NCBI GenBank assembly: GCA_029552545.1
Contig: JAKPDO010000019.1
Span: forward strand, 186,001-250,000
DNA: 64,000 bases
Origin: Planctomycetota bacterium
Lineage (GTDB): Bacteria > Planctomycetota > Phycisphaerae > Sedimentisphaerales > Anaerohalosphaeraceae
Direction: 5' to 3'
Part shown: one piece after another, positions 1 to 64,000 of the stretch
Position numbering within the stretch: the first letter of the stretch is position 1
Layout of the letters: every line of letters begins with the position of its first letter
Notes under the pieces: generated by a model
What the model saw: only the letters and a program-made list of their open reading frames with translations
Databases searched by the model: none
What the model was told of the DNA's origin: nothing
Made by a program: the position numbers and the translations under genes

Positions 1-1014
1 GATTTCGTTGGATTCAGCAGTGCGGTGGAGCCGACGTGGGTGGATACCGATGTGTATCGGGGCGGGCACTTGGTTAATGAGACCTACAAGCCCGCAGCGG
101 GGACGCATATGAATATTGAGAACCGTAGGTTGAACGGCAAGACCGCCGTTTATCTGGATGAGGTGGGCGGAGCAATGGGCTGGGCTCTGGGGACGCTGGG
201 GCCGAATGAGACGGCCAAGATAACCGTAGCATTTATGTATGTGCGGTTCTATGAGGAGCCGGCTCCGGTGACGCTTAGCAAATCGGATGATGTGGAGCCG
301 GGGGATTGTGTATCACCGGGAGAGGAATTAACTTATACAATTACCTGGACCAATCAGAGCGGAGAAACGCTGAGGGATGTGACGCTGACGGATGTGTTGC
401 CGCGGGCTGTGACGGTTCCGCAGGGAAGCTGGACGTTTGACCCAAATCAGGGCCCCTTTTTCACACTCGACCCGAGCTTTCATGCAGTCTCCTATTCCTA
501 TACGTGGTATCTGGGGGATATCGGGCCGTATGAAAGCGGCTTTCGAACCCTGACTGTAACGGTCAACGAATCTGCCGAGCCGGGGATGACGCTGCACAAT
601 CTGGCTGTCTTTCGGACGGGGGATATGCGGGTTGCTTACGCGGCGCTGGATACACCGGTTTGTTGCTGGGATGCGACGGAACCGAATGTGATTTATGTGG
701 ACGCCTCTGCCGGCGGGTTAAAGAACGGGACGAACTGGGCGGATGCGTATACAGATTTGCAGGATGCGCTGAATCGGGCAAAGGAGTCGGCCTGCGGGCA
801 GACGGTTGAGATCCGCGTGGCACAGGGGACATACGCTTCGGGATTGCAGGAGAGCGATACGTTTGCGATCCCGGATGGGGTGAAGGTTTGTGGCGGATTC
901 CGGGGCGGGTTGGTCGAGCCGGACCGGCGAAATCCGAGACGGCATGAAACGATTCTGAGCGGATATCATCGGCCGGACCCGGTACGTCCGCCGATGCGGA
1001 ATAAGGCCGTGTGA
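1..1014 (+). CDS. DUF11 / beta-helix exported protein, 5' part (truncated by window, frameshifted)
   Basis: The reading frame is open from base 1, so the true start lies upstream of the window. The visible part has a DUF11-type domain (start near VTLSKSDDVEPGD, with YTITWTNQSGETLRDVTLTD), which in other exported proteins is a surface beta-sandwich repeat. It is followed by the opening of a Planctomycete-type right-handed beta-helix (VIYVDASAGGLKNGTNWADA). The frame ends at a TGA at 1012-1014, in the middle of the beta-helix. The same protein clearly continues in another frame from about 1011. I read this as one gene broken by a single-base deletion or a sequencing error. Function is inferred only as extracellular or cell-surface carbohydrate or adhesion related. 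Confidence 0.75.
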   Translation, partial: DFVGFSSAVEPTWVDTDVYRGGHLVNETYKPAAGTHMNIENRRLNGKTAVYLDEVGGAMGWALGTLGPNETAKITVAFMYVRFYEEPAPVTLSKSDDVEPGDCVSPGEELTYTITWTNQSGETLRDVTLTDVLPRAVTVPQGSWTFDPNQGPFFTLDPSFHAVSYSYTWYLGDIGPYESGFRTLTVTVNESAEPGMTLHNLAVFRTGDMRVAYAALDTPVCCWDATEPNVIYVDASAGGLKNGTNWADAYTDLQDALNRAKESACGQTVEIRVAQGTYASGLQESDTFAIPDGVKVCGGFRGGLVEPDRRNPRRHETILSGYHRPDPVRPPMRNKAV

Positions 1015-2375
1015 CTATGGGGGATGAAACCCTGCTGGATGGGGTTACTATAACGGAGGCGGCGTCCTATGGGATTTACGGAAATGTGGCCGACTTTGTG
1101 GTGGAGAACTGCCGGGTTGTTGACAATCAACAATACGGGATCTTTGCGCAAAACGGAGATGTGTCAATTAAATGGTGTGAAGTTGGAAATAATGGCGTGC
1201 ATGGCATTTACCATACTGGCAAAGAATATATGAATATAACACAAAATTGTAGGATTCATAAAAATATAGGTCACGGAATTTTTGCTGTAAATACTACGCC
1301 CATACTACAAAACACTATCATATCAGAAAATGGATCGGTTGGTGAAAGCACGTTTGGTGTTCTTATAGTTAATCCATCTTATGAACCGGTGATGTATAAT
1401 AATACGATCGTTTATAACAGAAAAGAGGGGGTCTCCTTTACGGACAATGGAACAACTATCGATCCGAATGATAAGAACTGGCCGGATATTCAGAACTGCA
1501 TTCTGTGGTATAACAATAGCGGCGGGATGCAAGCGGCCGGATTTGATGCCAATACGCTGCCTCAGTACTGCTGCATCTACAATCCTGCGGATCCGAACGG
1601 AACAGATTATACCCTAAACGCCAGAAACAATTTCAGCGGCAATCCAGGATTTGCCTATAGTGATCCGAATAATTTACATCTAGCATATAATTCACCCTGT
1701 AAAGACAGGGGCAATCCGTATCATACAATAAACGATGTCGGCTTGTCTGATATGGATGGCGAAGAACGCATTGTTGATAATCGGGTGGACATCGGGGCGG
1801 ATGAGATTTGCTCCTGTGACGAGGACTTAAGCGAGGATGACATCCGGCATCCGCTGGACTGGGATTCGGACGGGGTTATTAACAATATTCAGTTCGGGGA
1901 GTTTTCGAGGGCATGGCTGAGCTGCGAACCCAATTTCCCAGGTGATCCCAATAACTGGAATCCTGTGTGCAATCTGGACAAAACCGGCAACAGTGAACAC
2001 AAAATTGATTTGGGGGATCTGGCTGTATTCTGTGAAGATAATCCTCAGGTGTGGCTGTGGCGGGCCTGCTGGGAGCAGAGCCGGATGAATTTCATACAAA
2101 CCACACTTTATCCCATGATCGGTGGCAGAGAATCGATGATGTCTATGCGGGAATTTGTCTTTCCGGCGGAGAATCTGTCGGCAACAGAACAAACTAAAAA
2201 ATCCATTGAACAGCAGATTCTGAAAATGGAAGAAGCGATAGATTTCTTGGAAAAAATTTGGCTCGGCGAACCAAATATTCAAGAAGAAATAAATCCAGAA
2301 GACTGGCAGGAATTTATGAAAGCAGTTTATAAAGGTCTCTTTGAATTGCAGACCCAAAACGTTCAGGTTGAATGA
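1011..2375 (+). CDS. Beta-helix protein with dockerin-like C terminus, 3' part of the frameshifted gene
   Basis: This continues the preceding beta-helix after a frame change: ...RNKAV joins VTMGDETLLDGVTI, a normal first beta-helix coil in this family. Parallel beta-helix coils fill roughly the first 260 residues (NCRVVDNQQYGIFAQNG, NTIISENG). Next comes a dockerin-like segment (DWDSDGVINNIQFGEFSRAWL, HKIDLGDLAVFCE) and an unusual C-terminal helical tail rich in Glu and Lys (KKSIEQQILKMEEAIDFLEKIW). There is no ribosome-binding site at 1011 and a stop (1002-1004) lies just upstream in this frame. An independent start is therefore unlikely. Confidence 0.75.
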   Translation: MTMGDETLLDGVTITEAASYGIYGNVADFVVENCRVVDNQQYGIFAQNGDVSIKWCEVGNNGVHGIYHTGKEYMNITQNCRIHKNIGHGIFAVNTTPILQNTIISENGSVGESTFGVLIVNPSYEPVMYNNTIVYNRKEGVSFTDNGTTIDPNDKNWPDIQNCILWYNNSGGMQAAGFDANTLPQYCCIYNPADPNGTDYTLNARNNFSGNPGFAYSDPNNLHLAYNSPCKDRGNPYHTINDVGLSDMDGEERIVDNRVDIGADEICSCDEDLSEDDIRHPLDWDSDGVINNIQFGEFSRAWLSCEPNFPGDPNNWNPVCNLDKTGNSEHKIDLGDLAVFCEDNPQVWLWRACWEQSRMNFIQTTLYPMIGGRESMMSMREFVFPAENLSATEQTKKSIEQQILKMEEAIDFLEKIWLGEPNIQEEINPEDWQEFMKAVYKGLFELQTQNVQVE

Positions 2376-2451
2376 CTGCAAATTAATAGAAGGCCTTGAT
2401 TTAACTGACAAAAAAGACACAATAATATCTGTTGCAGAAAGGGGCTTAAGA

Positions 2452-3087
2452 ATGAAAAGGGTATTACTACAATTTGTTTTTTTGGGTCTTTGCTCATGTG
2501 TATCGTGGGGGGCTTTTACCTATACCATTTCAAATGGCTATGAGTACGGAGTTTTGCTTCATAATAATGAATCTCTCTTGGTAACGGGAGGGGGGGCGGA
2601 TCAAATTGATGCATATGATAATAGTTATATTGAAGTAAAAAGCACCGGACCCTTGCAGCTTGATGTAGGAGGCATAGGAATTTTACTTCTAAACGACAAC
2701 GGCGCATTGAATTTTTATAATGGAGAATTGGGCAGCTTCCGAATTTACGACAATGCAGAAGCGATTTTTAGAGGCGGGCGAATTGATTATATCCGCAGTT
2801 TTCAGTATGTCGGCTGGGTGGGGAGGGATTGGGTGGGTCCGCATATTGAGATTGTTTGTCGGGATTATGTTGCCACTTCGACGCTGGTGACGGGCACGTG
2901 GAATGCAGACAACAATCACGACGGCCTGTGGGATACCTTCCGCATTCAACTGCTCAATCAAAACGGCTATTCGCCCGTGCTCAGCAATATCAAGTTCACG
3001 GTTATTCCTGAACCGACAACGGTATGCCTGCTGGCTCTGGGCGGGATTGTACTTTCAAGGGCCAGAAGGCCGTCTGGAGGTTTTTGA
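2452..3087 (+). CDS. PEP-CTERM sorting-domain exported protein
   Basis: A 211-residue protein starting at the ATG behind GAAAGGGG (2437-2445). An N-terminal signal peptide (MKRVLLQFVFLGLCSCVSWG) precedes a beta-rich body with short repeated turns (LLLNDNGALNFYNGELGSF). The C terminus is a textbook PEP-CTERM signal: VIPEPTTVCLLALGGIVLS followed by an Arg-rich tail. Proteins of this type are exported and then processed by an exosortase, usually in bacteria that make extracellular polysaccharide; no exosortase lies in this window. The body matches no enzyme family that I recognise. Confidence 0.85.
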   Translation: MKRVLLQFVFLGLCSCVSWGAFTYTISNGYEYGVLLHNNESLLVTGGGADQIDAYDNSYIEVKSTGPLQLDVGGIGILLLNDNGALNFYNGELGSFRIYDNAEAIFRGGRIDYIRSFQYVGWVGRDWVGPHIEIVCRDYVATSTLVTGTWNADNNHDGLWDTFRIQLLNQNGYSPVLSNIKFTVIPEPTTVCLLALGGIVLSRARRPSGGF

Positions 3088-3089
3088 AC

Positions 3090-4475
3090 TCATTTTAAAC
3101 ACGAAATACGTGGAACGTTTGCCAGCCAACGGGCAATTTTCGACCTGTATTTTTCCATCCACACGGTTCGTCGAATCTGCCGGCAGGATTTCTGCAAAGC
3201 CCTGTTTTCCGGCTCGATTTCGAGGGCCAACTCCGCCTGCCGCAGGGCCTGGTCCCATTGGTGCTGCTGAATGCTCAGCCATGCCATTGCCAGATGAAAC
3301 GCCGGCTGGTCGGGTTTCAGGGAGATGGCCTGTTTGAGGCATTGTTCCGCAGCATCATATTCCCGCCGCAGCGCCAGGCACAGCGCCAGCCCGTAAAACG
3401 CCAGCGGTTCAATCCGGTTCTGGTCCAGCACACGCAGAAAACACCGGCAGGCCGTATCCGATTGCCCCAGCTGAGCGCTCAGCCATCCCATTGCCAGCAG
3501 GACATCCGGCTCATCCAAATCCGTACTCATCTCCTGATGAAGATAATACACCGCCTTTTCCGGTTCCTTCTCGGCATACAGCTGAGCCAGTCGAAAACGC
3601 GGCCCCTTGATTTTGCGGTCTGCCTCCAGGGCTCGATGGTAGCAGTCGATCGCCTCTTCTCGTCGGCCTACGTTTAACGCTATTTCCCCTTTGTAAAACC
3701 AGGCCGGGGCGTAGTCCGGCTCTAATTCAAGCAGCCGATTGAATTTTTCCCGGGCGGCTTCAACGTCCCCCTGCTGAAGCAGAAAAATCCCAAAATCCAG
3801 GATTACCTCCAGATTGCCGGGTTCCCGTCGGATTTCCTTCAGGAAATAGCGGCGGGCTTCTTCATACTGTCCGGCTGCCCAGTATGCCTGAGCAATTCGG
3901 TAATAAATCTGCGGATGATTCTCGTCCAATTGGGCGGTTCTCTGCCAGCACCAGATTGCCCGCTCGTACTTTCCCTGGCTGAACAAGGCGTTCCCGATAT
4001 TGTAAAAGCAAATCGGGCAATCCGGTTCAATCTGCTGGGCCAGATAAAACATCTCCTCCGCCTTGTCATACTGTTCCAGTTCCGTATAGGTAATGATGCG
4101 GTTGCAGTAGCACGGTTCGTAGCCCGGCTCCATTGCCTCAATCTTCTCAAAAATCTCCAAAGCCAGGTCATATTGGCATGTTCGCGTGTAATCCACTGCC
4201 AGCGAATTCAGAATCTCTACGTCTTCCCCGCACAGTTCCATTGCCCGAAGATAGCACTCAATCGCCTCCTCATACCGCTCCAGCGCATCCAGCGTCAGTC
4301 CTTTGTTGAAATACCACGCCCCATAGGAGGGGTTCAGGTAAATTGCCTCCGTGAGTTTTTCGAGGGCCTCCTGCATCTGCCCTTTTTCGTAGAGTTCAAA
4401 GGCCTCACAGGCAATCACATCGGCCTGGTCCCACGGGTGTTCATCCGGGTCGCGAAACGACTCTTCGTTTATCAT
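3090..4475 (-). CDS. Tetratricopeptide-repeat protein
   Basis: A 461-residue protein built almost wholly of TPR units (e.g. AWYFNKGLTLDALERYEEAI, CFYNIGNALFSQGKYERAI, AWFYKGEIALNVGRREEAI). The start is placed at MINEESFRDPDE because AGGAGAAAG lies just upstream on the minus strand and the longer upstream frame has low-complexity, non-TPR sequence. There is no signal peptide, so it is probably a cytoplasmic scaffold. It is transcribed divergently from the ribH operon and convergently with the PEP-CTERM gene. Partner proteins cannot be deduced. Confidence 0.9.
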   Translation of the reverse strand: MINEESFRDPDEHPWDQADVIACEAFELYEKGQMQEALEKLTEAIYLNPSYGAWYFNKGLTLDALERYEEAIECYLRAMELCGEDVEILNSLAVDYTRTCQYDLALEIFEKIEAMEPGYEPCYCNRIITYTELEQYDKAEEMFYLAQQIEPDCPICFYNIGNALFSQGKYERAIWCWQRTAQLDENHPQIYYRIAQAYWAAGQYEEARRYFLKEIRREPGNLEVILDFGIFLLQQGDVEAAREKFNRLLELEPDYAPAWFYKGEIALNVGRREEAIDCYHRALEADRKIKGPRFRLAQLYAEKEPEKAVYYLHQEMSTDLDEPDVLLAMGWLSAQLGQSDTACRCFLRVLDQNRIEPLAFYGLALCLALRREYDAAEQCLKQAISLKPDQPAFHLAMAWLSIQQHQWDQALRQAELALEIEPENRALQKSCRQIRRTVWMEKYRSKIARWLANVPRISCLK

Positions 4476-4646
4476 AAGTGCTTTCTCCTGAAGGCCTTGC
4501 TGTTTATCGAAACCGGACAGACAGCCGTTGGCTGCCTGCTGCTGTTGTATCGGCTTGCAGGGCAGGGGGGTTTTTCTCCGGATGTTCTTTTCGATTCTTT
4601 TTCGAGGATGCAAAACTTTTTTCTGGCTTTGGTCCGGATAAGCCCT

Positions 4647-4788
4647 TATAATCGCATAAGTTAAGAAACGAGGCAGGCGGAGTTGTTTTTGGAGAGGTTT
4701 TCTCCGTTTGAGAGGATTGTCCGATAAAAAATCGGCTTCAGACCGCCTCGGAAAGATGGGACCGTGTCTTTGGGTTGGAGCAGAGCGT
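4647..4788 (+). promoter_or_regulatory. Promoter and structured 5' leader of the ribH operon
   Basis: A TATAAT at 4647-4652 is a plausible -10 element with a weak -35. Downstream, AGGCGG (4675-4680) can pair with CCGCCT (4743-4748). This outer stem encloses two local hairpins, GGAGA/TCTCC (4691-4705) and CCGAT/ATCGG (4721-4735), giving a three-way-junction shape. The conserved FMN-riboswitch boxes are absent. The regulatory role is an inference. Confidence 0.35.
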
Positions 4789-5253
4789 ATGATTCAGGAA
4801 ATCAAAGGTCAATTAACAGCCGGCAGCGGCAAGTATGCCATTGTTGTCAGCCGGTTTAATGAGTTCATTACCTCCCGCCTGCTTGGCGGGGCGATTGACT
4901 GCCTCCAGCGGCATGGGGCCAAAGACGAGCAAATTACGGTTGTCTGGGTCCCCGGAACCGTCGAAATCACACCGGTTGCCCGCAGATTGGCCGACAGCGG
5001 CAAATACGCCGCGATTCTCTGCCTGGGAGCCGTCATACGCGGACAGACCACCCACTATGACCTGGTTTGCCAGCAAATCAGCCGCGGGGTCGGGCAAATC
5101 AATTTCGAGTGCAAAACCCCGGCTATCTTCGGTGTTCTCACTTGTGAAACTCTCGAGCAGGCCATTGAACGGGCCGGCACCAAGCAGGGCAATGCGGGAG
5201 CCGCTGCCGCCATGGCTGCAATGGAGATGGCCGACCTTCTCAGCCGCATTTAA
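4789..5253 (+). CDS. ribH: 6,7-dimethyl-8-ribityllumazine synthase
   Basis: This enzyme condenses 5-amino-6-ribitylamino-uracil with 3,4-dihydroxy-2-butanone 4-phosphate, the penultimate step of riboflavin synthesis. The protein has 154 residues, the normal family length. Visible motifs are the substrate-binding SRFNEFIT (residues 21-28), PGTVEI (55-60) and IRGQTTHYDLV with the catalytic His at about residue 89. The start is set at MIQEIKG, where the family usually begins, with GGAG nine bases upstream. It is followed 62 bases later by nusB, a very common bacterial pairing. Confidence 0.95.
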   Translation: MIQEIKGQLTAGSGKYAIVVSRFNEFITSRLLGGAIDCLQRHGAKDEQITVVWVPGTVEITPVARRLADSGKYAAILCLGAVIRGQTTHYDLVCQQISRGVGQINFECKTPAIFGVLTCETLEQAIERAGTKQGNAGAAAAMAAMEMADLLSRI

Positions 5254-5315
5254 GCGGCGAGGATATGCTGTGTAAGGGGGGAACGTTCTTTTCAAATACT
5301 TGTCAGGGATGAGCG

Positions 5316-5750
5316 GTGGATCGGAGAACCAAAGCCAGGGAGTTAGCCGTACAGGCCATCTGTCAGTTGGATGTGCAGGGCGAACAGGTCCTGCCCCTCC
5401 TGCCGCGTTTTTTCCGTGAAAACAGCGAGGATGAGCTTGTCATTCAGCTGGCGGAACAATGGACGCAGGGAACCTGGACCCACTGGCGTCAGTGTGAGGA
5501 GGAAATCGCCGCCGCTGCGGAAAAATGGAACGTAAGCCGCCTGTCCATGGTGGACCGAAATATTCTTCGATTAGGGGTTTATCAATTGCTCTTCTGTCCG
5601 GACATCCCTGAAAAAGTCGCCATCAACGAGGCCATCGAACTGGCCAAAAAATACGGCGGTGTTCAGTCTCCCCGGTTTGTCAACGGCGTCCTGGATGCTG
5701 TATACAGACGGAAAAAGGAATCAGGAACGGTTTCCCATGTCCAGCAGTGA
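5316..5750 (+). CDS. nusB: Transcription antitermination factor NusB
   Basis: NusB binds boxA RNA with NusE and supports antitermination of rRNA transcription. The 144-residue protein begins with the family signature RRTKARELAVQAICQLD and contains NILRLGVYQLLF and EKVAINEAIELAKKYG near the C terminus. The start is a GTG behind AGGGATGAG; the nearby ATG at 5309 is in another frame. It sits in the ribH-nusB-parA operon and overlaps the next gene by 14 bases, which suggests translational coupling. Confidence 0.93.
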   Translation: MDRRTKARELAVQAICQLDVQGEQVLPLLPRFFRENSEDELVIQLAEQWTQGTWTHWRQCEEEIAAAAEKWNVSRLSMVDRNILRLGVYQLLFCPDIPEKVAINEAIELAKKYGGVQSPRFVNGVLDAVYRRKKESGTVSHVQQ

Positions 5751-6648
5751 AGAATCCATCAGCACCCCTTCATCCTGCCGTATTCTGGCCGTTCTCAACC
5801 AGAAGGGCGGTGTTGGAAAAACTACCACCGTAGCCAACCTCTCCGCCGTTCTGGCTCAGTCTGCCAAACGTACTCTCGTGATTGACCTGGACCCCCAGGC
5901 CCACCTGACGATTCATCTGGGAGCCGATGCAGAGACCCCTCCCTCCGGTTCTTATGCCGTCTTGACCGGTGCACAATCCCTCGAGGAAGTTTTGGTACAA
6001 AGCCGCCCAAACCTCTGGCTCCTGAGTTCCGGCATTGATTTGGTGGGCGCCGAAACCGAGCTGGTCAATGAAGTCGGACGGGAAACCATCCTCCGCAATG
6101 CCCTCCAGCACATCCGGGAACGGTTTGATTACATTTTCATCGATTGTCCGCCTTCTCTGGGTTTGCTTACACTCAATGCGCTGGCTGCTGCCGATGAAGT
6201 CCTGATCCCTATCCAGCCCCATTTTTTGGCTTTGCAGGGGTTCGGTCGGCTTCTTCAGACGATTCGGCTGGTCAATCAGCGAATCAACCCGGCGCTGCGG
6301 GTTAAGGCCATCCTGATGTGTATGTATGACAGCCGGGCCAGTCTTTCCGTCGAAGTTAAAAATGATATTGAAAAGTTCCTCGAATCCGCCCGTCAGAACC
6401 GCACGCCCTGGTCCGGGGCTTCTGTGGTGCCCGTTCAAATTCGCCGCAACATCAAACTGGCGGAAGCCCCCAGTTACGGCAAAACCATCTTCGAATATGA
6501 ACCGTCCTGTCATGGGGCCGATGACTACCGGGCCGTTGCACAGTACCTTTTTGGACAAATATCGGCCGAGCCGCAGCCCGTTTCTCTGGGAGACACACCT
6601 GCTTGCGAACAAACCGATGCGGGGGAAAAAGCACGGGACAAGGCGTAA
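5737..6648 (+). CDS. ParA/Soj family ATPase
   Basis: A 303-residue ParA-type P-loop ATPase. It has a deviant Walker A motif NQKGGVGKTTT (residues 21-31), a Walker A' with LVIDLDPQAHLT, and FIDCPPSLGLLTLNAL as Walker B. The C-terminal part (IRRNIKLAEAPSYGKTIFEY) is typical of Soj proteins that work in chromosome segregation. The start is the ATG at MSSSEES inside the end of nusB, with AGGAA upstream. No parB follows; the next gene is on the opposite strand, so its partner must lie elsewhere or the protein has another cargo-positioning role. Confidence 0.9.
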   Translation: MSSSEESISTPSSCRILAVLNQKGGVGKTTTVANLSAVLAQSAKRTLVIDLDPQAHLTIHLGADAETPPSGSYAVLTGAQSLEEVLVQSRPNLWLLSSGIDLVGAETELVNEVGRETILRNALQHIRERFDYIFIDCPPSLGLLTLNALAAADEVLIPIQPHFLALQGFGRLLQTIRLVNQRINPALRVKAILMCMYDSRASLSVEVKNDIEKFLESARQNRTPWSGASVVPVQIRRNIKLAEAPSYGKTIFEYEPSCHGADDYRAVAQYLFGQISAEPQPVSLGDTPACEQTDAGEKARDKA

Positions 6649-6686
6649 AAAAAGACCGCTTTGTGGATGAGAAGGAAAGCGGTCTT
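6646..6686 (-). terminator. Rho-independent terminator (minus strand)
   Basis: A perfect 11-bp stem, AAGACCGCTTT (6652-6662) with AAAGCGGTCTT (6676-6686), has a 13-base loop. Read on the minus strand it is followed by a run of seven T. It would end transcription of the minus-strand E2-like gene and may also block readthrough from parA. Confidence 0.75.
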
Positions 6687-6692
6687 CCAAAA

Positions 6693-6712
6693 GCGAATCC
6701 AAAACGATTCGC
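6693..6712. terminator. Second inverted repeat after parA
   Basis: GCGAATC (6693-6699) and GATTCGC (6706-6712) form a 7-bp stem with a 6-base loop. It is followed on the plus strand by AGATTTTCT, a weak T-rich tail. It may be the plus-strand terminator of ribH-nusB-parA. Confidence 0.45.
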
Positions 6713-6816
6713 AGATTTTCTAAAGTCCATTATGAAAGGCGGTTGTGTTCTGTCAATCTTTTTTTCGCTTTCCTGGAAAAAAGTTTCTCTTTTTTGAGCA
6801 GGAGAGGGTTGACCGG

Positions 6817-7515
6817 TCAATTTGCCTTTGTCAGGGTCCAAGGGTCTTCCAGAAAATCTGCAATCTTTCGCAAAAAGGCCGCTGCGGCTGCTTCATCGGC
6901 TGCACACTGGTCAACGGCCAGCGATACATTCAGCTGTTTTCGTATTGCCGGCGTTCCTTCGTCCGGCACAACCTCGTCCGCGATGTATCCGATGGAGACA
7001 ATCCCGTTGGCCGAAGGCGGTGCAATGGCATAGAACCACTCAATCCCGTACATCCCCAGGCCGCTTAAAACGAGGGTTGCTCCGTCAAAATCATCCGGGG
7101 TCAGCTGATTGGCTCTGGCCCGGCGAAGAAGGGCATCGGATGCCTGAGCAATCTCTGTCAGGGTCATCCGCCCGGCATCCTGAATCACCGGAACGACCAG
7201 TCCCTGAGGGGCTGCGACTGCAAATCCAAGACCGAGGCGTTCCGGAACCTCCCATTCTTCGGTTTCCAGGTTCGGCTTGGCGCATACCTGGGGATATGCG
7301 GCGGCGGCACGGGCCATTGCACACAAAATCAGGTCATTGGTGGTCAGTCGAACGCCGGTCTGACGACTGTATTCCTTGCGCATCGACACCATGTCCGTCA
7401 CATCCGCCCAGACCGAAAAATATCCGAAGGCCTTTGTCTGTTTGGCCTCCAGCATGGTTCGTCCGATTAACTTTTGTATCCGCGTCAGCGGCAAATGACC
7501 GGCTTCCTTTTCCAT
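6817..7515 (-). CDS. 2-oxoacid dehydrogenase E2 catalytic-domain homologue lacking the active-site His
   Basis: A 232-residue stand-alone homologue of the dihydrolipoamide acyltransferase catalytic domain. It matches the family along its length: PLTRIQKLIGRTMLEAKQ at the N terminus, GLGFAVAAPQGLVVPVIQDA in the middle, and TLVLSGLGMYGIEWFYAI. There is no lipoyl domain and no E3-binding domain. The invariant active-site motif DHRxxDG reads DQCAADE here (Gln at about 203), so the catalytic His and the Gly are gone. The start is set at MEKEAGH with GGGAG upstream; an upstream TTG is possible. No E1 or E3 genes are nearby. It may be a degenerate or repurposed trimeric scaffold. Confidence 0.8.
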   Translation of the reverse strand: MEKEAGHLPLTRIQKLIGRTMLEAKQTKAFGYFSVWADVTDMVSMRKEYSRQTGVRLTTNDLILCAMARAAAAYPQVCAKPNLETEEWEVPERLGLGFAVAAPQGLVVPVIQDAGRMTLTEIAQASDALLRRARANQLTPDDFDGATLVLSGLGMYGIEWFYAIAPPSANGIVSIGYIADEVVPDEGTPAIRKQLNVSLAVDQCAADEAAAAAFLRKIADFLEDPWTLTKAN

Positions 7516-7595
7516 CAGTTCTATGAATTCTCCCAAAAATAAAAAATGCTGAATGTATTGTAGCCCCGGGTGTCTTGTCCGCAAACAGTTTTTTC

Positions 7596-7624
7596 TTGGC
7601 TCTTTTGGAGAAACCTTTTATACT
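7596..7624 (+). promoter_or_regulatory. Sigma-70-type promoter for the yqaE operon
   Basis: TTGGCT (7596-7601) and TATACT (7619-7624) are separated by 17 bases and lie about 28 bases before the GTG of the next gene. Confidence 0.6.
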
Positions 7625-7651
7625 GAAAGGGTCCGTGAAAGGAGATAAACC

Positions 7652-7843
7652 GTGAGATACTTTTTCGCGATTGTTCTGCCGCCGCTGGCTGTCCTTTTGT
7701 GCGGCAAACCCATTCAGTTTCTGCTGAATATCCTGCTGACCCTGCTCGGGTGGATTCCCGGTGTGGTTCATGCCATTCTGGTTGTCCATGAACACCTGGC
7801 GGATAAACGAGCCCAGCGGATTATCAAGGCCAAAGGCGGCTGA
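7652..7843 (+). CDS. YqaE/Pmp3 family small membrane protein
   Basis: A 63-residue protein with two membrane segments. It matches the Pmp3/YqaE (UPF0057) signature closely: FAIVLPPLAVLL, then NILLTLLGWIPGVVHAI. Family members are stress-induced plasma-membrane proteolipids in bacteria, yeast and plants. The GTG start follows a strong AAGGAGATAAACC. The gene is first in a short operon with the DUF2959 lipoprotein (14-base gap), which points to envelope stress. Confidence 0.9.
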   Translation: MRYFFAIVLPPLAVLLCGKPIQFLLNILLTLLGWIPGVVHAILVVHEHLADKRAQRIIKAKGG

Positions 7844-7857
7844 GGAAAGGACCCGCT

Positions 7858-8529
7858 ATGAAAATCAGCAAACAGAAGGCTGAGGCAATACGGCTGATGA
7901 TTCTGTCTTTGTCGTTTTTTCTTTTCGGCTGCCGCAGCATGGAAATCGGCCTTAAGGAAAAATTCGGTGTTCCCAAGCGCAGTCAGATGGTCACGGAAGT
8001 TGCCAAGGCCCGGGATGCTCAGAATGAGGCCAAAGAGCAGGTGGCCTCCGCCCTCGAGCAGTTCAGCACCGAGCTCCGTTTTGAAGGGGGTGATTTGGAG
8101 AAAAAGTACAAAATCCTCTCCAGTGAATACGAAAAGAGCCGCTCGAAGGCTTCCGCTGTTTCTTCTCGGATTGAACGGGTGAAGGAGGTTTCCGAAGCAC
8201 TTTTCCGGGAATGGGAAAAAGAATTGACCCAGTATTCCAGCGACCGTCTTCGCGAAAGCAGCCGCCGCAAACTGGACCAAACCCGCCGGTATTACGAAAC
8301 AATGATGGCTGCTATGGAGCGGGCACGCGACAAAATGGACCCCGTTCTGGCCGCCTTCCGGGATCAGGTTCTCTTCCTCAAACACAATTTGAATGCCAGG
8401 GCGGTGGCTTCCCTTCGGCAGGAATTAAACACAATGGAATCAGAAGTTGCTGCCTTGATTCGTGAAATGGAAGCCTCGATTTCCGAGGCAAACCGTTTTA
8501 TTGAACAACTGACGCAGGAAGAACCGTAA
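7858..8529 (+). CDS. DUF2959 family lipoprotein
   Basis: A 223-residue protein with a lipobox FFLFGC (Cys about 25) and a body that is nearly all helix and coiled coil. The conserved DUF2959 sequence is evident: EKFGVPKRSQMV, KEQVASALEQFSTELRF, and PVLAAFRDQVLFLKHNLNA near the C terminus. It would be anchored at the inner face of the outer membrane or in the periplasm. The biochemical role of the family is unknown. It lies between yqaE and a small Cys/His protein in one operon. Confidence 0.9.
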   Translation: MKISKQKAEAIRLMILSLSFFLFGCRSMEIGLKEKFGVPKRSQMVTEVAKARDAQNEAKEQVASALEQFSTELRFEGGDLEKKYKILSSEYEKSRSKASAVSSRIERVKEVSEALFREWEKELTQYSSDRLRESSRRKLDQTRRYYETMMAAMERARDKMDPVLAAFRDQVLFLKHNLNARAVASLRQELNTMESEVAALIREMEASISEANRFIEQLTQEEP

Positions 8530-8548
8530 GAAAAGGAAAGGGGTCCCG

Positions 8549-8734
8549 ATGCATCAGCCCTCCATGCCCCATCCGGGGCATAACAAACATTTGTGTTATC
8601 TCATCAACCTCCATTATCATCACACCAACTGGGAGCAGTACAAAAAACTGGTCGAAAACCCCCAGTATATCTGTAAACTGTGCGGACGCACCGCCGCCGA
8701 CAAAAACCACCTTTGCCGTCCTGTAAAACTCTGA
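8549..8734 (+). CDS. Small Cys/His-rich (putative zinc-binding) protein
   Basis: A 61-residue protein with AAAGGAAAGGGG upstream of its ATG. The N-terminal half is His-rich (HQPSMPHPGHNKH, INLHYHHTNW). The C-terminal half holds a CKLCGRTAADKNHLC cluster that could form a small zinc site. I do not recognise a named family. It follows the DUF2959 gene by 19 bases, so it is probably co-transcribed with the envelope-stress operon. Confidence 0.7.
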   Translation: MHQPSMPHPGHNKHLCYLINLHYHHTNWEQYKKLVENPQYICKLCGRTAADKNHLCRPVKL

Positions 8735-8773
8735 GCCGTTCTGCAGAGGTTTATCAGCGGCGCGGCAGTCCCT

Positions 8774-9097
8774 TTAATCCTGTAAGAATTGAACCGCCAG
8801 TCCCAGCACGCCCTCGCTCATCATCCGGGAGCGGTCCACCCGAACCACCTTTCCGGCCTTAATGCGGGCGTATTGCCCCTTTTGATGAGCCAGCTGTGAG
8901 GTTCGCGGAAAATTCAGCTCCACTTCTTGTCCCGGACGTACAGGGGCGGTCAGCGGGATTGTCAAATAGGCCCCACCCTTGCTCACATTTACGCTTCGGC
9001 CGTTGAAAAAGCGATTGGCGCCCGGCAGCCAGACGCTCACAGGCCAACTCAATTCCGTACGCACTTCCTTACGCTGTTCGACGAGTGTGCTGTCCAT
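8774..9097 (-). CDS. PilZ domain protein
   Basis: A 107-residue single-domain PilZ protein, a candidate cyclic di-GMP receptor. Visible are the N-terminal basic stretch EQRKEVRTELSWPV, the GRSVNVSKGGAYLTI strand (compare the D/NxSxxG motif), and the C-terminal GVLGLAVQFLQD. The N-terminal RxxxR is only partly matched (EQRKEVR). The start has GGAGAAAAGACT upstream. A diguanylate cyclase lies at 57788-58861, so the second messenger is probably made by this organism. Confidence 0.85.
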   Translation of the reverse strand: MDSTLVEQRKEVRTELSWPVSVWLPGANRFFNGRSVNVSKGGAYLTIPLTAPVRPGQEVELNFPRTSQLAHQKGQYARIKAGKVVRVDRSRMMSEGVLGLAVQFLQD

Positions 9098-9254
9098 AGT
9101 CTTTTCTCCATAAAAGTCATAAAATCACTGCACACTCTATTATCGTCAAAGTTAAAATGGAGAATATAGAAAAAATAGGAAACATCTGTTTTTTTAAATT
9201 AGCTCACGCTGGTTTGATTATCCGAAAGATTTTATCGGACGTAAAAGGGGTGTT

Positions 9255-10376
9255 TTAGCTTTTCATTGAATCAATTTGCAGCAGGGCGACGGGTAAAAAG
9301 AGAAAAACCGGTGCCCAGACCCAGACTTCCGGCCAGACCCGTCCGCCAAAGCTTTCTGTTGCGAACAACTTGCAGAGAAAGACAGTCAGAAAACATCCCA
9401 GCGTTGTCGTGAAACTGATTACAATTGCAGATTTAATCTCCCGGGGGTCCCGTCGAATCAGAACCGGCAGGGCTGTCATCAGCATAATCAGGTTCATAAT
9501 CGGGTCGACAACGCGGGAATGCTTTTGCAGAATCAGCTCTGCCAGGTCGGTTTTTCGTGTGCCCGGATAGTGCAGCAGTTCTTCTATCTGCCCCAGGCTC
9601 AGGAGCGATTTGTATCCTTCCTGGCGGCGGAGGCCGATGTCCTCCGGCATCAACCCGCTGGCCAGAAAATCAATCTTTTCTACGGAGGTCAGTGAGGCCT
9701 GCCCTTCTTCTTCCGGGAGAACATTCATCCGCCGTCCGTTCTCGAGCACCCAGCCCTTGCGATGCGCATCGTACACCGCTCGCTCGGCCTCAACCTGTCC
9801 GATCACTGTCCATCGCTGGCTGGACGGTTCTTGCCGCCGGAGAATCACAAAGGCATCTTTCATTGTCCGAGTGGATTCATTGTATTCCCGACCGCAGAAC
9901 AAATGCCCTTCCGGAGAGCTGATAAACCAAAACGAAAACCGACGCGGCTGGCTGATTTCGTCTCGACCTCTTGTCAGGTCGTTTGCCAGCCGCGGAATCA
10001 AAAATTCCTCATCGGCAATTTGAAGTCCCATCAGCAGCACTGCCAGAAACAGAATCGGTGCCAATATGCGTTTGAGACTGATTCCGGAGGCCATTACGGC
10101 AATCAGTTCGTTGTTTTTTGTCATCCGGGCCAGCGAAAAAACCGCCGCAATCACGGTAATCATTCCGGCCAGATGCCGAAACCACAGCGCTGTCTGCGGC
10201 CCGTAGTACAAAAGAATATGCCGCAGCATCATGCCCTTGCTCTGACCGGATTGCTCAACAAACTCATCAATATTCACAAACAAATCCAAGGTGATGCACA
10301 TTCCGATCAGGACGAAGAAGGAAATGAAATAACCCACCAGAAAGTTTTTTGCGATATATCGATCCAGCAGCCGCAT
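9255..10376 (-). CDS. lptG: LptG-like LPS export permease (YjgP/YjgQ family)
   Basis: A 373-residue permease of the LptB2FG lipopolysaccharide-extraction ABC transporter. It starts MRLLDRYIAKNFLVGYF, a typical LptG beginning, has about three N-terminal membrane segments, a periplasmic beta-jellyroll (residues about 130-260), then three C-terminal membrane segments (PIMNLIMLMTALPVLI onward). The long upstream extension is rejected because it overlaps the partner gene in a different frame. The gene follows lptF with 14 bases between them. The ATPase lptB is not in the window. Confidence 0.85.
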   Translation of the reverse strand: MRLLDRYIAKNFLVGYFISFFVLIGMCITLDLFVNIDEFVEQSGQSKGMMLRHILLYYGPQTALWFRHLAGMITVIAAVFSLARMTKNNELIAVMASGISLKRILAPILFLAVLLMGLQIADEEFLIPRLANDLTRGRDEISQPRRFSFWFISSPEGHLFCGREYNESTRTMKDAFVILRRQEPSSQRWTVIGQVEAERAVYDAHRKGWVLENGRRMNVLPEEEGQASLTSVEKIDFLASGLMPEDIGLRRQEGYKSLLSLGQIEELLHYPGTRKTDLAELILQKHSRVVDPIMNLIMLMTALPVLIRRDPREIKSAIVISFTTTLGCFLTVFLCKLFATESFGGRVWPEVWVWAPVFLFLPVALLQIDSMKS

Positions 10377-10390
10377 ATCTCTGTCCGCTT

Positions 10391-11998
10391 TCAAACCCGA
10401 CTGATTTTCCGATATAAAATCCACGCCAGCATTGTCAGCAAAACCAGCCCGCCCCACATCACGGCGATCCCAACCTCCGGGCCGGCGGCAGGATTCTTGG
10501 TCAGCTGCTTGCCCGAGAGAATAAATACAATCAGCAGGGCCCCCGGAATTGTGCTGGCCCCGAAGGCGCTGAGAATATGCCCCCCCCGAAACAGAATCCC
10601 CAGACAAATCCCCGTCACAATCAGCGGAATGCACCCCAAGCCCAAAACAAGCCGGGAATGAATCTCACTGGTTAACTGATTGTCCACCTGAACCAGCTGC
10701 TCCCGGAGCTGAGTTTGCAAAGCTTGCAGAATCCTGCTCGGTTTGGAAACGCCGAGCCCTGTTCCGGAAGAATCCGTTTTCGTCAGGGTCCCAAGAAGCT
10801 TCTCCCGCTGGAGTCCTTCCAGAATCGCTTCCGGTATCGGCAGTTCCGGAATCGCTTTCTGAAGCGCGGTTCCCTTCACGCCGCCTCCCAGCTGCCATTG
10901 CGGGGTTTCCAGAATCAGTTCCAGTCCCCGGTCAATTCGGTCATCTTCGAGGGTAATCTGTCCCCGGTCGCTTTCGTACCGGCAATAAACCTCATTGTTG
11001 CGATACGGAAGGATTTCCAGCAGCCGCACGGGGCCGGTCAGGTCAATCCGCCGCTCCTGATTCACTTCCAAACCTCCCGCCCGCAGAAGGTATTCCCGTC
11101 CTCCGTCGGCGCTGCGAAACCGAATGTATTCCTGCGGTTTTTTCAGCGTCTGACGGCCTTCTTCCGCCAGACGCTCAAGGATGGTCTGAGCGCGTACCGT
11201 CAGGGCCAAATCATATATCGGGCCGAACTGAAGTTTGTCCGCCTGAATCTGTTTGAGCTGCTCGATTTTCTGAAACTTGATTTTATCCGCCAGCAGGGGG
11301 GGCACACGCCGGCTGACCCCAATCGTACCCACACGAACCGGCTGGTTTTCATCGAAACGAATCGTATCCTCCGTAATCACCGTGACGGAATGATGCTCCC
11401 GCCGTGTTTCAATATCCACGATTGCCTGACGAGCCGTAATCATCCGCGGCGGTTTATTCTTTTGAATGTCCAAAATAACCACATCCAAAAGCAGATTGTC
11501 TGCAGGAACGGCCTGTTCTGCGTAGATTTTGTACCGCCCTCCCGGAATGTCCCAATAGCCCTTCCGCTGGATATTGCGGAACAGAATCTGCTTGGCATCC
11601 GCCCGAACCCGATACTCGCTGCGGTGCACAAAGGCCGGGGTAATGTGGAAACTCAGCAGCAGGTTCGCCAGTGCCGCCGCCAGCGCCAGCGAGAATCCCG
11701 GCTGAATCAGCGTCCGAAAGGCAATCCCGCTGGCCCGGCAGGCATCCAATTCTCGGTCCGCCGCAAACCGCCCGTAGGTAATCGCCGCCGAAAACAGGGC
11801 ACCCATCGGAATCACAAACGTCAGGGTAATCGGGCAAAAGTCCCCGATTAAACTGAGCATCTGACGCGGACTGACCCCGTATTCCTTAATCATCGGGACC
11901 AAAAGCCCCGCGCTGAGCATCAGCGTCAGCGCCACGGTGGCTAAAAAGAACACCCGCAGCAGCTCTTTCATCAAATATCGATGCAGCAGAAAAAACAT
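10391..11998 (-). CDS. lptF: LptF-like LPS export permease (YjgP/YjgQ family)
   Basis: A 535-residue YjgP/YjgQ protein starting FFLLHRYLMKELLRVFFLAT, with PITLTFVIPMGALFSAAITYGRF in membrane segments 2-3. It is longer than the usual ~360 residues because the central periplasmic region (roughly residues 150-420) is expanded. The last three membrane segments begin near RLVLGLGCIPLIVTGICLGI. It is co-directional with lptG and divergent from the PerR-like gene. Together with lpxB and gmhA it indicates an LPS-type outer membrane. Confidence 0.88.
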   Translation of the reverse strand: MFFLLHRYLMKELLRVFFLATVALTLMLSAGLLVPMIKEYGVSPRQMLSLIGDFCPITLTFVIPMGALFSAAITYGRFAADRELDACRASGIAFRTLIQPGFSLALAAALANLLLSFHITPAFVHRSEYRVRADAKQILFRNIQRKGYWDIPGGRYKIYAEQAVPADNLLLDVVILDIQKNKPPRMITARQAIVDIETRREHHSVTVITEDTIRFDENQPVRVGTIGVSRRVPPLLADKIKFQKIEQLKQIQADKLQFGPIYDLALTVRAQTILERLAEEGRQTLKKPQEYIRFRSADGGREYLLRAGGLEVNQERRIDLTGPVRLLEILPYRNNEVYCRYESDRGQITLEDDRIDRGLELILETPQWQLGGGVKGTALQKAIPELPIPEAILEGLQREKLLGTLTKTDSSGTGLGVSKPSRILQALQTQLREQLVQVDNQLTSEIHSRLVLGLGCIPLIVTGICLGILFRGGHILSAFGASTIPGALLIVFILSGKQLTKNPAAGPEVGIAVMWGGLVLLTMLAWILYRKISRV

Positions 11999-12142
11999 AA
12001 CTTCTTTCGTCCTCAGTGATTCTGGATATTCGGAGGATTTTACCCTCGTCCGGAGTGTTTGAAAAGCGGATTATCACACGGGACTTAAACAATCCACAGT
12101 TTTTTAGAAAAAACTTCTGAACACTTAAGAATATATCCTGTA

Positions 12143-12157
12143 TAAGAATTATTCTTA
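12143..12157. promoter_or_regulatory. 7-1-7 Fur/PerR-type operator
   Basis: TAAGAAT-T-ATTCTTA is a perfect 7-1-7 inverted repeat, the geometry of Fur and PerR boxes. It lies 15 bases before the ATG of the PerR-like gene, which suggests autoregulation. Confidence 0.75.
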
Positions 12158-12172
12158 AAAAAGAAGTCACAA

Positions 12173-12613
12173 ATGCACAAACAGCATAAAAAAGAACGGT
12201 TTGAAGAGTTTCGGAAGATTTGCCGAGAGCACGGTCTGAACGTAACCCCCCAGCGCATCGCTGTTTATGAAGCTCTTTCCGGTTCGAAAAATCATCCGAG
12301 CGCTGAGGAAATATTCCGCCGTCTGGTTTCGAATTTTCCGGAGCTGTCGATTGATACGGTGTATCGGACGCTGAACACGTTTGCTCACATTGGTCTGATT
12401 CGGATTGTCGGGGGGTACGGGGAGGTACGCCGATATGACCCGGATACGCAGCCGCATCATCATTTTCGATGTTTAAAGTGCAGCCGGATTGTTGATTTTG
12501 AAAGCCCGGAGTTCAGCCGGTTGAAAGTACCGGATGTTTTACAGCGGAAATGCAGAATTACTGGGGTCAAAGTGGTGTTCGAAGGGCTCTGTGAGGAGTG
12601 CCTAAGCCGCTGA
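12173..12613 (+). CDS. perR: Fur-family regulator, PerR-like
   Basis: A 146-residue Fur-superfamily repressor. The winged-helix part contains LNVTPQRIAVYEALSGSKNH and LSIDTVYRTLNTFAHIGLI. The metal and dimer region has RYDPDTQPHHHFRCLKCSRI and a C-terminal CEECLSR, so both structural-zinc CxxC pairs are present. I call it PerR-like from the close D/H pattern, the operator type and the downstream peroxiredoxin and bacterioferritin genes; iron- or manganese-sensing Fur cannot be excluded. Confidence 0.85.
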   Translation: MHKQHKKERFEEFRKICREHGLNVTPQRIAVYEALSGSKNHPSAEEIFRRLVSNFPELSIDTVYRTLNTFAHIGLIRIVGGYGEVRRYDPDTQPHHHFRCLKCSRIVDFESPEFSRLKVPDVLQRKCRITGVKVVFEGLCEECLSR

Positions 12614-12631
12614 AATTTTTTTTGCCATTAA

Positions 12632-12667
12632 AATAAGAATAATTCCTATATAGGAAAATATCTTATT
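12632..12667. promoter_or_regulatory. 36-bp imperfect palindrome with two PerR-box-like sites
   Basis: The 36-base segment is a palindrome with 14 of 18 arm positions matched, centred on CCTATATAGG. It contains TAAGAAT-A-ATTCCTA (12634-12648), one mismatch from the perfect box upstream of perR, and a weaker mirrored copy (12651-12665). It precedes the degenerate ferritin-like gene and the peroxiredoxin operon. Confidence 0.6.
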
Positions 12668-12714
12668 TAACACTTTTTTGAAAGAAAACGAGTATAGCTC
12701 ATGCTGCAAGAACT

Positions 12715-12837
12715 ATGGCGGAAAAGACAGGAATTGATGTTAATCGTCTGGTCAAGCTGCTGGTCTGAAACGCCGCCGTCGAATTGAGAACCTTTTATTG
12801 CTACCCCATTCTGCGGATAAATTAGGTTGGCCGGCGG
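12715..12837 (+). pseudogene. Degenerate ferritin-like (Dps-like) gene remnant
   Basis: In one frame the sequence reads MAEKTGIDVNRLVKLLV, stop, then NAAVELRTFYCYPILRIN, stop, then VG. This resembles, from memory, the first helix of the ferritin-like family that begins M-A-x-x-x-G-I-D-V-x-x-L-V-x-L-L-V-x-N-A-x-x-E-L-T-T-Y-Y-Y-Y-T-I-L-R. Two in-frame stops (12766-12768 and 12823-12825) and loss of everything after helix 1 mark it as decayed. Its position between the palindrome and the peroxiredoxin fits an oxidative-stress operon that lost its first gene. Confidence 0.55.
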
Positions 12838-12954
12838 AAAAGGCCTTCGCAGAAAAGAAAGCTCACCTTTTGTTGCTTCTTTTATGCGGTAAGCCGGACC
12901 GTTTTCGGATTACTTCCTGAAAAGAACCTGTGAAAGGAGCACAAAAGAAAACAG

Positions 12955-12982
12955 TTGTAAGTTTGTCAAAACGGATTATAAT
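12955..12982 (+). promoter_or_regulatory. Promoter of the peroxiredoxin operon
   Basis: TTGTAA (12955-12960) and TATAAT (12977-12982) are separated by 16 bases and lie 26 bases before the peroxiredoxin ATG. The gene can therefore be transcribed independently of the palindrome about 300 bases upstream. Confidence 0.6.
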
Positions 12983-13008
12983 CAAAATGAGTCTGAAAGG
13001 AAAAACGT

Positions 13009-13752
13009 ATGGAAGAGAAAGCCTATTCTCTGCCTCTGATCGGTGAAAAAGCCCCTTCTTTTACGGCGGAATCGACCCAGGGTATCATCCATTTTCCGGA
13101 GGATTACAAAGGCAAATGGGTGATCTTTTTTTCGCATCCGGCCGATTTTACGCCGGTCTGCACGACGGAATTTATGACCTTTGCCTCGATGCAGACGGAA
13201 TTCAAAAAGCTCAATACGGAACTGCTCGGGCTGTCGATTGACAGTACCTTCAGCCATATTGCCTGGCTGCGCACCATCAAAGAGAAGATTGTCTATAAGG
13301 GAATGAAAAACGTTGAGGTGACATTCCCCGTCATCAGCGATCTGACCATGGAGGTGTCCCGCAAGTTTGGGATGCTCCAGCCCGGAGCCAGCAATACCCA
13401 GGCCGTTCGGGCTGTATTCATCATTGACCCCAAAGCTGTTATTCGGGCGATTCTGTTTTATCCGATGGAAAACGGCCGCAATATGGATGAAATCAAGCGG
13501 CTTTTGATTGCGATGCAGCATTCCGAGCAGTACAAGATAGCCACCCCCGCCAACTGGCAGCCCGGCGAAGATGTGATTGTTCCTCCGCCCGGTTCCTGCG
13601 GGTCGGCCAAAGACCGAGTGGAAAAAGCCGGTCAGGATTACGTGTGTCTGGACTGGTTCCTGTGTTTGAAAAAATGTCCTCATCAACCAGCTGACAGCAA
13701 GGAGAATTCATATGGCCAAAATCGCAAAGGACAAAAAAGCAAAGGTGATTGA
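13009..13752 (+). CDS. Peroxiredoxin (Prx6/1-Cys-like)
   Basis: A 247-residue thiol peroxidase that reduces hydrogen peroxide or alkyl hydroperoxides. The peroxidatic Cys is in SHPADFTPVCTTEF (about residue 51), and the Prx6-like continuation includes GLSIDSTFSHIAWLRTI. The C-terminal arm carries extra cysteines (GSCGSAKDRV, DYVCLDWFLCLKKC) as in archaeal-type enzymes. AAAGGAAAAACGT precedes the ATG. The last 41 bases overlap the bacterioferritin gene in another frame. The tail after LKKCPH may be a recent readthrough extension. Confidence 0.93.
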   Translation: MEEKAYSLPLIGEKAPSFTAESTQGIIHFPEDYKGKWVIFFSHPADFTPVCTTEFMTFASMQTEFKKLNTELLGLSIDSTFSHIAWLRTIKEKIVYKGMKNVEVTFPVISDLTMEVSRKFGMLQPGASNTQAVRAVFIIDPKAVIRAILFYPMENGRNMDEIKRLLIAMQHSEQYKIATPANWQPGEDVIVPPPGSCGSAKDRVEKAGQDYVCLDWFLCLKKCPHQPADSKENSYGQNRKGQKSKGD

Positions 13753-14257
13753 GGTCCTCAACAAAGCCCGGGCGATGGAACTGCAGGCCATCTCCCAGTA
13801 TATGAATCAGCATTACGGCCTGGATGATATGGATTTCGGCGAGCTGGCCGCCAATATGAAACTGATTGCCATTGATGAAATGCGTCATGCCGAATCCTTC
13901 GCGGAACGCATTAAAGAACTCGGCGGCGAACCCACCGCCGAGCCGGCCGCCAAGACCGTCAAGGGCCAACAGGTCGAAAAAATCTTCCCCTTTGACGCCG
14001 ACCTTGAAGACCATACCATCGATGTGTACAACCAGTTCGCTGCGGTCTGCCGTGAGAACGGCGACTCCGTCAGCCAAAAGCTCTTCGAGACCATCATCGA
14101 GGAAGAGCAGTCCCATTTCAACTACTTTGACAATGTGGACCAGCACATCAAGAAGATGGGCAATACTTATCTGGCTCGCATCGCCGGCACTCCCTCCTCA
14201 ACCGGACTGGCCCCGCAGGGGTTTGTCATTCGCGAGCAGGGCGGCGGCGCTGCTTAA
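13712..14257 (+). CDS. bfr: Bacterioferritin / ferritin-like protein
   Basis: A 181-residue ferritin-like four-helix protein for iron storage and peroxide detoxification. Ferroxidase ligands are visible: E in RAMELQAISQY (about 23), E and H in IAIDEMRHAESF (56, 59), a second-half Glu, and EEEQSHFNYF. The start is the ATG behind AGGAGAATTCAT, inside the 3' end of the peroxiredoxin gene. The C terminus has a Gly-rich tail (FVIREQGGGAA). Coupling to the peroxiredoxin makes peroxide and iron handling one response. Confidence 0.9.
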   Translation: MAKIAKDKKAKVIEVLNKARAMELQAISQYMNQHYGLDDMDFGELAANMKLIAIDEMRHAESFAERIKELGGEPTAEPAAKTVKGQQVEKIFPFDADLEDHTIDVYNQFAAVCRENGDSVSQKLFETIIEEEQSHFNYFDNVDQHIKKMGNTYLARIAGTPSSTGLAPQGFVIREQGGGAA

Positions 14258-14278
14258 TCCATTGGCGTAGTAGAAACA

Positions 14279-14314
14279 AAAGGCGGACAGGTTTTCATTG
14301 TGTCCGCCTTTTTT
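14279..14314. terminator. Bidirectional terminator
   Basis: AAAGGCGGACA (14279-14289) pairs with TGTCCGCCTTT (14301-14311) around an 11-base loop, with A and T runs on the two sides. It ends both the bacterioferritin operon and the convergent lipoprotein gene. Confidence 0.85.
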
Positions 14315-14326
14315 ACTGGCTTCCGG

Positions 14327-14908
14327 TTATTTTGTCTGTCCGTGCCCCGGGTGTAAGGCAGGTTTTGTCTTATTCTCTGAAATGGTTTCCTTTGTTCTCT
14401 TTACTGTCCTCATCACCAGAAGCAGCAGCAAAATGTTCGGCATTACCAGCACAGTCAGCAGAAATGCGCCGACTGCCGCAAGGATTTTCCATGGAAAGTG
14501 CCCCTGTTCCGTCAGCAGCAGAACGGGCTTTAGTTTTTCCATTGTACGTTCGATGGCTTTTGTGCTTTGCTCAATGGCTTTCTGATTGGCCTCAATTGCA
14601 CGCGTGCTTTCTTCTACTGCCTTTTGATTGGCCTGTATCGATTCGGTGGCGGCTGTTACAGCTCGTGAACTGGCCTCGAGCGATTCCGTTGTTTTCCTCA
14701 TAGCTTCAGCCGCATCCTCAAGGGATGTCGTAATTTCCCGGATCGCCTTCTGATTGGCCGTGATGGCGGCTGTGCTGGCTTCGACGGCCTGAATATTTTC
14801 GGAAACGGCCTGTGAACTGGCTTCTATTTGCGACCGCATTTGTCTGACGGTTCCACACCCAGCCATCCAAAAACAAAATAACCCAAAGAAGATTATTCTT
14901 GTCCGCAT
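14327..14908 (-). CDS. Coiled-coil lipoprotein with C-terminal membrane segment
   Basis: A 193-residue protein with a lipobox FWMAGC (Cys about 18). A long heptad region of near-repeats follows (SQAVSENIQAVEASTAAITA, ESIQANQKAVEESTRAIEAN, QKAIEQSTKAIERT), then a hydrophobic segment AAVGAFLLTVLVMPNILLLLLV and a basic tail. The start is the ATG with GAGGAG upstream rather than the upstream TTG. The layout (lipid anchor, coiled coil, membrane helix) would suit a link between the outer and inner membranes, but no function is known. Confidence 0.8.
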   Translation of the reverse strand: MRTRIIFFGLFCFWMAGCGTVRQMRSQIEASSQAVSENIQAVEASTAAITANQKAIREITTSLEDAAEAMRKTTESLEASSRAVTAATESIQANQKAVEESTRAIEANQKAIEQSTKAIERTMEKLKPVLLLTEQGHFPWKILAAVGAFLLTVLVMPNILLLLLVMRTVKRTKETISENKTKPALHPGHGQTK

Positions 14909-15013
14909 TATAGCTCTCCTCAATAGTGCCTTTATTGTAGACCTGTTTTTTCTTAAAACAAGGAGATTTAATTGTCAGCATTTATAGACCGAGTATATCA
15001 TCTATTTTACTTC

Positions 15014-15030
15014 TTGCAAATCATTTGCAA
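15014..15030. promoter_or_regulatory. Palindromic Fur-family operator
   Basis: TTGCAAAT-C-ATTTGCAA is a perfect 8-1-8 inverted repeat 76 bases before the His-rich membrane protein. It differs in sequence from the PerR-type box at 12143 and is probably read by the Fur-family protein encoded at the end of this operon. Confidence 0.7.
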
Positions 15031-15105
15031 ATAGATTATGGTTTTTATAAAATGAAAACACATCGGATTAAAGATGAATTTCAAACAGTTTAGGAGAAGG
15101 TTCTT

Positions 15106-15852
15106 ATGGCGTATGAAAAGTTGCGTTTGATTGCCCGTCAGTTAAAAGAACATTCTCCCTTTACTGTCTTTGGGGCCCTTACCGGCATTGTTTTTATGCT
15201 CCTTTTCCGACGACTCGGAGTGACGGGCGGCCATATCCTTTTTTCCATATTCCATCCCCTTCATGTTGTTCTCAGTGCAATGGTGACCGCAGCCCTCTTC
15301 CAGCTCCACCGAAAAGCCGGAAATTTTCTCCTGATTCTTGTCATTGGCTATGTCGGCTCTGTGGGAATCGCTACAATCAGCGACAGCGTTATTCCCTTCT
15401 TCGGCGAGACGATTCTCGGTGCCGCCGTCCCCACGGAGCATGGACACGACCATGCCTCGGCTCAATCTCCGCAGGAGCATGACCATAAACCCCAGCTGCA
15501 TCTGGGCTTTATCGAAGAATGGTGGCTCGTCAATCCCGCCGCAATTCTGGGAATTATCATCGCCTATTTTGTCCCCAAGACCAAGTACCCGCATGCTCTT
15601 CATGTCCTGGTCAGCACGTGGGCATCTTCCAGTCATATGCTGATGAACACACACGCTGACTGGAGTATTACACTGCTGGTTGGAATGTTTTTGGCCCTCT
15701 TTATTGCCGTCTGGCTTCCCTGCTGCATCAGCGACATCGTCTTTCCGCTTCTGTTTGTCCGTGCCGATGGGGCTCATCTCGGTCATCAGTGTATTCTTTG
15801 CGGCCGGAAGGAAAATCCGACTCCTTCCGATTCAGCCGAACGGACACATTAA
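15106..15852 (+). CDS. His-rich multi-pass membrane protein, putative metal transporter
   Basis: A 248-residue integral membrane protein with about five or six hydrophobic segments (approx. 19-35, 43-66, 72-99, 140-155, 186-218). Between the third and fourth is a His-rich loop (HGHDHASAQ, EHDHKPQLHLGF; residues 112-134), a pattern common in zinc and other divalent-metal transporters. The C terminus adds HLGHQCILCGRKE, another possible metal site. I do not recognise a named family. Its stop codon overlaps the ATG of a Fur-family regulator, and a perfect palindrome lies upstream, so metal uptake or efflux is the best inference. Confidence 0.75.
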   Translation: MAYEKLRLIARQLKEHSPFTVFGALTGIVFMLLFRRLGVTGGHILFSIFHPLHVVLSAMVTAALFQLHRKAGNFLLILVIGYVGSVGIATISDSVIPFFGETILGAAVPTEHGHDHASAQSPQEHDHKPQLHLGFIEEWWLVNPAAILGIIIAYFVPKTKYPHALHVLVSTWASSSHMLMNTHADWSITLLVGMFLALFIAVWLPCCISDIVFPLLFVRADGAHLGHQCILCGRKENPTPSDSAERTH

Positions 15853-16289
15853 TGACGGACGAACACCTCCAAAAAGCTGCACAGCTGCTGGATGAAAACG
15901 GGTTGCGGAAAACCCGACCCCGTCTGGAGATTCTCTGTGTTCTTTTGGAAGCGGACAGTCCTCTGACCGGTGAACAGGTTTTTGAGCGGGTGACGGCGGG
16001 CTCTGTGGATAAGGCCACGGTCTATCGGACTTTGCTGCTTTTGCTCAAGCATGATATTGTTCACAATGCCTATCTGCGAAACCGCATCCGGCATTTTGAA
16101 CTCGCCCATCACTGCAAACCAGACCGTTGCCATCCGCATTTCACCTGTCGGGATTGCGGCCGAACGGTCTGTCTCTATCAGGCCATTGTCCCTGACGTCC
16201 AAAATCTCCCTGCCGGCTTTCTCGTGCTGCATCGCCAAACTCGTCTTGAGGGGATTTGTGCAGACTGTCGGGTACGCCATTATTCGTAG
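15852..16289 (+). CDS. Fur-family regulator (Zur-like)
   Basis: A 145-residue Fur-superfamily repressor: GLRKTRPRLEILCVLLEADS and VDKATVYRTLLLLLKHDIV make the DNA-binding domain. HHCKPDRCHPHFTCRDCGRT and the terminal CADCRVRHYS carry the structural CxxC pairs and additional Cys/His ligands. The ATG overlaps the stop of the membrane-protein gene (TAATG), so the two are translationally coupled. The His-rich partner suggests zinc sensing, but the metal is not shown by the sequence alone. Confidence 0.85.
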   Translation: MTDEHLQKAAQLLDENGLRKTRPRLEILCVLLEADSPLTGEQVFERVTAGSVDKATVYRTLLLLLKHDIVHNAYLRNRIRHFELAHHCKPDRCHPHFTCRDCGRTVCLYQAIVPDVQNLPAGFLVLHRQTRLEGICADCRVRHYS

Positions 16290-16423
16290 GGTATTTTTGT
16301 TTTTGCTTGATTTTTTCTTCTTCGTTCGCTAAATATCGCCCAAACTGCTAAAGAATTGCGACTCGATAGTCCGACTTTTACCGCATAGATAACAAGAGTC
16401 AAAAAGTAATTTCCGGATTTAGT

Positions 16424-17350
16424 ATGCCGAGAATAAACAGATGGCTGCTTGCGCTTCTGCTGCTTTTAATGGCCCTCTCGGGCTGTCAAACTGCACCTAA
16501 AACAACGGCTCCTTCGGCGCCATCCTATATGATTTCTGTGGATCAGCTGGCCGTTCGGCTCGGTCTGCACGTGTCCTTTACAAACGGCCGCTATGTAGAA
16601 TTGACCAACTCAGCCAATCGTGTTGTTATCTTCACTCATCCCGGCGGCAGCGTCTATGTCAATGGAGAAAATATTGGTCAGACCGGTACCGTTATTATGG
16701 AGGGCTCGACTGTTTATGTTTCTCAACTATTGCTGCCTCGGATTCGCGCCTCTCTGAAAACGGCAGCCCCCATCACGCCTTCGCCCCGATATACTCCGTC
16801 CCCCTCGCGGCCTTCCGGCGGACAAACCGTCGTTATTGACCCCGGACACGGCGGGAAAGACCCGGGGGCAACCAGCTATCTGGGGTATTATGAAAAGGAA
16901 GTCAATCTCAAACTTGCCCAGAAAATTGCCTGGCTTCTCAAAAAACAGGGCGTCAATGTGATTATGACACGGAATAATGATACCTTTATCGAGCTGAACG
17001 AGCGCCCTGAAATTGCCAACCGTGTTAACGCGGATTTGTTTGTCAGTATTCATCACAATTCCAATCGCAGCCGTTCTCATCACGGCTATACCGTTTATAT
17101 TGCCCCGAATGCCTCAGAGGCCTCCCGACGAGCAGGGCGGCTCATTGAACGGTATCTGGCACAGACAGGCCTTTCGAGCAACGGTCTGCGAACCAATGAT
17201 TACCGCGTACTGGTTCGCACCAACGGACCGGCTGTCTTGATTGAATGCGGGTATCTGTCCAATCCCTCCGAAGCCGCAAACCTTTATGATGGAAATTTCC
17301 AAAATCGCCTTGCCTCTGCAATAGCTCAGGCCATTCTCGAAGCTCTTTAA
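16424..17350 (+). CDS. N-acetylmuramoyl-L-alanine amidase (Amidase_3), lipoprotein
   Basis: A 308-residue AmiC-type zinc amidase that cleaves the bond between MurNAc and the stem peptide. It begins with a lipobox MALSGC (Cys 21), followed by a copper-amine-oxidase-N-like beta domain (residues about 35-110) and a Pro/Ser linker. The catalytic domain (from about 137) has VVIDPGHGGKDPGA (zinc His), KEVNLKLAQKIA (zinc Glu), FVSIHHNSN (zinc His), and LIECGYLSNPSEA with the catalytic Glu. It acts in cell separation or murein turnover in the periplasm. Confidence 0.93.
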   Translation: MPRINRWLLALLLLLMALSGCQTAPKTTAPSAPSYMISVDQLAVRLGLHVSFTNGRYVELTNSANRVVIFTHPGGSVYVNGENIGQTGTVIMEGSTVYVSQLLLPRIRASLKTAAPITPSPRYTPSPSRPSGGQTVVIDPGHGGKDPGATSYLGYYEKEVNLKLAQKIAWLLKKQGVNVIMTRNNDTFIELNERPEIANRVNADLFVSIHHNSNRSRSHHGYTVYIAPNASEASRRAGRLIERYLAQTGLSSNGLRTNDYRVLVRTNGPAVLIECGYLSNPSEAANLYDGNFQNRLASAIAQAILEAL

Positions 17351-17525
17351 TCATGAGCTTCTCTTCGGCTTGTCCTAAGTGTGAAGGATTACTGAGCCGA
17401 ATGTTGGTTTCTTCCTCAACTTCAAGTTGCTCTACAAAACAAGTTCTGCTTTTCTTTTTGAAGTCGGTTTGATATAATTCTTTTTTTCGTAAACCGGGAA
17501 TAGAACCTGAATAGGAGGATGGAAC

Positions 17526-19166
17526 GTGAGTGAGTATTCCGTTAGCCCTGCCGGGGAAAAGTTTCCCATTCCGCAAAAGGAAGAGTATGCCGCCGAAATG
17601 CAGCGGCTGGAACAGCTTGCCGAGGCTGCCCGCAAAGAGGGCAAAGAAATTGTTGTCGTGATGGGCGTCGGCTTCGTCGGGGCCGTTATGGCCGCCATCG
17701 TCGCTGATACCGTCGATAAAACCACCGGCAAACCGTCCAAATTTGTTATCGGCTGCCAGCGGCCCAGTCCCCGCAGTTATTGGAAAATTCCGCTGCTTAA
17801 CCGAGGCGTTTCGCCTGTGAAGGCAGAAGACCCCGAAGTGGACCCGATGATTGCCCGTTGTGTCCTTCAGAAAAAGACGCTGACCGCCACCTATAATTCC
17901 GATTGTCTGTCTCTGGCCGACTGCGTCATTGTAGATGTCCAGTGTGATTATACCAAACGCGAGCTGGGCAACCTCCGCACCGGTTCAGCCGACATGGCGG
18001 CGCTGGAGGCCACAATGAAAACCATCGGCAGAAAAATCAAGCCCGACTGTCTGGTCCTCATTGAGACTACTGTCGCACCCGGCACGACCGAATTTGTCGC
18101 CTGGCCTATTCTTAAGAAGGCCTTCAGGGCCCGCGGGATCGACTCTGAGCCGCTCTTAGCTCACAGTTTCGAGCGGGTCATGCCCGGACGTCAATATGTC
18201 TCCTCCATTCGTGATTTCTGGCGTGTCTGTTCCGGCTGCAATGCTCCGGCCCGGGCCCGTGTGGAAAAATTTCTCCGCGAAGTGATCCATACGGAGCAGT
18301 TTCCGCTGACGGTTATGGATCGGCCTATCGAATCCGAGACCACCAAAATAATCGAGAATTCCTACCGCGCCACCATTCTCGCTTTTCTCGATGAGTGGTC
18401 AGTCTTTGCCGAACGCAACGGCGTGGACCTTATCAAGGCCATCAAAGCCATCAAAATGCGGCCGACCCACAGCAATATTATCTTTCCCGGTCCGGGTGTC
18501 GGCGGATATTGTCTGCCCAAGGACGGGGGGCTGGGCTATTGGGCTTACAAACATCTGCTGGGCTTTGATGACGATATCTTCAAGATTACGACATTGGCCA
18601 TCGACATCAACGATACCCGCGGTCTCCGGGCGGCCACGCTCACCCGCGACGCTCTCCGCAATATGGGCCGCTACATTGCCGGAGCCCAAGTCCTGCTCTG
18701 CGGGGCCAGCTATCGCCAGGATGTTGCCGACACGCGATACAGCGGCTCCGAAATTGTTGTCCGCCGTCTGACGGAGATGGGGGCTGATATGCGTGTCCAC
18801 GACCCGTATGTCGAACACTGGTACGAGCTCGAAAATCAGGATACTTACCCCGCCCCCGGTCATTCTTGGGCGAGATTTTTCCGCAATCAGGAGCATTTGA
18901 CCGAACTGAGGGTTCAGCACGACCTGCCCGCCGCTCTTCAGGGTGCCGAAGCTATGATTCTGGCTGTTCCGCACGAGCCGTATTTGAACCTGGACCCCGA
19001 CCAAATCGTTCAATGGGCCGGGGCCCCTCTGGCCGTCATTGACTGTTTTGGAATCCTTGAGGATGACAAAATCCGCCGGTATTTTGAACTCGGCTGTGAA
19101 GTCAAGGCCTTGGGACGCGGACATATTCAGCGTATTAAAGAGTCGGTGCGAAGCCGGAAAAAATAG
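17526..19166 (+). CDS. UDP-glucose/GDP-mannose dehydrogenase family protein
   Basis: A 546-residue nucleotide-sugar dehydrogenase, about 100 residues longer than the usual ~440. An added N-terminal helix (EYAAEMQRLEQLAEAARKEG) precedes the Rossmann motif VVVMGVGFVGAVMA. The catalytic Cys is in PGVGGYCLPKDGG (about residue 329), and the C-terminal nucleotide domain has SYRQDVADTRYSGSEI. It would make a UDP-uronate or a related acid sugar for surface polysaccharide. The GTG start has AGGAGG upstream. It is followed by a mannose-6-phosphate isomerase and a NusG paralogue. Confidence 0.9.
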   Translation: MSEYSVSPAGEKFPIPQKEEYAAEMQRLEQLAEAARKEGKEIVVVMGVGFVGAVMAAIVADTVDKTTGKPSKFVIGCQRPSPRSYWKIPLLNRGVSPVKAEDPEVDPMIARCVLQKKTLTATYNSDCLSLADCVIVDVQCDYTKRELGNLRTGSADMAALEATMKTIGRKIKPDCLVLIETTVAPGTTEFVAWPILKKAFRARGIDSEPLLAHSFERVMPGRQYVSSIRDFWRVCSGCNAPARARVEKFLREVIHTEQFPLTVMDRPIESETTKIIENSYRATILAFLDEWSVFAERNGVDLIKAIKAIKMRPTHSNIIFPGPGVGGYCLPKDGGLGYWAYKHLLGFDDDIFKITTLAIDINDTRGLRAATLTRDALRNMGRYIAGAQVLLCGASYRQDVADTRYSGSEIVVRRLTEMGADMRVHDPYVEHWYELENQDTYPAPGHSWARFFRNQEHLTELRVQHDLPAALQGAEAMILAVPHEPYLNLDPDQIVQWAGAPLAVIDCFGILEDDKIRRYFELGCEVKALGRGHIQRIKESVRSRKK

Positions 19167-19252
19167 AAAAGTCTGTTACTGCTTCGTGCTTTCCATTGCG
19201 GTCCTCTGAATCGGACTGGACAAGACAGCTCGTTTTGCGTACAGTAATTCTT

Positions 19253-20197
19253 ATGAATCCCTATCCATTAAAATTAAAACCGATTTTTAAAGAGCGTATC
19301 TGGGGCGGCCAGCGTCTGCGGACCTTATTCGGCAAAGACCTGCCTGCCGGAAAGCCCATTGGGGAAAGCTGGGAACTGGCTGATTTGCCGGAGGATAAGT
19401 CCGTGATTGCCAACGGTCCGCTGGCTGGACAGACCGTTGACCGGGCAATTCATTTATTTGGGCGGGCCCTCGAGACAGGACGTCCCGGTCCGTTTCCGCT
19501 GCTGATAAAACTGCTGGATGCGAGGGAAGTGCTCAGTGTTCAGGTCCATCCGGATGAGCCAACCTGCCGTCGTATGGGGACAGGGCAGCCCAAAACGGAA
19601 TGCTGGTATATTCTGGATGCACCATCGGACGGGATTATTTACAAGGGTCTCAAGCCCGGCACGACCCGAGAGCAGTTCGCTCGGGCTGTTGCGGAGGGGA
19701 CTTGTGCGGAGTATCTGGTGGCTGTCCCGGTGAAACCCGGCCAGTGCCATTTCCTGCCCAGCGGAACCCCACACGCCATCGGCGCCGGTCTGGTCATCGC
19801 TGAAATCCAGCAGCCCTCCGATACCACCTATCGCGTTTTTGACTGGAACCGCCTCGACCCCTCCACAGGCAAACCCAGGGCCTTGCATATTCAACAGGCC
19901 CTCGAAAGCATTCATTTTGGGGTATCCGCTGACGAGCTTCCTGTGACTACGGTCGGCCGCCTGGTCGATGCCCCTGAATTCAAACTTGATAAAGGGCATC
20001 AAATGCCCAAGGGCGAACTCCTGCTCGAATCTCCCGCTCCCAAAGCCGTCCTCTTTTTGACCGGTGCCGGGCTCATTCAGGGCCCTCATTTTGACCCGAT
20101 TGCTTTCCAAAAAGGAGATACGATTTTAATTCCCGCCGGCGTCGAAGGGTTTGTGCTCTTTCAGGAGGAAACGGAGTATCTGACGGCTTCTGTGTGA
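19253..20197 (+). CDS. manA: Mannose-6-phosphate isomerase, class I
   Basis: A 314-residue cupin-fold enzyme interconverting fructose 6-phosphate and mannose 6-phosphate, feeding GDP-mannose and glycan synthesis. Zinc-site motifs are present: VLSVQVHPDE, KTECWYIL and LPSGTPHAIG. The length and motifs match the short bacterial class I form. The start is MNPYPLKLKPIFKERIWGG, the family's usual beginning; the upstream 19 codons are not conserved. It lies between the nucleotide-sugar dehydrogenase and the NusG paralogue. Confidence 0.93.
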   Translation: MNPYPLKLKPIFKERIWGGQRLRTLFGKDLPAGKPIGESWELADLPEDKSVIANGPLAGQTVDRAIHLFGRALETGRPGPFPLLIKLLDAREVLSVQVHPDEPTCRRMGTGQPKTECWYILDAPSDGIIYKGLKPGTTREQFARAVAEGTCAEYLVAVPVKPGQCHFLPSGTPHAIGAGLVIAEIQQPSDTTYRVFDWNRLDPSTGKPRALHIQQALESIHFGVSADELPVTTVGRLVDAPEFKLDKGHQMPKGELLLESPAPKAVLFLTGAGLIQGPHFDPIAFQKGDTILIPAGVEGFVLFQEETEYLTASV

Positions 20198-20223
20198 AAA
20201 AAACAGAGAGGGAGAAACCATCG

Positions 20224-20772
20224 ATGCTGAAAGAAAGCGAAAATCCCCCGATCATCTGGCCTGAGGGACGCTCGATAGATTCCTTCGAGGGAACCTGGTG
20301 GGTAGCTCACACCAAAAGCCGCAATGAGAAGGCCCTTGCCTGGCAGCTGGTTCAAAAAGAGGTTTGCTACTTTCTGCCGATGTCCTGGAAAATCAGCCGC
20401 AAAAGCAGTCGAACCTTGCGCTCCCTGATGCCTGTCTTCCCCGGTTATCTGTTCTTCTGCGGCACCGAACGGGACCGGCTAGAGGTTCTCAAGACGAACC
20501 GCACCGCCGGCATTCTGACTGTTCGCAACCAGTCTCAGCTGGTTCAGGAACTGCTGCCGATTGAAAAGGTTTTGCGGAGCGGCCGGACTGTTGTACCTCA
20601 CGAGTTTCTTCGGGTAGGGCAGCGATGCCGTGTCGTTGCCGGCCCCCTTATGGGCATTGAAGGGCTTATCGTCCAGACGCCCAGAAAGGCCAAACTGGTT
20701 CTTCAGGTCCAAATGCTCGGCCAGGCCGCCAGTGTCGAAATTGATATGGATATGGTTGAACGAATCGAGTAA
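20224..20772 (+). CDS. NusG-like antiterminator paralogue (RfaH/UpxY type)
   Basis: A 182-residue NusG-family protein. The NGN domain has WWVAHTKSRNEKALAWQLVQ and PVFPGYLFFCG, and a C-terminal KOW domain has RVVAGPLMGIEGLIVQ. Specialised paralogues of this family promote transcription of long polysaccharide operons. The gene follows manA; an alternative GTG start (20194) overlaps the manA stop, but the ATG behind GGGAGAAACC is preferred. No long polysaccharide operon follows in the window, so its target must lie elsewhere. Confidence 0.85.
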   Translation: MLKESENPPIIWPEGRSIDSFEGTWWVAHTKSRNEKALAWQLVQKEVCYFLPMSWKISRKSSRTLRSLMPVFPGYLFFCGTERDRLEVLKTNRTAGILTVRNQSQLVQELLPIEKVLRSGRTVVPHEFLRVGQRCRVVAGPLMGIEGLIVQTPRKAKLVLQVQMLGQAASVEIDMDMVERIE

Positions 20773-20818
20773 ACTGGTTCCGGTGTTTCCTTTTGACCTT
20801 CTGAAACGGAGGTGCTCG

Positions 20819-21196
20819 ATGGAATACAGCATTAGTATCATCGGTCTTCTGACGGCGGTCTGGGGTCTTGTTGTTGTGATTCAGCCGCTCTGGCACAAGA
20901 CGCTTATCGGCTTCTTCGCACGGGGGCGTCGGGCCTATGCAGCCGTGGTTTTGAAAATCGTTGTCGGGGTTCTTTTTCTTCTTTATGCCCGCCAGTGCCG
21001 TATCCCGTCTGTGATTATTGTTCTCGGCATCCTTACCGTCGTCGGCAGCGTCCTTTTCGCCGCTATGCCGATTACCAGAATCCATGCCTGGTTCCAATGG
21101 TGCCGAAGCCGTCCTCTTTGGTTTTACCGTCTCTGGGCTGTGGCGGCGGTCCTGCTCGGCATTCTGATTCTTTATGCCGGCTGGCCGGTCTCGTGA
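20819..21196 (+). CDS. Four-helix membrane protein of unknown function
   Basis: A 125-residue hydrophobic protein with GGAGGTGCTCG before its ATG. Four membrane segments can be seen: SIIGLLTAVWGLVVVI, AAVVLKIVVGVLFLL, SVIIVLGILTVVGSVLFA and LWAVAAVLLGILILYAGW. It resembles small DUF2065-like proteins in size and shape, but I cannot assign a family. It is co-directional with the NusG-like gene and ends shortly before the promoter of the protease-like gene. Confidence 0.75.
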   Translation: MEYSISIIGLLTAVWGLVVVIQPLWHKTLIGFFARGRRAYAAVVLKIVVGVLFLLYARQCRIPSVIIVLGILTVVGSVLFAAMPITRIHAWFQWCRSRPLWFYRLWAVAAVLLGILILYAGWPVS

Positions 21197-21202
21197 ACAG
21201 CG

Positions 21203-21231
21203 TTGATTTTTTCCGCTTTTTCTGCTATAAT
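21203..21231 (+). promoter_or_regulatory. Promoter of the subtilase-like gene
   Basis: TTGATT (21203-21208), a 17-base spacer and TATAAT (21226-21231) form a near-consensus sigma-70-type promoter 44 bases before the chosen ATG. Confidence 0.7.
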
Positions 21232-21274
21232 CCCCCTGTCTGAATAAATGGAGTGGCGGAGGAGAATGAGCGGA

Positions 21275-22948
21275 ATGCACACAGTAAGGAGTTTGACGGG
21301 AGTTTGTGTCTTTTTTTACCTGTTCGCCTGCCGAACCGCTTATCCTTTGGCCGAATCCGCCGACCCGAACGGCATCAATGTCAAAGTCCTTCACCAAATG
21401 GGCTATACGGGCAAAGGAGTGCGTGTCGGCGTGCTTTCCCAGATGCACTGCCGTACGACCCACGAGGCCTTTTTTGACAAAGACCTGCAGGGCAACCCTA
21501 TCGGCAATTCACATGTCTATTGGTATGATCCGACCTCGGATACAGTCCAGCCCTATGAACCTTACTGGCACGACACTTCTTTGGCGGGCATCATTGCTTC
21601 ACGCGGGGGCAAAGAATTTCCGCAGCATCGCGGGATGGCCCCCGATGCCGAAATCTACAGTGCCAAAGTCACCCGCCGTGTTTCCGAAACCGACCCCAAC
21701 CGAACCACAAATTTTCAGTGGTTTCAGAAATCGCTGGATTATTTCCGCTCCAGCCAATGCCGAATCGTCGTCACCGGTATTCAGCTGGGGGCGGATTATG
21801 ACCAATTATTTCCGTTCACCTTGCTGTACGATTATTACACATACACCCACGGTATCTTTTTTGCCAATGCCGCCGGCAACGACAACGGTTCTGTCACCAT
21901 CTTCGGTACCGCTTTCAATGGTGTGACAACGGCGGGCCTGATTACGACCGAACCGGATGTCTATCGGCGCATCGGCTCGGCAAGCAATCCCGGCCCGACG
22001 CTGGACGGCCGGCGCAAACCCGAAGTCGCCGCCCCTGCACAAAACCTAATGGTCCCGACTGACGGCAGTGATACCGCCTGGGGGAGTGAGGGTACAGAAC
22101 GCGGCCAAACCAGCTGGGCGGCCCCCCATACCGCCGGTGCCGCCGCTGTTCTGCTGGAGTATGCGGATACCACACCCGAACCGGATGACGGCCGCAGCGT
22201 CGTCCTCAAGGCCGTCTTGGTCAATTCCGCCTTTCCGAATATTCAGGACAAAACCGGCCTGGAAACCACCGGACAGCTATGGCATCCGCATCGCGGTTAT
22301 GGTCGGCTGGATGCTGCCCGCGCCTTTTCGATTCTGAGCAGCCCAAAAATCACAATCGGCCAGGAGATTTCTCAGCCGCGCGGCTGGGCTTTTCAGTCCC
22401 TTTCGCCCGGCCAGACCCATATCTACACGCTCACGTCCATCCCCATTGGCAGCCGGCTGGTCCTGACCCTCACGTGGAATCGGCGTGTGCGCTGGCAGGA
22501 TAAACCGCCCCGCAACAATCTCATTGATAATGGGGAATTGACCGGTTATCTGGCCAACCTCGAGTTGCTGATTGAAGACTCCGCCGGCCGGACCGTTTTT
22601 TCGGATACAGGCACGCTCGACAACCTCAAGAAAGCCGACCTGCTGATTCCTCAGACGGGGCTGTACCGCATCCGCATCCGCAATCAGTCTTCGACGGAAA
22701 CAGCCGAATATGCGGTGGCTTACGAAATCCTCGAACCCCTGACGGCGGATTTGAACCTCGATGCTGTTGTGGATAAGGCCGATTTGGAAATCCTTCTGCA
22801 ATCCTGGCTTCAGAACCCATGTGGGATTCCCTTTGACGGATGCAGTCGGCTCGACTTGCTGGCCGATGACTTCATCGATTTGGGGGATTTGAAAATCCTG
22901 GCTGGTTTTTGGAAAACCAGCGATCCCCGGTACTATGTCCTGCCGTAA
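21275..22948 (+). CDS. Subtilisin-like (S8) exported protein with dockerin-like C terminus
   Basis: A 557-residue exported protein with signal peptide MHTVRSLTGVCVFFYLFACR. The S8 fold is clear: GYTGKGVRVGVLSQM, HDTSLAGIIASRGG (catalytic His about 99), FFANAAGNDNGS (oxyanion Asn about 202) and RGQTSWAAPHTAGAAAVLL (Ser about 280). The expected Asp of the first motif (V-I-D-T-G) is replaced by Ser (VLSQM, about residue 55). After a beta-sandwich region comes a dockerin-like pair (DLNLDAVVDKADLEILLQSW, FIDLGDLKILAGFW). The start is the ATG correctly spaced from GGAGGAGA. It may be an inactive or unusual subtilase acting outside the cell. Confidence 0.85.
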   Translation: MHTVRSLTGVCVFFYLFACRTAYPLAESADPNGINVKVLHQMGYTGKGVRVGVLSQMHCRTTHEAFFDKDLQGNPIGNSHVYWYDPTSDTVQPYEPYWHDTSLAGIIASRGGKEFPQHRGMAPDAEIYSAKVTRRVSETDPNRTTNFQWFQKSLDYFRSSQCRIVVTGIQLGADYDQLFPFTLLYDYYTYTHGIFFANAAGNDNGSVTIFGTAFNGVTTAGLITTEPDVYRRIGSASNPGPTLDGRRKPEVAAPAQNLMVPTDGSDTAWGSEGTERGQTSWAAPHTAGAAAVLLEYADTTPEPDDGRSVVLKAVLVNSAFPNIQDKTGLETTGQLWHPHRGYGRLDAARAFSILSSPKITIGQEISQPRGWAFQSLSPGQTHIYTLTSIPIGSRLVLTLTWNRRVRWQDKPPRNNLIDNGELTGYLANLELLIEDSAGRTVFSDTGTLDNLKKADLLIPQTGLYRIRIRNQSSTETAEYAVAYEILEPLTADLNLDAVVDKADLEILLQSWLQNPCGIPFDGCSRLDLLADDFIDLGDLKILAGFWKTSDPRYYVLP

Positions 22949-22985
22949 TTGCTTTTTGGGTGAAGTTCTGTCAAGCCGGGGGTTG

Positions 22986-24269
22986 TCATTGCTGCAGCGG
23001 CGGGGCGATCAGATAGATGGTTTTTTTCTGTCCGGCAAGGTCGAGAACGAGGGTTCCTTCCCCGTAGCCGGTCATGTCCGCCGGCCGTTCTATTGTAAGC
23101 TGAATCTGCCCCTTGTCGGCGATTTGCTCCCTGAGCTGATGGAGCACCAGCCCGCCCCCATCAAACTGATGGCCGCCCAGAACCGGTCCGGATGCTGCGT
23201 TGTCCATCTCCACCGTCAGAACATACTCTTTTCGCCCCGGCTCAATCCAGACATATTCGGGGGAAATGACGGGTGATTGTTTTTCGACGGTCTGGGTCTG
23301 CTGCGCCAGGAGCTGCTGTGCCTTTAGGGCGGCCTCGGCCAGCTGCTCGTCCGTCGCCGCCGGCGGCAAACACACTTTTTGACATTCTCCTGTTGTTTTC
23401 TGTTCCGAAGATTCCAATGGGCTCTTTTTGGAAGGAACCCGATATTCGACTCGGCGAATCCGGTCTTCAACCCAAAGCCCTTCCGGAAATTCAATATCTA
23501 ATGACTTGGCATCGAACGGAATATTCACTTCAATTTGTTCGACCCTGTATTCCGTATAACTGGAATTCGGTATCAGTGATGTATATATCATAGGCACCCA
23601 GAGTCCCTGAACCTTGCGCCAATTGAAACTTTGTTCACGAGCGAACATTTTTTTATCAGGGAAAAGGATTTCGTATTGAACAGGAACATAGTCTTTAGCA
23701 GGGTCAATCCAGATTCGCAGCCATGGAGATTTGGTGCCGCCATGGATCTGGAATTCGTATACATAGCACTTCGCGGACGCATCATAGAAAACCGAAGCCG
23801 TATCGACTCGCTCCCAAAGCCGCTCCCAACTATAGGATGCCATCCCCCATATGGCCTGATAGACAGAATAAAAAAGAGGGGCCTGAATCTGGCCTTTTTG
23901 TACAATCAAGCCGTAAATGTCATTGGCTTCCTGGACAATCTGTTTTTCATAGTCTATACCAAAAAAATACTGAATTCTTTGATCGTTTTTTCTGCCGCTT
24001 GCAAGGGTACTGCGGACATCTGCAAAACACCCGTTTGGTGCCTGTTTCCAGATAAACGTCCTTTCCGTTCGCAGTTCTTTTTTTTCCTGCTCTTGGCCGA
24101 TTAGATAGGCTCGGCAGGTGACTGTCGCTGACATATGAACATACCGTGCCTTCGAAGCCTCCATTAAACGAATGAGCTGAACGGCGGAAAGCTCATTCTG
24201 CGAAAAGGCAAGTTCTGAGAAAATGAGAAGCGGAATGACGACGGTTGCGGTTTTTTGATTCTTGCACAT
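22986..24269 (-). CDS. LolA-like exported protein (module 3)
   Basis: A 427-residue exported protein with signal peptide QKTATVVIPLLIFSELAFSQ and AAGGAGAAAACAGG before the ATG. The body resembles Planctomycete LolA/outer-membrane-lipoprotein-sorting-like domains: YVHMSATVTCRAYLI, FDAKSLDIEFPEGLWVEDRI. A Gln/Ala-rich linker and a C-terminal beta domain (EYVLTVEMDN, IQLTIERPADMTGYGEG) follow. It shares architecture with the proteins at 25158-26324 and 27495-28613. Each such gene directly follows a Cys-rich secreted protein gene; this one follows the C39/GG-motif gene by 50 bases. Function is unknown. Confidence 0.75.
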   Translation of the reverse strand: MCKNQKTATVVIPLLIFSELAFSQNELSAVQLIRLMEASKARYVHMSATVTCRAYLIGQEQEKKELRTERTFIWKQAPNGCFADVRSTLASGRKNDQRIQYFFGIDYEKQIVQEANDIYGLIVQKGQIQAPLFYSVYQAIWGMASYSWERLWERVDTASVFYDASAKCYVYEFQIHGGTKSPWLRIWIDPAKDYVPVQYEILFPDKKMFAREQSFNWRKVQGLWVPMIYTSLIPNSSYTEYRVEQIEVNIPFDAKSLDIEFPEGLWVEDRIRRVEYRVPSKKSPLESSEQKTTGECQKVCLPPAATDEQLAEAALKAQQLLAQQTQTVEKQSPVISPEYVWIEPGRKEYVLTVEMDNAASGPVLGGHQFDGGGLVLHQLREQIADKGQIQLTIERPADMTGYGEGTLVLDLAGQKKTIYLIAPPLQQ

Positions 24270-24319
24270 AACCTGTTTTCTCCTTATTTTCTTATAAGGG
24301 AGTTTCCTCACTATCTCCA

Positions 24320-25024
24320 CTAGTTCCCTCCACTAGCTCCAATACATCTTGATACCTGGCTTCCACAGTCCCACGTGCCGCCTGAGGATTGATATACAGT
24401 GCATACCCCATTTTCACAAGCACCGGTCAGATGCTGCTGGGGATCGCAGTTATGGGCATTAAGATTTATGCAGAGCTGCCACCAGTGATTGCCGGGTTGA
24501 CAACTTTTGCCGATGGTTTCGTCCGCACAATATCTGTCAGCCAGATCACATTCTTCCGCAGTTTTGCACGTCGGAATATTTTTGCATACTTGTTTATTTG
24601 GTGCGCATATACTTCCCAAAGGACACCCTCCTTTGATATTTTGCATCTGTTTTTGGGACAATTCTGCATAGTACGCGGAGATTTTCTCTATCTCCTTGGA
24701 GACATCTGCATCCTCTTTCACGAACCATGCATACGCTGCATGGATGGCGGCCTGCCAGGAAATTTGCTCCGTCAGCAATCTTTCCAGATACTCCTGCCGC
24801 TGGGTCTGAATCAGCAGCAGCGTCCCGTCCCAGATTCCCTCCTGTTCTTGACGGAGCATTGTGCAAGAGATTAATCTCGGCTCCTTCGGCCCGTCCAGAA
24901 TCAGCACGTGCTCCTGCTGCGGAATACACAGCACAAAGTGTCCCAGCATGCCCTCTTTCGGCGGCAGACGATACTGCACAAACGGCAGTTTCACATCAGA
25001 AGCCTTCTCCGGCGGAATCTGCAT
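24320..25024 (-). CDS. Partial peptidase-C39-like domain fused to a GG-motif and Cys-rich tail
   Basis: The frame is open from about 25096; the first ATG gives 234 residues but lacks a clear ribosome-binding site. The upstream codons (LQDISNVCSLYGISIQAMQI) plus LPPKEGMLGHFVLCIP and HVLILDGP resemble the second half of a C39 peptidase, with the HF and D motifs but without the N-terminal half that carries the catalytic Cys. After a helical region comes LSQKQMQNIKGG, a double-glycine leader-like motif. A Cys-rich tail of about 95 residues follows. It is probably a 5'-truncated gene or a deliberately minimal form. Confidence 0.6.
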   Translation of the reverse strand: MQIPPEKASDVKLPFVQYRLPPKEGMLGHFVLCIPQQEHVLILDGPKEPRLISCTMLRQEQEGIWDGTLLLIQTQRQEYLERLLTEQISWQAAIHAAYAWFVKEDADVSKEIEKISAYYAELSQKQMQNIKGGCPLGSICAPNKQVCKNIPTCKTAEECDLADRYCADETIGKSCQPGNHWWQLCINLNAHNCDPQQHLTGACENGVCTVYQSSGGTWDCGSQVSRCIGASGGN

Positions 25025-25157
25025 GGCTTGAATAGATATTCCATACAGAGAACATACATTCGAAATATCCTGCAGGGTCGAAGCTATCTGATGGATCTAT
25101 TCTGTCTTGATTCCATCCTGTCTCTTGTCTTGGAATCAGGTATTTTGCGGTCCTTGC

Positions 25158-26324
25158 TTATTTTTCCCAAACAGCAGAGACATTCTGCACCTCTTTAAAC
25201 GCAGAATCGGATTCCTTATATTGAAATATTCGTTTCTCAATTTTATCCATTAAAAGATCCCTATCCTTCAGGTGCAAATTTTTATAACTAAATTGCTCCG
25301 GAGGAATCGGCTGATTCACAAGATTTTGAACGAATGTCATTTTCTTTTCCCGGATGAGTCTGCCGGCAGCATCATATTGTTTTTCGATATAGACCTTCGG
25401 CAGAAAAACCCCTTCCAATCGCTCATATTGCCAGATGTATTCTGTAAGCAGCACCCCATCGCCCCGAGTAATTTCCCATTTGGTGAAATTATAACCGCAT
25501 TCTTTCGAGCAGAGTTTCGTTGTTACCACATAATGGTCAGGCTTGTTTCGTTCAAGATTGACCACTGCTGGATGGACAATTTTGAAATACTCTTGATTGT
25601 CTCTTTTTCCTTCATAGATCTTATACGAATAGCCGTCGAATTCGATCTTTCCCTCTCGCTGAATTTTATCCAGAATAAATTCGAAACTCTTCCAAGGGTA
25701 AGTTCCGCCGGGTGTAAACAAAAATCTGGGGTCATTTGAATCTTTATAAAAACCTGTTAGAGGGTCCTTTTTAGAGGGGATTCTCTCTGCACGGCTTCCC
25801 GCTATTTTTTTCTCTTGGGGATTGATGCTTTGGGGCTCTGCCCGAAGAAGATAATCCGGAGTTGCCAGGCAGGTCAAGCGATAAGGATTCGCTCCTTTAT
25901 TTCCAAGATCCTGCCCGGTAGCAGCGTCCAGGTAACGGCTGGGTTCGGACCGGAACGAGTCTGTATAAACAAATTGTTTTGGAACATCCACGGCAAACTC
26001 AAACCGCTCCTGGATGATCTGAAAGACCTCATCCGGACACCGGCCTTTCCCCTCTGTAAACGAATGAAAGATCTCTTCAGCATTTTTTCCCGTATGGAGA
26101 TAATGGATTTCTACATCGGCCTTCCCTTTCCAGGTTTTGATCTGGTTGTAATTTTCCTGCATACGGGTCCCAAGCAAATTTAAGACGGCTGTCATATCGG
26201 ATGAGTTTGAAATTTCCCGCTCATTGTTCTCCGGCTCAGATGCGAAAGAAGAAACAGAAAATCCTATCAAGGGTTGTGTGAGAACAATAACAGATACAAC
26301 AAATATCCCTTTAATCTTTTTCAT
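25158..26324 (-). CDS. LolA-like exported protein (module 2)
   Basis: A 388-residue exported protein with AGGAGATATACC before the ATG and signal peptide KGIFVVSVIVLTQPLIGFS. It is a clear paralogue of 27495-28613: both have a W-x-G strand (IKTWKGKADVEI), an EPSRYLDAATGQDLGNKG motif, a late EYIWQYERLEGVFLPKVYIE stretch and a C-terminal FSYKNLHLKDRD. Such folds carry lipids or lipoproteins in LolA, but the substrate here is unknown. The gene follows the Cys-rich gene by 21 bases and is almost certainly co-transcribed with it. Confidence 0.8.
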   Translation of the reverse strand: MKKIKGIFVVSVIVLTQPLIGFSVSSFASEPENNEREISNSSDMTAVLNLLGTRMQENYNQIKTWKGKADVEIHYLHTGKNAEEIFHSFTEGKGRCPDEVFQIIQERFEFAVDVPKQFVYTDSFRSEPSRYLDAATGQDLGNKGANPYRLTCLATPDYLLRAEPQSINPQEKKIAGSRAERIPSKKDPLTGFYKDSNDPRFLFTPGGTYPWKSFEFILDKIQREGKIEFDGYSYKIYEGKRDNQEYFKIVHPAVVNLERNKPDHYVVTTKLCSKECGYNFTKWEITRGDGVLLTEYIWQYERLEGVFLPKVYIEKQYDAAGRLIREKKMTFVQNLVNQPIPPEQFSYKNLHLKDRDLLMDKIEKRIFQYKESDSAFKEVQNVSAVWEK

Positions 26325-26345
26325 GGTATATCTCCTGCTCCTATT

Positions 26346-27230
26346 TTATTTGCAATCACATGTTTCACGATAGTACGTGTCAATCACTTCGCTGCTTGGC
26401 TCACATTTCACGCAGCCGGTAAGAAGATTACAAGCGACTGTAAGAAGACAATTCCCGATGCTGAAATCACAACCGGATGGGCCGGAATTCAGAAGGGGCA
26501 CACAGAACAATTCATCCTGGCAAAGCATACACAGTTGATTTTCCTGAAAAGTTCCGGTGCAAAATTTCCGCTGATAACAAATTTCGCTGCGGATATTCCA
26601 ATCTCTCTGAGGACATCCTTCATAACATTCTTTGATCTTTAACCCGGTATAATCGACCCAGTGAAACTCCCAGCATTGAGGGCTGAAAAATGGAGGAGTA
26701 CACCCGGGGCACCTTTCGTTTTCATCTTTCATTTCGCTGCAGCTTTCGGTGTCTGTAATTTCGTCACGACAGGGCTGCACACAATAATGAGAATAAGGAT
26801 AGGCGAGATAAAAACAGCACTCCTCGCCAGCGTTACAACAGACGCCTTCCTGAAGATCCCCGCAGCAAAATTGATTGGCACGGCAGCAATTTCCTCCGCA
26901 ATTTCGCGGTCTGCAGCCGCCGTCTAGACAGCATTCTGTTTGCTTATTGCAGGCAGTTCCATCGCCGTACCCGCAGCATACCTGTTGAGAAGTCGAATAA
27001 CATCCTTTGTTGTCACAACAGGCAAGCCCTGCAACCCCGCCGCACTCCACGCACACATTATTCTTGCAGGACTCACATCCCTTGCATTGATACACACAGT
27101 TCGGCGAAACCCAGACATAACACGGCGGGCAGGGCGGCGGGGGATAGGCAAGCAGAAAATCGGTAAACAGAAGCACCGTTGCCGACAGCAGAAATCCGTT
27201 ATGTCCTGTATTGCTCCCTTGTCTCTTCAT
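26346..27230 (-). CDS. Cys-rich secreted protein (module 2)
   Basis: A 294-residue protein with AAGGAGG before the ATG. The leader MKRQGSNTGHNGFLLSATVL is followed by PPPPCPPCY. The mature region is packed with cysteines in CC and CxxC spacings (GLACCDNKGCYSTSQQVCCG, NCCRANQFCCGDLQEGVCC), which recalls granulin or knottin-type disulfide-rich folds; the second half is less dense. It is not a metallothionein, as it is exported and rich in aromatic residues. The leader is almost identical to that of 28652-29560 while the mature regions differ. No function is known. Confidence 0.8.
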   Translation of the reverse strand: MKRQGSNTGHNGFLLSATVLLFTDFLLAYPPPPCPPCYVWVSPNCVYQCKGCESCKNNVCVECGGVAGLACCDNKGCYSTSQQVCCGYGDGTACNKQTECCLDGGCRPRNCGGNCCRANQFCCGDLQEGVCCNAGEECCFYLAYPYSHYCVQPCRDEITDTESCSEMKDENERCPGCTPPFFSPQCWEFHWVDYTGLKIKECYEGCPQRDWNIRSEICYQRKFCTGTFQENQLCMLCQDELFCVPLLNSGPSGCDFSIGNCLLTVACNLLTGCVKCEPSSEVIDTYYRETCDCK

Positions 27231-27260
27231 CGGCAAACCTCCTTCCCCTCCAGCAGCCGG
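27117..27260. repeat. 144-bp direct repeat, copy A (Cys-rich leader)
   Basis: This matches 29447-29590 at 138 of 144 bases with no gaps. It covers the first ~38 codons of the Cys-rich gene, its ribosome-binding site, and on the far side the last codons (LLEGKEVCR) of a small TPR gene that exists whole only beside copy B. That remnant shows the direction of duplication: copy A derives from copy B. Confidence 0.9.
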
Positions 27261-27494
27261 TGGTACAATGAAGGCAACTTTCACTCAGATGAAGAAAGCA
27301 TCATAGTTTACCAACTTTCTGGGAGTTGAATTCCCTTGTTTGAATATTTTGTGTTTTCCTTATCATCGTATCTCCCGCAGAAACAATGAGTGATTCAGGG
27401 CACCAATTTCTTCTTCTCAAGTTAATATACAGGATAGATTTCTTCCATTCCTCTATCCTCCCGTTTCGTTCTTCACTCCTGCCTTGCTGAAATA
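27231..27494. other. Intergenic region between the two Cys-rich modules
   Basis: It contains the TPR-gene remnant next to copy A of the repeat and then about 230 bases with no convincing coding sequence. It probably holds the promoter of the downstream operon 27230-22986 on the minus strand, but no clear -10/-35 pair was identified. Confidence 0.4.
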
Positions 27495-28613
27495 CTATTG
27501 CTCATCCTTAGTAACTTCTATAAGATTACCTTTTTGGTAAATAAACTCTTTGTTTGTGATTCTGTCCTCAATCTTATCACCATCTGCCAAGCCGAGGTTT
27601 TTATAGGTGAAGGTTTCCGCAGAGATATCTTCATTTATACGAATATTCTTGAATACTTTTTCCTCAGTACTTTGCAGCGTAAAGTCCTTGGGATTGTAGT
27701 TCTCTTTCGTACTTCTAATCGGCACGTACACATCATTTATATTCTCATACTCTATGCTCTCCTGTTGTATCAGCTTCCCGCCATCAGCAGTAATCATCTT
27801 ACAAGAGATTATGTTATAACCTGCATTGGCAGAGAAAGTTTGTACCATCCATATATTTTTGATACCGAGAGCATTTAATCTGTATGGACGATGTATGCGG
27901 TATAGCAAATCACCAGGAAGGGTACACTGCTCAACTCTCATAACTAACCCATCAACTCCATATTCTCCTTCTTTTTCCATAGTTTCCGCGATAGAATGAT
28001 AGATATTCCATGCCTGAGAGTCGATATCAAATAGATACTTTGGAAGATAAGCGGGTTGAGCCCCCTTACACGAAAGACCATCCGTGTCTATAATTGCCTT
28101 GTCTATAATTGCCTTACTTTCTATAACTTTCCCTTCCCTGTATCGCACCGGCTCTGTATGAATCTGATAGTCCTTGTTTACAATGATGCTGCTGGAGCGG
28201 CCCCGAGACTTTGTCCCAAGATCTCTGTTGTCAGCCGGGTCAACGTAGCGAGTCGGTTCCTGCCGGGTAACTTTAGAATAGAATAAACCTTTTTCCAAAT
28301 CGCACTTAAAAATGATCTTACTAATCATTATCTCGACAACTTCGCTTGGGCAGGGACCAACAGCGTCTGTCATCGTCTTAAAGGTCTCCTTGGCCTGTTC
28401 TCCTTTATCAATAAAGAACCTTGAGGCCTCTAATTCACCTTGCCAACTCCTTATTTTCTCGAAATTTTGTTTCGATTGGTTCGATACAATTCTAAGAATG
28501 CCCGGAATTCTCTCAGTTTCAACAAGCTGAAAAGTCTGATTGGGCTCGGCTGCTAAGCTGCACATTAGAAAAATATGTACAAGATCCATAAGATTGATTA
28601 TTAAAATTTCCAT
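27495..28613 (-). CDS. LolA-like exported protein (module 1)
   Basis: A 372-residue exported protein with GGAGACGGAT before the ATG and a hydrophobic N terminus (IINLMDLVHIFLMCSLAA). It is paralogous to 25158-26324: IRSWQGELEASRFFID, EPTRYVDPADNRDLGTKS, YENINDVYVPIRSTKE and TFTYKNLGLADGDKIEDRI match the same positions. It lies 38 bases after the CC-repeat protein gene. The region is more AT-rich than the housekeeping genes nearby. The partnership with a Cys-rich protein is repeated three times here, which argues for a shared function. Confidence 0.8.
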   Translation of the reverse strand: MEILIINLMDLVHIFLMCSLAAEPNQTFQLVETERIPGILRIVSNQSKQNFEKIRSWQGELEASRFFIDKGEQAKETFKTMTDAVGPCPSEVVEIMISKIIFKCDLEKGLFYSKVTRQEPTRYVDPADNRDLGTKSRGRSSSIIVNKDYQIHTEPVRYREGKVIESKAIIDKAIIDTDGLSCKGAQPAYLPKYLFDIDSQAWNIYHSIAETMEKEGEYGVDGLVMRVEQCTLPGDLLYRIHRPYRLNALGIKNIWMVQTFSANAGYNIISCKMITADGGKLIQQESIEYENINDVYVPIRSTKENYNPKDFTLQSTEEKVFKNIRINEDISAETFTYKNLGLADGDKIEDRITNKEFIYQKGNLIEVTKDEQ

Positions 28614-28651
28614 ATCCGTCTCCTTTTTTTATTTTTTATCTTAGCGATTTT

Positions 28652-29560
28652 TCAAGGTGCGCACTTCTTACTTGTTACTGTTATTTCTTCGGGCTGATAC
28701 AATGGGTCCTTTTGGCAGCGTATGCAGGCGGATGTCCAGTTTGCAGGGAGACAGTCCTTTAAGAGGATCGTATCACAGTAATAATCGCCTATCAGATACC
28801 AAGTACAACGAGTTTTTGTACTGCAGACGACCTCACCGTCGTCTTGGCAGTCCCCAGGACAACCGCCTTTGCAATTGTAAATGGGGTTTCTTGTATATGA
28901 TATTGCATAATGTTCTTCGCAAACAAACCCGCATGATGGACACATCTTTGATTCGGCATAACATGTTGTGATATCCGTTTGGGGTTCACATTTTGTTGCG
29001 CAAATGCCGTCAAGACAGCATTTTGTATTTTCGGGACAAACAGTGCCGGAACCATCCCCGCAGCATTGTTCTCTATAAGGCGTATGGGGTTTATAACAGG
29101 TCAGGCCGTCACAGCACTTCTCTTCGTCCCCGCAACATTGTTTATTGCAGCATTTTTCTCTCACGCAGCATTCTTTGCCTCCACAGCATTCCTCGTTGTT
29201 AAAGCAACAGCGGCCCTGGCAGCAGTCTTCCGCACGAGGGCAGCAGGTTTCCCCGCAGCAATGTGGCCCATTATAACAGCATTTCTTGTTACAGCAGGCA
29301 CCATATGGACAGCATTTCCCGTCGCAGCAGATTCGGCTCGAACAGCATATATTGCCTGAACAGCAGTCCCCAAGACAGCAGAAATCGGGGCAACAAGTAT
29401 AACCTTGAATACCCCAGCAGAACCGATCACAAGAAGGCCAATTGCTATAACACGGCGGGCAGGGCGGCGGGGGACAAGCAAGCAGAAAATCGGTAAACAG
29501 AAGCATCGTTGCCGACAGCAGAAATCCGTTATGTCCTGTATTGCTCCTTTGTCTTTTCAT
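28652..29560 (-). CDS. CC-repeat Cys-rich secreted protein (module 1)
   Basis: A 302-residue exported protein with the leader MKRQRSNTGHNGFLLSATML and then PPPPCPPCY. About one residue in five is Cys. The first ~180 residues contain around 19 CC pairs spaced 4-8 residues apart (GNICCSSRICCDGKCCPYG, EECCGGKECCVREKCC). A second half is less dense (PSCGFVCEEHY, GGCPGDCQDD). The ATG overlaps the TGA of the preceding small TPR gene, so translation is coupled. This resembles extended granulin-like or disulfide-ladder proteins; the role (structural, adhesive or toxin-like) is not visible. Confidence 0.82.
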   Translation of the reverse strand: MKRQRSNTGHNGFLLSATMLLFTDFLLACPPPPCPPCYSNWPSCDRFCWGIQGYTCCPDFCCLGDCCSGNICCSSRICCDGKCCPYGACCNKKCCYNGPHCCGETCCPRAEDCCQGRCCFNNEECCGGKECCVREKCCNKQCCGDEEKCCDGLTCYKPHTPYREQCCGDGSGTVCPENTKCCLDGICATKCEPQTDITTCYAESKMCPSCGFVCEEHYAISYTRNPIYNCKGGCPGDCQDDGEVVCSTKTRCTWYLIGDYYCDTILLKDCLPANWTSACIRCQKDPLYQPEEITVTSKKCAP

Positions 29561-29590
29561 CGGCAAACCTCCTTTCCCTCCAGCAGCCGG
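29447..29590. repeat. 144-bp direct repeat, copy B (Cys-rich leader)
   Basis: The partner of 27117-27260, with six substitutions and no indels. It spans the C-terminal codons of the small TPR gene, the shared ATGA junction and the leader codons of the Cys-rich gene. Confidence 0.9.
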
Positions 29591-29772
29591 CCGATTGCCC
29601 ATACCATACCGGCATTGGCATCCTCCGCCCGGTCCAGAAGCCAGTTGAAATACACACACGCCGTCGCCGGCCGACCGCGAGCCAGGTTCATCTCCCCCAG
29701 CCGCATCGCCGCATACAACGCCCCCCGATCGTCCGGATACCGCTCAAACACCGTCTGAAAATCCCAGTACAT
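29557..29772 (-). CDS. Small TPR-like protein
   Basis: A 71-residue TPR-like protein (VFERYPDDRGALYAAMRLGE, ACVYFNWLLDRAEDANAGM). It is short for a TPR protein and may be the tail of a longer ancestral gene. The start is placed at MYWDFQ with GGAAAG upstream; an upstream ATG at 29811 overlaps the RCC1 gene. It is coupled to the Cys-rich gene by a 4-base ATGA overlap, and its last codons were copied with the 144-bp repeat. Confidence 0.6.
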   Translation of the reverse strand: MYWDFQTVFERYPDDRGALYAAMRLGEMNLARGRPATACVYFNWLLDRAEDANAGMVWAIGRLLEGKEVCR

Positions 29773-29794
29773 TTTATCTATCTTTCCGAACGGT

Positions 29795-30700
29795 TTATTC
29801 AGCAAGGGCATAGGCCGTTTTAGAGCCGAGGGTGATCTTTGTAAATCGTTCGGCGTTATTCAGAACCGACAGCACACTCAAAATATCAGAGGTATTCTGT
29901 CCCCAACCGACAATCTTGCCGGCCGTTGTGACAGCCATCGCCGTTTTTTCTCCGCAGGCAATTTGTTCCGTAAAATTTGTTTCCAAGGGAACATCGCTGA
30001 TTTGCTGACTGCCGTCAAATCCCCAGGGGATGATCTTTCCATCGCTTCTCAAGGCCGCGCTGAACGAATTGCCGCCTGCGACGGCCACAAAAGCCCCGGA
30101 ACTCGGTGTGTTCGCAACCGCATTTCCGAAATCATTCCCCCAGCAGACAATATTTCCGGTTTTGGTCAGAGCCAGACTATGAAACTTTCCTGCAGCGATT
30201 TTTATAAAATCGCTGCCTTTGGGGGTCTGGCTTACTTGTCCGTATCGGTCGTCTCCCCAGGAGACAATCTCCCCGTTTCGTGTGAGCGCCAGACAATGCT
30301 GGTATCCGCAGGCGATGGCAACGAAGTTCGGCTCCGACGGGGCATCGGTAACCTGTTTTTTGTTATCCGCTCCCCACACTACTATTTCCCCTCTCGAATG
30401 TAAGGCCATGCTGGTATTTCCGCCGGCCGCTACAGCGACGAACCCATCCGTCTTCGGAGCCCCTGAAACTTGATGCTGACGGTCATCACCCCAGCAAAAA
30501 ATCTTCCCTTGTGTGTTCAGGGCGATGGCGTGGTTTTCTCCCGCTTGAATCTGTGTATAATTGCTGCCGGCCGGAATTCCGGAAACCTGTCCGTATTCAT
30601 TATTTCCCCAGGCAATAATTCGGCCTGCCAAACAAATTTGCCCTGAAATGACACAAAGAACAAAACTCGCCGGTCCCCAAGAGAGCCGTTTTGAAAACAT
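29795..30700 (-). CDS. RCC1-repeat exported protein (second of pair)
   Basis: A 301-residue protein with signal peptide SFVLCVISGQICLAG and about six RCC1/BNR-like repeats of roughly 45 residues (IVSWGDDRYGQVSQTP, FIKIAAGKFHSLALTKTG), predicted to form a beta-propeller. The C-terminal unit (KIVGWGQN...LNNAERFTK) matches that of its upstream paralogue. It probably acts outside the cytoplasm as a binding propeller. It begins the series of closely spaced minus-strand genes leading into the Cys-rich modules. Confidence 0.85.
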   Translation of the reverse strand: MFSKRLSWGPASFVLCVISGQICLAGRIIAWGNNEYGQVSGIPAGSNYTQIQAGENHAIALNTQGKIFCWGDDRQHQVSGAPKTDGFVAVAAGGNTSMALHSRGEIVVWGADNKKQVTDAPSEPNFVAIACGYQHCLALTRNGEIVSWGDDRYGQVSQTPKGSDFIKIAAGKFHSLALTKTGNIVCWGNDFGNAVANTPSSGAFVAVAGGNSFSAALRSDGKIIPWGFDGSQQISDVPLETNFTEQIACGEKTAMAVTTAGKIVGWGQNTSDILSVLSVLNNAERFTKITLGSKTAYALAE

Positions 30701-30730
30701 AAAAAACCTCTCTGCAAATGGATTTTGTTT

Positions 30731-31639
30731 CTACTGAACCAGCGCATACGCCACGCCGGCCCCTACAGAGACATCGATGAAGATATATTGATTATTCAAC
30801 TTTGACAATTTGCTGAGTGTGCCCCAGTAATCCTTTCCCCAGCCGACGATTTTCCCATCTCGAGTCAGCACCATACTGCAATGCTCCCCTCCATCCAGGA
30901 TAGACACAAAATTGTTTGCGGAAGGAGTCTGAGAGACCTGCCCATCCTGGTCCCATCCCCAGGAAACAAGAGTGCCGTCTGCCTTGAGAGCCAGACTGTG
31001 ACGAGCGCCGGCGGCTATTGCAATAAAGTTATTTCCTGTGGGAGTTTTCGACACCTGACCATAGGTATCGTCACCCCAGGAGACAATCGTTCCGTCAGAA
31101 CGCAGCGCCAGACTGTGATTGTATCCCGCTGCGATTGCGATAAAGTTGTTCCCGGGGGGAGTCTGAGAGACCTGCCTGCAGTGATCCCGTCCCCAGGAAC
31201 GTAAACTCCCATCTGATTTCAGAGCCAAACTATGATAGAGGCCTGCGGCAACCGCCGTAAAGCCGGCTTCTTTAGGGGTATCGGACACTTGTCTATACTC
31301 GTCATAGCCCCATGCGGCAATCCGGCCGTCGGATTTCAAGGCAAGTCCATGGCTGACCCCTGCTGCGATTTTTACAAAACCGCCGCCGGCAGGGGCTCCG
31401 GATACTTCATTTGCATCGTTATGCCCCCACACGGCAATCCGGCCATCTGATTTCAGCGCTATACCGAATGTGCCGCCTGCCTCGACGTTGACAAAATCAT
31501 TGTCTTTGGGAAGATCGCCGATTGTACCCAATAAGTCCCCGCCCCAGCTGATAATCCGTGCTCCCTCCGACATTCCCCAAGAAAAAAGGAAAAAGACTGC
31601 CGAGCATATCCATTGCAAGCAGAAAAAACGATTCCTCAT
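30731..31639 (-). CDS. RCC1-repeat exported protein (first of pair)
   Basis: A 302-residue paralogue of the next gene, with signal peptide QWICSAVFFLFSWGMSEGA and more regular RCC1-type repeats (IVSWGDDTYGQVSKTP, FIAIAAGARHSLALKADG). Adjacent repeats are near-identical, which suggests recent unit duplication. It lies 30 bases from its paralogue and is probably the first gene of the minus-strand locus. RCC1 propellers bind proteins or nucleotides in eukaryotes; the role of exported bacterial versions is unclear. Confidence 0.85.
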   Translation of the reverse strand: MRNRFFCLQWICSAVFFLFSWGMSEGARIISWGGDLLGTIGDLPKDNDFVNVEAGGTFGIALKSDGRIAVWGHNDANEVSGAPAGGGFVKIAAGVSHGLALKSDGRIAAWGYDEYRQVSDTPKEAGFTAVAAGLYHSLALKSDGSLRSWGRDHCRQVSQTPPGNNFIAIAAGYNHSLALRSDGTIVSWGDDTYGQVSKTPTGNNFIAIAAGARHSLALKADGTLVSWGWDQDGQVSQTPSANNFVSILDGGEHCSMVLTRDGKIVGWGKDYWGTLSKLSKLNNQYIFIDVSVGAGVAYALVQ

Positions 31640-32143
31640 TGAAAACCTCCCATACTCATACAGTGTATGCTATTGAGTGTTCGTTGCCGGACTGACCGGT
31701 CATCCTGGCATGAAGACAAAAAAGCACAATCTCCTTACATCATCCCCTCTTGCGCCATACTCTGCATGCATAGCCGAAGACTTTTTGGATAGACTCCGTC
31801 CCCGTCGGCTGCAAGGGATGGGATGACTCTTACGCGAAGGACTCCTTATCCGTCTGCCTTGCCCTGATTTTCTCCTGCCTAATTGTATTCTTTCACCGAC
31901 GGCCCTGATGGATGCCCTTTGATGCTGTTTCAAAATTACCTTCCCCCTCCCGTATCTGTCAATGAAATTCGAGCCATTGTGGAGCAATCAGGAGTAATCC
32001 CCACTTTTTTATCTGGATATTCTGATAAATCCGCCGGCCGTTTCTCAATGCAGCATCACGCAAGCAACCCTCTTTTCCGGTTGTGCTTTTCCGGGTATAG
32101 TATTGTGCCATTAGTGTTAGGATATGGACAGGAAAGGATTTCC
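31640..32143. other. Intergenic region between the RCC1 gene and lpxB
   Basis: About 500 bases separate two divergent genes. A short open frame at 31710 lacks a ribosome-binding site and coding character. The interval presumably holds both promoters, but no strong -10/-35 pair was found. Confidence 0.4.
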
Positions 32144-33349
32144 ATGGGAGCCCCGCAGCCCAAACAGGTGTTTATCAGTGCACTGGAGCCCAGTGCCGAT
32201 GCCCATTGCGCCCATCTGATTCGGGCCGTATCCGAACTGACAGCAGGCCCCTCCTCCGACTGGCCCGGTGCCGACAGCCGACATATCCCCTTGCCTGAAA
32301 AGCCCGCTGTCCAATGGGTCGGGCTGGGCGGGCCGAAAACGGCCGCCGCCGGCTGTCGTGTCCTCGAAAACCCAGTCGGCAGGGCGGCCATGCTCTACAA
32401 TGTCTTGGGCCAGCTCGGGTATTACCGCAATCTTCTGAAAACCGCTGTGGATTATCTGAAAAGCAATCCGATTGATTTGCTTGTGGTGTGCGATTCGCCG
32501 GCCTTTCATTTCCACCTGGCCAAGGCCGCCAAACGGCTTGGCATCCCGGTTCTGTTTTATGTGGCCCCGCAGCTGTGGGCCTGGGCCCCGTGGCGAATCC
32601 GCAAACTCCGCCGCTGCTGCGACCGGCTGGCCTGCATTCTGCCTTTTGAAAAGGAATGGTTCAGCCGCAGGGGGGTCCCAACCGACTTTGTCGGCAATCC
32701 GCTTTTGGATGACCTCCTGTTCAATCCCGACCAGTGTTATAAATCCTATGCGGATTATGACCCGGCCGCCCCCAAAATCGCTCTGCTGCCCGGCTCTCGA
32801 AACGCCGAAATTCAGTCCCTCTGGCTGCCGATGCAGAAAATCGCCGTTTCGGCGGCGGAGCATCATCCGAATCTGCAGTTGTTTGCCGCCGCTTCCGATG
32901 AAGACAAACTCGCCTGGCTGAAGGCCCATCAGCTCCCGAATCTGTCGATTCAGTACCAGCTCGGTGAGGTTTTTTCGCTGGCCCGTCGGGCGGATTTAGC
33001 CCTCGTGGCCTCCGGTTCCGCCACGCTTCAGGTTGCCGCCGCCGGCTGCCCGATGATTGTGATGTATCAGTCCAATCCGCTCCTGTGGCACCTGCTGGGC
33101 CGCTGGCTGATCCGGACACGTTTTCTGTCGCTGGTCAATATCCTGGCCCGCAAAGAGCTGGTTCCGGAATATATGCCGTATCTGCCCCGCATTTCCGCGA
33201 TGGCCGCACGCACCTGTGCGATGCTCGATAACAAACTGCTTCTCATACAGACCAGCACCGCCCTTGTGGAGCTGATGCGCCCTTTTGCCGCACGCAAAGC
33301 ATCCGCCCAAACCGCCGCCATCGTGCTCGAAATGCTCGGCCTTCGCTGA
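32144..33349 (+). CDS. lpxB: Lipid-A-disaccharide synthase
   Basis: LpxB condenses UDP-2,3-diacylglucosamine with lipid X to form the lipid A disaccharide. The 401-residue protein starts at MGAPQPKQVFISALEPSADAH, the family's N-terminal loop, with AGGAAAGG upstream. FYVAPQLWAWAPWRIRKL, FVGNPLLDD, LLPGSRNAEI and ASGSATLQVAAAGCPMIV are all typical GT-B motifs of this enzyme. The usual GEPSGD reads LEPSAD here. It supports an LPS-containing outer membrane together with lptFG and gmhA. Confidence 0.92.
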   Translation: MGAPQPKQVFISALEPSADAHCAHLIRAVSELTAGPSSDWPGADSRHIPLPEKPAVQWVGLGGPKTAAAGCRVLENPVGRAAMLYNVLGQLGYYRNLLKTAVDYLKSNPIDLLVVCDSPAFHFHLAKAAKRLGIPVLFYVAPQLWAWAPWRIRKLRRCCDRLACILPFEKEWFSRRGVPTDFVGNPLLDDLLFNPDQCYKSYADYDPAAPKIALLPGSRNAEIQSLWLPMQKIAVSAAEHHPNLQLFAAASDEDKLAWLKAHQLPNLSIQYQLGEVFSLARRADLALVASGSATLQVAAAGCPMIVMYQSNPLLWHLLGRWLIRTRFLSLVNILARKELVPEYMPYLPRISAMAARTCAMLDNKLLLIQTSTALVELMRPFAARKASAQTAAIVLEMLGLR

Positions 33350-33416
33350 ACAACCCGCGCGTCTCTGAGAACCATCCGAGGTTGTCTGACGAAACCCGTT
33401 ATCCTGCCCGCCTTTT

Positions 33417-33492
33417 CTTGTCCTTCCTGCCTCTCCTTGTCTTTCCCGCTTCTCCATGTCTTTCCCACTTTTCCTTGTCATTCCCGCGACTT
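33417..33492. repeat. 19-bp minisatellite, four units
   Basis: Four adjacent 19-base pyrimidine-rich units start at 33417, 33436, 33455 and 33474, each close to CTTGTCTTTCCCGCTTCTC. A weaker fifth unit may precede them (33398). It sits in the otherwise gene-free 434 bases between lpxB and the sigma-factor gene. Units are contiguous, so this is not a CRISPR array. Confidence 0.75.
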
Positions 33493-33783
33493 GTTCTCCG
33501 AAGCTTCAGCGAAGGAGGAAGGCGGGAATCCATTAGTTCTTCCCCCGCCTCCCTTCGCCCTCTTGCGTTTTCTTTTGTTCTTCCTCGTCTTGTATTCTCA
33601 TGTTTTAAGCGTAGGAGAAGGGCGGGAAGCCGGCCTTTGGCATTTTTGTTTGATGCGTGAAAAAAAATTGCAAAACACAAAAAAATTCTGAAGATTTTTT
33701 CCCCTGCGTTCGATAAAGTCCATTTTCGGAGAATGCTCATTTGAACCGATCGAAGACGGCCTTTTGTTGCACGGAGGTAACAA

Positions 33784-34584
33784 ATGGAATCCGGCGGGGA
33801 TAAACTCAGCCAGCTCTGGCAGCAGTATTTTCAGACAGGCGACGTTCACATCCGGAATCAAATCTTTATGCATTATCTGCCCGAAATTCGTTATGCGGCC
33901 GAGCGGCTGGCGGCCCGTCTGCCGCGCTGCGTCCAAATGGAGGATTTGCTCGGTGCCGGTGCCGTCGGGCTGATTAAAGCCATTGAGCGGTTTGACCCCA
34001 GCCGCAATATCAAGTTTGAAACCTACTGCGCCTTTCGCATTCAAGGGGCGATGCTCGATATGATCCGCAAAAGTGATTTCTTTGGGCGTCTGACTCGCCG
34101 AAAGGCCCGACGCTACCACAACGCGCTGCAAAAATTAGAGGCCGTATTAGGCAGACCGCCGACGGATGAAGAATTGGCCGCAGAGTTAAAGATGAATCTG
34201 AGTGAGTTTTATGACTATTTAAAGGAAGTTAATACGGTTCATCTCCTTTCCCTCAGTCGCGAATTTGCCGGTTCCGACGGACAGTCAGACTTTTCCGAAT
34301 TAAGCGGCATCACCGACACAAAAAGTCCCGATCCGGTCCTGCAGGCACAGATTCGCGACCTCCGCGAATACCTGAAAAACGGTTTTTCCGGGCTGGAAGG
34401 AGCGATTTTGAGCATGTATTATCTGGAAGGATTGACGATGAAAGAAATCGGTATAGCCCTCGGTATCTCCGAATCCCGAGTCTGCCAGATTCATTCTTCC
34501 GTTTACGCCCGCCTTTGCGACCGCCTGCACCGAAAATCCTGCTACGACAATCTGCACCCAGGTTCCGGATTTCAAGAGTCGTAA
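33784..34584 (+). CDS. Sigma-28 family (FliA/WhiG-like) RNA polymerase sigma factor
   Basis: A 266-residue sigma factor with GGAGGTAACAA upstream. Region 2 contains MEDLLGAGAVGLIKAIERFD and KFETYCAFRIQGAMLDMIR; region 3 has LEAVLGRPPTDEELAAEL; region 4 has LTMKEIGIALGISESRVCQIH. It is a paralogue of 54633-55418, which sits beside flhG and is the better candidate for flagellar FliA. No flagellar gene is close to this copy, so it may direct another regulon. No anti-sigma gene is evident next to it. Confidence 0.88.
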   Translation: MESGGDKLSQLWQQYFQTGDVHIRNQIFMHYLPEIRYAAERLAARLPRCVQMEDLLGAGAVGLIKAIERFDPSRNIKFETYCAFRIQGAMLDMIRKSDFFGRLTRRKARRYHNALQKLEAVLGRPPTDEELAAELKMNLSEFYDYLKEVNTVHLLSLSREFAGSDGQSDFSELSGITDTKSPDPVLQAQIRDLREYLKNGFSGLEGAILSMYYLEGLTMKEIGIALGISESRVCQIHSSVYARLCDRLHRKSCYDNLHPGSGFQES

Positions 34585-34646
34585 GGGCTTCCAAAAAAAC
34601 ACAGCGAACGAATTATTTCATAAAAACATATCCGGCCGGAGGTTAT

Positions 34647-37600
34647 TTATTCTCTCAGCCAGTTTTCGACGAAGACCGCAAGGTCCGACACCTCCACAGT
34701 CCCGGAGATGCTCATGTCCGCCCAGCCGCAGTATTGGTTCGATTGGGTACAGCTGCTTTGGAGCCAGTGTCGGGCCAGATAGGCAAAATCAGCCAGCGCA
34801 ACGCCGTCCGGACAGGCAAAATCGCCGAGGGCGGAAAAACTCCAGGTCAGAAGGGGATACGACACGCCGTTCACGCACATTCGCCAGCAGTCGTTGGTGC
34901 CGTTGGCTGTCTCGTCGAGAAAATCCCACCCTATACCAATAAAAGAACTTCGCATCTTCATCTCTTCCGTGAGGAGGCCGATTCCGCCGGCGCTGGTTTC
35001 CTGGTTGCTTGTCTGCATGTCCCAGACCGAATTCAGCACCAGCCCCTCGTTGGAATGTCCGATCAGGCCGCCGACATAATCAACACCTTTTACAGAACCG
35101 GCACTGTAGCATCTTCGAACGCCGTCGGTCATATACCCGGTGATTGCGCCCGCCAGCCCCCCGGCAGCACTTCCATGCCCGTACACCGCAGCCAGACTGT
35201 ACGAATCTTCGATGGAGCCGTATTCATCTCCCACCAGTCCACCTACGGTGTGTATGCCTTCCACAGTACCGGTCGTAAAACATCCGGAAACGATACCCCG
35301 ATACTGGGTTCCGATTAAGCCGCCGACGGAATCGCCCTCCGTATAGATAGACACTCCTTCCAGACCCAGATTGCGGATAACGGCCTCGGAGGTATAACCA
35401 AACATCCCGACGTTGGTTACAGCCGCTTTCGCAAAATAGTTCAGATGGCTGACAGTGTGTCCACCCCCGTCAAAGGTTCCGGTAAATGGCTTTTCGCTGT
35501 TTCCGATGCATTTGTACTGCATTCCTGTATAAGCCGACATATTGATATCGGCGGTCATCAGGAAATGCGAGCCGTAAAGGGATTCGTTATAAGCCAGATA
35601 GAGCAAGTGTTGAGCACGGGCAATTTTCCACGGATTTTCTGATGTTCCGCTGCCCCCGGCAAACCGCGGCGGCTGCCAGGTCAGTTCGGGATACTGCTGT
35701 CCCTCCATCCAGAGCACCCAGTCGGCTGCATCCCCGTCAACCCAGGAAAAATCCCATCCGCCTGATGTAAAGGTACTTTCGGTTTTCATCTCGAGTGTGG
35801 TTTTGGGGGTTCCGCCGGCGCTGCTCGGCTGGTTGGAAGTTTCCGTATCCCAGAAACTGCTTGCTGCAGTACCCGTGTTGTACCCAATCAGACCACCGAC
35901 ATTGACATTGCCGCTGACCAAACCGGAGGAATAGCAGGCCGCAGCGAAACCGGCATTCCATCCGATGAGCCCGCCGACATCATAAAGATTGCCCCCGGAT
36001 CCCTGACGAGTGGCTGACCCTCGTGCATAACAATTTGTTACCGTTCCGGAGTTGTATCCCATCAGGCCGCCGACGTAATAACTGTGATAATAGGTCGAAG
36101 GAGGAACCCAAAGAACATGTCCGGCTGCCGCACCGGATGCATAGCAGCCGCTGACCGAACCGGAATTAGACCCGATGAGTCCTCCGACATAAGAAGACCC
36201 GTCGGCAGAGCCGACCGCGTACGACAGACTTACCGGACCTATGTTCTCTCCAATCAGGCCGCCGATATACGACGCACCGTTCACGGGGCCAGCTGCAGAC
36301 GAGCGGCTGATTGTTCCCGAAGCGTTATTGTGTCCGCTCAGACCGCCGGCGTAATAAGAACCGCTGACGCCGGCGCTTGACGTGCAGCGGGTCAGTGTCC
36401 CGCCGGCATTGAACCCTGCCAGGCCTCCGGCATAATTGCCGTCGCTGTTGACCGTGCCTGTCGTATAGCAATTCGTCAGGGTGCCGGAATTGACCCCTGC
36501 CAGTCCGCCCGCATACGTCCGCCCGCTGACGGAGACATTGGTAAGCCCCAGATTCGAGACCTGCGCCCCGTAATAGACCCATCCGAATAGCCCTACAAAG
36601 TCCGCTGTCGGAGCTGAGAGCGTCAGATTTTGCAGGACATGACCATTGCCGCTGAAGGAACCTGTAAAACGGGTTCCCTGGAAACCGCTGACGGCATTGT
36701 CTGTATCCGGGGCAATCGGTGCACCGCTGAAGGTCAGTGTCGATAAATCGACATTTGTCGTCAGAGAAAAATGCTTATTCCAATCCGCCGGATAGACGGT
36801 CATGTTATAGAAATCGGAAAGTCGGCTGATTCGATAAGGATCGGAGATGGTTCCTTTTCCGCCGGAATACTTCGGCTCCCATTGCAGATGGGGGTATCCG
36901 TCATACAGCCGCACCCACACCGTCGTAAAATCCCATCCGGCATCGGTAAAGGTCGATTGCGTCTTCATTTGCGCCGTCGTAAGACCTGTAATGCCGGCAG
37001 GATCCGGGTTGATGTTGCCCAGCCCGTCATTGGTTCCGCTGGTTTGCGTATCCCAGAAGCAGGCCGTAAAGACGCAGGGACTCTCAAATTCCCAGCTGTA
37101 CCCTGCCAGTCCGCCTTTCCAGCCGCCGTAGCCGGCACTGACGGCTCCTGTTGAGTAGCAGCTGCTGACCGTGCCGTATTGAATGTACCCAATCAGACCG
37201 CCGATATACCCGCCGGTTCCGACGGCGGCTCCCCGGGCATAACAGTTGCTGACGGTACCCGTATCACTGTATCCGAGCAATCCGCCGATGGCGTTGGCTC
37301 CATTGACATTCCCTGTTGCAGAACATTGGCTGACCGTGCTTTGATAAATGTTGCCTGCCAGACAGCCGACATGGTCCCCTCCGCTCACCGCAGCCGCCGA
37401 CGAACAGGAATTGAGTGTACCCTGCAAAACACTTCCTGCCAACCCTCCGGTGTGATATCCGCCGGAAACAGTTCCTGATACCGAACAGTTTGCCGTCGTA
37501 CCATACAGCTGACAGCCGATCAGGCTGCCTACATTTTGACCGTTGGTTGAGGAGATAGCAACATTGACTAATTGGACATTCTGAATCACAGCGTTTTGCG

Positions 37601-37934
37601 TATATCCGAACAAACCGACATAACTGACGTTTGTGCCTGTATAAGTCAGGTTGCTGATTACATAGCCGTTGCCGTCAAATCCGCCGGTAAAACGGGTTGT
37701 GATATTGCCGATGATGTGATACGAGGTGCCCGTGTAGCCGGACATGTTGATATTCGCAGTCAGCTTAAAATAACTGGCCCAATAAGCACTCGAAGTTCCG
37801 ATTGTGTTCAGCTCTTCGGCCGTTGAAACAAGATAGGGGTCTGTTGATGTTCCGGTGCCTCCGCTGAAAGCATACAGGTTAGACAGAGGTGCATACAGAC
37901 TCCATGCAAACACCAAAAAACCAAGACGGTTCAT
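34647..37934 (-). CDS. Giant GLUG-repeat exported protein with dockerin-like C terminus
   Basis: A 1095-residue exported protein with signal peptide MNRLGFLVFAWSLYAPLSNL and GAAAGGAGAGG before the ATG. It consists of many GLUG-type repeats (VGGLIGYNTGT, YAGGLAGFNAGGTLTRCTSS, NCYARGSA) arranged in about three blocks. Each block opens with a G-G-x-G-T-x-x-x-P-[YW] segment and ends with a W-D-T/M-x-T-S-N element. The C terminus has two dockerin-like motifs (DGVALADFAYLARHWLQ, GTVEVSDLAVFVENWL). Such proteins are probable surface adhesins or complex components. Confidence 0.88.
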   Translation of the reverse strand: MNRLGFLVFAWSLYAPLSNLYAFSGGTGTSTDPYLVSTAEELNTIGTSSAYWASYFKLTANINMSGYTGTSYHIIGNITTRFTGGFDGNGYVISNLTYTGTNVSYVGLFGYTQNAVIQNVQLVNVAISSTNGQNVGSLIGCQLYGTTANCSVSGTVSGGYHTGGLAGSVLQGTLNSCSSAAAVSGGDHVGCLAGNIYQSTVSQCSATGNVNGANAIGGLLGYSDTGTVSNCYARGAAVGTGGYIGGLIGYIQYGTVSSCYSTGAVSAGYGGWKGGLAGYSWEFESPCVFTACFWDTQTSGTNDGLGNINPDPAGITGLTTAQMKTQSTFTDAGWDFTTVWVRLYDGYPHLQWEPKYSGGKGTISDPYRISRLSDFYNMTVYPADWNKHFSLTTNVDLSTLTFSGAPIAPDTDNAVSGFQGTRFTGSFSGNGHVLQNLTLSAPTADFVGLFGWVYYGAQVSNLGLTNVSVSGRTYAGGLAGVNSGTLTNCYTTGTVNSDGNYAGGLAGFNAGGTLTRCTSSAGVSGSYYAGGLSGHNNASGTISRSSAAGPVNGASYIGGLIGENIGPVSLSYAVGSADGSSYVGGLIGSNSGSVSGCYASGAAAGHVLWVPPSTYYHSYYVGGLMGYNSGTVTNCYARGSATRQGSGGNLYDVGGLIGWNAGFAAACYSSGLVSGNVNVGGLIGYNTGTAASSFWDTETSNQPSSAGGTPKTTLEMKTESTFTSGGWDFSWVDGDAADWVLWMEGQQYPELTWQPPRFAGGSGTSENPWKIARAQHLLYLAYNESLYGSHFLMTADINMSAYTGMQYKCIGNSEKPFTGTFDGGGHTVSHLNYFAKAAVTNVGMFGYTSEAVIRNLGLEGVSIYTEGDSVGGLIGTQYRGIVSGCFTTGTVEGIHTVGGLVGDEYGSIEDSYSLAAVYGHGSAAGGLAGAITGYMTDGVRRCYSAGSVKGVDYVGGLIGHSNEGLVLNSVWDMQTSNQETSAGGIGLLTEEMKMRSSFIGIGWDFLDETANGTNDCWRMCVNGVSYPLLTWSFSALGDFACPDGVALADFAYLARHWLQSSCTQSNQYCGWADMSISGTVEVSDLAVFVENWLRE

Positions 37935-38149
37935 GTCCCCTCTCCTTTCTCCCCTGAAAAATTATTGATGATAGTAAAGTGCGCCTCCGATTGGCTTTAG
38001 ATGGGCTTGTCGTCAAGGTGTTTTTACAGGATACCGCTTGATTTCGGATTGTCAAGAAAAAAGACAGAGGACCAGACTTTTTTTAACTTCCTCTACAGCA
38101 AGGACTTGTCTTGTGCAATGCATGTGGCTTTGGTCTGGAAACGCCCGGT

Positions 38150-38788
38150 TTACGGATTTCTCAGCATGTCCCTCAGCTGGCTCGGATGAACCCCCGCCAA
38201 GTCCGCAATCTGCCGCATTGTCATGTCCGTCTGGACCGTCAGCCCGCGATTCCGGAGAATCTCAACCGCTTTGGCCGGCTCCAGCCCCTCCTGCCGGCAA
38301 TATTCAGCCAGCGTCATCTGTCCGATTCCTGGCCGATTTTCCTGACCGCCGCCGCGAGCAACCATATCTGTTCCTCCCGCCTGTCGGCCGGGCTCCGTCA
38401 TTCTTCTGGGCAGTTCCAAAAAGGCGGCGAACGGCTTCCATCGATAATAGGTTCCTGCAAAAACCACAGCACTGACCGCCAGTGCTGCCAGCCATTCCAA
38501 CCGAAACCAGTAGGTTTTTATCCCGACAATTTTTAAATAGTACAAAATCGGGCGAATATTCAGGATTAGATGGATAAGCCCTACAATGGTAAAAATCAGG
38601 CAAAACCAGACATGCTGTTCCTCCCATTGACGACGGCTCAGCCCCCAAAAGGCCCAGGCCCGCCCGGCGCCGCGTCCGGAAGGGGCAAGAAACAGCACCG
38701 CACCGCTGATGACCGCCATTGCAAAGCAGATTGCCGTCAAAAGCGACACAAACGCACGAAACTGAAAAAATCTGCGGGGCTTCTCCAT
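38150..38788 (-). CDS. DUF4405 membrane protein with C-terminal helical domain
   Basis: A 212-residue protein. The first ~120 residues carry three to four membrane segments with the DUF4405 pattern (RAFVSLLTAICFAMAVISG, HVWFCLIFTIVGLIHLILNI), which resembles a cytochrome b561-like bundle; the paired His (about 62 and 75) could bind heme. The C terminus has a soluble domain with MTLAEYCRQEGLEPAKAVEI and MTMRQIADLAGVHPSQLRDM. The start is MEKPRRFF; the upstream frame is the purE antisense region. It lies downstream of purE, with 25 bases between them. Confidence 0.8.
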   Translation of the reverse strand: MEKPRRFFQFRAFVSLLTAICFAMAVISGAVLFLAPSGRGAGRAWAFWGLSRRQWEEQHVWFCLIFTIVGLIHLILNIRPILYYLKIVGIKTYWFRLEWLAALAVSAVVFAGTYYRWKPFAAFLELPRRMTEPGRQAGGTDMVARGGGQENRPGIGQMTLAEYCRQEGLEPAKAVEILRNRGLTVQTDMTMRQIADLAGVHPSQLRDMLRNP

Positions 38789-38813
38789 AGAACACCCACT
38801 TTCTTTTGTCCTG

Positions 38814-39323
38814 TTAGCAATTGAGTTGGGCATCTTTGGCCAGCACTTTTTCCGTCTGGCTTTTTCGAAAGGCCGCCAGTCTTTCCGACAGTTTGTTGTC
38901 CTTGAGTGCCAGAATCTGAACCGCAAAAATCGCGGCATTCTTCGCCCCCGCCCGCCCGATGGCCATCGTCGCAACCGGCACTCCCGGCGGCATCTGCACC
39001 ATACTCAGCAGGGCATCCAATCCCAGCAGTCCCTCCTTGGCCGCCAGCGGTACCCCCACAATCGGCAGGGGGGTTTGGCCTGCTAAAACCCCCGCCAGAT
39101 GTGCCGCCATCCCTGCCGCCGCAATAATCACCTGAATGCCGTTTTCCGCCGCCTTCCGGGCAAAGTCGCCTGCCGCATCCGGCGTCCGATGTGCCGACAA
39201 AATCCGGACGGTCGGTTCAATCCCAAATTCTTTCAGCTGGTCGATGCAGGACTGCATTACCTCCAAATCGCTGTCTGACCCCATCACAATCGCCACAGGA
39301 GATGTTTTCTTTGGGCCGGCCAT
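38814..39323 (-). CDS. purE: N5-carboxyaminoimidazole ribonucleotide mutase
   Basis: PurE converts N5-CAIR to CAIR in purine biosynthesis. The 169-residue protein has VAIVMGSDSDLEVM, ILSAHRTPD with the catalytic His, AAAGMAAHLAGVLAG and VPVATMAIG, and the normal class I length. The ATG follows GAGGAGCAC. It is divergent from the MEMO-family gene and followed by the DUF4405 gene on the same strand. purK is not in the window. Confidence 0.94.
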   Translation of the reverse strand: MAGPKKTSPVAIVMGSDSDLEVMQSCIDQLKEFGIEPTVRILSAHRTPDAAGDFARKAAENGIQVIIAAAGMAAHLAGVLAGQTPLPIVGVPLAAKEGLLGLDALLSMVQMPPGVPVATMAIGRAGAKNAAIFAVQILALKDNKLSERLAAFRKSQTEKVLAKDAQLNC

Positions 39324-39423
39324 GTGCTCCTCATTTTGTGAAAAGAAACCGAATTGATTTTTCAAACCGAACAGATAGGATAATAAGGCGGAAATACAAA
39401 AAACACAAGCGGAGAATCCCAAA

Positions 39424-40293
39424 ATGATTCGAAAACCCGCCGTTGCCGGACAATTCTATTCTGCCAGTCGCTCCGGCTGTCTGAGCGAAATAGAAGAATG
39501 TCTCCCCAAAACGTCTTTTTCCGTCGAACTGCCCAAGCCCATCGTGGCCGGTATCGTTCCGCATGCCGGCTGGGTTTTCAGCGGCGATTTGGCCGCCATG
39601 GTCTTTCAGGCCGTTCAACAGGTTAACGGTTCCGTAGATACCTTTGTCCTCTTTGGTGCCTCCCATCGATTCGGCAGCGGACTGCCCGCTGTCTATGACA
39701 AAGGTGCTTGGGAAACCCCTTTGGGACTGGCCCATATCGATGAAGACCTGGCTGCAAAAATCCTTGCTCTCGGCGGTTCCGCCAAACCCGCCGCACATTT
39801 GGGCGAGCACAGCATTGAAGTCCAGATTCCTTTTATCCAGTATCTGTTTCCGAATGCTCAAATCGTTCCGATTTTGATGCCTCTGTCCGGTTCTGAAGTC
39901 CAGTTCGGACAAGAGGTTGGACGCCTTTTGGATTCGATTCGGGACAAAAAAACCGTCTGCATTGCCTCTACGGACCTGACGCACTACGGCCCGCGGTACG
40001 GCTTTTGCCCGCAGGGTATCGATTCGGAGGCAATCGAATGGGCCCATCAGGTTAATGACAGACAGTTTATTGACTTGGCTGTTCGGATGAAGGCCGACCA
40101 AATTGTTCCGAACGCCTGTGAAAATCAGAACGCCTGCGGACCTGCGGCCGCCGCTGCACTGGTTGCCGCCGCAAAGGCCAGAGGTGCTTCAAAGGGGGTG
40201 CTCCTGGCTCACACCAATAGCCGCGATGTGATGCTGCAAAAGTTCCGCCAGCACAGCGAAGATTCCGTCGGCTATGCCGCCATCGTCTTCTGA
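39424..40293 (+). CDS. amrB: MEMO/AmmB family protein
   Basis: A 289-residue member of the MEMO1 family (AmmeMemoRadiSam protein B), related in fold to non-heme iron extradiol dioxygenases. Conserved motifs are RKPAVAGQFY at the N terminus, IVPHAGWVFSGDLAA, GEHSIEVQIPFIQ, CIASTDLTHYGPRYG and ACGPAAAAALV. The AmmeMemoRadiSam set usually includes a radical SAM partner and an AMMECR1 protein; neither is next to it here. The biochemical role is not established. Confidence 0.9.
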   Translation: MIRKPAVAGQFYSASRSGCLSEIEECLPKTSFSVELPKPIVAGIVPHAGWVFSGDLAAMVFQAVQQVNGSVDTFVLFGASHRFGSGLPAVYDKGAWETPLGLAHIDEDLAAKILALGGSAKPAAHLGEHSIEVQIPFIQYLFPNAQIVPILMPLSGSEVQFGQEVGRLLDSIRDKKTVCIASTDLTHYGPRYGFCPQGIDSEAIEWAHQVNDRQFIDLAVRMKADQIVPNACENQNACGPAAAAALVAAAKARGASKGVLLAHTNSRDVMLQKFRQHSEDSVGYAAIVF

Positions 40294-40372
40294 CCAACCT
40301 TCGCCGTTTTTTTCTGTTGTTTCTTGCAGTTTCTTAACCTCGGTTGCAGGTGCGGAAAGAGGAACATTAATC

Positions 40373-40407
40373 ACTGTTTACTGCTTACTGATAACTGATA
40401 ACTGATG
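40373..40407. repeat. 7-bp microsatellite, five units
   Basis: Five consecutive 7-base units, ACTGTTT, ACTGCTT, ACTGATA, ACTGATA and ACTGATG, lie in the 241-base gap after the MEMO gene. Nothing else was seen in the gap. Confidence 0.6.
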
Positions 40408-40534
40408 TGCCGTCTACCCTGTATTCCTGTCTTGTTTTGTTTTTTGCTTCTGCGAAATATCCTTCTTCCAAAAATAAGAAAACCAAATACAATGTAGAAG
40501 ATATAAAAAACCAAGCATTTTCAGGAGATAAGCA

Positions 40535-41305
40535 ATGAAAACATTCTGGACAATCTCATCTGTTTTGGCAGTTCTGTGGGCCGGCTGCACGGCCACACAC
40601 ACGATAAACTTTGAAAATCCAGATGCCAACTACACCTGGCCTGTACACGACCCGCAGCGTCCGCTTCCGCCGGTTATCAAACCCGGTGCCGAAAATCACC
40701 TGCCCCCCTCCGATGCTGTTATTCTCTTTGACGGCAAGGACTTATCGGCTTGGAAGAGTGCCAAGAATCCTGACAAGCCCGCCCCCTGGAAAGTGGAAAA
40801 CGGCTATTTTGAGGTGGTTCCGGGCTCCGGCGACATCGTCACCAAAGACAGTTTCGGCTCCTGTCAGCTCCATATCGAATGGGCCAGCCCGGAAGTCGTC
40901 AAAGGCGACAGCCAAGGCCGCGGCAACAGCGGCATCTTTCTGATGGGGCTTTACGAAATCCAGGTCCTCGATTCCTATGACAATCTCACTTACGCCGACG
41001 GGATGGCTGCCGCCGTGTACAGCCAGAACCCGCCTTTGGTTAATGCCTGCCGGGCTCCCGGACAGTGGCAGACCTACGACATCATCTTCCATGCTCCCAA
41101 ATTCGAGGACGGCAAGCTCGTTCGCCCCGCGGATGTTACGGTCTTTCACAACGGTGTCCTCGTCCAGGACCGTTGGATTCTGACCGGTCCGACCGCCTGG
41201 AAGCAGCGTCCTCCGTATTCTCCCCACGCCGACAAACTCCCGCTGTCCCTGCAGGATCACGGCAACCCCGTCCGCTTCCGCAACATCTGGATTCGCCCGC
41301 TGTAG
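40535..41305 (+). CDS. DUF1080 (3-keto-disaccharide hydrolase family) lipoprotein
   Basis: A 256-residue lipoprotein (lipobox VLWAGC, Cys about 18) with a concanavalin-like DUF1080 domain: AVILFDGKDLSAWKS, WKVENGYFEVVPG, RGNSGIFLMGLYEIQVLDS and VRFRNIWIRPL. Members of this family are abundant in Planctomycetes and act on sugars outside the cytoplasm. AGGAGATAAGCA lies upstream of the ATG. A second member is at 44211-45017. Confidence 0.9.
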   Translation: MKTFWTISSVLAVLWAGCTATHTINFENPDANYTWPVHDPQRPLPPVIKPGAENHLPPSDAVILFDGKDLSAWKSAKNPDKPAPWKVENGYFEVVPGSGDIVTKDSFGSCQLHIEWASPEVVKGDSQGRGNSGIFLMGLYEIQVLDSYDNLTYADGMAAAVYSQNPPLVNACRAPGQWQTYDIIFHAPKFEDGKLVRPADVTVFHNGVLVQDRWILTGPTAWKQRPPYSPHADKLPLSLQDHGNPVRFRNIWIRPL

Positions 41306-41349
41306 GAATCGGCGAGGGAATACGCATCAACCAGAACCAAAGGAGCAAA

Positions 41350-42177
41350 ATGGCTTCTGTTTTTGCCAACAGCAAAGATTACTTTGTTGACGAAGCAGGA
41401 GATCTGACATTCTTCAACAGCAAAGGACAAATTATCATCGGCTCGGAAGGGGTCTCTCGTTTTTTTCTGGTAGGTGTCGCATATCTGCCGAATCCGCAAG
41501 AAGCCAACCAAAAACTGTCTGCATTGCGAGAACAATTACTCCAGGACCCTTATTTCTCAGGCGTACCATCTATGCATCCGGACGCAAGAAAAACAGCCTT
41601 GCTGTTCCACGCCAGCAAAGACCTGCCTGAGGTGCGAAGAGAGGTTTTTCGATTGCTTGCATCGCAAATTGAAGCCAAGGTGCAGGTCGTTGTTCGAAGG
41701 AAAAGAGTGCTTGCAGAAGAAGCCAAAAAGCTTTTCGAGAAATTTGGCATAAAAATATCGTCGAATGACATCTATGATGACCTTATTAAACGGCTCTTTC
41801 GAAATCTGCTCCATAAATCCGATAAAAACAGAATATTCATTTCACGACGCGGCCGTCATGACCGTCTGGATGCTCTGAAAAAAGCAGTTGAGAAGGCCAA
41901 AAGAAATTTCACTCACAAATACGGTATAAAATCTGACAAAGACGTAGAAATCAAAATCTTCCACTCGCATGAGCACGCGGGACTGCAAATCATCGACTAC
42001 TATTTGTGGGCCTTGCAGCGTCTCTATGAACGAGAGGAGGACCGTTTTTTTCACTTGCTGAAATCCAATTATCGATTGATTATTGATCTGGATGATAAAA
42101 GGAACAAACCTTATGGTGAATATTATACAGACCAGAACCCCTTGGATTTGAAAAGGATTTGCAAAGAAACAGGCTAG
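41350..42177 (+). CDS. DUF3800 domain protein
   Basis: A 275-residue DUF3800 protein. The defining N-terminal motif DYFVDEAGDLTFFN is followed by FFLVGVAYLPNP and later HSHEHAGLQIIDYYLWALQR, which contains the second conserved acidic/His cluster. DUF3800 proteins have an RNase H-like fold and often occur in mobile or defence regions. AAAGGAGCAAA precedes the ATG. The gene is more A-rich than its neighbours (many AAA and GAA codons) and has no partner genes, so it may have been acquired alone. Confidence 0.85.
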   Translation: MASVFANSKDYFVDEAGDLTFFNSKGQIIIGSEGVSRFFLVGVAYLPNPQEANQKLSALREQLLQDPYFSGVPSMHPDARKTALLFHASKDLPEVRREVFRLLASQIEAKVQVVVRRKRVLAEEAKKLFEKFGIKISSNDIYDDLIKRLFRNLLHKSDKNRIFISRRGRHDRLDALKKAVEKAKRNFTHKYGIKSDKDVEIKIFHSHEHAGLQIIDYYLWALQRLYEREEDRFFHLLKSNYRLIIDLDDKRNKPYGEYYTDQNPLDLKRICKETG

Positions 42178-42199
42178 GTTTCAGGTTTGCTCCTGAAAC
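42178..42199 (+). terminator. Hairpin after the DUF3800 gene
   Basis: GTTTCAGG (42178-42185) pairs with CCTGAAAC (42192-42199) directly after the stop codon, with a 6-base loop. No T run follows, so termination is uncertain. Confidence 0.4.
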
Positions 42200-42329
42200 A
42201 CACGGCATGGAGCCGACATTCGCCTGTTTCCTTTTTATAAAATACATCCTAAATGGATAAAAGTCAATGAAAATAACAAAAAACTGCAATATCAGGACCA
42301 ACCTTATCTGGTTATAGGAAAAAGAGCCT

Positions 42330-43565
42330 ATGAAGTGCAGCGAACTGAATTTACAGCCGGCAATCATCAAAGGCCTTCAGAAAGTCGGATACGAAGAACT
42401 TACGCCCATTCAGCAGCAGACGCTCGAGCCGATTCTGGCCGGACGCGACCTGATTGCCAAGGCCGAGACCGGCTCCGGCAAGACCGCCGCCTGCGCCATT
42501 CCCATCCTCGAAAAAATCGACCCTCACCTGAAGGAAGTCCAGGCCCTCATTCTCGTGCCCACCCGGGAGCTGGCCCTTCAGTACGTTGAGGAAATCAGCA
42601 AAATTGCCCAGTTTACCACCATCCAGGCCTTTGCCGTTTACGGCGGCTTTTCAATGGACATCCAAAAAGGCAAGCTCGCCCACGGCGTCCACGTCCTTGT
42701 GGCCACACCCGGGCGGCTCATTGACCTGCTTTACAACAGTCCGCTGACCCTCTCTCATGTCCGCACCCTCGTGCTCGATGAAGCCGATGAGATGCTCGAC
42801 ATGGGCTTCCTGCCGGATGTGGAGTTTGTCTTTTCCTGTCTGGTTCACGAACACCAGACGCTCCTGTTCAGTGCCACAATGCCGCCGGAAATCAAAACGC
42901 TTGCCCAGCGGTATTTAAAAAACCCGGTCATCATTGAACTGAATGTAGAAAAGGTCGCCCCCGAATCACTCACCCATACCTTCTATCAGGTCCGCCCGCA
43001 TCATCGGCTTCAGGCCCTGCTGGACTATCTGAAAACCGAAAACCCCCGTCAGGCCATTCTTTTCTGCAACAGTCGCCGCAGCAGCGAACAGCTGTACAAT
43101 CATCTCAAAAAAGAGCTGGACTCTGTCGAAATCATCCACGGCGGTCTTGAACAGGCACGCCGGACCAGTCTGTTTCGCCGATTCAAGCGGCTGGATATCC
43201 GGTATATGATTGCCACGGACATTGCCAGCCGCGGCCTGGATTTCAGCCATACCACCCACGTGATTAACTATGATTTTCCGACTCATCCGGAATCCTACAC
43301 GCACCGAACCGGACGCACCGCTCGGATGGGACGGCAGGGCGTGGCCCTGACGTTTTACACCCCGCAGGACCTTCGAAAACTTCGAACCCTGATTCGGGTC
43401 AACCGCATCCAGCCCGTCTGGCTCGGCCCGGAACCGGACCTGAGTATCAAATCGTCCAAATCCAAATCTTTTCAGCAGACCCACCCCGAGCACAAAAAAC
43501 GGCAGTCGAACCGCCGCCGGAGGCACTCCCGCCCCAAGGGCACCGGCCGCTCGGAAGAAAAGTGA
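42330..43565 (+). CDS. DEAD-box RNA helicase
   Basis: A 411-residue RhlE/DeaD-type ATP-dependent RNA helicase. Q-motif region (GYEELTPIQQQTLEPIL), Walker A AETGSGKTAA, LVPTRELA, VATPGRLIDLL, VLDEADEMLDMG, LLFSATMP, ATDIASRGLDFSHTTHVINYD and HRTGRTARMGRQG are all present in order. The C-terminal tail is basic (KKRQSNRRRRHSRPKGTGR), as expected for RNA binding. It acts in ribosome assembly or mRNA turnover. gmhA follows after 38 bases. Confidence 0.94.
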   Translation: MKCSELNLQPAIIKGLQKVGYEELTPIQQQTLEPILAGRDLIAKAETGSGKTAACAIPILEKIDPHLKEVQALILVPTRELALQYVEEISKIAQFTTIQAFAVYGGFSMDIQKGKLAHGVHVLVATPGRLIDLLYNSPLTLSHVRTLVLDEADEMLDMGFLPDVEFVFSCLVHEHQTLLFSATMPPEIKTLAQRYLKNPVIIELNVEKVAPESLTHTFYQVRPHHRLQALLDYLKTENPRQAILFCNSRRSSEQLYNHLKKELDSVEIIHGGLEQARRTSLFRRFKRLDIRYMIATDIASRGLDFSHTTHVINYDFPTHPESYTHRTGRTARMGRQGVALTFYTPQDLRKLRTLIRVNRIQPVWLGPEPDLSIKSSKSKSFQQTHPEHKKRQSNRRRRHSRPKGTGRSEEK

Positions 43566-43603
43566 TTGCTCTTGGGCACCGGAATCGATAGGATTTGGAA
43601 ACA

Positions 43604-44203
43604 ATGAGTCAGTTATCCAAGAACAATGAGTTTGGCCGTGTATTTGCGGAAGCCGCCGCCGTTCACAAACAATTGCTGACGGCTTTCGAACAGGAATGCG
43701 CCGGCCCTCTCGAAAAGGCCGGACAAATGCTGATTGACTGTCTGGAAGCCGGCGGCTGCATTTTCACCTGCGGCAACGGGGGTTCGGCTGCCGATGCTCA
43801 GCATGTCGCCGCCGAGATAGTAGGGCGTTTTCGGCGCAATCGGAAGGGTCTTCCCGCCGTCGCCCTGACCGCCGATACCTCTATTCTCACCTCCGTCGGC
43901 AACGATTACGGGTTTGAAGAGGTTTTCAGCCGCCAGGTCGAAGCCCTTGTCAGAAAAGGTGATATCCTCTGGGCCTTTTCCACCAGCGGAAAGTCTCCCA
44001 ATATCCTCAAGGCCGTGCAAACCGCCAAAGCCAAAGGTGCACTCGTTTTAAGCTTTACCGGACGCAAGCACTCCCCCCTCGAAACCCTTTCCGATGTATG
44101 TCTGTGCCTCGAAGGTCCCACCGCCTCCGTACAGGAAATCCACCAGTTGGCTTACCATATCCTCTGCGACTGGGTAGAGGCCCATTTCGCAGGGCAATTA
44201 TAA
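43604..44203 (+). CDS. gmhA: Phosphoheptose isomerase-like SIS protein
   Basis: A 199-residue single SIS-domain protein. FTCGNGGSAADAQHVAAEIV, GLPAVALTADTSILTSVGND, WAFSTSGKSPNILKAV and SVQEIHQLAYHILCDWVE fit GmhA, which makes D-glycero-D-manno-heptose 7-phosphate for LPS core or S-layer glycans. The related initiator-regulator DiaA is the main alternative. The ATG at 43604 is preferred over the TTG nine bases before it. lpxB elsewhere in the window supports the LPS reading. Confidence 0.88.
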   Translation: MSQLSKNNEFGRVFAEAAAVHKQLLTAFEQECAGPLEKAGQMLIDCLEAGGCIFTCGNGGSAADAQHVAAEIVGRFRRNRKGLPAVALTADTSILTSVGNDYGFEEVFSRQVEALVRKGDILWAFSTSGKSPNILKAVQTAKAKGALVLSFTGRKHSPLETLSDVCLCLEGPTASVQEIHQLAYHILCDWVEAHFAGQL

Positions 44204-44210
44204 CTTTGGT

Positions 44211-45017
44211 TTACTCTTCCAAAACGAGCAGTTCGATGTTGCGAAACTCCACCGGATGGCTTTCCGCCTGCAGACTGATATAGCCGCCCGCCACCCGGCG
44301 AGAAGCCCCGGCCTCAATCAGTTTCCGGGCATCCCCATCGCCATCATCCAGTTCCGGACGCGAATATTCCAAAACAACCTGCCCGTTAATCAAATGCCGA
44401 ATCAGCCGATCGCCGTGCACCTCCACCTCCGCCGTCACCCACTGGTCGCCATGAAAGGTCGGCGAAGAGGACGAGATACAGTGCTCCGTCCGCCGGCGGT
44501 CCTGGATAACTACGTGCGTGCCCGGTGTGCACAGGTTGCCGGTCGTCCGCTCATTTTGTCCATCGCCTCCCAGCAGCTGCACTTCCAGACAGACCGGAAA
44601 GTTCTGCTCCAGTCCCATCGTTTCCGGCTTTTGACAGTGAATCATAATCCCGCTGTTGCGGAAAGCCCACGACGGTCCGCCCTTCGCCTGCTCCCCGACA
44701 AACCGGTATTCCAGGCGAAGCCGATAGTGTGAAAACGGCACCGCATAAAAGAGATGCCCGAACCGTCCTTCAAACTGTTCATACTGGTCATACGATACCT
44801 TCAAAATGCCGTTTTCCACACGAAACGTGTTTTTGTAGTTCTCCCCCAGGGGACGGCCGGCAAACTTCGGCATCCATCCTTCCAGATTCTGCCCATTGAA
44901 CAGGGAAGTCCATTGTTCCTGCTTTTCTTTAAGGACAGGGGCGGTCTGATGGCGGGCGCAGCCGCACAGGCACAAAAGTACCGCAGCGGTAACGATTGTG
45001 ATTCCTTTTCCTTTCAT
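44211..45017 (-). CDS. DUF1080 family lipoprotein
   Basis: A 268-residue lipoprotein (VLLCLCGC, Cys about 20) with AAAGGAGAATAAG before its ATG. The DUF1080 domain shows WTSLFNGQNLEGWMPKF, FRVENGILKVSYDQYEQFEG, FRNSGIMIHCQKPETM, GDQWVTAEVEVHGDRLIRHL and HPVEFRNIELLVLEE. It is more distant from the 40535-41305 copy than a recent duplicate would be. The cupin gene lies directly upstream, with one base between the two. Confidence 0.9.
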   Translation of the reverse strand: MKGKGITIVTAAVLLCLCGCARHQTAPVLKEKQEQWTSLFNGQNLEGWMPKFAGRPLGENYKNTFRVENGILKVSYDQYEQFEGRFGHLFYAVPFSHYRLRLEYRFVGEQAKGGPSWAFRNSGIMIHCQKPETMGLEQNFPVCLEVQLLGGDGQNERTTGNLCTPGTHVVIQDRRRTEHCISSSSPTFHGDQWVTAEVEVHGDRLIRHLINGQVVLEYSRPELDDGDGDARKLIEAGASRRVAGGYISLQAESHPVEFRNIELLVLEE

Positions 45018-45018
45018 C

Positions 45019-45354
45019 TTATTCTCCTTTCTTTTTTTCGAGAACCGGCGCGACGCAAAAGATATAAACCAGCGGCTCCCGACCGGTATTGATAATATTG
45101 TGTTCCGTATGAGGCGGAATATAGCAAACCCTGCCCTCACCGACAGCGAAATCCTTTCCTGCGATACGGGCTGTCCCCCGGCCGGTCAGAAAAATCAGCG
45201 CCTCCTCGCGGTCCTCCGTGGAATGGACCCCGCAGTCAGCCCCGGGCTCCAGCCAAACCCTTCCGGCCTTCATCCCGCAGGTGAACATCGGGTCAATCAC
45301 CCGCTGATAGTCTTTTCGGTTATTCAGTTCTGCTACAAACGCCTGGACAGCCAT
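45019..45354 (-). CDS. Small cupin-domain protein
   Basis: A 111-residue single cupin. GRVWLEPGADCGVHSTEDREEALIF gives the first cupin motif (one His and the Glu), and VCYIPPHTEHNIINTG the second. GGAG lies nine bases before the ATG. Such small cupins bind a metal and often a sugar-related ligand. It is co-transcribed with the DUF1080 lipoprotein, so a role in sugar processing or sensing is likely but not shown. Confidence 0.85.
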   Translation of the reverse strand: MAVQAFVAELNNRKDYQRVIDPMFTCGMKAGRVWLEPGADCGVHSTEDREEALIFLTGRGTARIAGKDFAVGEGRVCYIPPHTEHNIINTGREPLVYIFCVAPVLEKKKGE

Positions 45355-45479
45355 CGATGCACTCCGGATGAATCTTGATAAAACCGGCGGTTACTATAAG
45401 ACAATTTTGGGAAAATCGCAATCCAAATGCGATAAAAAGGGGGCAGTTTTGGTATATGGCTGTGCAACGCTTTTCCCGG

Positions 45480-45974
45480 TTAAGAATCCAAATTAGACGA
45501 CAAGGAAAGTTCCTTCAGAAGGGTTTGAAGATAATGCGGGATTTGAGCATGCAGAAGGGGGGACAGGGACATTCGCTGGCGGATTTCCAGCGGTTCAATG
45601 CCGAAAAAGACGACTTCCTCAGGACATTCGCCTAATTGCCGGGAGATGTCGAGAACCTTCAGGATATCGACTTCGTGAAGGGACAGGTGCGCCAGCTGTT
45701 TTATGGTTTGAACCTGGTCGGGTGTGAAGCGTCGGATGGTGCCGGGCTCGGTTCCCATTCGGGCACAGTCGATAAGGACGGCTTTTCGGCGGCCTGCCAG
45801 AACATGAAGCAGATTCATCCCGCCGGTGCCGCCGTCGTAAAACCGGATGCGGTCGGCGTTGGGGATTTTTCCTTCGCGGGCGAGAATTTCCAGCCGCTCA
45901 ATCAGGACGACCCCGATGCCTTCGTCGGCCATCAGCGGATTGCCCAGCCCGATGACGATGGTTTCTTTTGCCAT
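45480..45974 (-). CDS. [NiFe]-hydrogenase maturation protease
   Basis: A 164-residue HycI/HyaD/HoxW-type endopeptidase that removes the C-terminal tail of the hydrogenase large subunit after nickel insertion. It has the signature VIGLGNPLMADEGIGVVLIE with the nickel-sensing acidic residue, FYDGGTGGMNLL, and AVLIDCARMG. Its likely substrate, the large subunit at 46085-47392, ends with a cleavable tail after DPCxxCxxH. A terminator and a short repeat separate the two genes, so this one may have its own promoter. Confidence 0.9.
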   Translation of the reverse strand: MAKETIVIGLGNPLMADEGIGVVLIERLEILAREGKIPNADRIRFYDGGTGGMNLLHVLAGRRKAVLIDCARMGTEPGTIRRFTPDQVQTIKQLAHLSLHEVDILKVLDISRQLGECPEEVVFFGIEPLEIRQRMSLSPLLHAQIPHYLQTLLKELSLSSNLDS

Positions 45975-45982
45975 TGTTTAAC

Positions 45983-46009
45983 CACAGATTACACAGATTT
46001 CACAGATTA
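45983..46009. repeat. 9-bp microsatellite, three units
   Basis: Three units of CACAGATT plus one base (45983-46009) lie just upstream of the maturation protease gene. Similar CACAGATT arrays are common as dispersed elements in many bacteria; I cannot check other copies here. Confidence 0.5.
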
Positions 46010-46035
46010 TAGACTCAAAAAATGAAGATGCGCAA

Positions 46036-46066
46036 TAAAAAAGCCCCGGGGGCGGGGCTCTTTTTT
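46036..46066 (-). terminator. Terminator of the hydrogenase operon
   Basis: AGCCCC (46042-46047) pairs with GGGGCT (46054-46059), with A and T runs on both sides. On the minus strand the stem is followed by TTTTTATT. It lies about 20 bases after the stop of the large-subunit gene. Confidence 0.8.
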
Positions 46067-46084
46067 CCAGATTGTCCAAAACGG

Positions 46085-47392
46085 TTATTTGACGAAGGTG
46101 ACATTGAGCATATGGGTTGAGCAGGAGATGCAGGGGTCATAGGAGCGGACAAGCATTTCCATCCCGTGCCGAAGGCCGTCTTCGCCCAGATGCATATATT
46201 CGGGCACGAATTTTTCGAAATCCTTCTGGATGTTCGCGTGGTTCTGGTTGGTCGGGATGCAGATATTGGCCGCAATGCATTCGCCTTTTTTGTTGAACTC
46301 GTAGGTGTGGAAGAGGATGCCGCGCGGGGCTTCAACGCAGCCGCTGCCGCGTCCGGCCCGCGGGGTGACTTTCACCTTTTCGTCTTTGAGACCCTTGGTC
46401 AGGAGCTTGTCAATCAGTTCGATGCTCACCTCGACGACGTGGGCGGCCTCGGCCAGCTGGGCAACGTTGTTCATAAATGGATTGCAGCAGCCTTTTTTGA
46501 GGCCGAACATGTCAGCGACTTTCTTGCCCAGCGGACTGAGCAGATGGCCGTTGTTGTTGAAGCGTGCCAGGGCGCCGACGGCGTAGGAATCGCGGTGCCA
46601 GCGGCACCATTTGGCCGTGGACTGGGGGCTGACGTATTCGTTGGCGACGCTTTCCCAGTCGCGAATGTGAACAGGACCGTAGCCGTCGCTGGAGACGATG
46701 CCGCCGTGATAGAACGTATAGGTCGGCGGGTTGTCCTGCCGGAGTGAGATGTATTCCGTGGGCCGCTCGAAGGCGGGCATGCGGTCGGCGACGCTGTGAA
46801 CCACTTCGCAGATGGCCACCAGATCGGGCACGATCTCTTTGAGGGTTTTCTGGAGGTCTTTGAGCTCCTGAGCGGTCGGGATTTTGGTCATCCCCCCGGG
46901 GGTAAGCGTGACCGGGTGGGTGGTTCGGCCGGCCAGCAGGTCGGACCACTGGTTGGCGATGCGGTGGGCCTTGATAATCTTTTTGACGGCATCGGGGGCC
47001 TTGGCGACCAGCGGGACGACGGATTTTTCGCCGAAGAGGTCGGGGGCTACCAGATAGCCGACATGAAGCGTGTGGCTCTGGAGCTGTTCGGAGTAGTGCA
47101 TCAGGATGCGGAGCATGTCGGTCTGCTCGGTGACCTGCAGGCCGAGGGCGTCTTCGACGGCCTTGGTGGAGGCCAGGGAGTGGGTGATGGAGCAGATGCC
47201 GCAGATACGGCTGACGATGGTCTGGATGTCGTCCCATCGCCGTCCGCGGACCATGGCTTCGAAGAATCGCGGGGCCTCCGGAACCTGCCACTGGCATTTT
47301 TCGATGGTGCCGTTTCGGATGTTGACGACGATGTTGCCGTGTCCTTCGAGGCGGGTAACGTGATGCACGTTAATCTGGATATTGGCGCTCAT
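46085..47392 (-). CDS. hydA: [NiFe] hydrogenase large (alpha) subunit, group 3b type
   Basis: A 435-residue catalytic subunit that holds the NiFe(CN)2CO centre. N-terminal RLEGHG, the L1 motif SRICGICS (Cys 64 and 67) and the L2 motif DPCISCSTH (Cys 421 and 424) supply the four ligands. The eight residues after His 427 form the tail removed by the maturation protease. Its ATG overlaps the stop of the small-subunit gene by four bases. Operon order (beta, gamma, delta, alpha) is that of NADP(H)-linked archaeal and bacterial group 3b enzymes. Confidence 0.93.
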   Translation of the reverse strand: MSANIQINVHHVTRLEGHGNIVVNIRNGTIEKCQWQVPEAPRFFEAMVRGRRWDDIQTIVSRICGICSITHSLASTKAVEDALGLQVTEQTDMLRILMHYSEQLQSHTLHVGYLVAPDLFGEKSVVPLVAKAPDAVKKIIKAHRIANQWSDLLAGRTTHPVTLTPGGMTKIPTAQELKDLQKTLKEIVPDLVAICEVVHSVADRMPAFERPTEYISLRQDNPPTYTFYHGGIVSSDGYGPVHIRDWESVANEYVSPQSTAKWCRWHRDSYAVGALARFNNNGHLLSPLGKKVADMFGLKKGCCNPFMNNVAQLAEAAHVVEVSIELIDKLLTKGLKDEKVKVTPRAGRGSGCVEAPRGILFHTYEFNKKGECIAANICIPTNQNHANIQKDFEKFVPEYMHLGEDGLRHGMEMLVRSYDPCISCSTHMLNVTFVK

Positions 47393-48135
47393 AGTGTATG
47401 TCCTTGTTTGCTTCCGAAGAGAATCATTTTTTGTTTGAGGTCTTCGACGGTCAGACCGTATTTGTCCATAACTTCTTTGGCGGCTTCGACATTGGGATGG
47501 TCCACATAACCGCGGCAGCCGAAGCAGCGGAAATTGCTTGACGGACAGCGGGCTCCGCAGCCGGCCCGGATAATCGGCCCCAGACAGATTTCGTTGTACT
47601 CATAGCGGCAGACGTTTTCCTTGGCCTTGCATTCGACACAGACGGGATAATCCGGAACGGGCGGCCGCTTGCCCAGCAGCAGGGCGCGGATGACGGTGCC
47701 GAACTCTTTGCGGTCGATGGGGCAGCCGTGGATGTAGGCATCGACGGGGACCACCTCATCGACGGCTTTGGTCATGTCGGTATTCAAGTGCGGCATTTTG
47801 GCGTCTTTGCCGTACACGCATTCCTTGACGTCGTTGAGGTCGAAATTGTTTTTCATTTTGTTGACGCCGCCGATGGTGGCACAGGCACCGAGAGCAATGA
47901 GAATTTTACAGCGGCTGCGGATGACCTCCAGGCGGAGTTCATCTTCGTGCCGGGTGATGGAGCCCTCCACAATGGCGATGTCGTAATCGTGGCTTTGTTC
48001 GCTCATGGCTTCCCGCCATTCCACGACGTCAACGACGTGAATCAAATCCAGGATTTCTTCTTCGAGGTTGACAATCTGCAATTGGCAGCCTTCACAGCAG
48101 GCGAAATCGAAAATGGCTACGCGCGGTTTGCTCAT
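47389..48135 (-). CDS. hydD: [NiFe] hydrogenase small (delta) subunit
   Basis: A 248-residue electron-transfer subunit related to the NuoB/20-kDa family. FDFACCEGCQLQI, LIALGACATIGG and DAYIHGCPIDRKEF give the proximal [4Fe-4S] ligands. A C-terminal Cys-rich part (CVECKAKENVCRY, GCGARCPSSNFRCFGCRG) supplies further clusters. Its ATG overlaps the stop of the FAD subunit gene by one base. It passes electrons between the NiFe site and the flavin subunit. Confidence 0.92.
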   Translation of the reverse strand: MSKPRVAIFDFACCEGCQLQIVNLEEEILDLIHVVDVVEWREAMSEQSHDYDIAIVEGSITRHEDELRLEVIRSRCKILIALGACATIGGVNKMKNNFDLNDVKECVYGKDAKMPHLNTDMTKAVDEVVPVDAYIHGCPIDRKEFGTVIRALLLGKRPPVPDYPVCVECKAKENVCRYEYNEICLGPIIRAGCGARCPSSNFRCFGCRGYVDHPNVEAAKEVMDKYGLTVEDLKQKMILFGSKQGHTL

Positions 48136-48971
48136 TAGATGGCCTCCGGTACGAGGGCCAGGTCGCTGTAGCGGAACACCGGCCCATCCTGACAGACGTA
48201 TTTATCGTTAATTTGACAATGGCCGCATTTGCCAACCCCGCATTTCATCCGGCGTTCGAGGTTGACGTAGATGTTCTCCTCGGGGACTTGCGCTTCGGCC
48301 AGGGAAATCAGGACGAATTTGTACATAATCGGCGGTCCGCAGATCAGGACGAGACTGCCGGGCAGTTCGTTTTCAATCTTTGGGATCAGGGTGGTGACGA
48401 CGCCGACGTTGCCGTCCCAGCAGTCGTGGGCCTCATCGATGGTTTCCAGCACGGTCATATCTTTGCGTTCCTGCCAGAGGGCGATTTCCTCACGGAACAG
48501 CCGCATGGAGTAGCACTTGGTGCCGATCAAAACGATGATTTTTCCGTAGTCGTTTCGGTGGTCGAGGGCGTAGCGGATGAAAGAACGCTGGGGAACCAGT
48601 CCGATGCCGCCGCAGATAAAGACCAGGTCTTTGCCTTTGGCTTCTTCGATGGGATAGGTCGTTCCGTAGGGGCCTCGGATGCCCAGTTTGTCGCCCACCT
48701 GGAGTTTATGGATGGCTTTGGTGAGACTGCCGACGTTTCGGACGACCAGTTCGAGTCCTTTCTGCGTCGGTGAAGAGGAAATGGAAATAGGGGCCTCTCC
48801 GATGCCGGCCAGAGAGACCTCGACGAATTGTCCGGGTTTGTACCGAAGGTCCTGTCCGGAATCCATTTCCAGATGCAGGAATAGTTCGGTTCCGTTGAGC
48901 ATCCGGCGTTTGGTAATGGTGGCCATCTGGGGCAGGTAGATGTCCGGATGGCCGCTGCAGCATTCACACAT
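48135..48971 (-). CDS. hydG: Hydrogenase FAD/NAD(P)-binding (gamma) subunit
   Basis: A 278-residue ferredoxin-reductase-type subunit. YKPGQFVEVSLAGIGEAPIS binds FAD; FICGGIGLVPQRSFIRYAL and LVLICGPPIMYKFVL form the NAD(P) site. A C-terminal 2Fe-2S cluster is formed by MKCGVGKCGHCQINDKYVCQ. It is homologous to anaerobic sulfite reductase subunit B and, with the beta subunit, exchanges electrons with NAD(P)H. The gene has a 36-base gap after hydB. Confidence 0.9.
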   Translation of the reverse strand: MCECCSGHPDIYLPQMATITKRRMLNGTELFLHLEMDSGQDLRYKPGQFVEVSLAGIGEAPISISSSPTQKGLELVVRNVGSLTKAIHKLQVGDKLGIRGPYGTTYPIEEAKGKDLVFICGGIGLVPQRSFIRYALDHRNDYGKIIVLIGTKCYSMRLFREEIALWQERKDMTVLETIDEAHDCWDGNVGVVTTLIPKIENELPGSLVLICGPPIMYKFVLISLAEAQVPEENIYVNLERRMKCGVGKCGHCQINDKYVCQDGPVFRYSDLALVPEAI

Positions 48972-49007
48972 ATCTGATTCTCCTTAACGATTCAGCATTC
49001 GGCACGT

Positions 49008-50051
49008 TCAGCCGAGTTTTGTATCCTGCAGAAGACGATTGTATACTTCGACGGGGTTGGCGATTTTGGCCGTACAGGCGGAGATGCATCGGCCGCAGCC
49101 GACACAGGCGATTTGCCCGCCGATTTTTTCGGGTACATATTTGCCTTTTCGATAGAGCCGGTGGCGATAGCGTGCGGCCCGGTCTTTGCGGAAGTTGTGA
49201 TTGCCCGCGACGGTAGCGAAGTTTTCCAGCAGGCAGCCGTCCCAGCAGCGGAATCGGTGACCGGTTTTCAGGTCCCAGTTGACGCGGTCCTGCACGTCAA
49301 AGCAGTAGCACGTCGGGCAGACCTGATTGCAGGAGCCGCAGGAATAACACAGCCGTGCTTTTTCCTCCCAGACGGGATGATTGTAGTTTTGTTCGAGGAT
49401 TTTGGGCAGCAGGGAGGGTTTGCACAGCAGAATATGTTTGTTCAGTGCAGCGTTGTTGTGCTCCCAAACATCTTTTCGGGCTTTCAGGTCCGCCTCGGAG
49501 GCGGGGACGACTGAGCCGGCCAGACGGATAAGTTCCTGTCCTTTGGCGGTGGCGACATCGGCCAGAATCGAACCGTCTTTGAGGACAGTCAGAAGGATAT
49601 CGTAGCCGCTGCGGACGGTGGCGGTTCCCATCGAAGAGGCAAAGACGTTGGCGCTGGGGGTGACGACATCGAGGGCGATAATGGTAATCTGGCAGCGTCG
49701 GTCCATATAATGTTTGTCATATTGACCCTGACGGAACAATTCATCCATCTGGAGGATGGCGGTCAGATCATAGGGGTGTACGCCGAGGAGAATCATCGGC
49801 TGACCTTCCTGGACGGAGCGGCACGGGCCGCAGACTTCAAATTCAAGGAGTGTTTCCACCTGCGGGAGAACATATTTTTTCGGGGGAAGGATGGTCACGT
49901 CGTAATCAAGCCGCAGGTCGGCAGGGGAGGCGAGAGGTCCGAAGGCAAAGCGGCCGTTTTTGGCCTGAGGAGCCATGACAGGCCGACCGGTTTTGAGCAT
50001 GGCCGAAACGAAGTCATCGAACTGCTTGGGGGTGAATTTGAGTACGCTCAT
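49008..50051 (-). CDS. hydB: Hydrogenase iron-sulfur (beta) subunit
   Basis: A 347-residue protein homologous to anaerobic sulfite reductase subunit A. Two 4Fe-4S motifs are visible: CYSCGSCNQVCPTCYC (about residues 235-250) and CVGCGRCISACTAKI near the C terminus. FEVCGPCRSVQEG near residue 75 adds a further Cys pair. It links the flavin subunit to electron acceptors. It follows rex by 34 bases, so the redox sensor and the hydrogenase share one transcript. Confidence 0.9.
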   Translation of the reverse strand: MSVLKFTPKQFDDFVSAMLKTGRPVMAPQAKNGRFAFGPLASPADLRLDYDVTILPPKKYVLPQVETLLEFEVCGPCRSVQEGQPMILLGVHPYDLTAILQMDELFRQGQYDKHYMDRRCQITIIALDVVTPSANVFASSMGTATVRSGYDILLTVLKDGSILADVATAKGQELIRLAGSVVPASEADLKARKDVWEHNNAALNKHILLCKPSLLPKILEQNYNHPVWEEKARLCYSCGSCNQVCPTCYCFDVQDRVNWDLKTGHRFRCWDGCLLENFATVAGNHNFRKDRAARYRHRLYRKGKYVPEKIGGQIACVGCGRCISACTAKIANPVEVYNRLLQDTKLG

Positions 50052-50085
50052 GGTTTTGGGTTCCTGTTGTTCTGCACGTTCCTGT

Positions 50086-50700
50086 TTACAAATAGTAAGG
50101 CAATATACTCAGCTGCGAAGCCAGATCGATGTCGATTTTTTTGACGGAGGCCGGGACTTTCAAATGGCCGGGGGAAAAATTCAGCAAACCTTTTACGCCG
50201 GCTTTGACCAGTTTTTCTGTGACGGACTGAGCCGCTTCAGCCGGGACAGCGAGAATGGCCAATTGAATTTTTCGTTTCCTGAGCCCGGACAGCCGTTCGA
50301 TGCTTTCGACGCGAAGATGCCCGATTTTCTTCCCGATTTTCTGCGGGTCTTTGTCAAAGATTGCCGCGATTTCAAGATTGAAAGAAGAAAAACCGGGATA
50401 CGCTACCAGGGCCGTACCAAGCCGTCCGGCTCCAATCAGAGCGGCTTTTTGTGTTTTATCCAGTTTCAGAATCCGCCGGATACGCTGGGCGGTGGCTCGA
50501 ACCGGATATCCGACTCCGCGTCGTCCAAAACTGCCGAAATAGGACAAATCCTTTCGAATCTGATGAGGATTTAATCCGAGCCGAACAGCCAGACGTCTGC
50601 TGGACACAGTTTCTTCTTTTTCATCCTCAAGCAAAGAGAACCCTCGCAGATACATCGGCAATCGCTGTATAGTTTCATCGGGTATTCTGCGGTACTTCAT
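50086..50700 (-). CDS. rex: Redox-sensing repressor Rex
   Basis: A 204-residue NADH/NAD+-responsive repressor. The N-terminal winged helix (SSRRLAVRLGLNPHQIRKDL followed by SYFGSFGRRGVGY) is a textbook Rex sequence. The Rossmann domain has AALIGAGRLGTALVAYPGF. High NADH releases Rex from DNA, so this operon should be induced under reducing conditions. A matching operator lies 20 bases upstream of the start. The last ~20 residues (IDLASQLSILPYYL) are typical of the domain-swap helix. Confidence 0.95.
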   Translation of the reverse strand: MKYRRIPDETIQRLPMYLRGFSLLEDEKEETVSSRRLAVRLGLNPHQIRKDLSYFGSFGRRGVGYPVRATAQRIRRILKLDKTQKAALIGAGRLGTALVAYPGFSSFNLEIAAIFDKDPQKIGKKIGHLRVESIERLSGLRKRKIQLAILAVPAEAAQSVTEKLVKAGVKGLLNFSPGHLKVPASVKKIDIDLASQLSILPYYL

Positions 50701-50719
50701 TTTCCCTACGACATTTTAT

Positions 50720-50737
50720 TTGTGCTCACATTCACAA
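50720..50737. promoter_or_regulatory. Rex operator (ROP)
   Basis: TTGTGCT-CACA-TTCACAA matches the Rex consensus TTGTGAA-N4-TTCACAA, with one half perfect and two mismatches in the other. It lies 20 bases upstream of rex, so rex and the hydrogenase operon are probably autoregulated. Confidence 0.75.
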
Positions 50738-50903
50738 ACACAAGCCGCAATATAGCGTAAAAAGAACGATTCGTCAATCACTTTGTATCAATAAATCCAA
50801 AGTTTTTCACAACAAGCTCGGGAAATAATCCGCTCTGCATCACAAAAATGGTAAAATCCAGGCAGGAAGAATCCAGATGCCGGGAAATAGGGCGGGGAGT
50901 TTC

Positions 50904-50932
50904 TTGACGAACTTTCTGAGAAAGGATAGAGT
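50904..50932 (+). promoter_or_regulatory. Promoter of the zinc-ribbon gene
   Basis: TTGACG (50904-50909), 17 bases, then TAGAGT (50927-50932), 31 bases before the ATG. Confidence 0.55.
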
Positions 50933-50962
50933 AAAAGTGTTATCCCAAAGAAAGGAATCTTA

Positions 50963-51187
50963 ATGCCGATTTTTGAATATAAATGTTTGGACTGCGGAAA
51001 AATAACGGAAGTTCTCTTCAAGACATCGAAAGCTGAAAATCCCGTTTGTGAATATTGCGGGTCGAAAAAGACCCAAAAGCAGTTTTCTACTTTTTCAGCT
51101 CAAGTAAAGGAATCCAATCCTTCTGGTCAATCGGGTTGTTCCTCCTGCCCAAACCAGTCTTGTCCGCACGCGGGCGGTTTTGCCTAA
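50963..51187 (+). CDS. FmdB family zinc-ribbon protein
   Basis: A 74-residue FmdB-type regulatory zinc ribbon: MPIFEYKCLDCGKITEVL and NPVCEYCGSKKTQKQFS supply the two CxxC knuckles. A Ser/Cys-rich tail (SGCSSCPNQSCPHAGGF) offers further possible metal ligands. AAAGGAATCTTA precedes the ATG. The family occurs widely as a small partner of other systems; no specific partner is evident here. It ends two bases before the convergent beta-helix gene. Confidence 0.88.
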   Translation: MPIFEYKCLDCGKITEVLFKTSKAENPVCEYCGSKKTQKQFSTFSAQVKESNPSGQSGCSSCPNQSCPHAGGFA

Positions 51188-51188
51188 A

Positions 51189-53174
51189 TTAAAAGGCACC
51201 TTTGAGCCAGTTTTCGCACAGTTCGATTAACTGATTCAAATCGCCGGTCCACTGGCTGGAGAGCAGAGCGATGTCGTCCATGTTGACTTTGAAGTCTTCG
51301 TTCCAGTCGCCGGCCAGGAGGTCATCGGGACCCATCAGCCAGAAAACGGCCAGAAGTTGGATGTCTGCCAGGTCGACCTTTCCGGATTTGTTGATATCTG
51401 CAAAATCACAATAGTTATTCAGGTCCGTGCAGCCCTCCATCTCCCAGCGGGTGGAAAGATAGGCAAAGTCCTGAATGTTCACCCAGCCGTCCTGATTGAG
51501 ATCGCCGGGGTTGGGAGGGGGCGGCGGGGTGCCCGGCCAGACCTCTGAGGTACCCGCCGGCGGAGTGATGCAGGTCCAGCCGCCGCCGGTGAAGATAGAA
51601 CGTGGGGAGACGCTGTTGTTGGTAATCCGAACGGCGAGGGCTTTGCCCGCAGGAAGCGTGAAAGACTGCGGAGAGGTCTTAAATTGGAAAAGATTTTTTG
51701 TTCCGCTCAAAACTGCGGATGTCCCGCCGCTGATGAAAAGTCCATCGGCCGGATCGGCATAACCAATTTCGATTGCAAATGCGCTCCCGTTTACCGCTGT
51801 ACTGAATAGGATTTGACCGCTCCAGCCGTCCTGTGCGGAAAGGACATTAAAGTTGATGGGCCCGAGGGCTGACGTCTCGGAAAGCCATAAGAGCGAGCTT
51901 CCTGCCGGTATTGTTTGCCATTGACCGGGGCTGTTGGGTTCCATTGACATTGCTGCTCCTCCTTTCAAATACCAGGTCTGAAGGAGGTAATTTGTCGGCA
52001 GCTCGGTCAGGGGGAAATAATCTTGTGAGAAGGTTCCATACAGCGAGTACGGCGTTTCTCCAATCCCATTGTTATTCAGGTCTGTGCCGGAATAGGAGCT
52101 GTAGTAGTTGCCCATTTTGCTGGAGAAGATGGCATCTGCGTAGCGATAGGTAAACGGGATTGGACTGTTCCAATAGTCCCCTTCAGAAACACGGTAATAA
52201 ACAAAGGAAGTCGTGTTCGCCTGGAAAAGATTATTGGAGAGGAGATTGTGCTGGGATTCAAAGCAGTAAAAGCCGTAATAGTTCTGTCGGACCGTATTGC
52301 GGAGCAGCTGATTGCTGTTGCTTTGGAGTTGAATGCCGTAGTTCGTGCTGTTCTCAAAAAGATTTTCCGTGATGCTGTTATAAAGAGCTCCCCCGCTGAG
52401 AAGTGCCAGCCCGGTGTAATTTCCGGAACAAAAGTTTTGAGTGACTACATTGTACAGGGAGGCGCTCAAACTGATTGCCGCGGAGTTTTGATGAGCCGTG
52501 CAGTGGTTTTGCTGAATGGTGTTCTGGTTGGAATTGATTAATTCGATTGCGGCACCGCCGTTGGCCTGGAGGGTATTGCCGAGCAAAAGGTTTCCGCTGC
52601 TGGCCGAAATGGATATCCCGGCTCCAATATTGGAAGAACAAGTATTATTCTGGATAATGTTGTTGGAGGCATTGTTCAGGTAGATTCCTCTGCCGTTTCG
52701 ATTTTGGCTGTCCCAGCCGCATCGGTTGTTTTCGATTGTGCAGTTGCTGGCATTGACTAAGGCGACAGCAGCGGCAGTTGAGTTGGTTTTGCAAATGCTG
52801 AAACCTCGAAGGGTAACATAGCTGCCCATAATCGAAACAGCATGAGCAGCGCCTGAATTGGCTTGAATCGTGGTCTGAAGAGGTCCGCTTTCCGATTCGA
52901 TTGTAAGAATTGCCGAAAGTGCCGGAGAAATGATTAGATTTTCGTTATAAACGCCGGTGCCATGTCCGGTTCCAGCGGAGCCGACGAGGATGGTCACGGC
53001 CCCCATTTCGGCAGAGGCGGCATTCACGGCGGTCTGAATGGTTCGAAATGCAGTTTCCCACGTTAACCCGTCCGTGTTATTCCCATTGTCGGCGACGTAT
53101 AAGATTTTTCCAAATAAAGAGTTGCTGAGAAGAAATAGCGAGAGAATCAGAAAAAAAATACCCCTTGTTTTCAT
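51189..53174 (-). CDS. Exported right-handed beta-helix protein with dockerin-like C terminus
   Basis: A 661-residue exported protein. Signal peptide GIFFLILSLFLLSNSLFG is followed by ILYVADNGNNTDGLTWETAF, then NosD-like beta-helix coils (NNIIQNNTCSSNIGAGISI, NLLSNNLFQANTTSF). A beta-sandwich domain comes next, and after a Pro-rich linker (PPPPPNPGD) three dockerin-like segments (DLNQDGWVNIQDFAYLS, DINKSGKVDLADIQLLA, DWNEDFKVNMDDIALLS). The start is MKTRGIFF with GGAGCAGG upstream. It is probably a surface carbohydrate-active or adhesive protein. Confidence 0.9.
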   Translation of the reverse strand: MKTRGIFFLILSLFLLSNSLFGKILYVADNGNNTDGLTWETAFRTIQTAVNAASAEMGAVTILVGSAGTGHGTGVYNENLIISPALSAILTIESESGPLQTTIQANSGAAHAVSIMGSYVTLRGFSICKTNSTAAAVALVNASNCTIENNRCGWDSQNRNGRGIYLNNASNNIIQNNTCSSNIGAGISISASSGNLLLGNTLQANGGAAIELINSNQNTIQQNHCTAHQNSAAISLSASLYNVVTQNFCSGNYTGLALLSGGALYNSITENLFENSTNYGIQLQSNSNQLLRNTVRQNYYGFYCFESQHNLLSNNLFQANTTSFVYYRVSEGDYWNSPIPFTYRYADAIFSSKMGNYYSSYSGTDLNNNGIGETPYSLYGTFSQDYFPLTELPTNYLLQTWYLKGGAAMSMEPNSPGQWQTIPAGSSLLWLSETSALGPINFNVLSAQDGWSGQILFSTAVNGSAFAIEIGYADPADGLFISGGTSAVLSGTKNLFQFKTSPQSFTLPAGKALAVRITNNSVSPRSIFTGGGWTCITPPAGTSEVWPGTPPPPPNPGDLNQDGWVNIQDFAYLSTRWEMEGCTDLNNYCDFADINKSGKVDLADIQLLAVFWLMGPDDLLAGDWNEDFKVNMDDIALLSSQWTGDLNQLIELCENWLKGAF

Positions 53175-53412
53175 CACCCTGCTCCAAAAATATTCCAAAT
53201 CAATTTTGCCGTACCCTAAGACAGCCGCTACCTATCTTAATGAATTGCTTCCAATAAAGCAAGAAGTTATAGGACTGAATTAAAAAGATATAAAGGAGCC
53301 ATATATACCTTAATATGGCAATTTTCGAATGAAGCGAGCCTTTCATATTGACGAAATAAGGGGGTAGATTCGCCTATCTGAAATTATCAACTATCGGAGA
53401 TAGAGAGGAAAA

Positions 53413-54558
53413 ATGGGTAAATTACAAAAAAAAGTTTTTATAAGAGCGGGGCTTTCCATTGTCTTATTAGGGATCGTTTTTTCTGGATGTGCCAAGAAAG
53501 GGAAAGCGGCTTCCGATGAGAAAGAAGTCCAAACGGCACTTCTCCAGAAACAGATTCAAACTCTTCGGTCTGAACTGGAATCCGTTCAAAAAGAATTGGA
53601 GGCCGAAAGGCAGACCTCTCTCGAACTGGCGGAAATGCTGCGACATTATCGAGGCGGGGGGCAGGGTAATACTTCTTCGGCTGAACCTTCCGCGGCGGCA
53701 TTGATCCAGACTTCCGGCGGGGCAGAGGTGCTTTTGTCGAAAATAAAGGAGTTAACGGAGGAGATACAACGGCTGAAAGAGGAAAACAGCCGACTTGCCG
53801 GCCAAGTGCAGACTTTGAAAGCTTTGCGTCTGCCCGTGCCGGCTGTCGAGGGGCAAAAACCGACCTCCGCTCCTGTAGAGGTTTATGCGGTTGGAGAATC
53901 GGGGAACCAGACAATCAAAGATGCCTATGCACTTTTTCAGAAGGAAACGGCATCTTCGGAACGGCTGGCGGCTCTCGAATCGACGCAGGAACTGGCAATG
54001 GAGCAGGAGCCGGAACTGCTTGGATTGCTTGAGAAAGCATTGGAGGACCCAGACCCTGAGGTTGTTCGCACGGCAGCTCAGATGCTGGAGCCCTATCGAA
54101 ATCCTGCCGTGCTGCCGCTGATAGAAAAGGCCCTGCGCTCGAGAGATGAAGAGGTACGTTTGAGCGTCCTCGGACCTTTGGAGGAGATTGAAGACCCGAG
54201 ATGTGCGGAACTGGCGGTAATGGCCCTGAGCGACCCGTCGGATACCGTGCGGGGACGTGCTTTGGATGTCATTCGCGGACAGTCCCCGGATATCCAGATT
54301 CTTTCGCTCAGTCGGGCGATAGGGTTGGCGTCGGATGAGGTAAAATCGGAGGTCCTTTCGCTGCTGGAGCTGCGGGGGGATAAAGCGGCGGTGGAGGTGA
54401 TGTTCAACGGTCTGAAAGACCCCAATCCGGAGTTTCGTGAGGAGGTTAAGTCGGTTCTTCGCCTGCTGCTGAATCAGGAGTTCAGCAGCTACAATCAGGC
54501 GATGCGCTGGTGGAAGACCAACCACAGTCGGTATGATGACAATCTGCTGGAGCAATGA
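53413..54558 (+). CDS. HEAT-repeat lipoprotein with coiled coil
   Basis: A 381-residue lipoprotein (lipobox IVFSGC, Cys about 26). A coiled coil (LLQKQIQTLRSELESVQKEL, IKELTEEIQRLKEENSRL) is followed by a Pro-rich linker and then HEAT/PBS-lyase-like helical repeats (LEDPDPEVVRTAAQMLEPY, LRSRDEEVRLSVLGPLEEI, LKDPNPEFREEVKSVL). It would be anchored in the envelope and act as a scaffold. No partner is evident. The convergent sigma-factor operon ends just beyond it. Confidence 0.88.
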   Translation: MGKLQKKVFIRAGLSIVLLGIVFSGCAKKGKAASDEKEVQTALLQKQIQTLRSELESVQKELEAERQTSLELAEMLRHYRGGGQGNTSSAEPSAAALIQTSGGAEVLLSKIKELTEEIQRLKEENSRLAGQVQTLKALRLPVPAVEGQKPTSAPVEVYAVGESGNQTIKDAYALFQKETASSERLAALESTQELAMEQEPELLGLLEKALEDPDPEVVRTAAQMLEPYRNPAVLPLIEKALRSRDEEVRLSVLGPLEEIEDPRCAELAVMALSDPSDTVRGRALDVIRGQSPDIQILSLSRAIGLASDEVKSEVLSLLELRGDKAAVEVMFNGLKDPNPEFREEVKSVLRLLLNQEFSSYNQAMRWWKTNHSRYDDNLLEQ

Positions 54559-54580
54559 GAAAAGTCGGCCTTCAGCGCAT

Positions 54581-54605
54581 AAAAAAAGCGTGCCGAACAG
54601 CACGC
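54581..54605 (-). terminator. Terminator of the sigma-factor gene
   Basis: GCGTGC (54588-54593) pairs with GCACGC (54600-54605) around CGAACA, with seven A bases before it on the plus strand. Read on the minus strand this is a stem followed by seven T, just after the sigma-factor stop. Confidence 0.8.
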
Positions 54606-54632
54606 CCGGGAGGTTTGAAGAGGAGAATTTCA

Positions 54633-55418
54633 TCAGTCTGCGGACACGGCGAATTCCTTTTTGCGACTGTTGAGCTGGGCTTTGAGGCGAGCGATGATGG
54701 AGGAATGCATCTGCGAGACGCGGGATTCAGAAAGGTCGAGCGTGGCGCCGATTTCCTTCATCGTCATTTCTTCATAATAATAGAGGATAATAATCAGTTT
54801 TTCCGCCCGCGTAAGTCCTTTGGTTAAAAGATTTTTGAGGTCGCGTTTCTGGGCTTCGATGACGGGATTTTTGCTCCGCTGGTCTTCAATGATGTCAATC
54901 TCCCGGATGTCCTTATCGCCGTCTGACTCGCTGAATTTGGTGTTGAGGGAAACCAGGCCGACGGCATTGGCATCCCGCTGGAGCCGGTAAAATTCGTGCT
55001 TTTCCAGTTCCATCTCCTCGGCCAGCTCCTCTTCGGTCGGCAGCCGTCCCAAATGGGCCTCGAGCGTCTGCATGGCTCTGTCGAGCTGATGAGCACGAGC
55101 TCGGACCAGCCGGGGGACCCAGTCCATACTGCGAAGTTCATCCAAAATGCTTCCGCGAATTCGCGGTGTGCAGTAGGTTTCAAACTTGACGCCCCGTTTG
55201 GGGTCAAAGGCGTCGATGGCATCTTTCAGTCCGAAGATACCGGCACTAATCAGGTCATCGATATCTACTTTGTCGGGGAGTTTTGCCCAGATTCGTTCTG
55301 CAGTGTATTTGGCTAAGGGCAGATAATGCTCAAGGAGCTGATTGCGGGCTTCATTGGAGCGCGTTCTGAAAAACTCTTCCCAAACCTGCTCCACATTTTG
55401 GATACGGGCGGTTTTCAT
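54633..55418 (-). CDS. fliA: Flagellar-type sigma factor (sigma-28/FliA)
   Basis: A 261-residue sigma factor. Region 2 has DIDDLISAGIFGLKDAIDAFD and KFETYCTPRIRGSILDELR with the flagellar-type MDWVPRLVR; region 3 has LEAHLGRLPTEEELAEEM; region 4 has MTMKEIGATLDLSESRVSQMH. GGAGGTTTAAGGC precedes the ATG. The upstream flhG-like gene is the usual neighbour of fliA, which supports the flagellar reading. Other flagellar genes must lie beyond the window. Confidence 0.92.
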   Translation of the reverse strand: MKTARIQNVEQVWEEFFRTRSNEARNQLLEHYLPLAKYTAERIWAKLPDKVDIDDLISAGIFGLKDAIDAFDPKRGVKFETYCTPRIRGSILDELRSMDWVPRLVRARAHQLDRAMQTLEAHLGRLPTEEELAEEMELEKHEFYRLQRDANAVGLVSLNTKFSESDGDKDIREIDIIEDQRSKNPVIEAQKRDLKNLLTKGLTRAEKLIIILYYYEEMTMKEIGATLDLSESRVSQMHSSIIARLKAQLNSRKKEFAVSAD

Positions 55419-55567
55419 GCCTTAAACCTCCATGTTTGACACATTCATTTCCGCACTTTGCATGGCCGCGTCCGATAACCTTGCTGGTAAATCCCTTATT
55501 TTTTTTCTGCTCTGCGCGCAGGTATCTTGACAGAGCGTTTAGTTATCGGCAAAAAGGCCCTGCATCT

Positions 55568-56392
55568 TTAGAAAAACCAGTTCACTACTTTTCGAAAGAA
55601 CCCTTCGCCGGAGGTCTGCATGGGACTTGTATTGGTCAGTCGATGGCTGAGCGTCCGGATTCCTCTTGAAAAAGGGGACTTGGGGAACGCCAAAACGACC
55701 GGTTTCTGCATGCAGACGGCGGCCTGAAGACATTCGTCGCGGCAGAGAATCCCTGCTTCATAGATGGGGGTGGCCAGAAATCGGGCGGCCACCTGGGCAA
55801 TCTGCCGAGATATTTTTTTGCCTTCTTCAATGGAAGAGGCCATATTGACCAGAAGACTGATTCGTCCCGGATATTTTTTGCCGGCAAGGATTTTAATGAC
55901 GGCATAAGCATCGGTAATCGCCGTAGGTTCAGGGGTTGTAACGACAAGGGTATGATCAGCGGCCATACAAAAACCGATGACATTTTGGCCGATGCCGGCG
56001 CCGGTGTCGATGACAATCATATCCGTTCTGTTTTGGAGTCGGTTGAATTGGCTGATAAGGCGATGATGCTGAAAAGGGGATAAATTGGCCATATTTTCCA
56101 GGCCGGAACCGCCGCAGATGACCTCAATCCCGGCCGGCCCGATCTGGGTAATCTGGTCGAGGGTTTTTCGGCCGTCAATCACATGCGACAAGTTGTAGCG
56201 ACTGTTGAGGTTCATTATGACGTCCAAATTTCCCAACCCGAGGTCGGCATCGATCAGAACGATGCGCTGACCGGCGGCGGCCAGGCAAATGGCCAAATTC
56301 AATGAAATATTGGTTTTTCCCACTCCGCCTTTGCCGCTGGCTACAGCCATCACAGCGGCTCGGCTGTTCTCCTCGTTCCTAATCTGTGTCAT
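55568..56392 (-). CDS. flhG: FlhG/MinD-like ATPase
   Basis: A 274-residue MinD/FlhG-family ATPase that controls flagellar number or placement. Deviant Walker A AVASGKGGVGKTNISLNLA, IVLIDADLGLGNLDVIMNL and MIVIDTGAGIGQNVIGF are present, and TTPEPTAITDAYAVIK is typical of FlhG rather than cell-division MinD. The start is MTQIRNEEN with AGGGCAG upstream; further upstream codons look non-coding. It precedes fliA on the same strand. Confidence 0.88.
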   Translation of the reverse strand: MTQIRNEENSRAAVMAVASGKGGVGKTNISLNLAICLAAAGQRIVLIDADLGLGNLDVIMNLNSRYNLSHVIDGRKTLDQITQIGPAGIEVICGGSGLENMANLSPFQHHRLISQFNRLQNRTDMIVIDTGAGIGQNVIGFCMAADHTLVVTTPEPTAITDAYAVIKILAGKKYPGRISLLVNMASSIEEGKKISRQIAQVAARFLATPIYEAGILCRDECLQAAVCMQKPVVLAFPKSPFSRGIRTLSHRLTNTSPMQTSGEGFFRKVVNWFF

Positions 56393-56546
56393 TCTGCCCT
56401 GCCTTCGACGTTGTCCTGAATCGTGGTGTGCAGCGGGGCACGGTTTAAAGACAAACCGGGCCGCTCCGCTCCCATCCGTTTTTCCGGGACACCAGCCGGT
56501 GTCCCCCAACGCTTCTTCAATCGAGCCGGCGGCTCGTGGGGCGGTC

Positions 56547-56963
56547 TTATCTGGCGGCGGCCGTTTTGCTCTTTATATGCGAGAGCAATTCAGCCGCAAT
56601 TCGATTGTTCAAAAGGTTTTCGGATAATTTCTGTATCTGCATCTGAAGATAAAGCGGCGGATTGTTCCTCAGCAGGAGGTGGGCTTCAGAGTCCGTCAGG
56701 GGCTCCACCTTCAGATTTCCGTTTGTTTCAAATCGTATATGAGAACTGTCGCAGAAGAGCAGACGATTTCGGCAAAGGTGTTCGCAAAGCGCCCGAGTCA
56801 TACAGTGAGCAAACTCCGCTGCCGGCAGGTCTTGAGGGACGAACCCGGGATTGCTGCGCTCAAAGATATTGCGAAAGAGAATTTCCTTTCGCTGTTCCGT
56901 AAAATCGAGGATTTGCATCAGCAGCTCAGTGAGGTTTTCAGTCTTTGCGGTTGTGATGTCCAT
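56547..56963 (-). CDS. Unknown protein between merR-like and flhG genes
   Basis: A 138-residue soluble protein with AAGGAAGGAT before the ATG. It is mostly helical: an N-terminal helix (NLTELLMQILDFTEQRKEIL), a Cys-containing middle (FAHCMTRALCEHLCRNRLLF), a short beta hairpin (HIRFETNGNLKV) and a C-terminal helical region (PPLYLQMQIQKLSENLL). I recognise no family. Its place in a minus-strand run merR-like/this/flhG/fliA suggests a flagellar or motility-control role. Confidence 0.65.
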   Translation of the reverse strand: MDITTAKTENLTELLMQILDFTEQRKEILFRNIFERSNPGFVPQDLPAAEFAHCMTRALCEHLCRNRLLFCDSSHIRFETNGNLKVEPLTDSEAHLLLRNNPPLYLQMQIQKLSENLLNNRIAAELLSHIKSKTAAAR

Positions 56964-56997
56964 ATCCTTCCTTTTCCTAAGGGCTCGCAGCGGCCTG

Positions 56998-57273
56998 TCA
57001 GTTTTGCACCTCCGGTGCTGATTCCTCGCTGAGCAGTTTTCGGATTTCTGTCAGGGTTTTTGTTTTTCGAAGTTCCGCAATTTTTTGAAGGCGTTCAAAT
57101 ACCGATTCATCGTAGAGCCGGTGGCCGCCCTCGGTCCAGCCGGACTCCCGGATGAGTCCCATAATGGTGTAATTATGAATGGTTTGTCGTGTGAAGGGGG
57201 TGTATCGGACGATTTCACCGATCCTGAAAAGTTTGGCCGGTACGTCAAATGTTCGCCGCTGCTGTTTGTTCAT
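56998..57273 (-). CDS. MerR-family DNA-binding protein (short)
   Basis: A 91-residue single-domain MerR-type regulator: KLFRIGEIVRYTPFTRQTIHNYTIMGLIRESGWTE in pieces of the HTH plus GGHRLYDESVFERLQKIAEL for the wing, ending soon after the dimer helix begins, with no effector domain. The start is uncertain (an upstream GTG at 57345 is possible). It heads the flhG/fliA run and may control it. Confidence 0.8.
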   Translation of the reverse strand: MNKQQRRTFDVPAKLFRIGEIVRYTPFTRQTIHNYTIMGLIRESGWTEGGHRLYDESVFERLQKIAELRKTKTLTEIRKLLSEESAPEVQN

Positions 57274-57345
57274 ATCCAGCTGTTTATCGAGTTGTGTTTG
57301 GGTTCCTTTTAAACTTTTATAGAAGAATCCGCATCTTTCGGACAC

Positions 57346-57787
57346 GCCCTCTTCGCCCCCGTCGGGACTTTGCGGTGAGCGTCCGGATGTTCGAAATATA
57401 TTTTACGTTTTACAAAATGTAAAATACATTTTTTAAATGTCGAGAAAAAAATTGAAATTTTTTAAAATTTTTTTGCAGGAAAATGGCAAGTTGAAGGAAC
57501 ACGGGAATTTACGCAAAAGGAAAGTTGAGATTTTTCCCGGTCGTATTTTCGGGGGAGGGGTTATAGAGAAATTGGGAAAGTTTGAAAAGAGCCAAGAGAA
57601 GAGGGCTGTTTTGTGTGGGCGGGTCCGATAATAATGTTGTTGTTTTGTTTTTCCAGGTTCCGGACAGATATTCTTTTTAAGGTTTTTTAGACACTTGAAG
57701 GGTTAACTTGCCGCTCCGGAGTACCGATATAGAAACGACATCTTTGGAATGGAGCAAGCTTTTTCGGAGAAGGCAAGAAAAAGGATT
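57346..57787. other. AT-rich intergenic region
   Basis: About 440 bases lie between the divergent merR-like and diguanylate-cyclase genes. It has A/T-homopolymer stretches near 57420-57480 and a G-rich patch (57545-57560). No gene, clear promoter or terminator was identified. Confidence 0.4.
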
Positions 57788-58861
57788 ATGTCAAAAGAAA
57801 AAGAGCAAAACAGACCCTCAGAACGGTTGTGTTCGGCCGGTGAATGTCGTTTGGTCACGATTACCCCCCTGGCGAAACAGATTAATTGTCTGGATGTCAA
57901 ACGAATTGCGGATTTGTGTGTTACGGAAATTCCGCAGTTAATCGGAGCCAAATTGGCTTCTTTGTATATTCTGGATGAAACCAGTGATATTCTTCATTTG
58001 GAAAAAAATAATCATCCGTTCCTGATTAACAATATCGTATCGCTGAATCAGAATCCGCCTTCACCGATGGTGGCGGCAATTCGAAGCAAAGAGTTGTTGG
58101 TGGTGGAGGGGGATGAATCGCTTCGCGGTCCTCAAATCAACCGAACACTTCGGCAGTTTTCGGGGAACTATAAAACGCGCAGCTGTATTATTGCGCCGCT
58201 GGTTTGCCACGGCCGGGTTGTCGGGGTTTTGAATTTCAGTGAAAAAATCGGGGGCGGCAGTTTTACCTCGGATGATATCGCCATTGTGGAGCTGTTTCGT
58301 CATCTGATAGGCGCTTCCATAGGCAATATTCATTTGTTTGAAAAAACACAGCGGCAGGCCAAGACGGATGGTCTGACGGGGATGCTCAATCACCGCACAT
58401 TTTATGAGCAGCTTGAAATTGAACTTCGCCGCGCCCAGCGCTATACCACAAATCTGTCTATCATTATGGCGGATGTGGATAATCTGAAGCCGATTAATGA
58501 CAATTACGGACACAAGGCAGGGGATATGGCGATTAAGCAGATTGCCCGCCGGATCAGTGCCTGCATTCGTCAGATTGATATTGCGGCCCGGTATGGAGGA
58601 GATGAGTTTGCCGTGATTTTGCCGAATACATCTCTGGAAGATGCCGTGGTTGTGGCTGAACGAATGGTAGAGATGGTGAAAAGTACGCCGATGGTGTGGG
58701 AGGGGCATCGGATAGAACTTTCCATCAGCGTAGGAGTTGGGCAATATTCACCGGACAGCTGCATCAGCGATGTGACAAAGGCCACAGACCAGGCCCTGTA
58801 TGCAGCCAAACAGGCCGGGAAGGGACGCGTCAAGGTTTTTGCTTCCGCCGCAGCAACCTAA
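57788..58861 (+). CDS. GAF-GGDEF diguanylate cyclase
   Basis: A 357-residue protein. An N-terminal GAF domain (residues about 30-190; LIGAKLASLYILDETSDILH, CIIAPLVCHGRVVGVLNFSE) is followed by a GGDEF domain with TDGLTGMLNHRTFYEQLE, DVDNLKPINDNYGHKAGDMA and an intact RYGGDEF (270-274). It should therefore make cyclic di-GMP in response to a ligand or redox signal. No inhibitory RxxD site was noticed. The ATG at 57788 behind AAAAAGGATT is preferred to one 13 codons upstream. The PilZ protein at 8774-9097 is a possible receptor. Confidence 0.93.
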   Translation: MSKEKEQNRPSERLCSAGECRLVTITPLAKQINCLDVKRIADLCVTEIPQLIGAKLASLYILDETSDILHLEKNNHPFLINNIVSLNQNPPSPMVAAIRSKELLVVEGDESLRGPQINRTLRQFSGNYKTRSCIIAPLVCHGRVVGVLNFSEKIGGGSFTSDDIAIVELFRHLIGASIGNIHLFEKTQRQAKTDGLTGMLNHRTFYEQLEIELRRAQRYTTNLSIIMADVDNLKPINDNYGHKAGDMAIKQIARRISACIRQIDIAARYGGDEFAVILPNTSLEDAVVVAERMVEMVKSTPMVWEGHRIELSISVGVGQYSPDSCISDVTKATDQALYAAKQAGKGRVKVFASAAAT

Positions 58862-58923
58862 ATACCCCATCTTCTCCATCTTTTCTTTTTTGTTTCCTCA
58901 TCGTATCGATTCCGGAAAGAGAA

Positions 58924-58951
58924 TAGACTTTTTCTCAATCTCTGGTATAAT
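58924..58951 (+). promoter_or_regulatory. Extended -10 promoter directly before rarA
   Basis: TAGACT (58924-58929), 16 bases, then TGG-TATAAT with the -10 at 58946-58951. Transcription would begin within about two bases of the rarA ATG, which has no ribosome-binding site, so the mRNA may be leaderless. Confidence 0.6.
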
Positions 58952-58959
58952 CAGAAGAT

Positions 58960-60363
58960 ATGAGAAAGGGACAAGCGGAATCTCTCTTTTCCGGTGCGGA
59001 GAAAGACGCCCTGAGTGCGAATGCACCGCTTGCGGTTCGAATGCGGCCGAGAACCCTGGATGAGTTTGTGGGGCAAGAGCATTTTGTGGGGCCGGGCAAG
59101 CTTCTTCGCCGGATGCTGGAGGGGGGAACGATAACGAGTTTGATTTTTTATGGTCCGCCGGGCTGCGGCAAGACAACGCTGGCCCAGATTATTGCCGGGC
59201 AGATTGAGGCGGCATTCCATTATCTCAGCGCTCCGGCCGCATCGGTAAAAGATATCCGGGAGATTATTGAAAAGGCCAAAGATCGGCTGATTGAAAAGTG
59301 TCAAAAAACCCTTCTGTTTATTGATGAAATTCACCGGTTTAACCGGGCTCAGCAGGATGTGCTGCTGGATGATGTTGAAAATGGGGTTTTAACGCTGATA
59401 GGGGCTACTACTGAGAATCCCTTTTTTTCTGTAAACTCTCCTTTAATCAGTCGGAGTACAATCTTTACCTTTGAGCCGCTGAAAAAGGAAGATATTTTTA
59501 CTATCTTAACGCGAGCCCTGAAAGACCCGCAAAGGGGCTATGGGAATTTGCCGCTGGATGTAGAACCGGAGGCAATGGAGTTTTTGGCTGTGATGAGCGA
59601 TGGAGATGCCCGCAAGGCCCTGACGGCCCTGGAGGTGGCGGTTTTATCTCAGCAGAAAAAGAGCGGTAAAGAACGGATTTGCATTGACTTGGAAACAGCT
59701 CGGGAATCAATCCAGCGCAAGTCAATTGTTTATGACGGGACGGGGGATACCCACTATGATTTGGCCAGCGCTTTGCAGAAGTCAATGCGGGGTTCGGACC
59801 CCGATGCGACGGTGTACTGGCTGGCTCGGATGATAGCGGGAGGAGAAGACCCGCGATTTATCGCCCGCCGGATTGCGGTTTGTGCGGCGGAAGATGTGGG
59901 GAATGCGGACCCGCTGGCCACGGTTCTGGCGGCGTCGGCACTGCAGATAGCGGAGTTTGTCGGGATGCCGGAGGCCCAGCTGGCTTTGGCTCAGGCGGCG
60001 ATTTATATTGCCTGTGCCCCGAAATCGAATGCCTGTGCGAAGGCAATTTGGTCGGCGGTATCCGATGTCCAGTCTGGCCGGACGATTCCTGTTCCTCCTC
60101 ATCTTCGGGATTCGCACTATGAAGGGGCCAAGAAGCTCGGCTTCGGCATCGGGTACCGCTATCCGCATGAAAGTCCGCTGGGATATATCAAGCAGGATTA
60201 TCTGGGACAGCCGCTGGAGAAACCGTATTATGTTCCCAAGGATATCGGGCGGGAGAAAACCATAAAGGAGTATCTGGAAAAACTGAAAAAACAGGTTGCC
60301 CATTTCGAAAGAGAAGGTAAAAAGAAGGGGACTGAAAAGAACGGGCAGGCGCAAGATGAATAA
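58960..60363 (+). CDS. rarA: Replication-associated recombination protein A
   Basis: A 467-residue AAA+ ATPase of the RarA/MgsA/WRNIP1 family that acts at stalled replication forks. RPRTLDEFVGQEHFVGPGKL, Walker A FYGPPGCGKTTLAQII, Walker B LLFIDEIHRFNRAQQD and GATTENPFFSVNSPLISRS match the family. The C-terminal tetramerisation domain includes EDPRFIARRIAVCAAEDVG. It overlaps the folate cyclo-ligase gene by eight bases. Confidence 0.95.
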   Translation: MRKGQAESLFSGAEKDALSANAPLAVRMRPRTLDEFVGQEHFVGPGKLLRRMLEGGTITSLIFYGPPGCGKTTLAQIIAGQIEAAFHYLSAPAASVKDIREIIEKAKDRLIEKCQKTLLFIDEIHRFNRAQQDVLLDDVENGVLTLIGATTENPFFSVNSPLISRSTIFTFEPLKKEDIFTILTRALKDPQRGYGNLPLDVEPEAMEFLAVMSDGDARKALTALEVAVLSQQKKSGKERICIDLETARESIQRKSIVYDGTGDTHYDLASALQKSMRGSDPDATVYWLARMIAGGEDPRFIARRIAVCAAEDVGNADPLATVLAASALQIAEFVGMPEAQLALAQAAIYIACAPKSNACAKAIWSAVSDVQSGRTIPVPPHLRDSHYEGAKKLGFGIGYRYPHESPLGYIKQDYLGQPLEKPYYVPKDIGREKTIKEYLEKLKKQVAHFEREGKKKGTEKNGQAQDE

Positions 60364-60946
60364 AACGGAGCTTCGAACGCTGATTCGTTCGCGGCTGGCA
60401 GCCCTTCCGGCGGAGGAACGGTTGGAGAAAAGCCGTCAAATCTGCCGATGGGTAATGGAGTCGGATGTTTTTCGGCAGGCGACGGTTGTGATGGCTTTTT
60501 TGTCAATGCCGTATGAAGTAGATACAACGCCGCTTATTCTTCAGTCGTGGCGGCAGGGAAAAACAATTGCCGTCCCGAAAATCTCCTGGGAGCAGCGGCA
60601 TATGATTCCGGTGGAGATTCAGTCTTTGGAAAGCGGATTGGAGACGGGGAAAAAAGGGCTTCGCAATCCGACCGGCGGCGTGCCGGTTCCGCTTGAAGAG
60701 ATTGACTTGGTATTAACACCGGGTTTGGCCTTTGATGTTCAGGGGAATCGGCTGGGTCGGGGCGGGGCGTATTATGACCGTTTTTTTAAGAATCCGGGGC
60801 TGTCAGCGGCTCGCTGGGCCCTGGCTTTTTCGTTTCAGGTAGTCGAAGAAGTTCCCGTCGGCCCTGAGGATGAGCCGGTGGATGCAGTTGTGACGGAAAC
60901 AGGAATTCTTCTGTGCAGAAAACGAACCCAATCGGGAGGGCAGTAA
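60356..60946 (+). CDS. 5-formyltetrahydrofolate cyclo-ligase
   Basis: A 196-residue enzyme converting 5-formyl-THF to 5,10-methenyl-THF with ATP. TELRTLIRSRLAALPAEER at the N terminus, VVMAFLSMPYEVDTTPLI, DLVLTPGLAFDVQGNRLGRG and GGAYYDRFF (the conserved glycine-rich motif) are characteristic. The start is the ATG eight bases before the rarA stop, so the pair is coupled. It is followed two bases later by the L,D-transpeptidase gene. Confidence 0.92.
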   Translation: MNKTELRTLIRSRLAALPAEERLEKSRQICRWVMESDVFRQATVVMAFLSMPYEVDTTPLILQSWRQGKTIAVPKISWEQRHMIPVEIQSLESGLETGKKGLRNPTGGVPVPLEEIDLVLTPGLAFDVQGNRLGRGGAYYDRFFKNPGLSAARWALAFSFQVVEEVPVGPEDEPVDAVVTETGILLCRKRTQSGGQ

Positions 60947-60947
60947 T

Positions 60948-62093
60948 TTGGCCAAAGGAAAATATCGACCCTATGGTTCAGGCGGAGATGCCGCTCGTCG
61001 GAATCGTCTGATTGCCATTGCGCTGATGGTTGTGATTGCCGGAATGGTGGTTTTGATTCAAGTGCGGAAGAAGAAAGCGGCGGTCGTTCCGACGACGGAG
61101 GAGATTCCGGCGGTTTCTTTGTCGGAAATAAAGCCGGTTCCTGCGGAAGCGGCCGATGAACCGGCCCTGGAAATGCCCGGGCCCTCAAACCCGGCATCGG
61201 CTGCGGCTCCGGCGCCGGGACCTGCAGTGTCTGATGCTTCTCCGCAGGCAAAGTCTCCGGAACCGGTTTCGGCAACGGGGACGGGGACGACAGGAACAGC
61301 GGAACAGGCCGCGGCGGAAGCGCAGGCCGCTGCCAGTCCTGAAGTTCGGACTCTGATTGAAAAGGCCGTGGAGGCCAGAAAGGCCGGAAACATTATTGCG
61401 GCGAGGGATTCTCTTAACGAAGCCCTGAAGATGCCGATGAGCGAGGTGCTTCGGGATGAAATCAAGCGGCAGCTGGCCTTGTTGTCCGGGCGGTGGCTGT
61501 TCAGTCGAGAGGTGCTGGATGGGGATACGCTGACGGAGTGGTATCAGGTTCAGACGGGCGATTTGCTGGTCAAGATAGCCAATACGTATAAGGTTCCGTA
61601 TGAAATTCTGATGGAGATTAACGGGATTCGAAAGGCGGAAGGGCTTCAGGCGGGACAGAAGATTAAAGTGATTCGAGGTCCGTTTCATGCGGTAATCAGC
61701 CGCAAGCGGTTTACGATGGATTTGTACCTTCAGAATCAATATGTCAAAACCTACAAAGTCGGGCTTGGGATGCCGGGGCGGGAAACCCCCACGGGACTTT
61801 GGCGGGTTAAGCCGAATGATAAACTGATTCAGCCGCCGTGGACAGACCCGGATACCGGCCGGCGATATGTGGCCACCGACCCGGATTATCCGCTTGGGTC
61901 GCGCTGGATTGGTCTGGAAGGGCTGGAAGGCCAGGCCAAAGGGAGAACCGGCTTTGCTATCCACGGTACCAAAGAACCGGAGACCATCGGAACACAATCT
62001 TCCCGGGGATGCATCCGCCTGTTTAACGGGGATGTGATTGAGGTGTACAATCTTCTGTTTGCAGGCCAATCCCTGGTGCGTGTGGAGGATTGA
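60948..62093 (+). CDS. LysM and L,D-transpeptidase (YkuD) protein
   Basis: A 381-residue periplasmic protein that would make 3-3 peptidoglycan crosslinks or attach proteins to murein. A short basic N terminus and membrane anchor (LIAIALMVVIAGMVVLI) are followed by a long Ala/Pro linker, a small helical region, a LysM domain (YQVQTGDLLVKIANTYKVPYE) and the YkuD domain with GMPGRETPTGLWRV, FAIHGTKEPETIG and the catalytic SSRGCIRLF. The TTG start is supported by GGGAGGG seven bases upstream. Confidence 0.92.
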   Translation: MAKGKYRPYGSGGDAARRNRLIAIALMVVIAGMVVLIQVRKKKAAVVPTTEEIPAVSLSEIKPVPAEAADEPALEMPGPSNPASAAAPAPGPAVSDASPQAKSPEPVSATGTGTTGTAEQAAAEAQAAASPEVRTLIEKAVEARKAGNIIAARDSLNEALKMPMSEVLRDEIKRQLALLSGRWLFSREVLDGDTLTEWYQVQTGDLLVKIANTYKVPYEILMEINGIRKAEGLQAGQKIKVIRGPFHAVISRKRFTMDLYLQNQYVKTYKVGLGMPGRETPTGLWRVKPNDKLIQPPWTDPDTGRRYVATDPDYPLGSRWIGLEGLEGQAKGRTGFAIHGTKEPETIGTQSSRGCIRLFNGDVIEVYNLLFAGQSLVRVED

Positions 62094-62121
62094 GGTTGTC
62101 TGGACGGATGAGGTAGACGGG

Positions 62122-63030
62122 ATGACCAATCGGATGAGCCGGTGGTTTGGAGGATTGGGATGCTGGATTCTTTCAGCCGGGGTGCATGCTGTATGTCTGG
62201 GGGCACTGGCTTTTGTTCGTTTTCCATCCGGAGGGACCTCGGATAGACCCGGTAGCGGGGCTTTTTCATCGATTGAAACGGCTGCCCATGTGCGGGTGAG
62301 AGAGCTGACGGCGCCGAAACCTCAGGTCAAACCGCTGACATCCGAGCGGCGTTTATCTCTGTCTGCAGAACGGAAGCCCATTCCTGAAGTTCGCCCCGAA
62401 CCCGCGCAGAAGTCTTCTTTTTCCATTCCGTCTCATCTTTCAGAAGATTTGGTTCGGCCTTCGGTCAACTTTTTCGGGAATCGCAGTGCAGCCGGACGCA
62501 TCTGTTTTGTTGTGGACTGTTCCGGAAGTATGTTTGGAAGGATGGGGCTGGTGCGCAGGCAGCTTGCGGAAGCTGTGTCGCGTCTGACTCCGGACCAGTT
62601 CTTTTCCGTCCTTTTTTTTGGAGGAAATGGGAGGATTTTGGAGCTCGGCGGCGGTGAGCTGCTGCGTGCAGTGCCGGCAGCCAAACAAGATGCGATTCAG
62701 CTGGCGGAGTCTGTTCGGCCGGAAGGTCAAACGGATGCCTTGTCGGCCTTGGTCAGAGCTATGTCGCTGCGGACATCGGATGGGCGAGGTCCGGATTTAA
62801 TTTATTTTCTGACGGACGGTTTTGATTTGGATAAGGAAGGAACCGCCGGCCTTGCGGAGCAGGCAGAGGAGTTGAGGAGAAAACTGGCTCCGCAGGCGGT
62901 GATTCATACGTTTGCTTTCTGGGCATCTCCGATGGACCGTCAGGTTTTGGAGATGATAGCCCAGCGAAGCGGAGGCAGTTTTACTTGTGTGGATTATGAG
63001 CCGGAAAATCGGATTGAGGATTTGAAATGA
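62122..63030 (+). CDS. VWA-domain membrane-anchored protein
   Basis: A 302-residue protein with one N-terminal membrane segment (LGCWILSAGVHAVCLGALAF), a Pro-rich linker and a von Willebrand A domain. The MIDAS motif ICFVVDCSGSM, QTDALSALVRAM and IYFLTDGFD are intact. GAGGTAGACGGG precedes the ATG. Its stop overlaps the exbB-like start (ATGA). A TonB-like N terminus fused to a VWA domain beside ExbBD suggests an energised envelope complex. Confidence 0.88.
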   Translation: MTNRMSRWFGGLGCWILSAGVHAVCLGALAFVRFPSGGTSDRPGSGAFSSIETAAHVRVRELTAPKPQVKPLTSERRLSLSAERKPIPEVRPEPAQKSSFSIPSHLSEDLVRPSVNFFGNRSAAGRICFVVDCSGSMFGRMGLVRRQLAEAVSRLTPDQFFSVLFFGGNGRILELGGGELLRAVPAAKQDAIQLAESVRPEGQTDALSALVRAMSLRTSDGRGPDLIYFLTDGFDLDKEGTAGLAEQAEELRRKLAPQAVIHTFAFWASPMDRQVLEMIAQRSGGSFTCVDYEPENRIEDLK

Positions 63031-63809
63031 CGACAGGGTTGGGAGTGATGGAAGCACCGTCGTGGTTTGACCGGTTTTTTCTGGCCGGCGGACCGATAGT
63101 CTGGTTTGTATTGCTGCCGATGTCGGCCGCAATGCTTGCTTTAGGGTTGGATTTGGGCTTTCGTCTCCGCCGGAAGGTTTTGCTGCCGAACGGTCGTGCG
63201 GGCCAGATAGCCGCCCTGGCGGGCCAATATGGATTGTTCGGGTTAGAGGCACGGCTCAAGGGCAGTCCGGACTTTTTGGGCCGAGCAATTCTGTGGGCTT
63301 TGTCCCGGAACAGAAAGAAGGGGTTTGACTTCGGGCTGGTACAGGAGGCAGCGGCGGACAGTCTGCGGGAACAGGGACTGGACTTGATGCGGCGGGCGGA
63401 GGGATGTCATCTGATTGGCACCGTGGCTCCGATGGTCGGACTTTTCGGAACGGTTTTCGGGATGATTCAGGCGTTTATTGTGTTGGGGGCTTCGGGAGGA
63501 CAGCCCCGTCCGGACCAGTTGGCTCAGTCCATCTCCGTTGCTTTGGTGACAACGTTTTGGGGATTGCTGGTGGCAATTCCGGCACTGGTTCTGCATGGAT
63601 TTTTCCGGATGCGGATTGAGTCTCTGATGGGTCAGGCAGCTTTCGAAATGGAGGCCCTCCTGGAGCGGCTTGCGGAGATGGGATGTTTCCGCAAAGGTCC
63701 GTCGAATATCCACGAGGAACCAACGGGAACTCCAATAGCGGAGGAAATGGAAAGTGCGGACGAAGAGGATGATGAACCTCTTGAACTTGAATTTGAGGCA
63801 GATGAATGA
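63027..63809 (+). CDS. exbB: ExbB/TolQ/MotA proton-channel protein
   Basis: A 260-residue member with three membrane segments (VWFVLLPMSAAMLALGLDL, LIGTVAPMVGLFGTVFGMI, ALVTTFWGLLVAIPALVLHG); the signature TVAPMVGLFGTVFGMI and TTFWGLLVAIPALV are typical of ExbB/TolQ. The C-terminal ~40 residues are unusually acidic (EEMESADEEDDEPLELEFEA). It overlaps both neighbours by four bases (ATGA), so VWA, ExbB and ExbD form one coupled unit. Confidence 0.92.
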   Translation: MTTGLGVMEAPSWFDRFFLAGGPIVWFVLLPMSAAMLALGLDLGFRLRRKVLLPNGRAGQIAALAGQYGLFGLEARLKGSPDFLGRAILWALSRNRKKGFDFGLVQEAAADSLREQGLDLMRRAEGCHLIGTVAPMVGLFGTVFGMIQAFIVLGASGGQPRPDQLAQSISVALVTTFWGLLVAIPALVLHGFFRMRIESLMGQAAFEMEALLERLAEMGCFRKGPSNIHEEPTGTPIAEEMESADEEDDEPLELEFEADE

Positions 63810-64000
63810 GAGAAGGTTTTTTGAATCTCCCCTTTGAACCGACAGGTTCGTTTGATATGACGCCGATTATTGACGTGGTTTTTCTGCTGATTATCTTTTT
63901 TATGCTGGTTTTTCAGTTTATTACAGCGGAAAAAGCGGATGTACAGGTGCCGGAGTCCATTCGTTCGGCCCAGCCGGCGGAGGAGGATGTTCTGGCAACG
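63806..64000 (+). CDS. exbD: ExbD/TolR family protein (truncated by window end)
   Basis: The first 65 codons of an ExbD/TolR protein. The N-terminal DMTPIIDVVFLLIIFFMLV contains the conserved proton-path Asp in the membrane helix. It starts at the ATG overlapping the exbB stop and runs off the end of the window. With ExbB it forms a proton-driven motor for a TonB- or Tol-like partner. Confidence 0.9.
   Translation, partial: MREGFLNLPFEPTGSFDMTPIIDVVFLLIIFFMLVFQFITAEKADVQVPESIRSAQPAEEDVLAT

What the first reader, a model, noticed from the sequence alone, without database searches (positions are those of the whole stretch)
24320..25096. Half of a peptidase C39-like domain fused to a double-glycine leader motif and Cys-rich tail
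The frame, open from 25096, reads like the His/Asp half of C39 peptidases (GHFVLC, LILDGP). After a helical region it has LSQKQMQNIKGG, a double-glycine processing motif, then about 95 Cys-rich residues. C39 domains cleave exactly such GG leaders. The catalytic-Cys half is missing upstream, so the gene is either truncated or the protease half is supplied elsewhere.
Basis: partly seen in the sequence, partly recalled or inferred. Interest (0 to 1): 0.65.

Follow-up and report, generated by a model that had tools for sequence, protein, structure and literature searches.

The report
Broken self-cutting, Cys-rich secreted protein gene
The window holds a broken copy of a gene whose intact relatives in the same bacterial order join, in one exported protein, a leader-cutting protease, the leader signal it normally recognises and a cysteine-rich cargo; proteases of this type are otherwise known mainly as parts of export pumps that act on separate peptides.

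Summary
Window 25096-24320(-) encodes the His/Asp half of a peptidase C39 domain (PF03412, profile 45-131 of 133), then LSQKQMQNIKGG, then a 101-residue tail with 13 Cys. Relatives show what was lost. Intact genes read: signal peptide, TPRs, complete C39 (Cys, His, Asp), double-glycine motif, Cys-rich tail, followed by a LolA-like gene. The window copy has lost the TPRs and the catalytic Cys: a 4.6-kb block with two Cys-rich/LolA-like gene pairs sits where sister genome G003 has about 580 bp.

The same genome carries a second, intact architecture, LolA-C39-G[GAS]-Cys tail, found in 87 of 161 genomes of the order (Sedimentisphaerales). Its leader obeys the published C39 substrate rule: hydrophobic at -12 (100%), -7 (84%), -4 (100%), Gly at -2 (98%), Gly/Ala/Ser at -1 (93%); the triad is present in 47 of 47. 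No C39 ABC exporter was found in this genome.

Best reading: Sec-exported proteins whose C39 domain releases the attached Cys-rich mini-protein. Cleavage itself is inferred. In the window's gene family, leader, tail and the N-terminal part of the LolA-like gene form a swapped 1.3-kb cassette, as in polymorphic effectors. The window copy itself is probably a remnant.

The parts
24320..25096 (-). Truncated TPR-C39-GG-Cys gene: C39 His/Asp half, linker helix, double-glycine leader, Cys-rich tail
24800..25081 (-). C39 half-domain (GHFVLC, LILDGP); profile positions 45-131 of PF03412; catalytic Cys absent
   Evidence: alignment
24626..24661 (-). Double-glycine leader LSQKQMQNIKGG (L-12, M-7, I-4, G-2, G-1)
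24323..24625 (-). Cys-rich tail, 101 residues, 13 Cys; presumed released cargo
22986..24320 (-). LolA-like partner gene (likely start ATG at 24269 behind AAGGAG); the same neighbour follows the C39 gene in G003, G004, G013, G117, G091 and G073
23372..24694 (-). Variable cassette against sister genome G003: leader + tail + N-terminal part of the LolA-like gene (about 41% nt identity) between flanks at 90-91%
29557..29811 (-). Detached TPR-like fragment; 29696-29726 is identical (31 bp) to the TPR part of the G003 gene: probable N-terminal remnant of the split gene
25158..26324 (-). Secreted LolA-like protein of inserted pair 2 (weak profile match to the LolA-like family)
26346..27284 (-). Secreted Cys-rich protein of inserted pair 2
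27495..28613 (-). LolA-like protein of inserted pair 1
28652..29560 (-). Secreted Cys-rich protein of inserted pair 1 (start MKRQRSNTGH)
27117..27260 (+). 144-bp repeat (96% identical to 29447-29590) over the starts of the two Cys-rich genes
29447..29590 (+). Second copy of the 144-bp repeat

Best explanation
The window gene is a 5'-truncated remnant of a Sedimentisphaerales gene family that puts a C39 peptidase, the double-glycine leader it recognises and a disulfide-type Cys-rich cargo into one Sec-exported polypeptide. In intact members a signal peptide and TPR repeats (or, in the more widespread sister family, a fused LolA-fold domain) precede a complete C39 domain. The leader helix behind the C39 domain would dock its -12/-7/-4 residues in the C39 groove, and the active-site Cys would cut after G-G/A/S, in cis or between two copies, freeing the Cys-rich mini-protein outside the cytoplasm without an ABC exporter. 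The LolA-like partner would chaperone, anchor or neutralise the cargo. In the window, the half with the TPRs and the catalytic Cys was replaced by two inserted Cys-rich/LolA-like gene pairs, so this copy can neither cut nor be exported by its own signal. Shown: architecture, conservation, truncation, cassette exchange. Inferred: cleavage, its place, the partner's role.
For: Full-length relatives have TPR-C39-GG-Cys, C39 complete and over the Pfam cut-off. Second architecture LolA-C39-G[GAS]-Cys in 87 of 161 genomes of the order. Cys, His and Asp present in 47 of 47. Leader code n=45: -12 hydrophobic 100%, -7 84%, -4 100%, G-2 98%, G/A/S-1 93%, other leader positions much less constrained, matching the published rule (PMC6363468; PMC10885120). 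C39 profiles hit ComA, PCAT1 and LahT. A confident model (pLDDT 91) gives a LolA/LolB fold plus a C39 fold, Z 13.9 to ComA and LahT. No C39 exporter in the genome. Signal-peptide-like N-termini in 14 of 14 LolA-C39 proteins tested. The tail occurs only in these C39 fusions within the order. Sister genome G003 has the C39 gene continuous where the window carries 4.6 kb.
Against: No cleavage is shown. The Gln six residues before the Cys, usual in C39 exporter peptidases, is missing in both families, although its oxyanion role is disputed (PMC6363468). In the TPR family -7 is often Gln (4 of 9). Some C39-fold proteins are not leader peptidases (CtaG and PeiR match at Z 9.4-11.8). Three LolA-C39 proteins have Leu or Met at -1. 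An export route that leaves a reduced Cys protease active outside the cytoplasm is assumed.
Confidence: 0.6

Rival explanations
1. The C39 domain binds the leader-like helix but does not cut: the protein stays whole, and the C39 part is a docking or clamp domain, as in the C39-like domains of HlyB-type exporters, presenting a covalently attached Cys-rich domain.
For: Gln at -6 from the Cys is missing in both families; HlyB C39-like domains also match the fold, Z 12.8-12.9; other secreted C39-containing proteins without a GG tail exist in the phylum (L140).
Against: Cys, His and Asp are invariant (47 of 47); the -2/-1 positions are restricted to small residues exactly as at cleavage sites, which a pure docking role would not need.
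Confidence: 0.2
2. Polymorphic effector system: the Cys-rich tail is a toxin-like or recognition module and the LolA-like gene its cognate protector or chaperone; C39 is the releasing peptidase. This is a functional extension of the best explanation for the TPR family.
For: Constant C39 (87% aa) and constant LolA C-terminus (85%) frame a swapped tail (31%) and LolA N-terminus (24%) between G000 and G003; tail and LolA-N types change together in G000, G003 and G004; breakpoints at 24694 and 23372; three Cys-rich/LolA-like pairs in one island that is absent from G001; papain-like releasing peptidases sit just before toxin domains in known systems (PMC3482391).
Against: Only three genomes show the swap; no toxin domain was recognised; the tail of the widespread LolA-C39 family is not variable (77% against 70-71% for the rest).
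Confidence: 0.3
3. The GG is only a flexible junction between unrelated domains, and the resemblance to C39 leaders is chance.
For: The generic leader models TIGR04149, NF038158 and TIGR01847 are below cut-off.
Against: The five-position code recurs in 45 LolA-C39 and, less strictly at -7, in 9 TPR-C39 proteins; linker plus leader is as conserved or more so than the C39 domain between sister species (85-90% against 69-71%).
Confidence: 0.04
4. The truncated window protein is itself functional, for instance as a substrate cut in trans by the intact LolA-C39 protein on contig C55.
For: The frame is open; dN/dS of the C39 part is 0.11, like functional genes; an intact C39 protein exists in the genome.
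Against: No signal peptide from either possible start, so it would be in another compartment than the exported C39; the pairwise dN/dS mostly reflects the time before the break; no clear ribosome site ahead of the ATG at 25024.
Confidence: 0.12

Closest known systems
C39 peptidase domains of PCAT/AMS exporters (ComA, PCAT1, LahT)
   Same: Same fold (Z 12.6-13.9), same catalytic triad, and the recognised leader has the same -12/-7/-4 hydrophobics and GG/GA/GS
   Different: No ABC transporter; leader and cargo lie in the same polypeptide behind the peptidase; apparent Sec export; Gln at C-6 absent
Double-glycine RiPP/bacteriocin precursors (TIGR04149, class II leaders)
   Same: Leader helix ending in GG followed by a Cys-rich core
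   Different: Cargo of roughly 81-104 residues fused behind its own peptidase; curated leader models not reached; no modifying enzyme noticed nearby
Polymorphic toxins with papain-like releasing peptidases (Zhang et al. 2012, PMC3482391)
   Same: Export signal, peptidase just before a C-terminal module, variable C-terminus with a downstream partner gene
   Different: No known toxin domain; a C39 with a canonical GG site; partner has a LolA-like fold
LolA/LolB lipoprotein carriers and DUF1329
   Same: Fold of the N-terminal domain (Z 9-12.6)
   Different: Fused to C39 and a Cys-rich tail; lipid or lipoprotein binding unknown

Membership tests
Peptidase family C39 (PF03412) | Sequence similarity over the curated cut-off | tested here: met
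   Window fragment 26.8 bits against 22, half the profile; G013, G003, G117, G091 and P0009 also over the cut-off
Peptidase family C39 (PF03412) | Catalytic Cys in the window protein | tested here: not met
   Profile positions 1-44 are missing; no second copy of that half in the genome
Peptidase family C39 (PF03412) | Cys-His-Asp triad in full-length relatives | tested here: met
   47 of 47 LolA-C39 proteins; all complete TPR-C39 proteins
Peptidase family C39 (PF03412) | Gln at position -6 from the Cys (proposed oxyanion residue) | tested here: not met
   Absent in both families; its role is disputed in PMC6363468
Peptidase family C39 (PF03412) | C39 fold | tested here: met
   LolA-C39 model residues 331-476, Z 13.9 to 3k8u and 6mpz; not modelled for the window fragment
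Double-glycine leader recognised by C39 | Hydrophobic -12, -7, -4; Gly -2; Gly/Ala/Ser -1 | tested here: met
   100/84/100/98/93% of 45; in the TPR family (n=9) -7 is only 44% hydrophobic; the window leader itself fits all five
Double-glycine leader recognised by C39 | Cleavage after the second residue | not testable with these tools
   Needs expression and mass spectrometry
PCAT/AMS exporter | Transmembrane and nucleotide-binding domains fused to C39 | tested here: not met
   The C39 proteins of both families contain TPR or LolA-like parts instead; no other C39 hit over the cut-off in the genome
RiPP precursor (TIGR04149, lanthipeptide leaders) | Curated leader-model score | tested here: not met
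   15.1 against 25; 14.2 against 27; 12.9 against 15.7 bits
Polymorphic toxin-type system | Constant N-terminus, exchanged C-terminal module with partner gene | tested here: met
   Cassette 24694-23372 swapped between G000 and G003; three genomes only
Polymorphic toxin-type system | Toxic C-terminal domain and immunity | not testable with these tools
   No known domain in the tail; the model of the related LolA-C39 tail gave no close PDB fold, best Z 3.3
LolA/LolB superfamily | Fold of the N-terminal domain of LolA-C39 | tested here: met
   Z 12.6 to LolB 9tpm, 11.0 to LolA3 9tp6

The most novel reading that the evidence does not exclude
A transporter-free double-glycine pathway: Sec-exported, self-processing proteins that carry their own C39 peptidase, leader and Cys-rich cargo, conserved in Sedimentisphaerales beside a pilin-like protein and a sigma/anti-sigma pair, with a polymorphic TPR branch whose cargo and LolA-like partner are exchanged as one cassette for competition between strains.
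Probability: 0.3. Interest if true: 0.8.

Novelty: new variant of a known kind. Interest (0 to 1): 0.6.

Why it matters
C39 peptidases are known mainly as the cutting domain of ABC exporters acting on separate peptides. Here peptidase, recognition code and cargo sit in one exported chain, in a gene found in about half of the genomes of a little-studied order of planctomycetes and not represented as a family in Pfam or NCBIfam. If the cut is real it gives a directly testable cis-acting C39 system, a handle on what Cys-rich mini-proteins do for planctomycetes, and possibly a new kind of exchangeable effector cassette.

Tried and rejected
Weak hits in G053, G045 and G057 at E about 0.01-0.06: the two read (G053, G057) are topoisomerase zinc-finger regions, not relatives. 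G024 hit (L008): no C39 or Cys-tail protein there. C39 hits outside the order (G458, G197) are ordinary C39 ABC exporters. A stand-alone precursor with the window's tail was looked for in 161 genomes and not found. Fold search with the LolA-C39 tail alone gave nothing above Z 3.3, so no fold is named for the cargo. Literature searches for C39 fused to its own substrate found no precedent in the held library; that library lacks most subscription papers. Model coordinates are not exposed, so the distance from the leader glycine to the active-site Cys could not be measured. The window fragment and the TPR family were not modelled, because only a few of their sequences could be handed to the predictor.

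Full report
OBSERVATION. The minus-strand frame 25096-24320 exists and is open for 258 codons. Pfam assigns residues 6-99 to Peptidase_C39, but only profile positions 45-131 of 133. That is the His (GHFVLC) and Asp (LILDGP) half; the helix with the catalytic Cys is not there. LSQKQMQNIKGG follows at 24661-24626, then 101 residues with 13 Cys. Generic leader models score below their cut-offs, so the leader claim was tested on relatives.

FULL-LENGTH RELATIVES. Searching 59 related genomes found four clear relatives, and an alignment search of 161 genomes of the order added three in another family plus a contig-edge fragment. G013 encodes 704 residues: signal peptide, TPR repeats, complete C39 (GDRFCGAYCIWHLLRHYG ... 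GHFVLC ... VVLDG), linker, IADQKLANLKGG, Cys-rich tail. G012, G117, G091 and G073 agree, allowing for contig ends and a frame break in G073. G003, the same genus as the window, has the complete C39 but also lacks a signal peptide. Pfam scores the C39 domains over the cut-off and finds TPRs. GG is present in 9 of 9 members. So the upstream half with the Cys is normal and the window copy has lost it.

HOW IT WAS LOST. The window and G003 are colinear at 87% DNA identity over 19215-23370; the C39 fragment 24695-25082 is 91% identical; and a 31-bp stretch of the TPR part is identical at 29696-29726. In G003 these last two stretches are 580 bp apart; in the window they are 4.6 kb apart. The extra DNA holds two secreted Cys-rich genes, each followed by a LolA-like gene, with a 144-bp repeat at 96% over the starts of the Cys-rich genes. 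In G001 the flanking subtilase and LpxB genes are neighbours, so the whole island is optional. The rest of the N-terminal half is nowhere else in the genome. The remnant has no signal peptide. I treat it as a broken gene. The C39 part still has dN/dS 0.11 against G003, like intact neighbours, so the break is probably recent or the function lingered.

A SECOND, INTACT ARCHITECTURE. The window's genome has one other C39 domain over the cut-off: a 582-residue protein on contig C55 made of a signal peptide, a LolA-like domain, C39, LDPMRLYEIVGG and a Cys-rich tail. Relatives occur in 87 of 161 genomes of the order, usually once per genome, and in named Sedimentisphaerales and Anaerohalosphaeraceae records. 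Outside the order I found only ordinary C39 exporters. In 47 sequences Cys, His and Asp are all present. The leader shows five constrained positions in 45 sequences: hydrophobic at -12 (100%), -7 (84%) and -4 (100%), Gly at -2 (98%), Gly/Ala/Ser at -1 (93%). This is the published C39 substrate code (PMC6363468, PMC10885120). Between sister species, linker plus leader is 85-90% identical while the C39 domain is 69-71%. No C39 exporter was found in this genome, so the only obvious peptidase for these sites is the attached one.

STRUCTURE AND CONTEXT. The C39 profiles of both families hit ComA; the LolA-C39 profile also hits PCAT1 and LahT. A model of a LolA-C39 protein (pLDDT 91, pTM 0.87) has a LolA/LolB-type domain (Z 12.6 to LolB) and a C39 domain (Z 13.9 to ComA and LahT). 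The tail modelled alone is beta-rich (pLDDT 87) with no close PDB fold found. Around LolA-C39 the order is conserved: a secreted protein, dockerin-bearing in at least some members, upstream (34 of 40 loci), a type IV pilin-like protein downstream (36 of 40), then a convergent zinc-finger anti-sigma-like gene (34 of 40) and a sigma-70-type sigma gene (31 of 40).

VARIABLE CASSETTE. Between window and G003, C39 is 87% identical in protein, the tail 31%, the first 310 residues of the LolA-like gene 24%, its C-terminus 85%. The best breakpoints are 24694 and 23372, with nucleotide identity about 91% / 41% / 90%. Since even silent sites are unalignable inside, this is exchange or very old allelism, not fast protein evolution. 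G004 shows related types of both tail and LolA-N to the window (42% and 45%), G003 is different in both: tail and partner seem to travel together, but on three genomes only. The LolA-C39 family shows no such swap.

MECHANISM. Shown: fold, triad, leader code, co-linearity, truncation, cassette exchange. Inferred: export through Sec, docking of the leader helix in the C39 groove, cutting after G-G/A/S, release of an oxidised Cys-rich mini-protein, and a carrier, anchor or protector role of the LolA-like partner. Main doubts: no cleavage data, the missing Gln at C-6, and C39-fold proteins with other activities.

NOVELTY. C39 peptidases, double-glycine leaders and releasing peptidases in polymorphic effectors are all known (PMC6363468, PMC3482391). 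Their union in one exported chain without a transporter, as a conserved gene of an order, I did not find described in the held library. I rate it a new variant of a known kind; the window copy itself is a remnant.

Noticed in passing
L127:7423-13345 (own genome contig C55): Conserved neighbourhood of the LolA-C39 gene: secreted protein, LolA-C39-Cys, pilin-like protein, convergent anti-sigma and sigma genes; kept in most of 40 loci of the order.
   Followed up: partly
window 22949-31906: Optional island (LolA-like, Cys-rich and two RCC1-repeat genes) between a subtilase and LpxB, which are direct neighbours in G001.
   Followed up: partly
L011:16077-16757: Cys-rich gene upstream of the G003 C39 gene carries CCTVHDECYGTC, a motif like the phospholipase A2 active site.
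   Followed up: no
L140:748-3063: In another planctomycete family a secreted C39-containing protein with a rhodanese-like end lies beside a gene that looks LolA-like, without GG-Cys tail; C39 and LolA-like modules may be linked more widely.
   Followed up: no
L013:12793-14073 (G004): The G004 LolA-like gene loses similarity to the window's in its last quarter, as if by a frame shift, junction or further exchange.
   Followed up: no
L024:1081-1181 (G073): TPR part and C39 part of the G073 gene lie in overlapping different frames; frameshift or assembly error.
   Followed up: no
L022:1495-3711 (G117): In the f7 family the linker before the leader resembles a dockerin repeat (FNDLLQIAANWL...GADLTGESHLSLDIQLFLRGG).
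   Followed up: no
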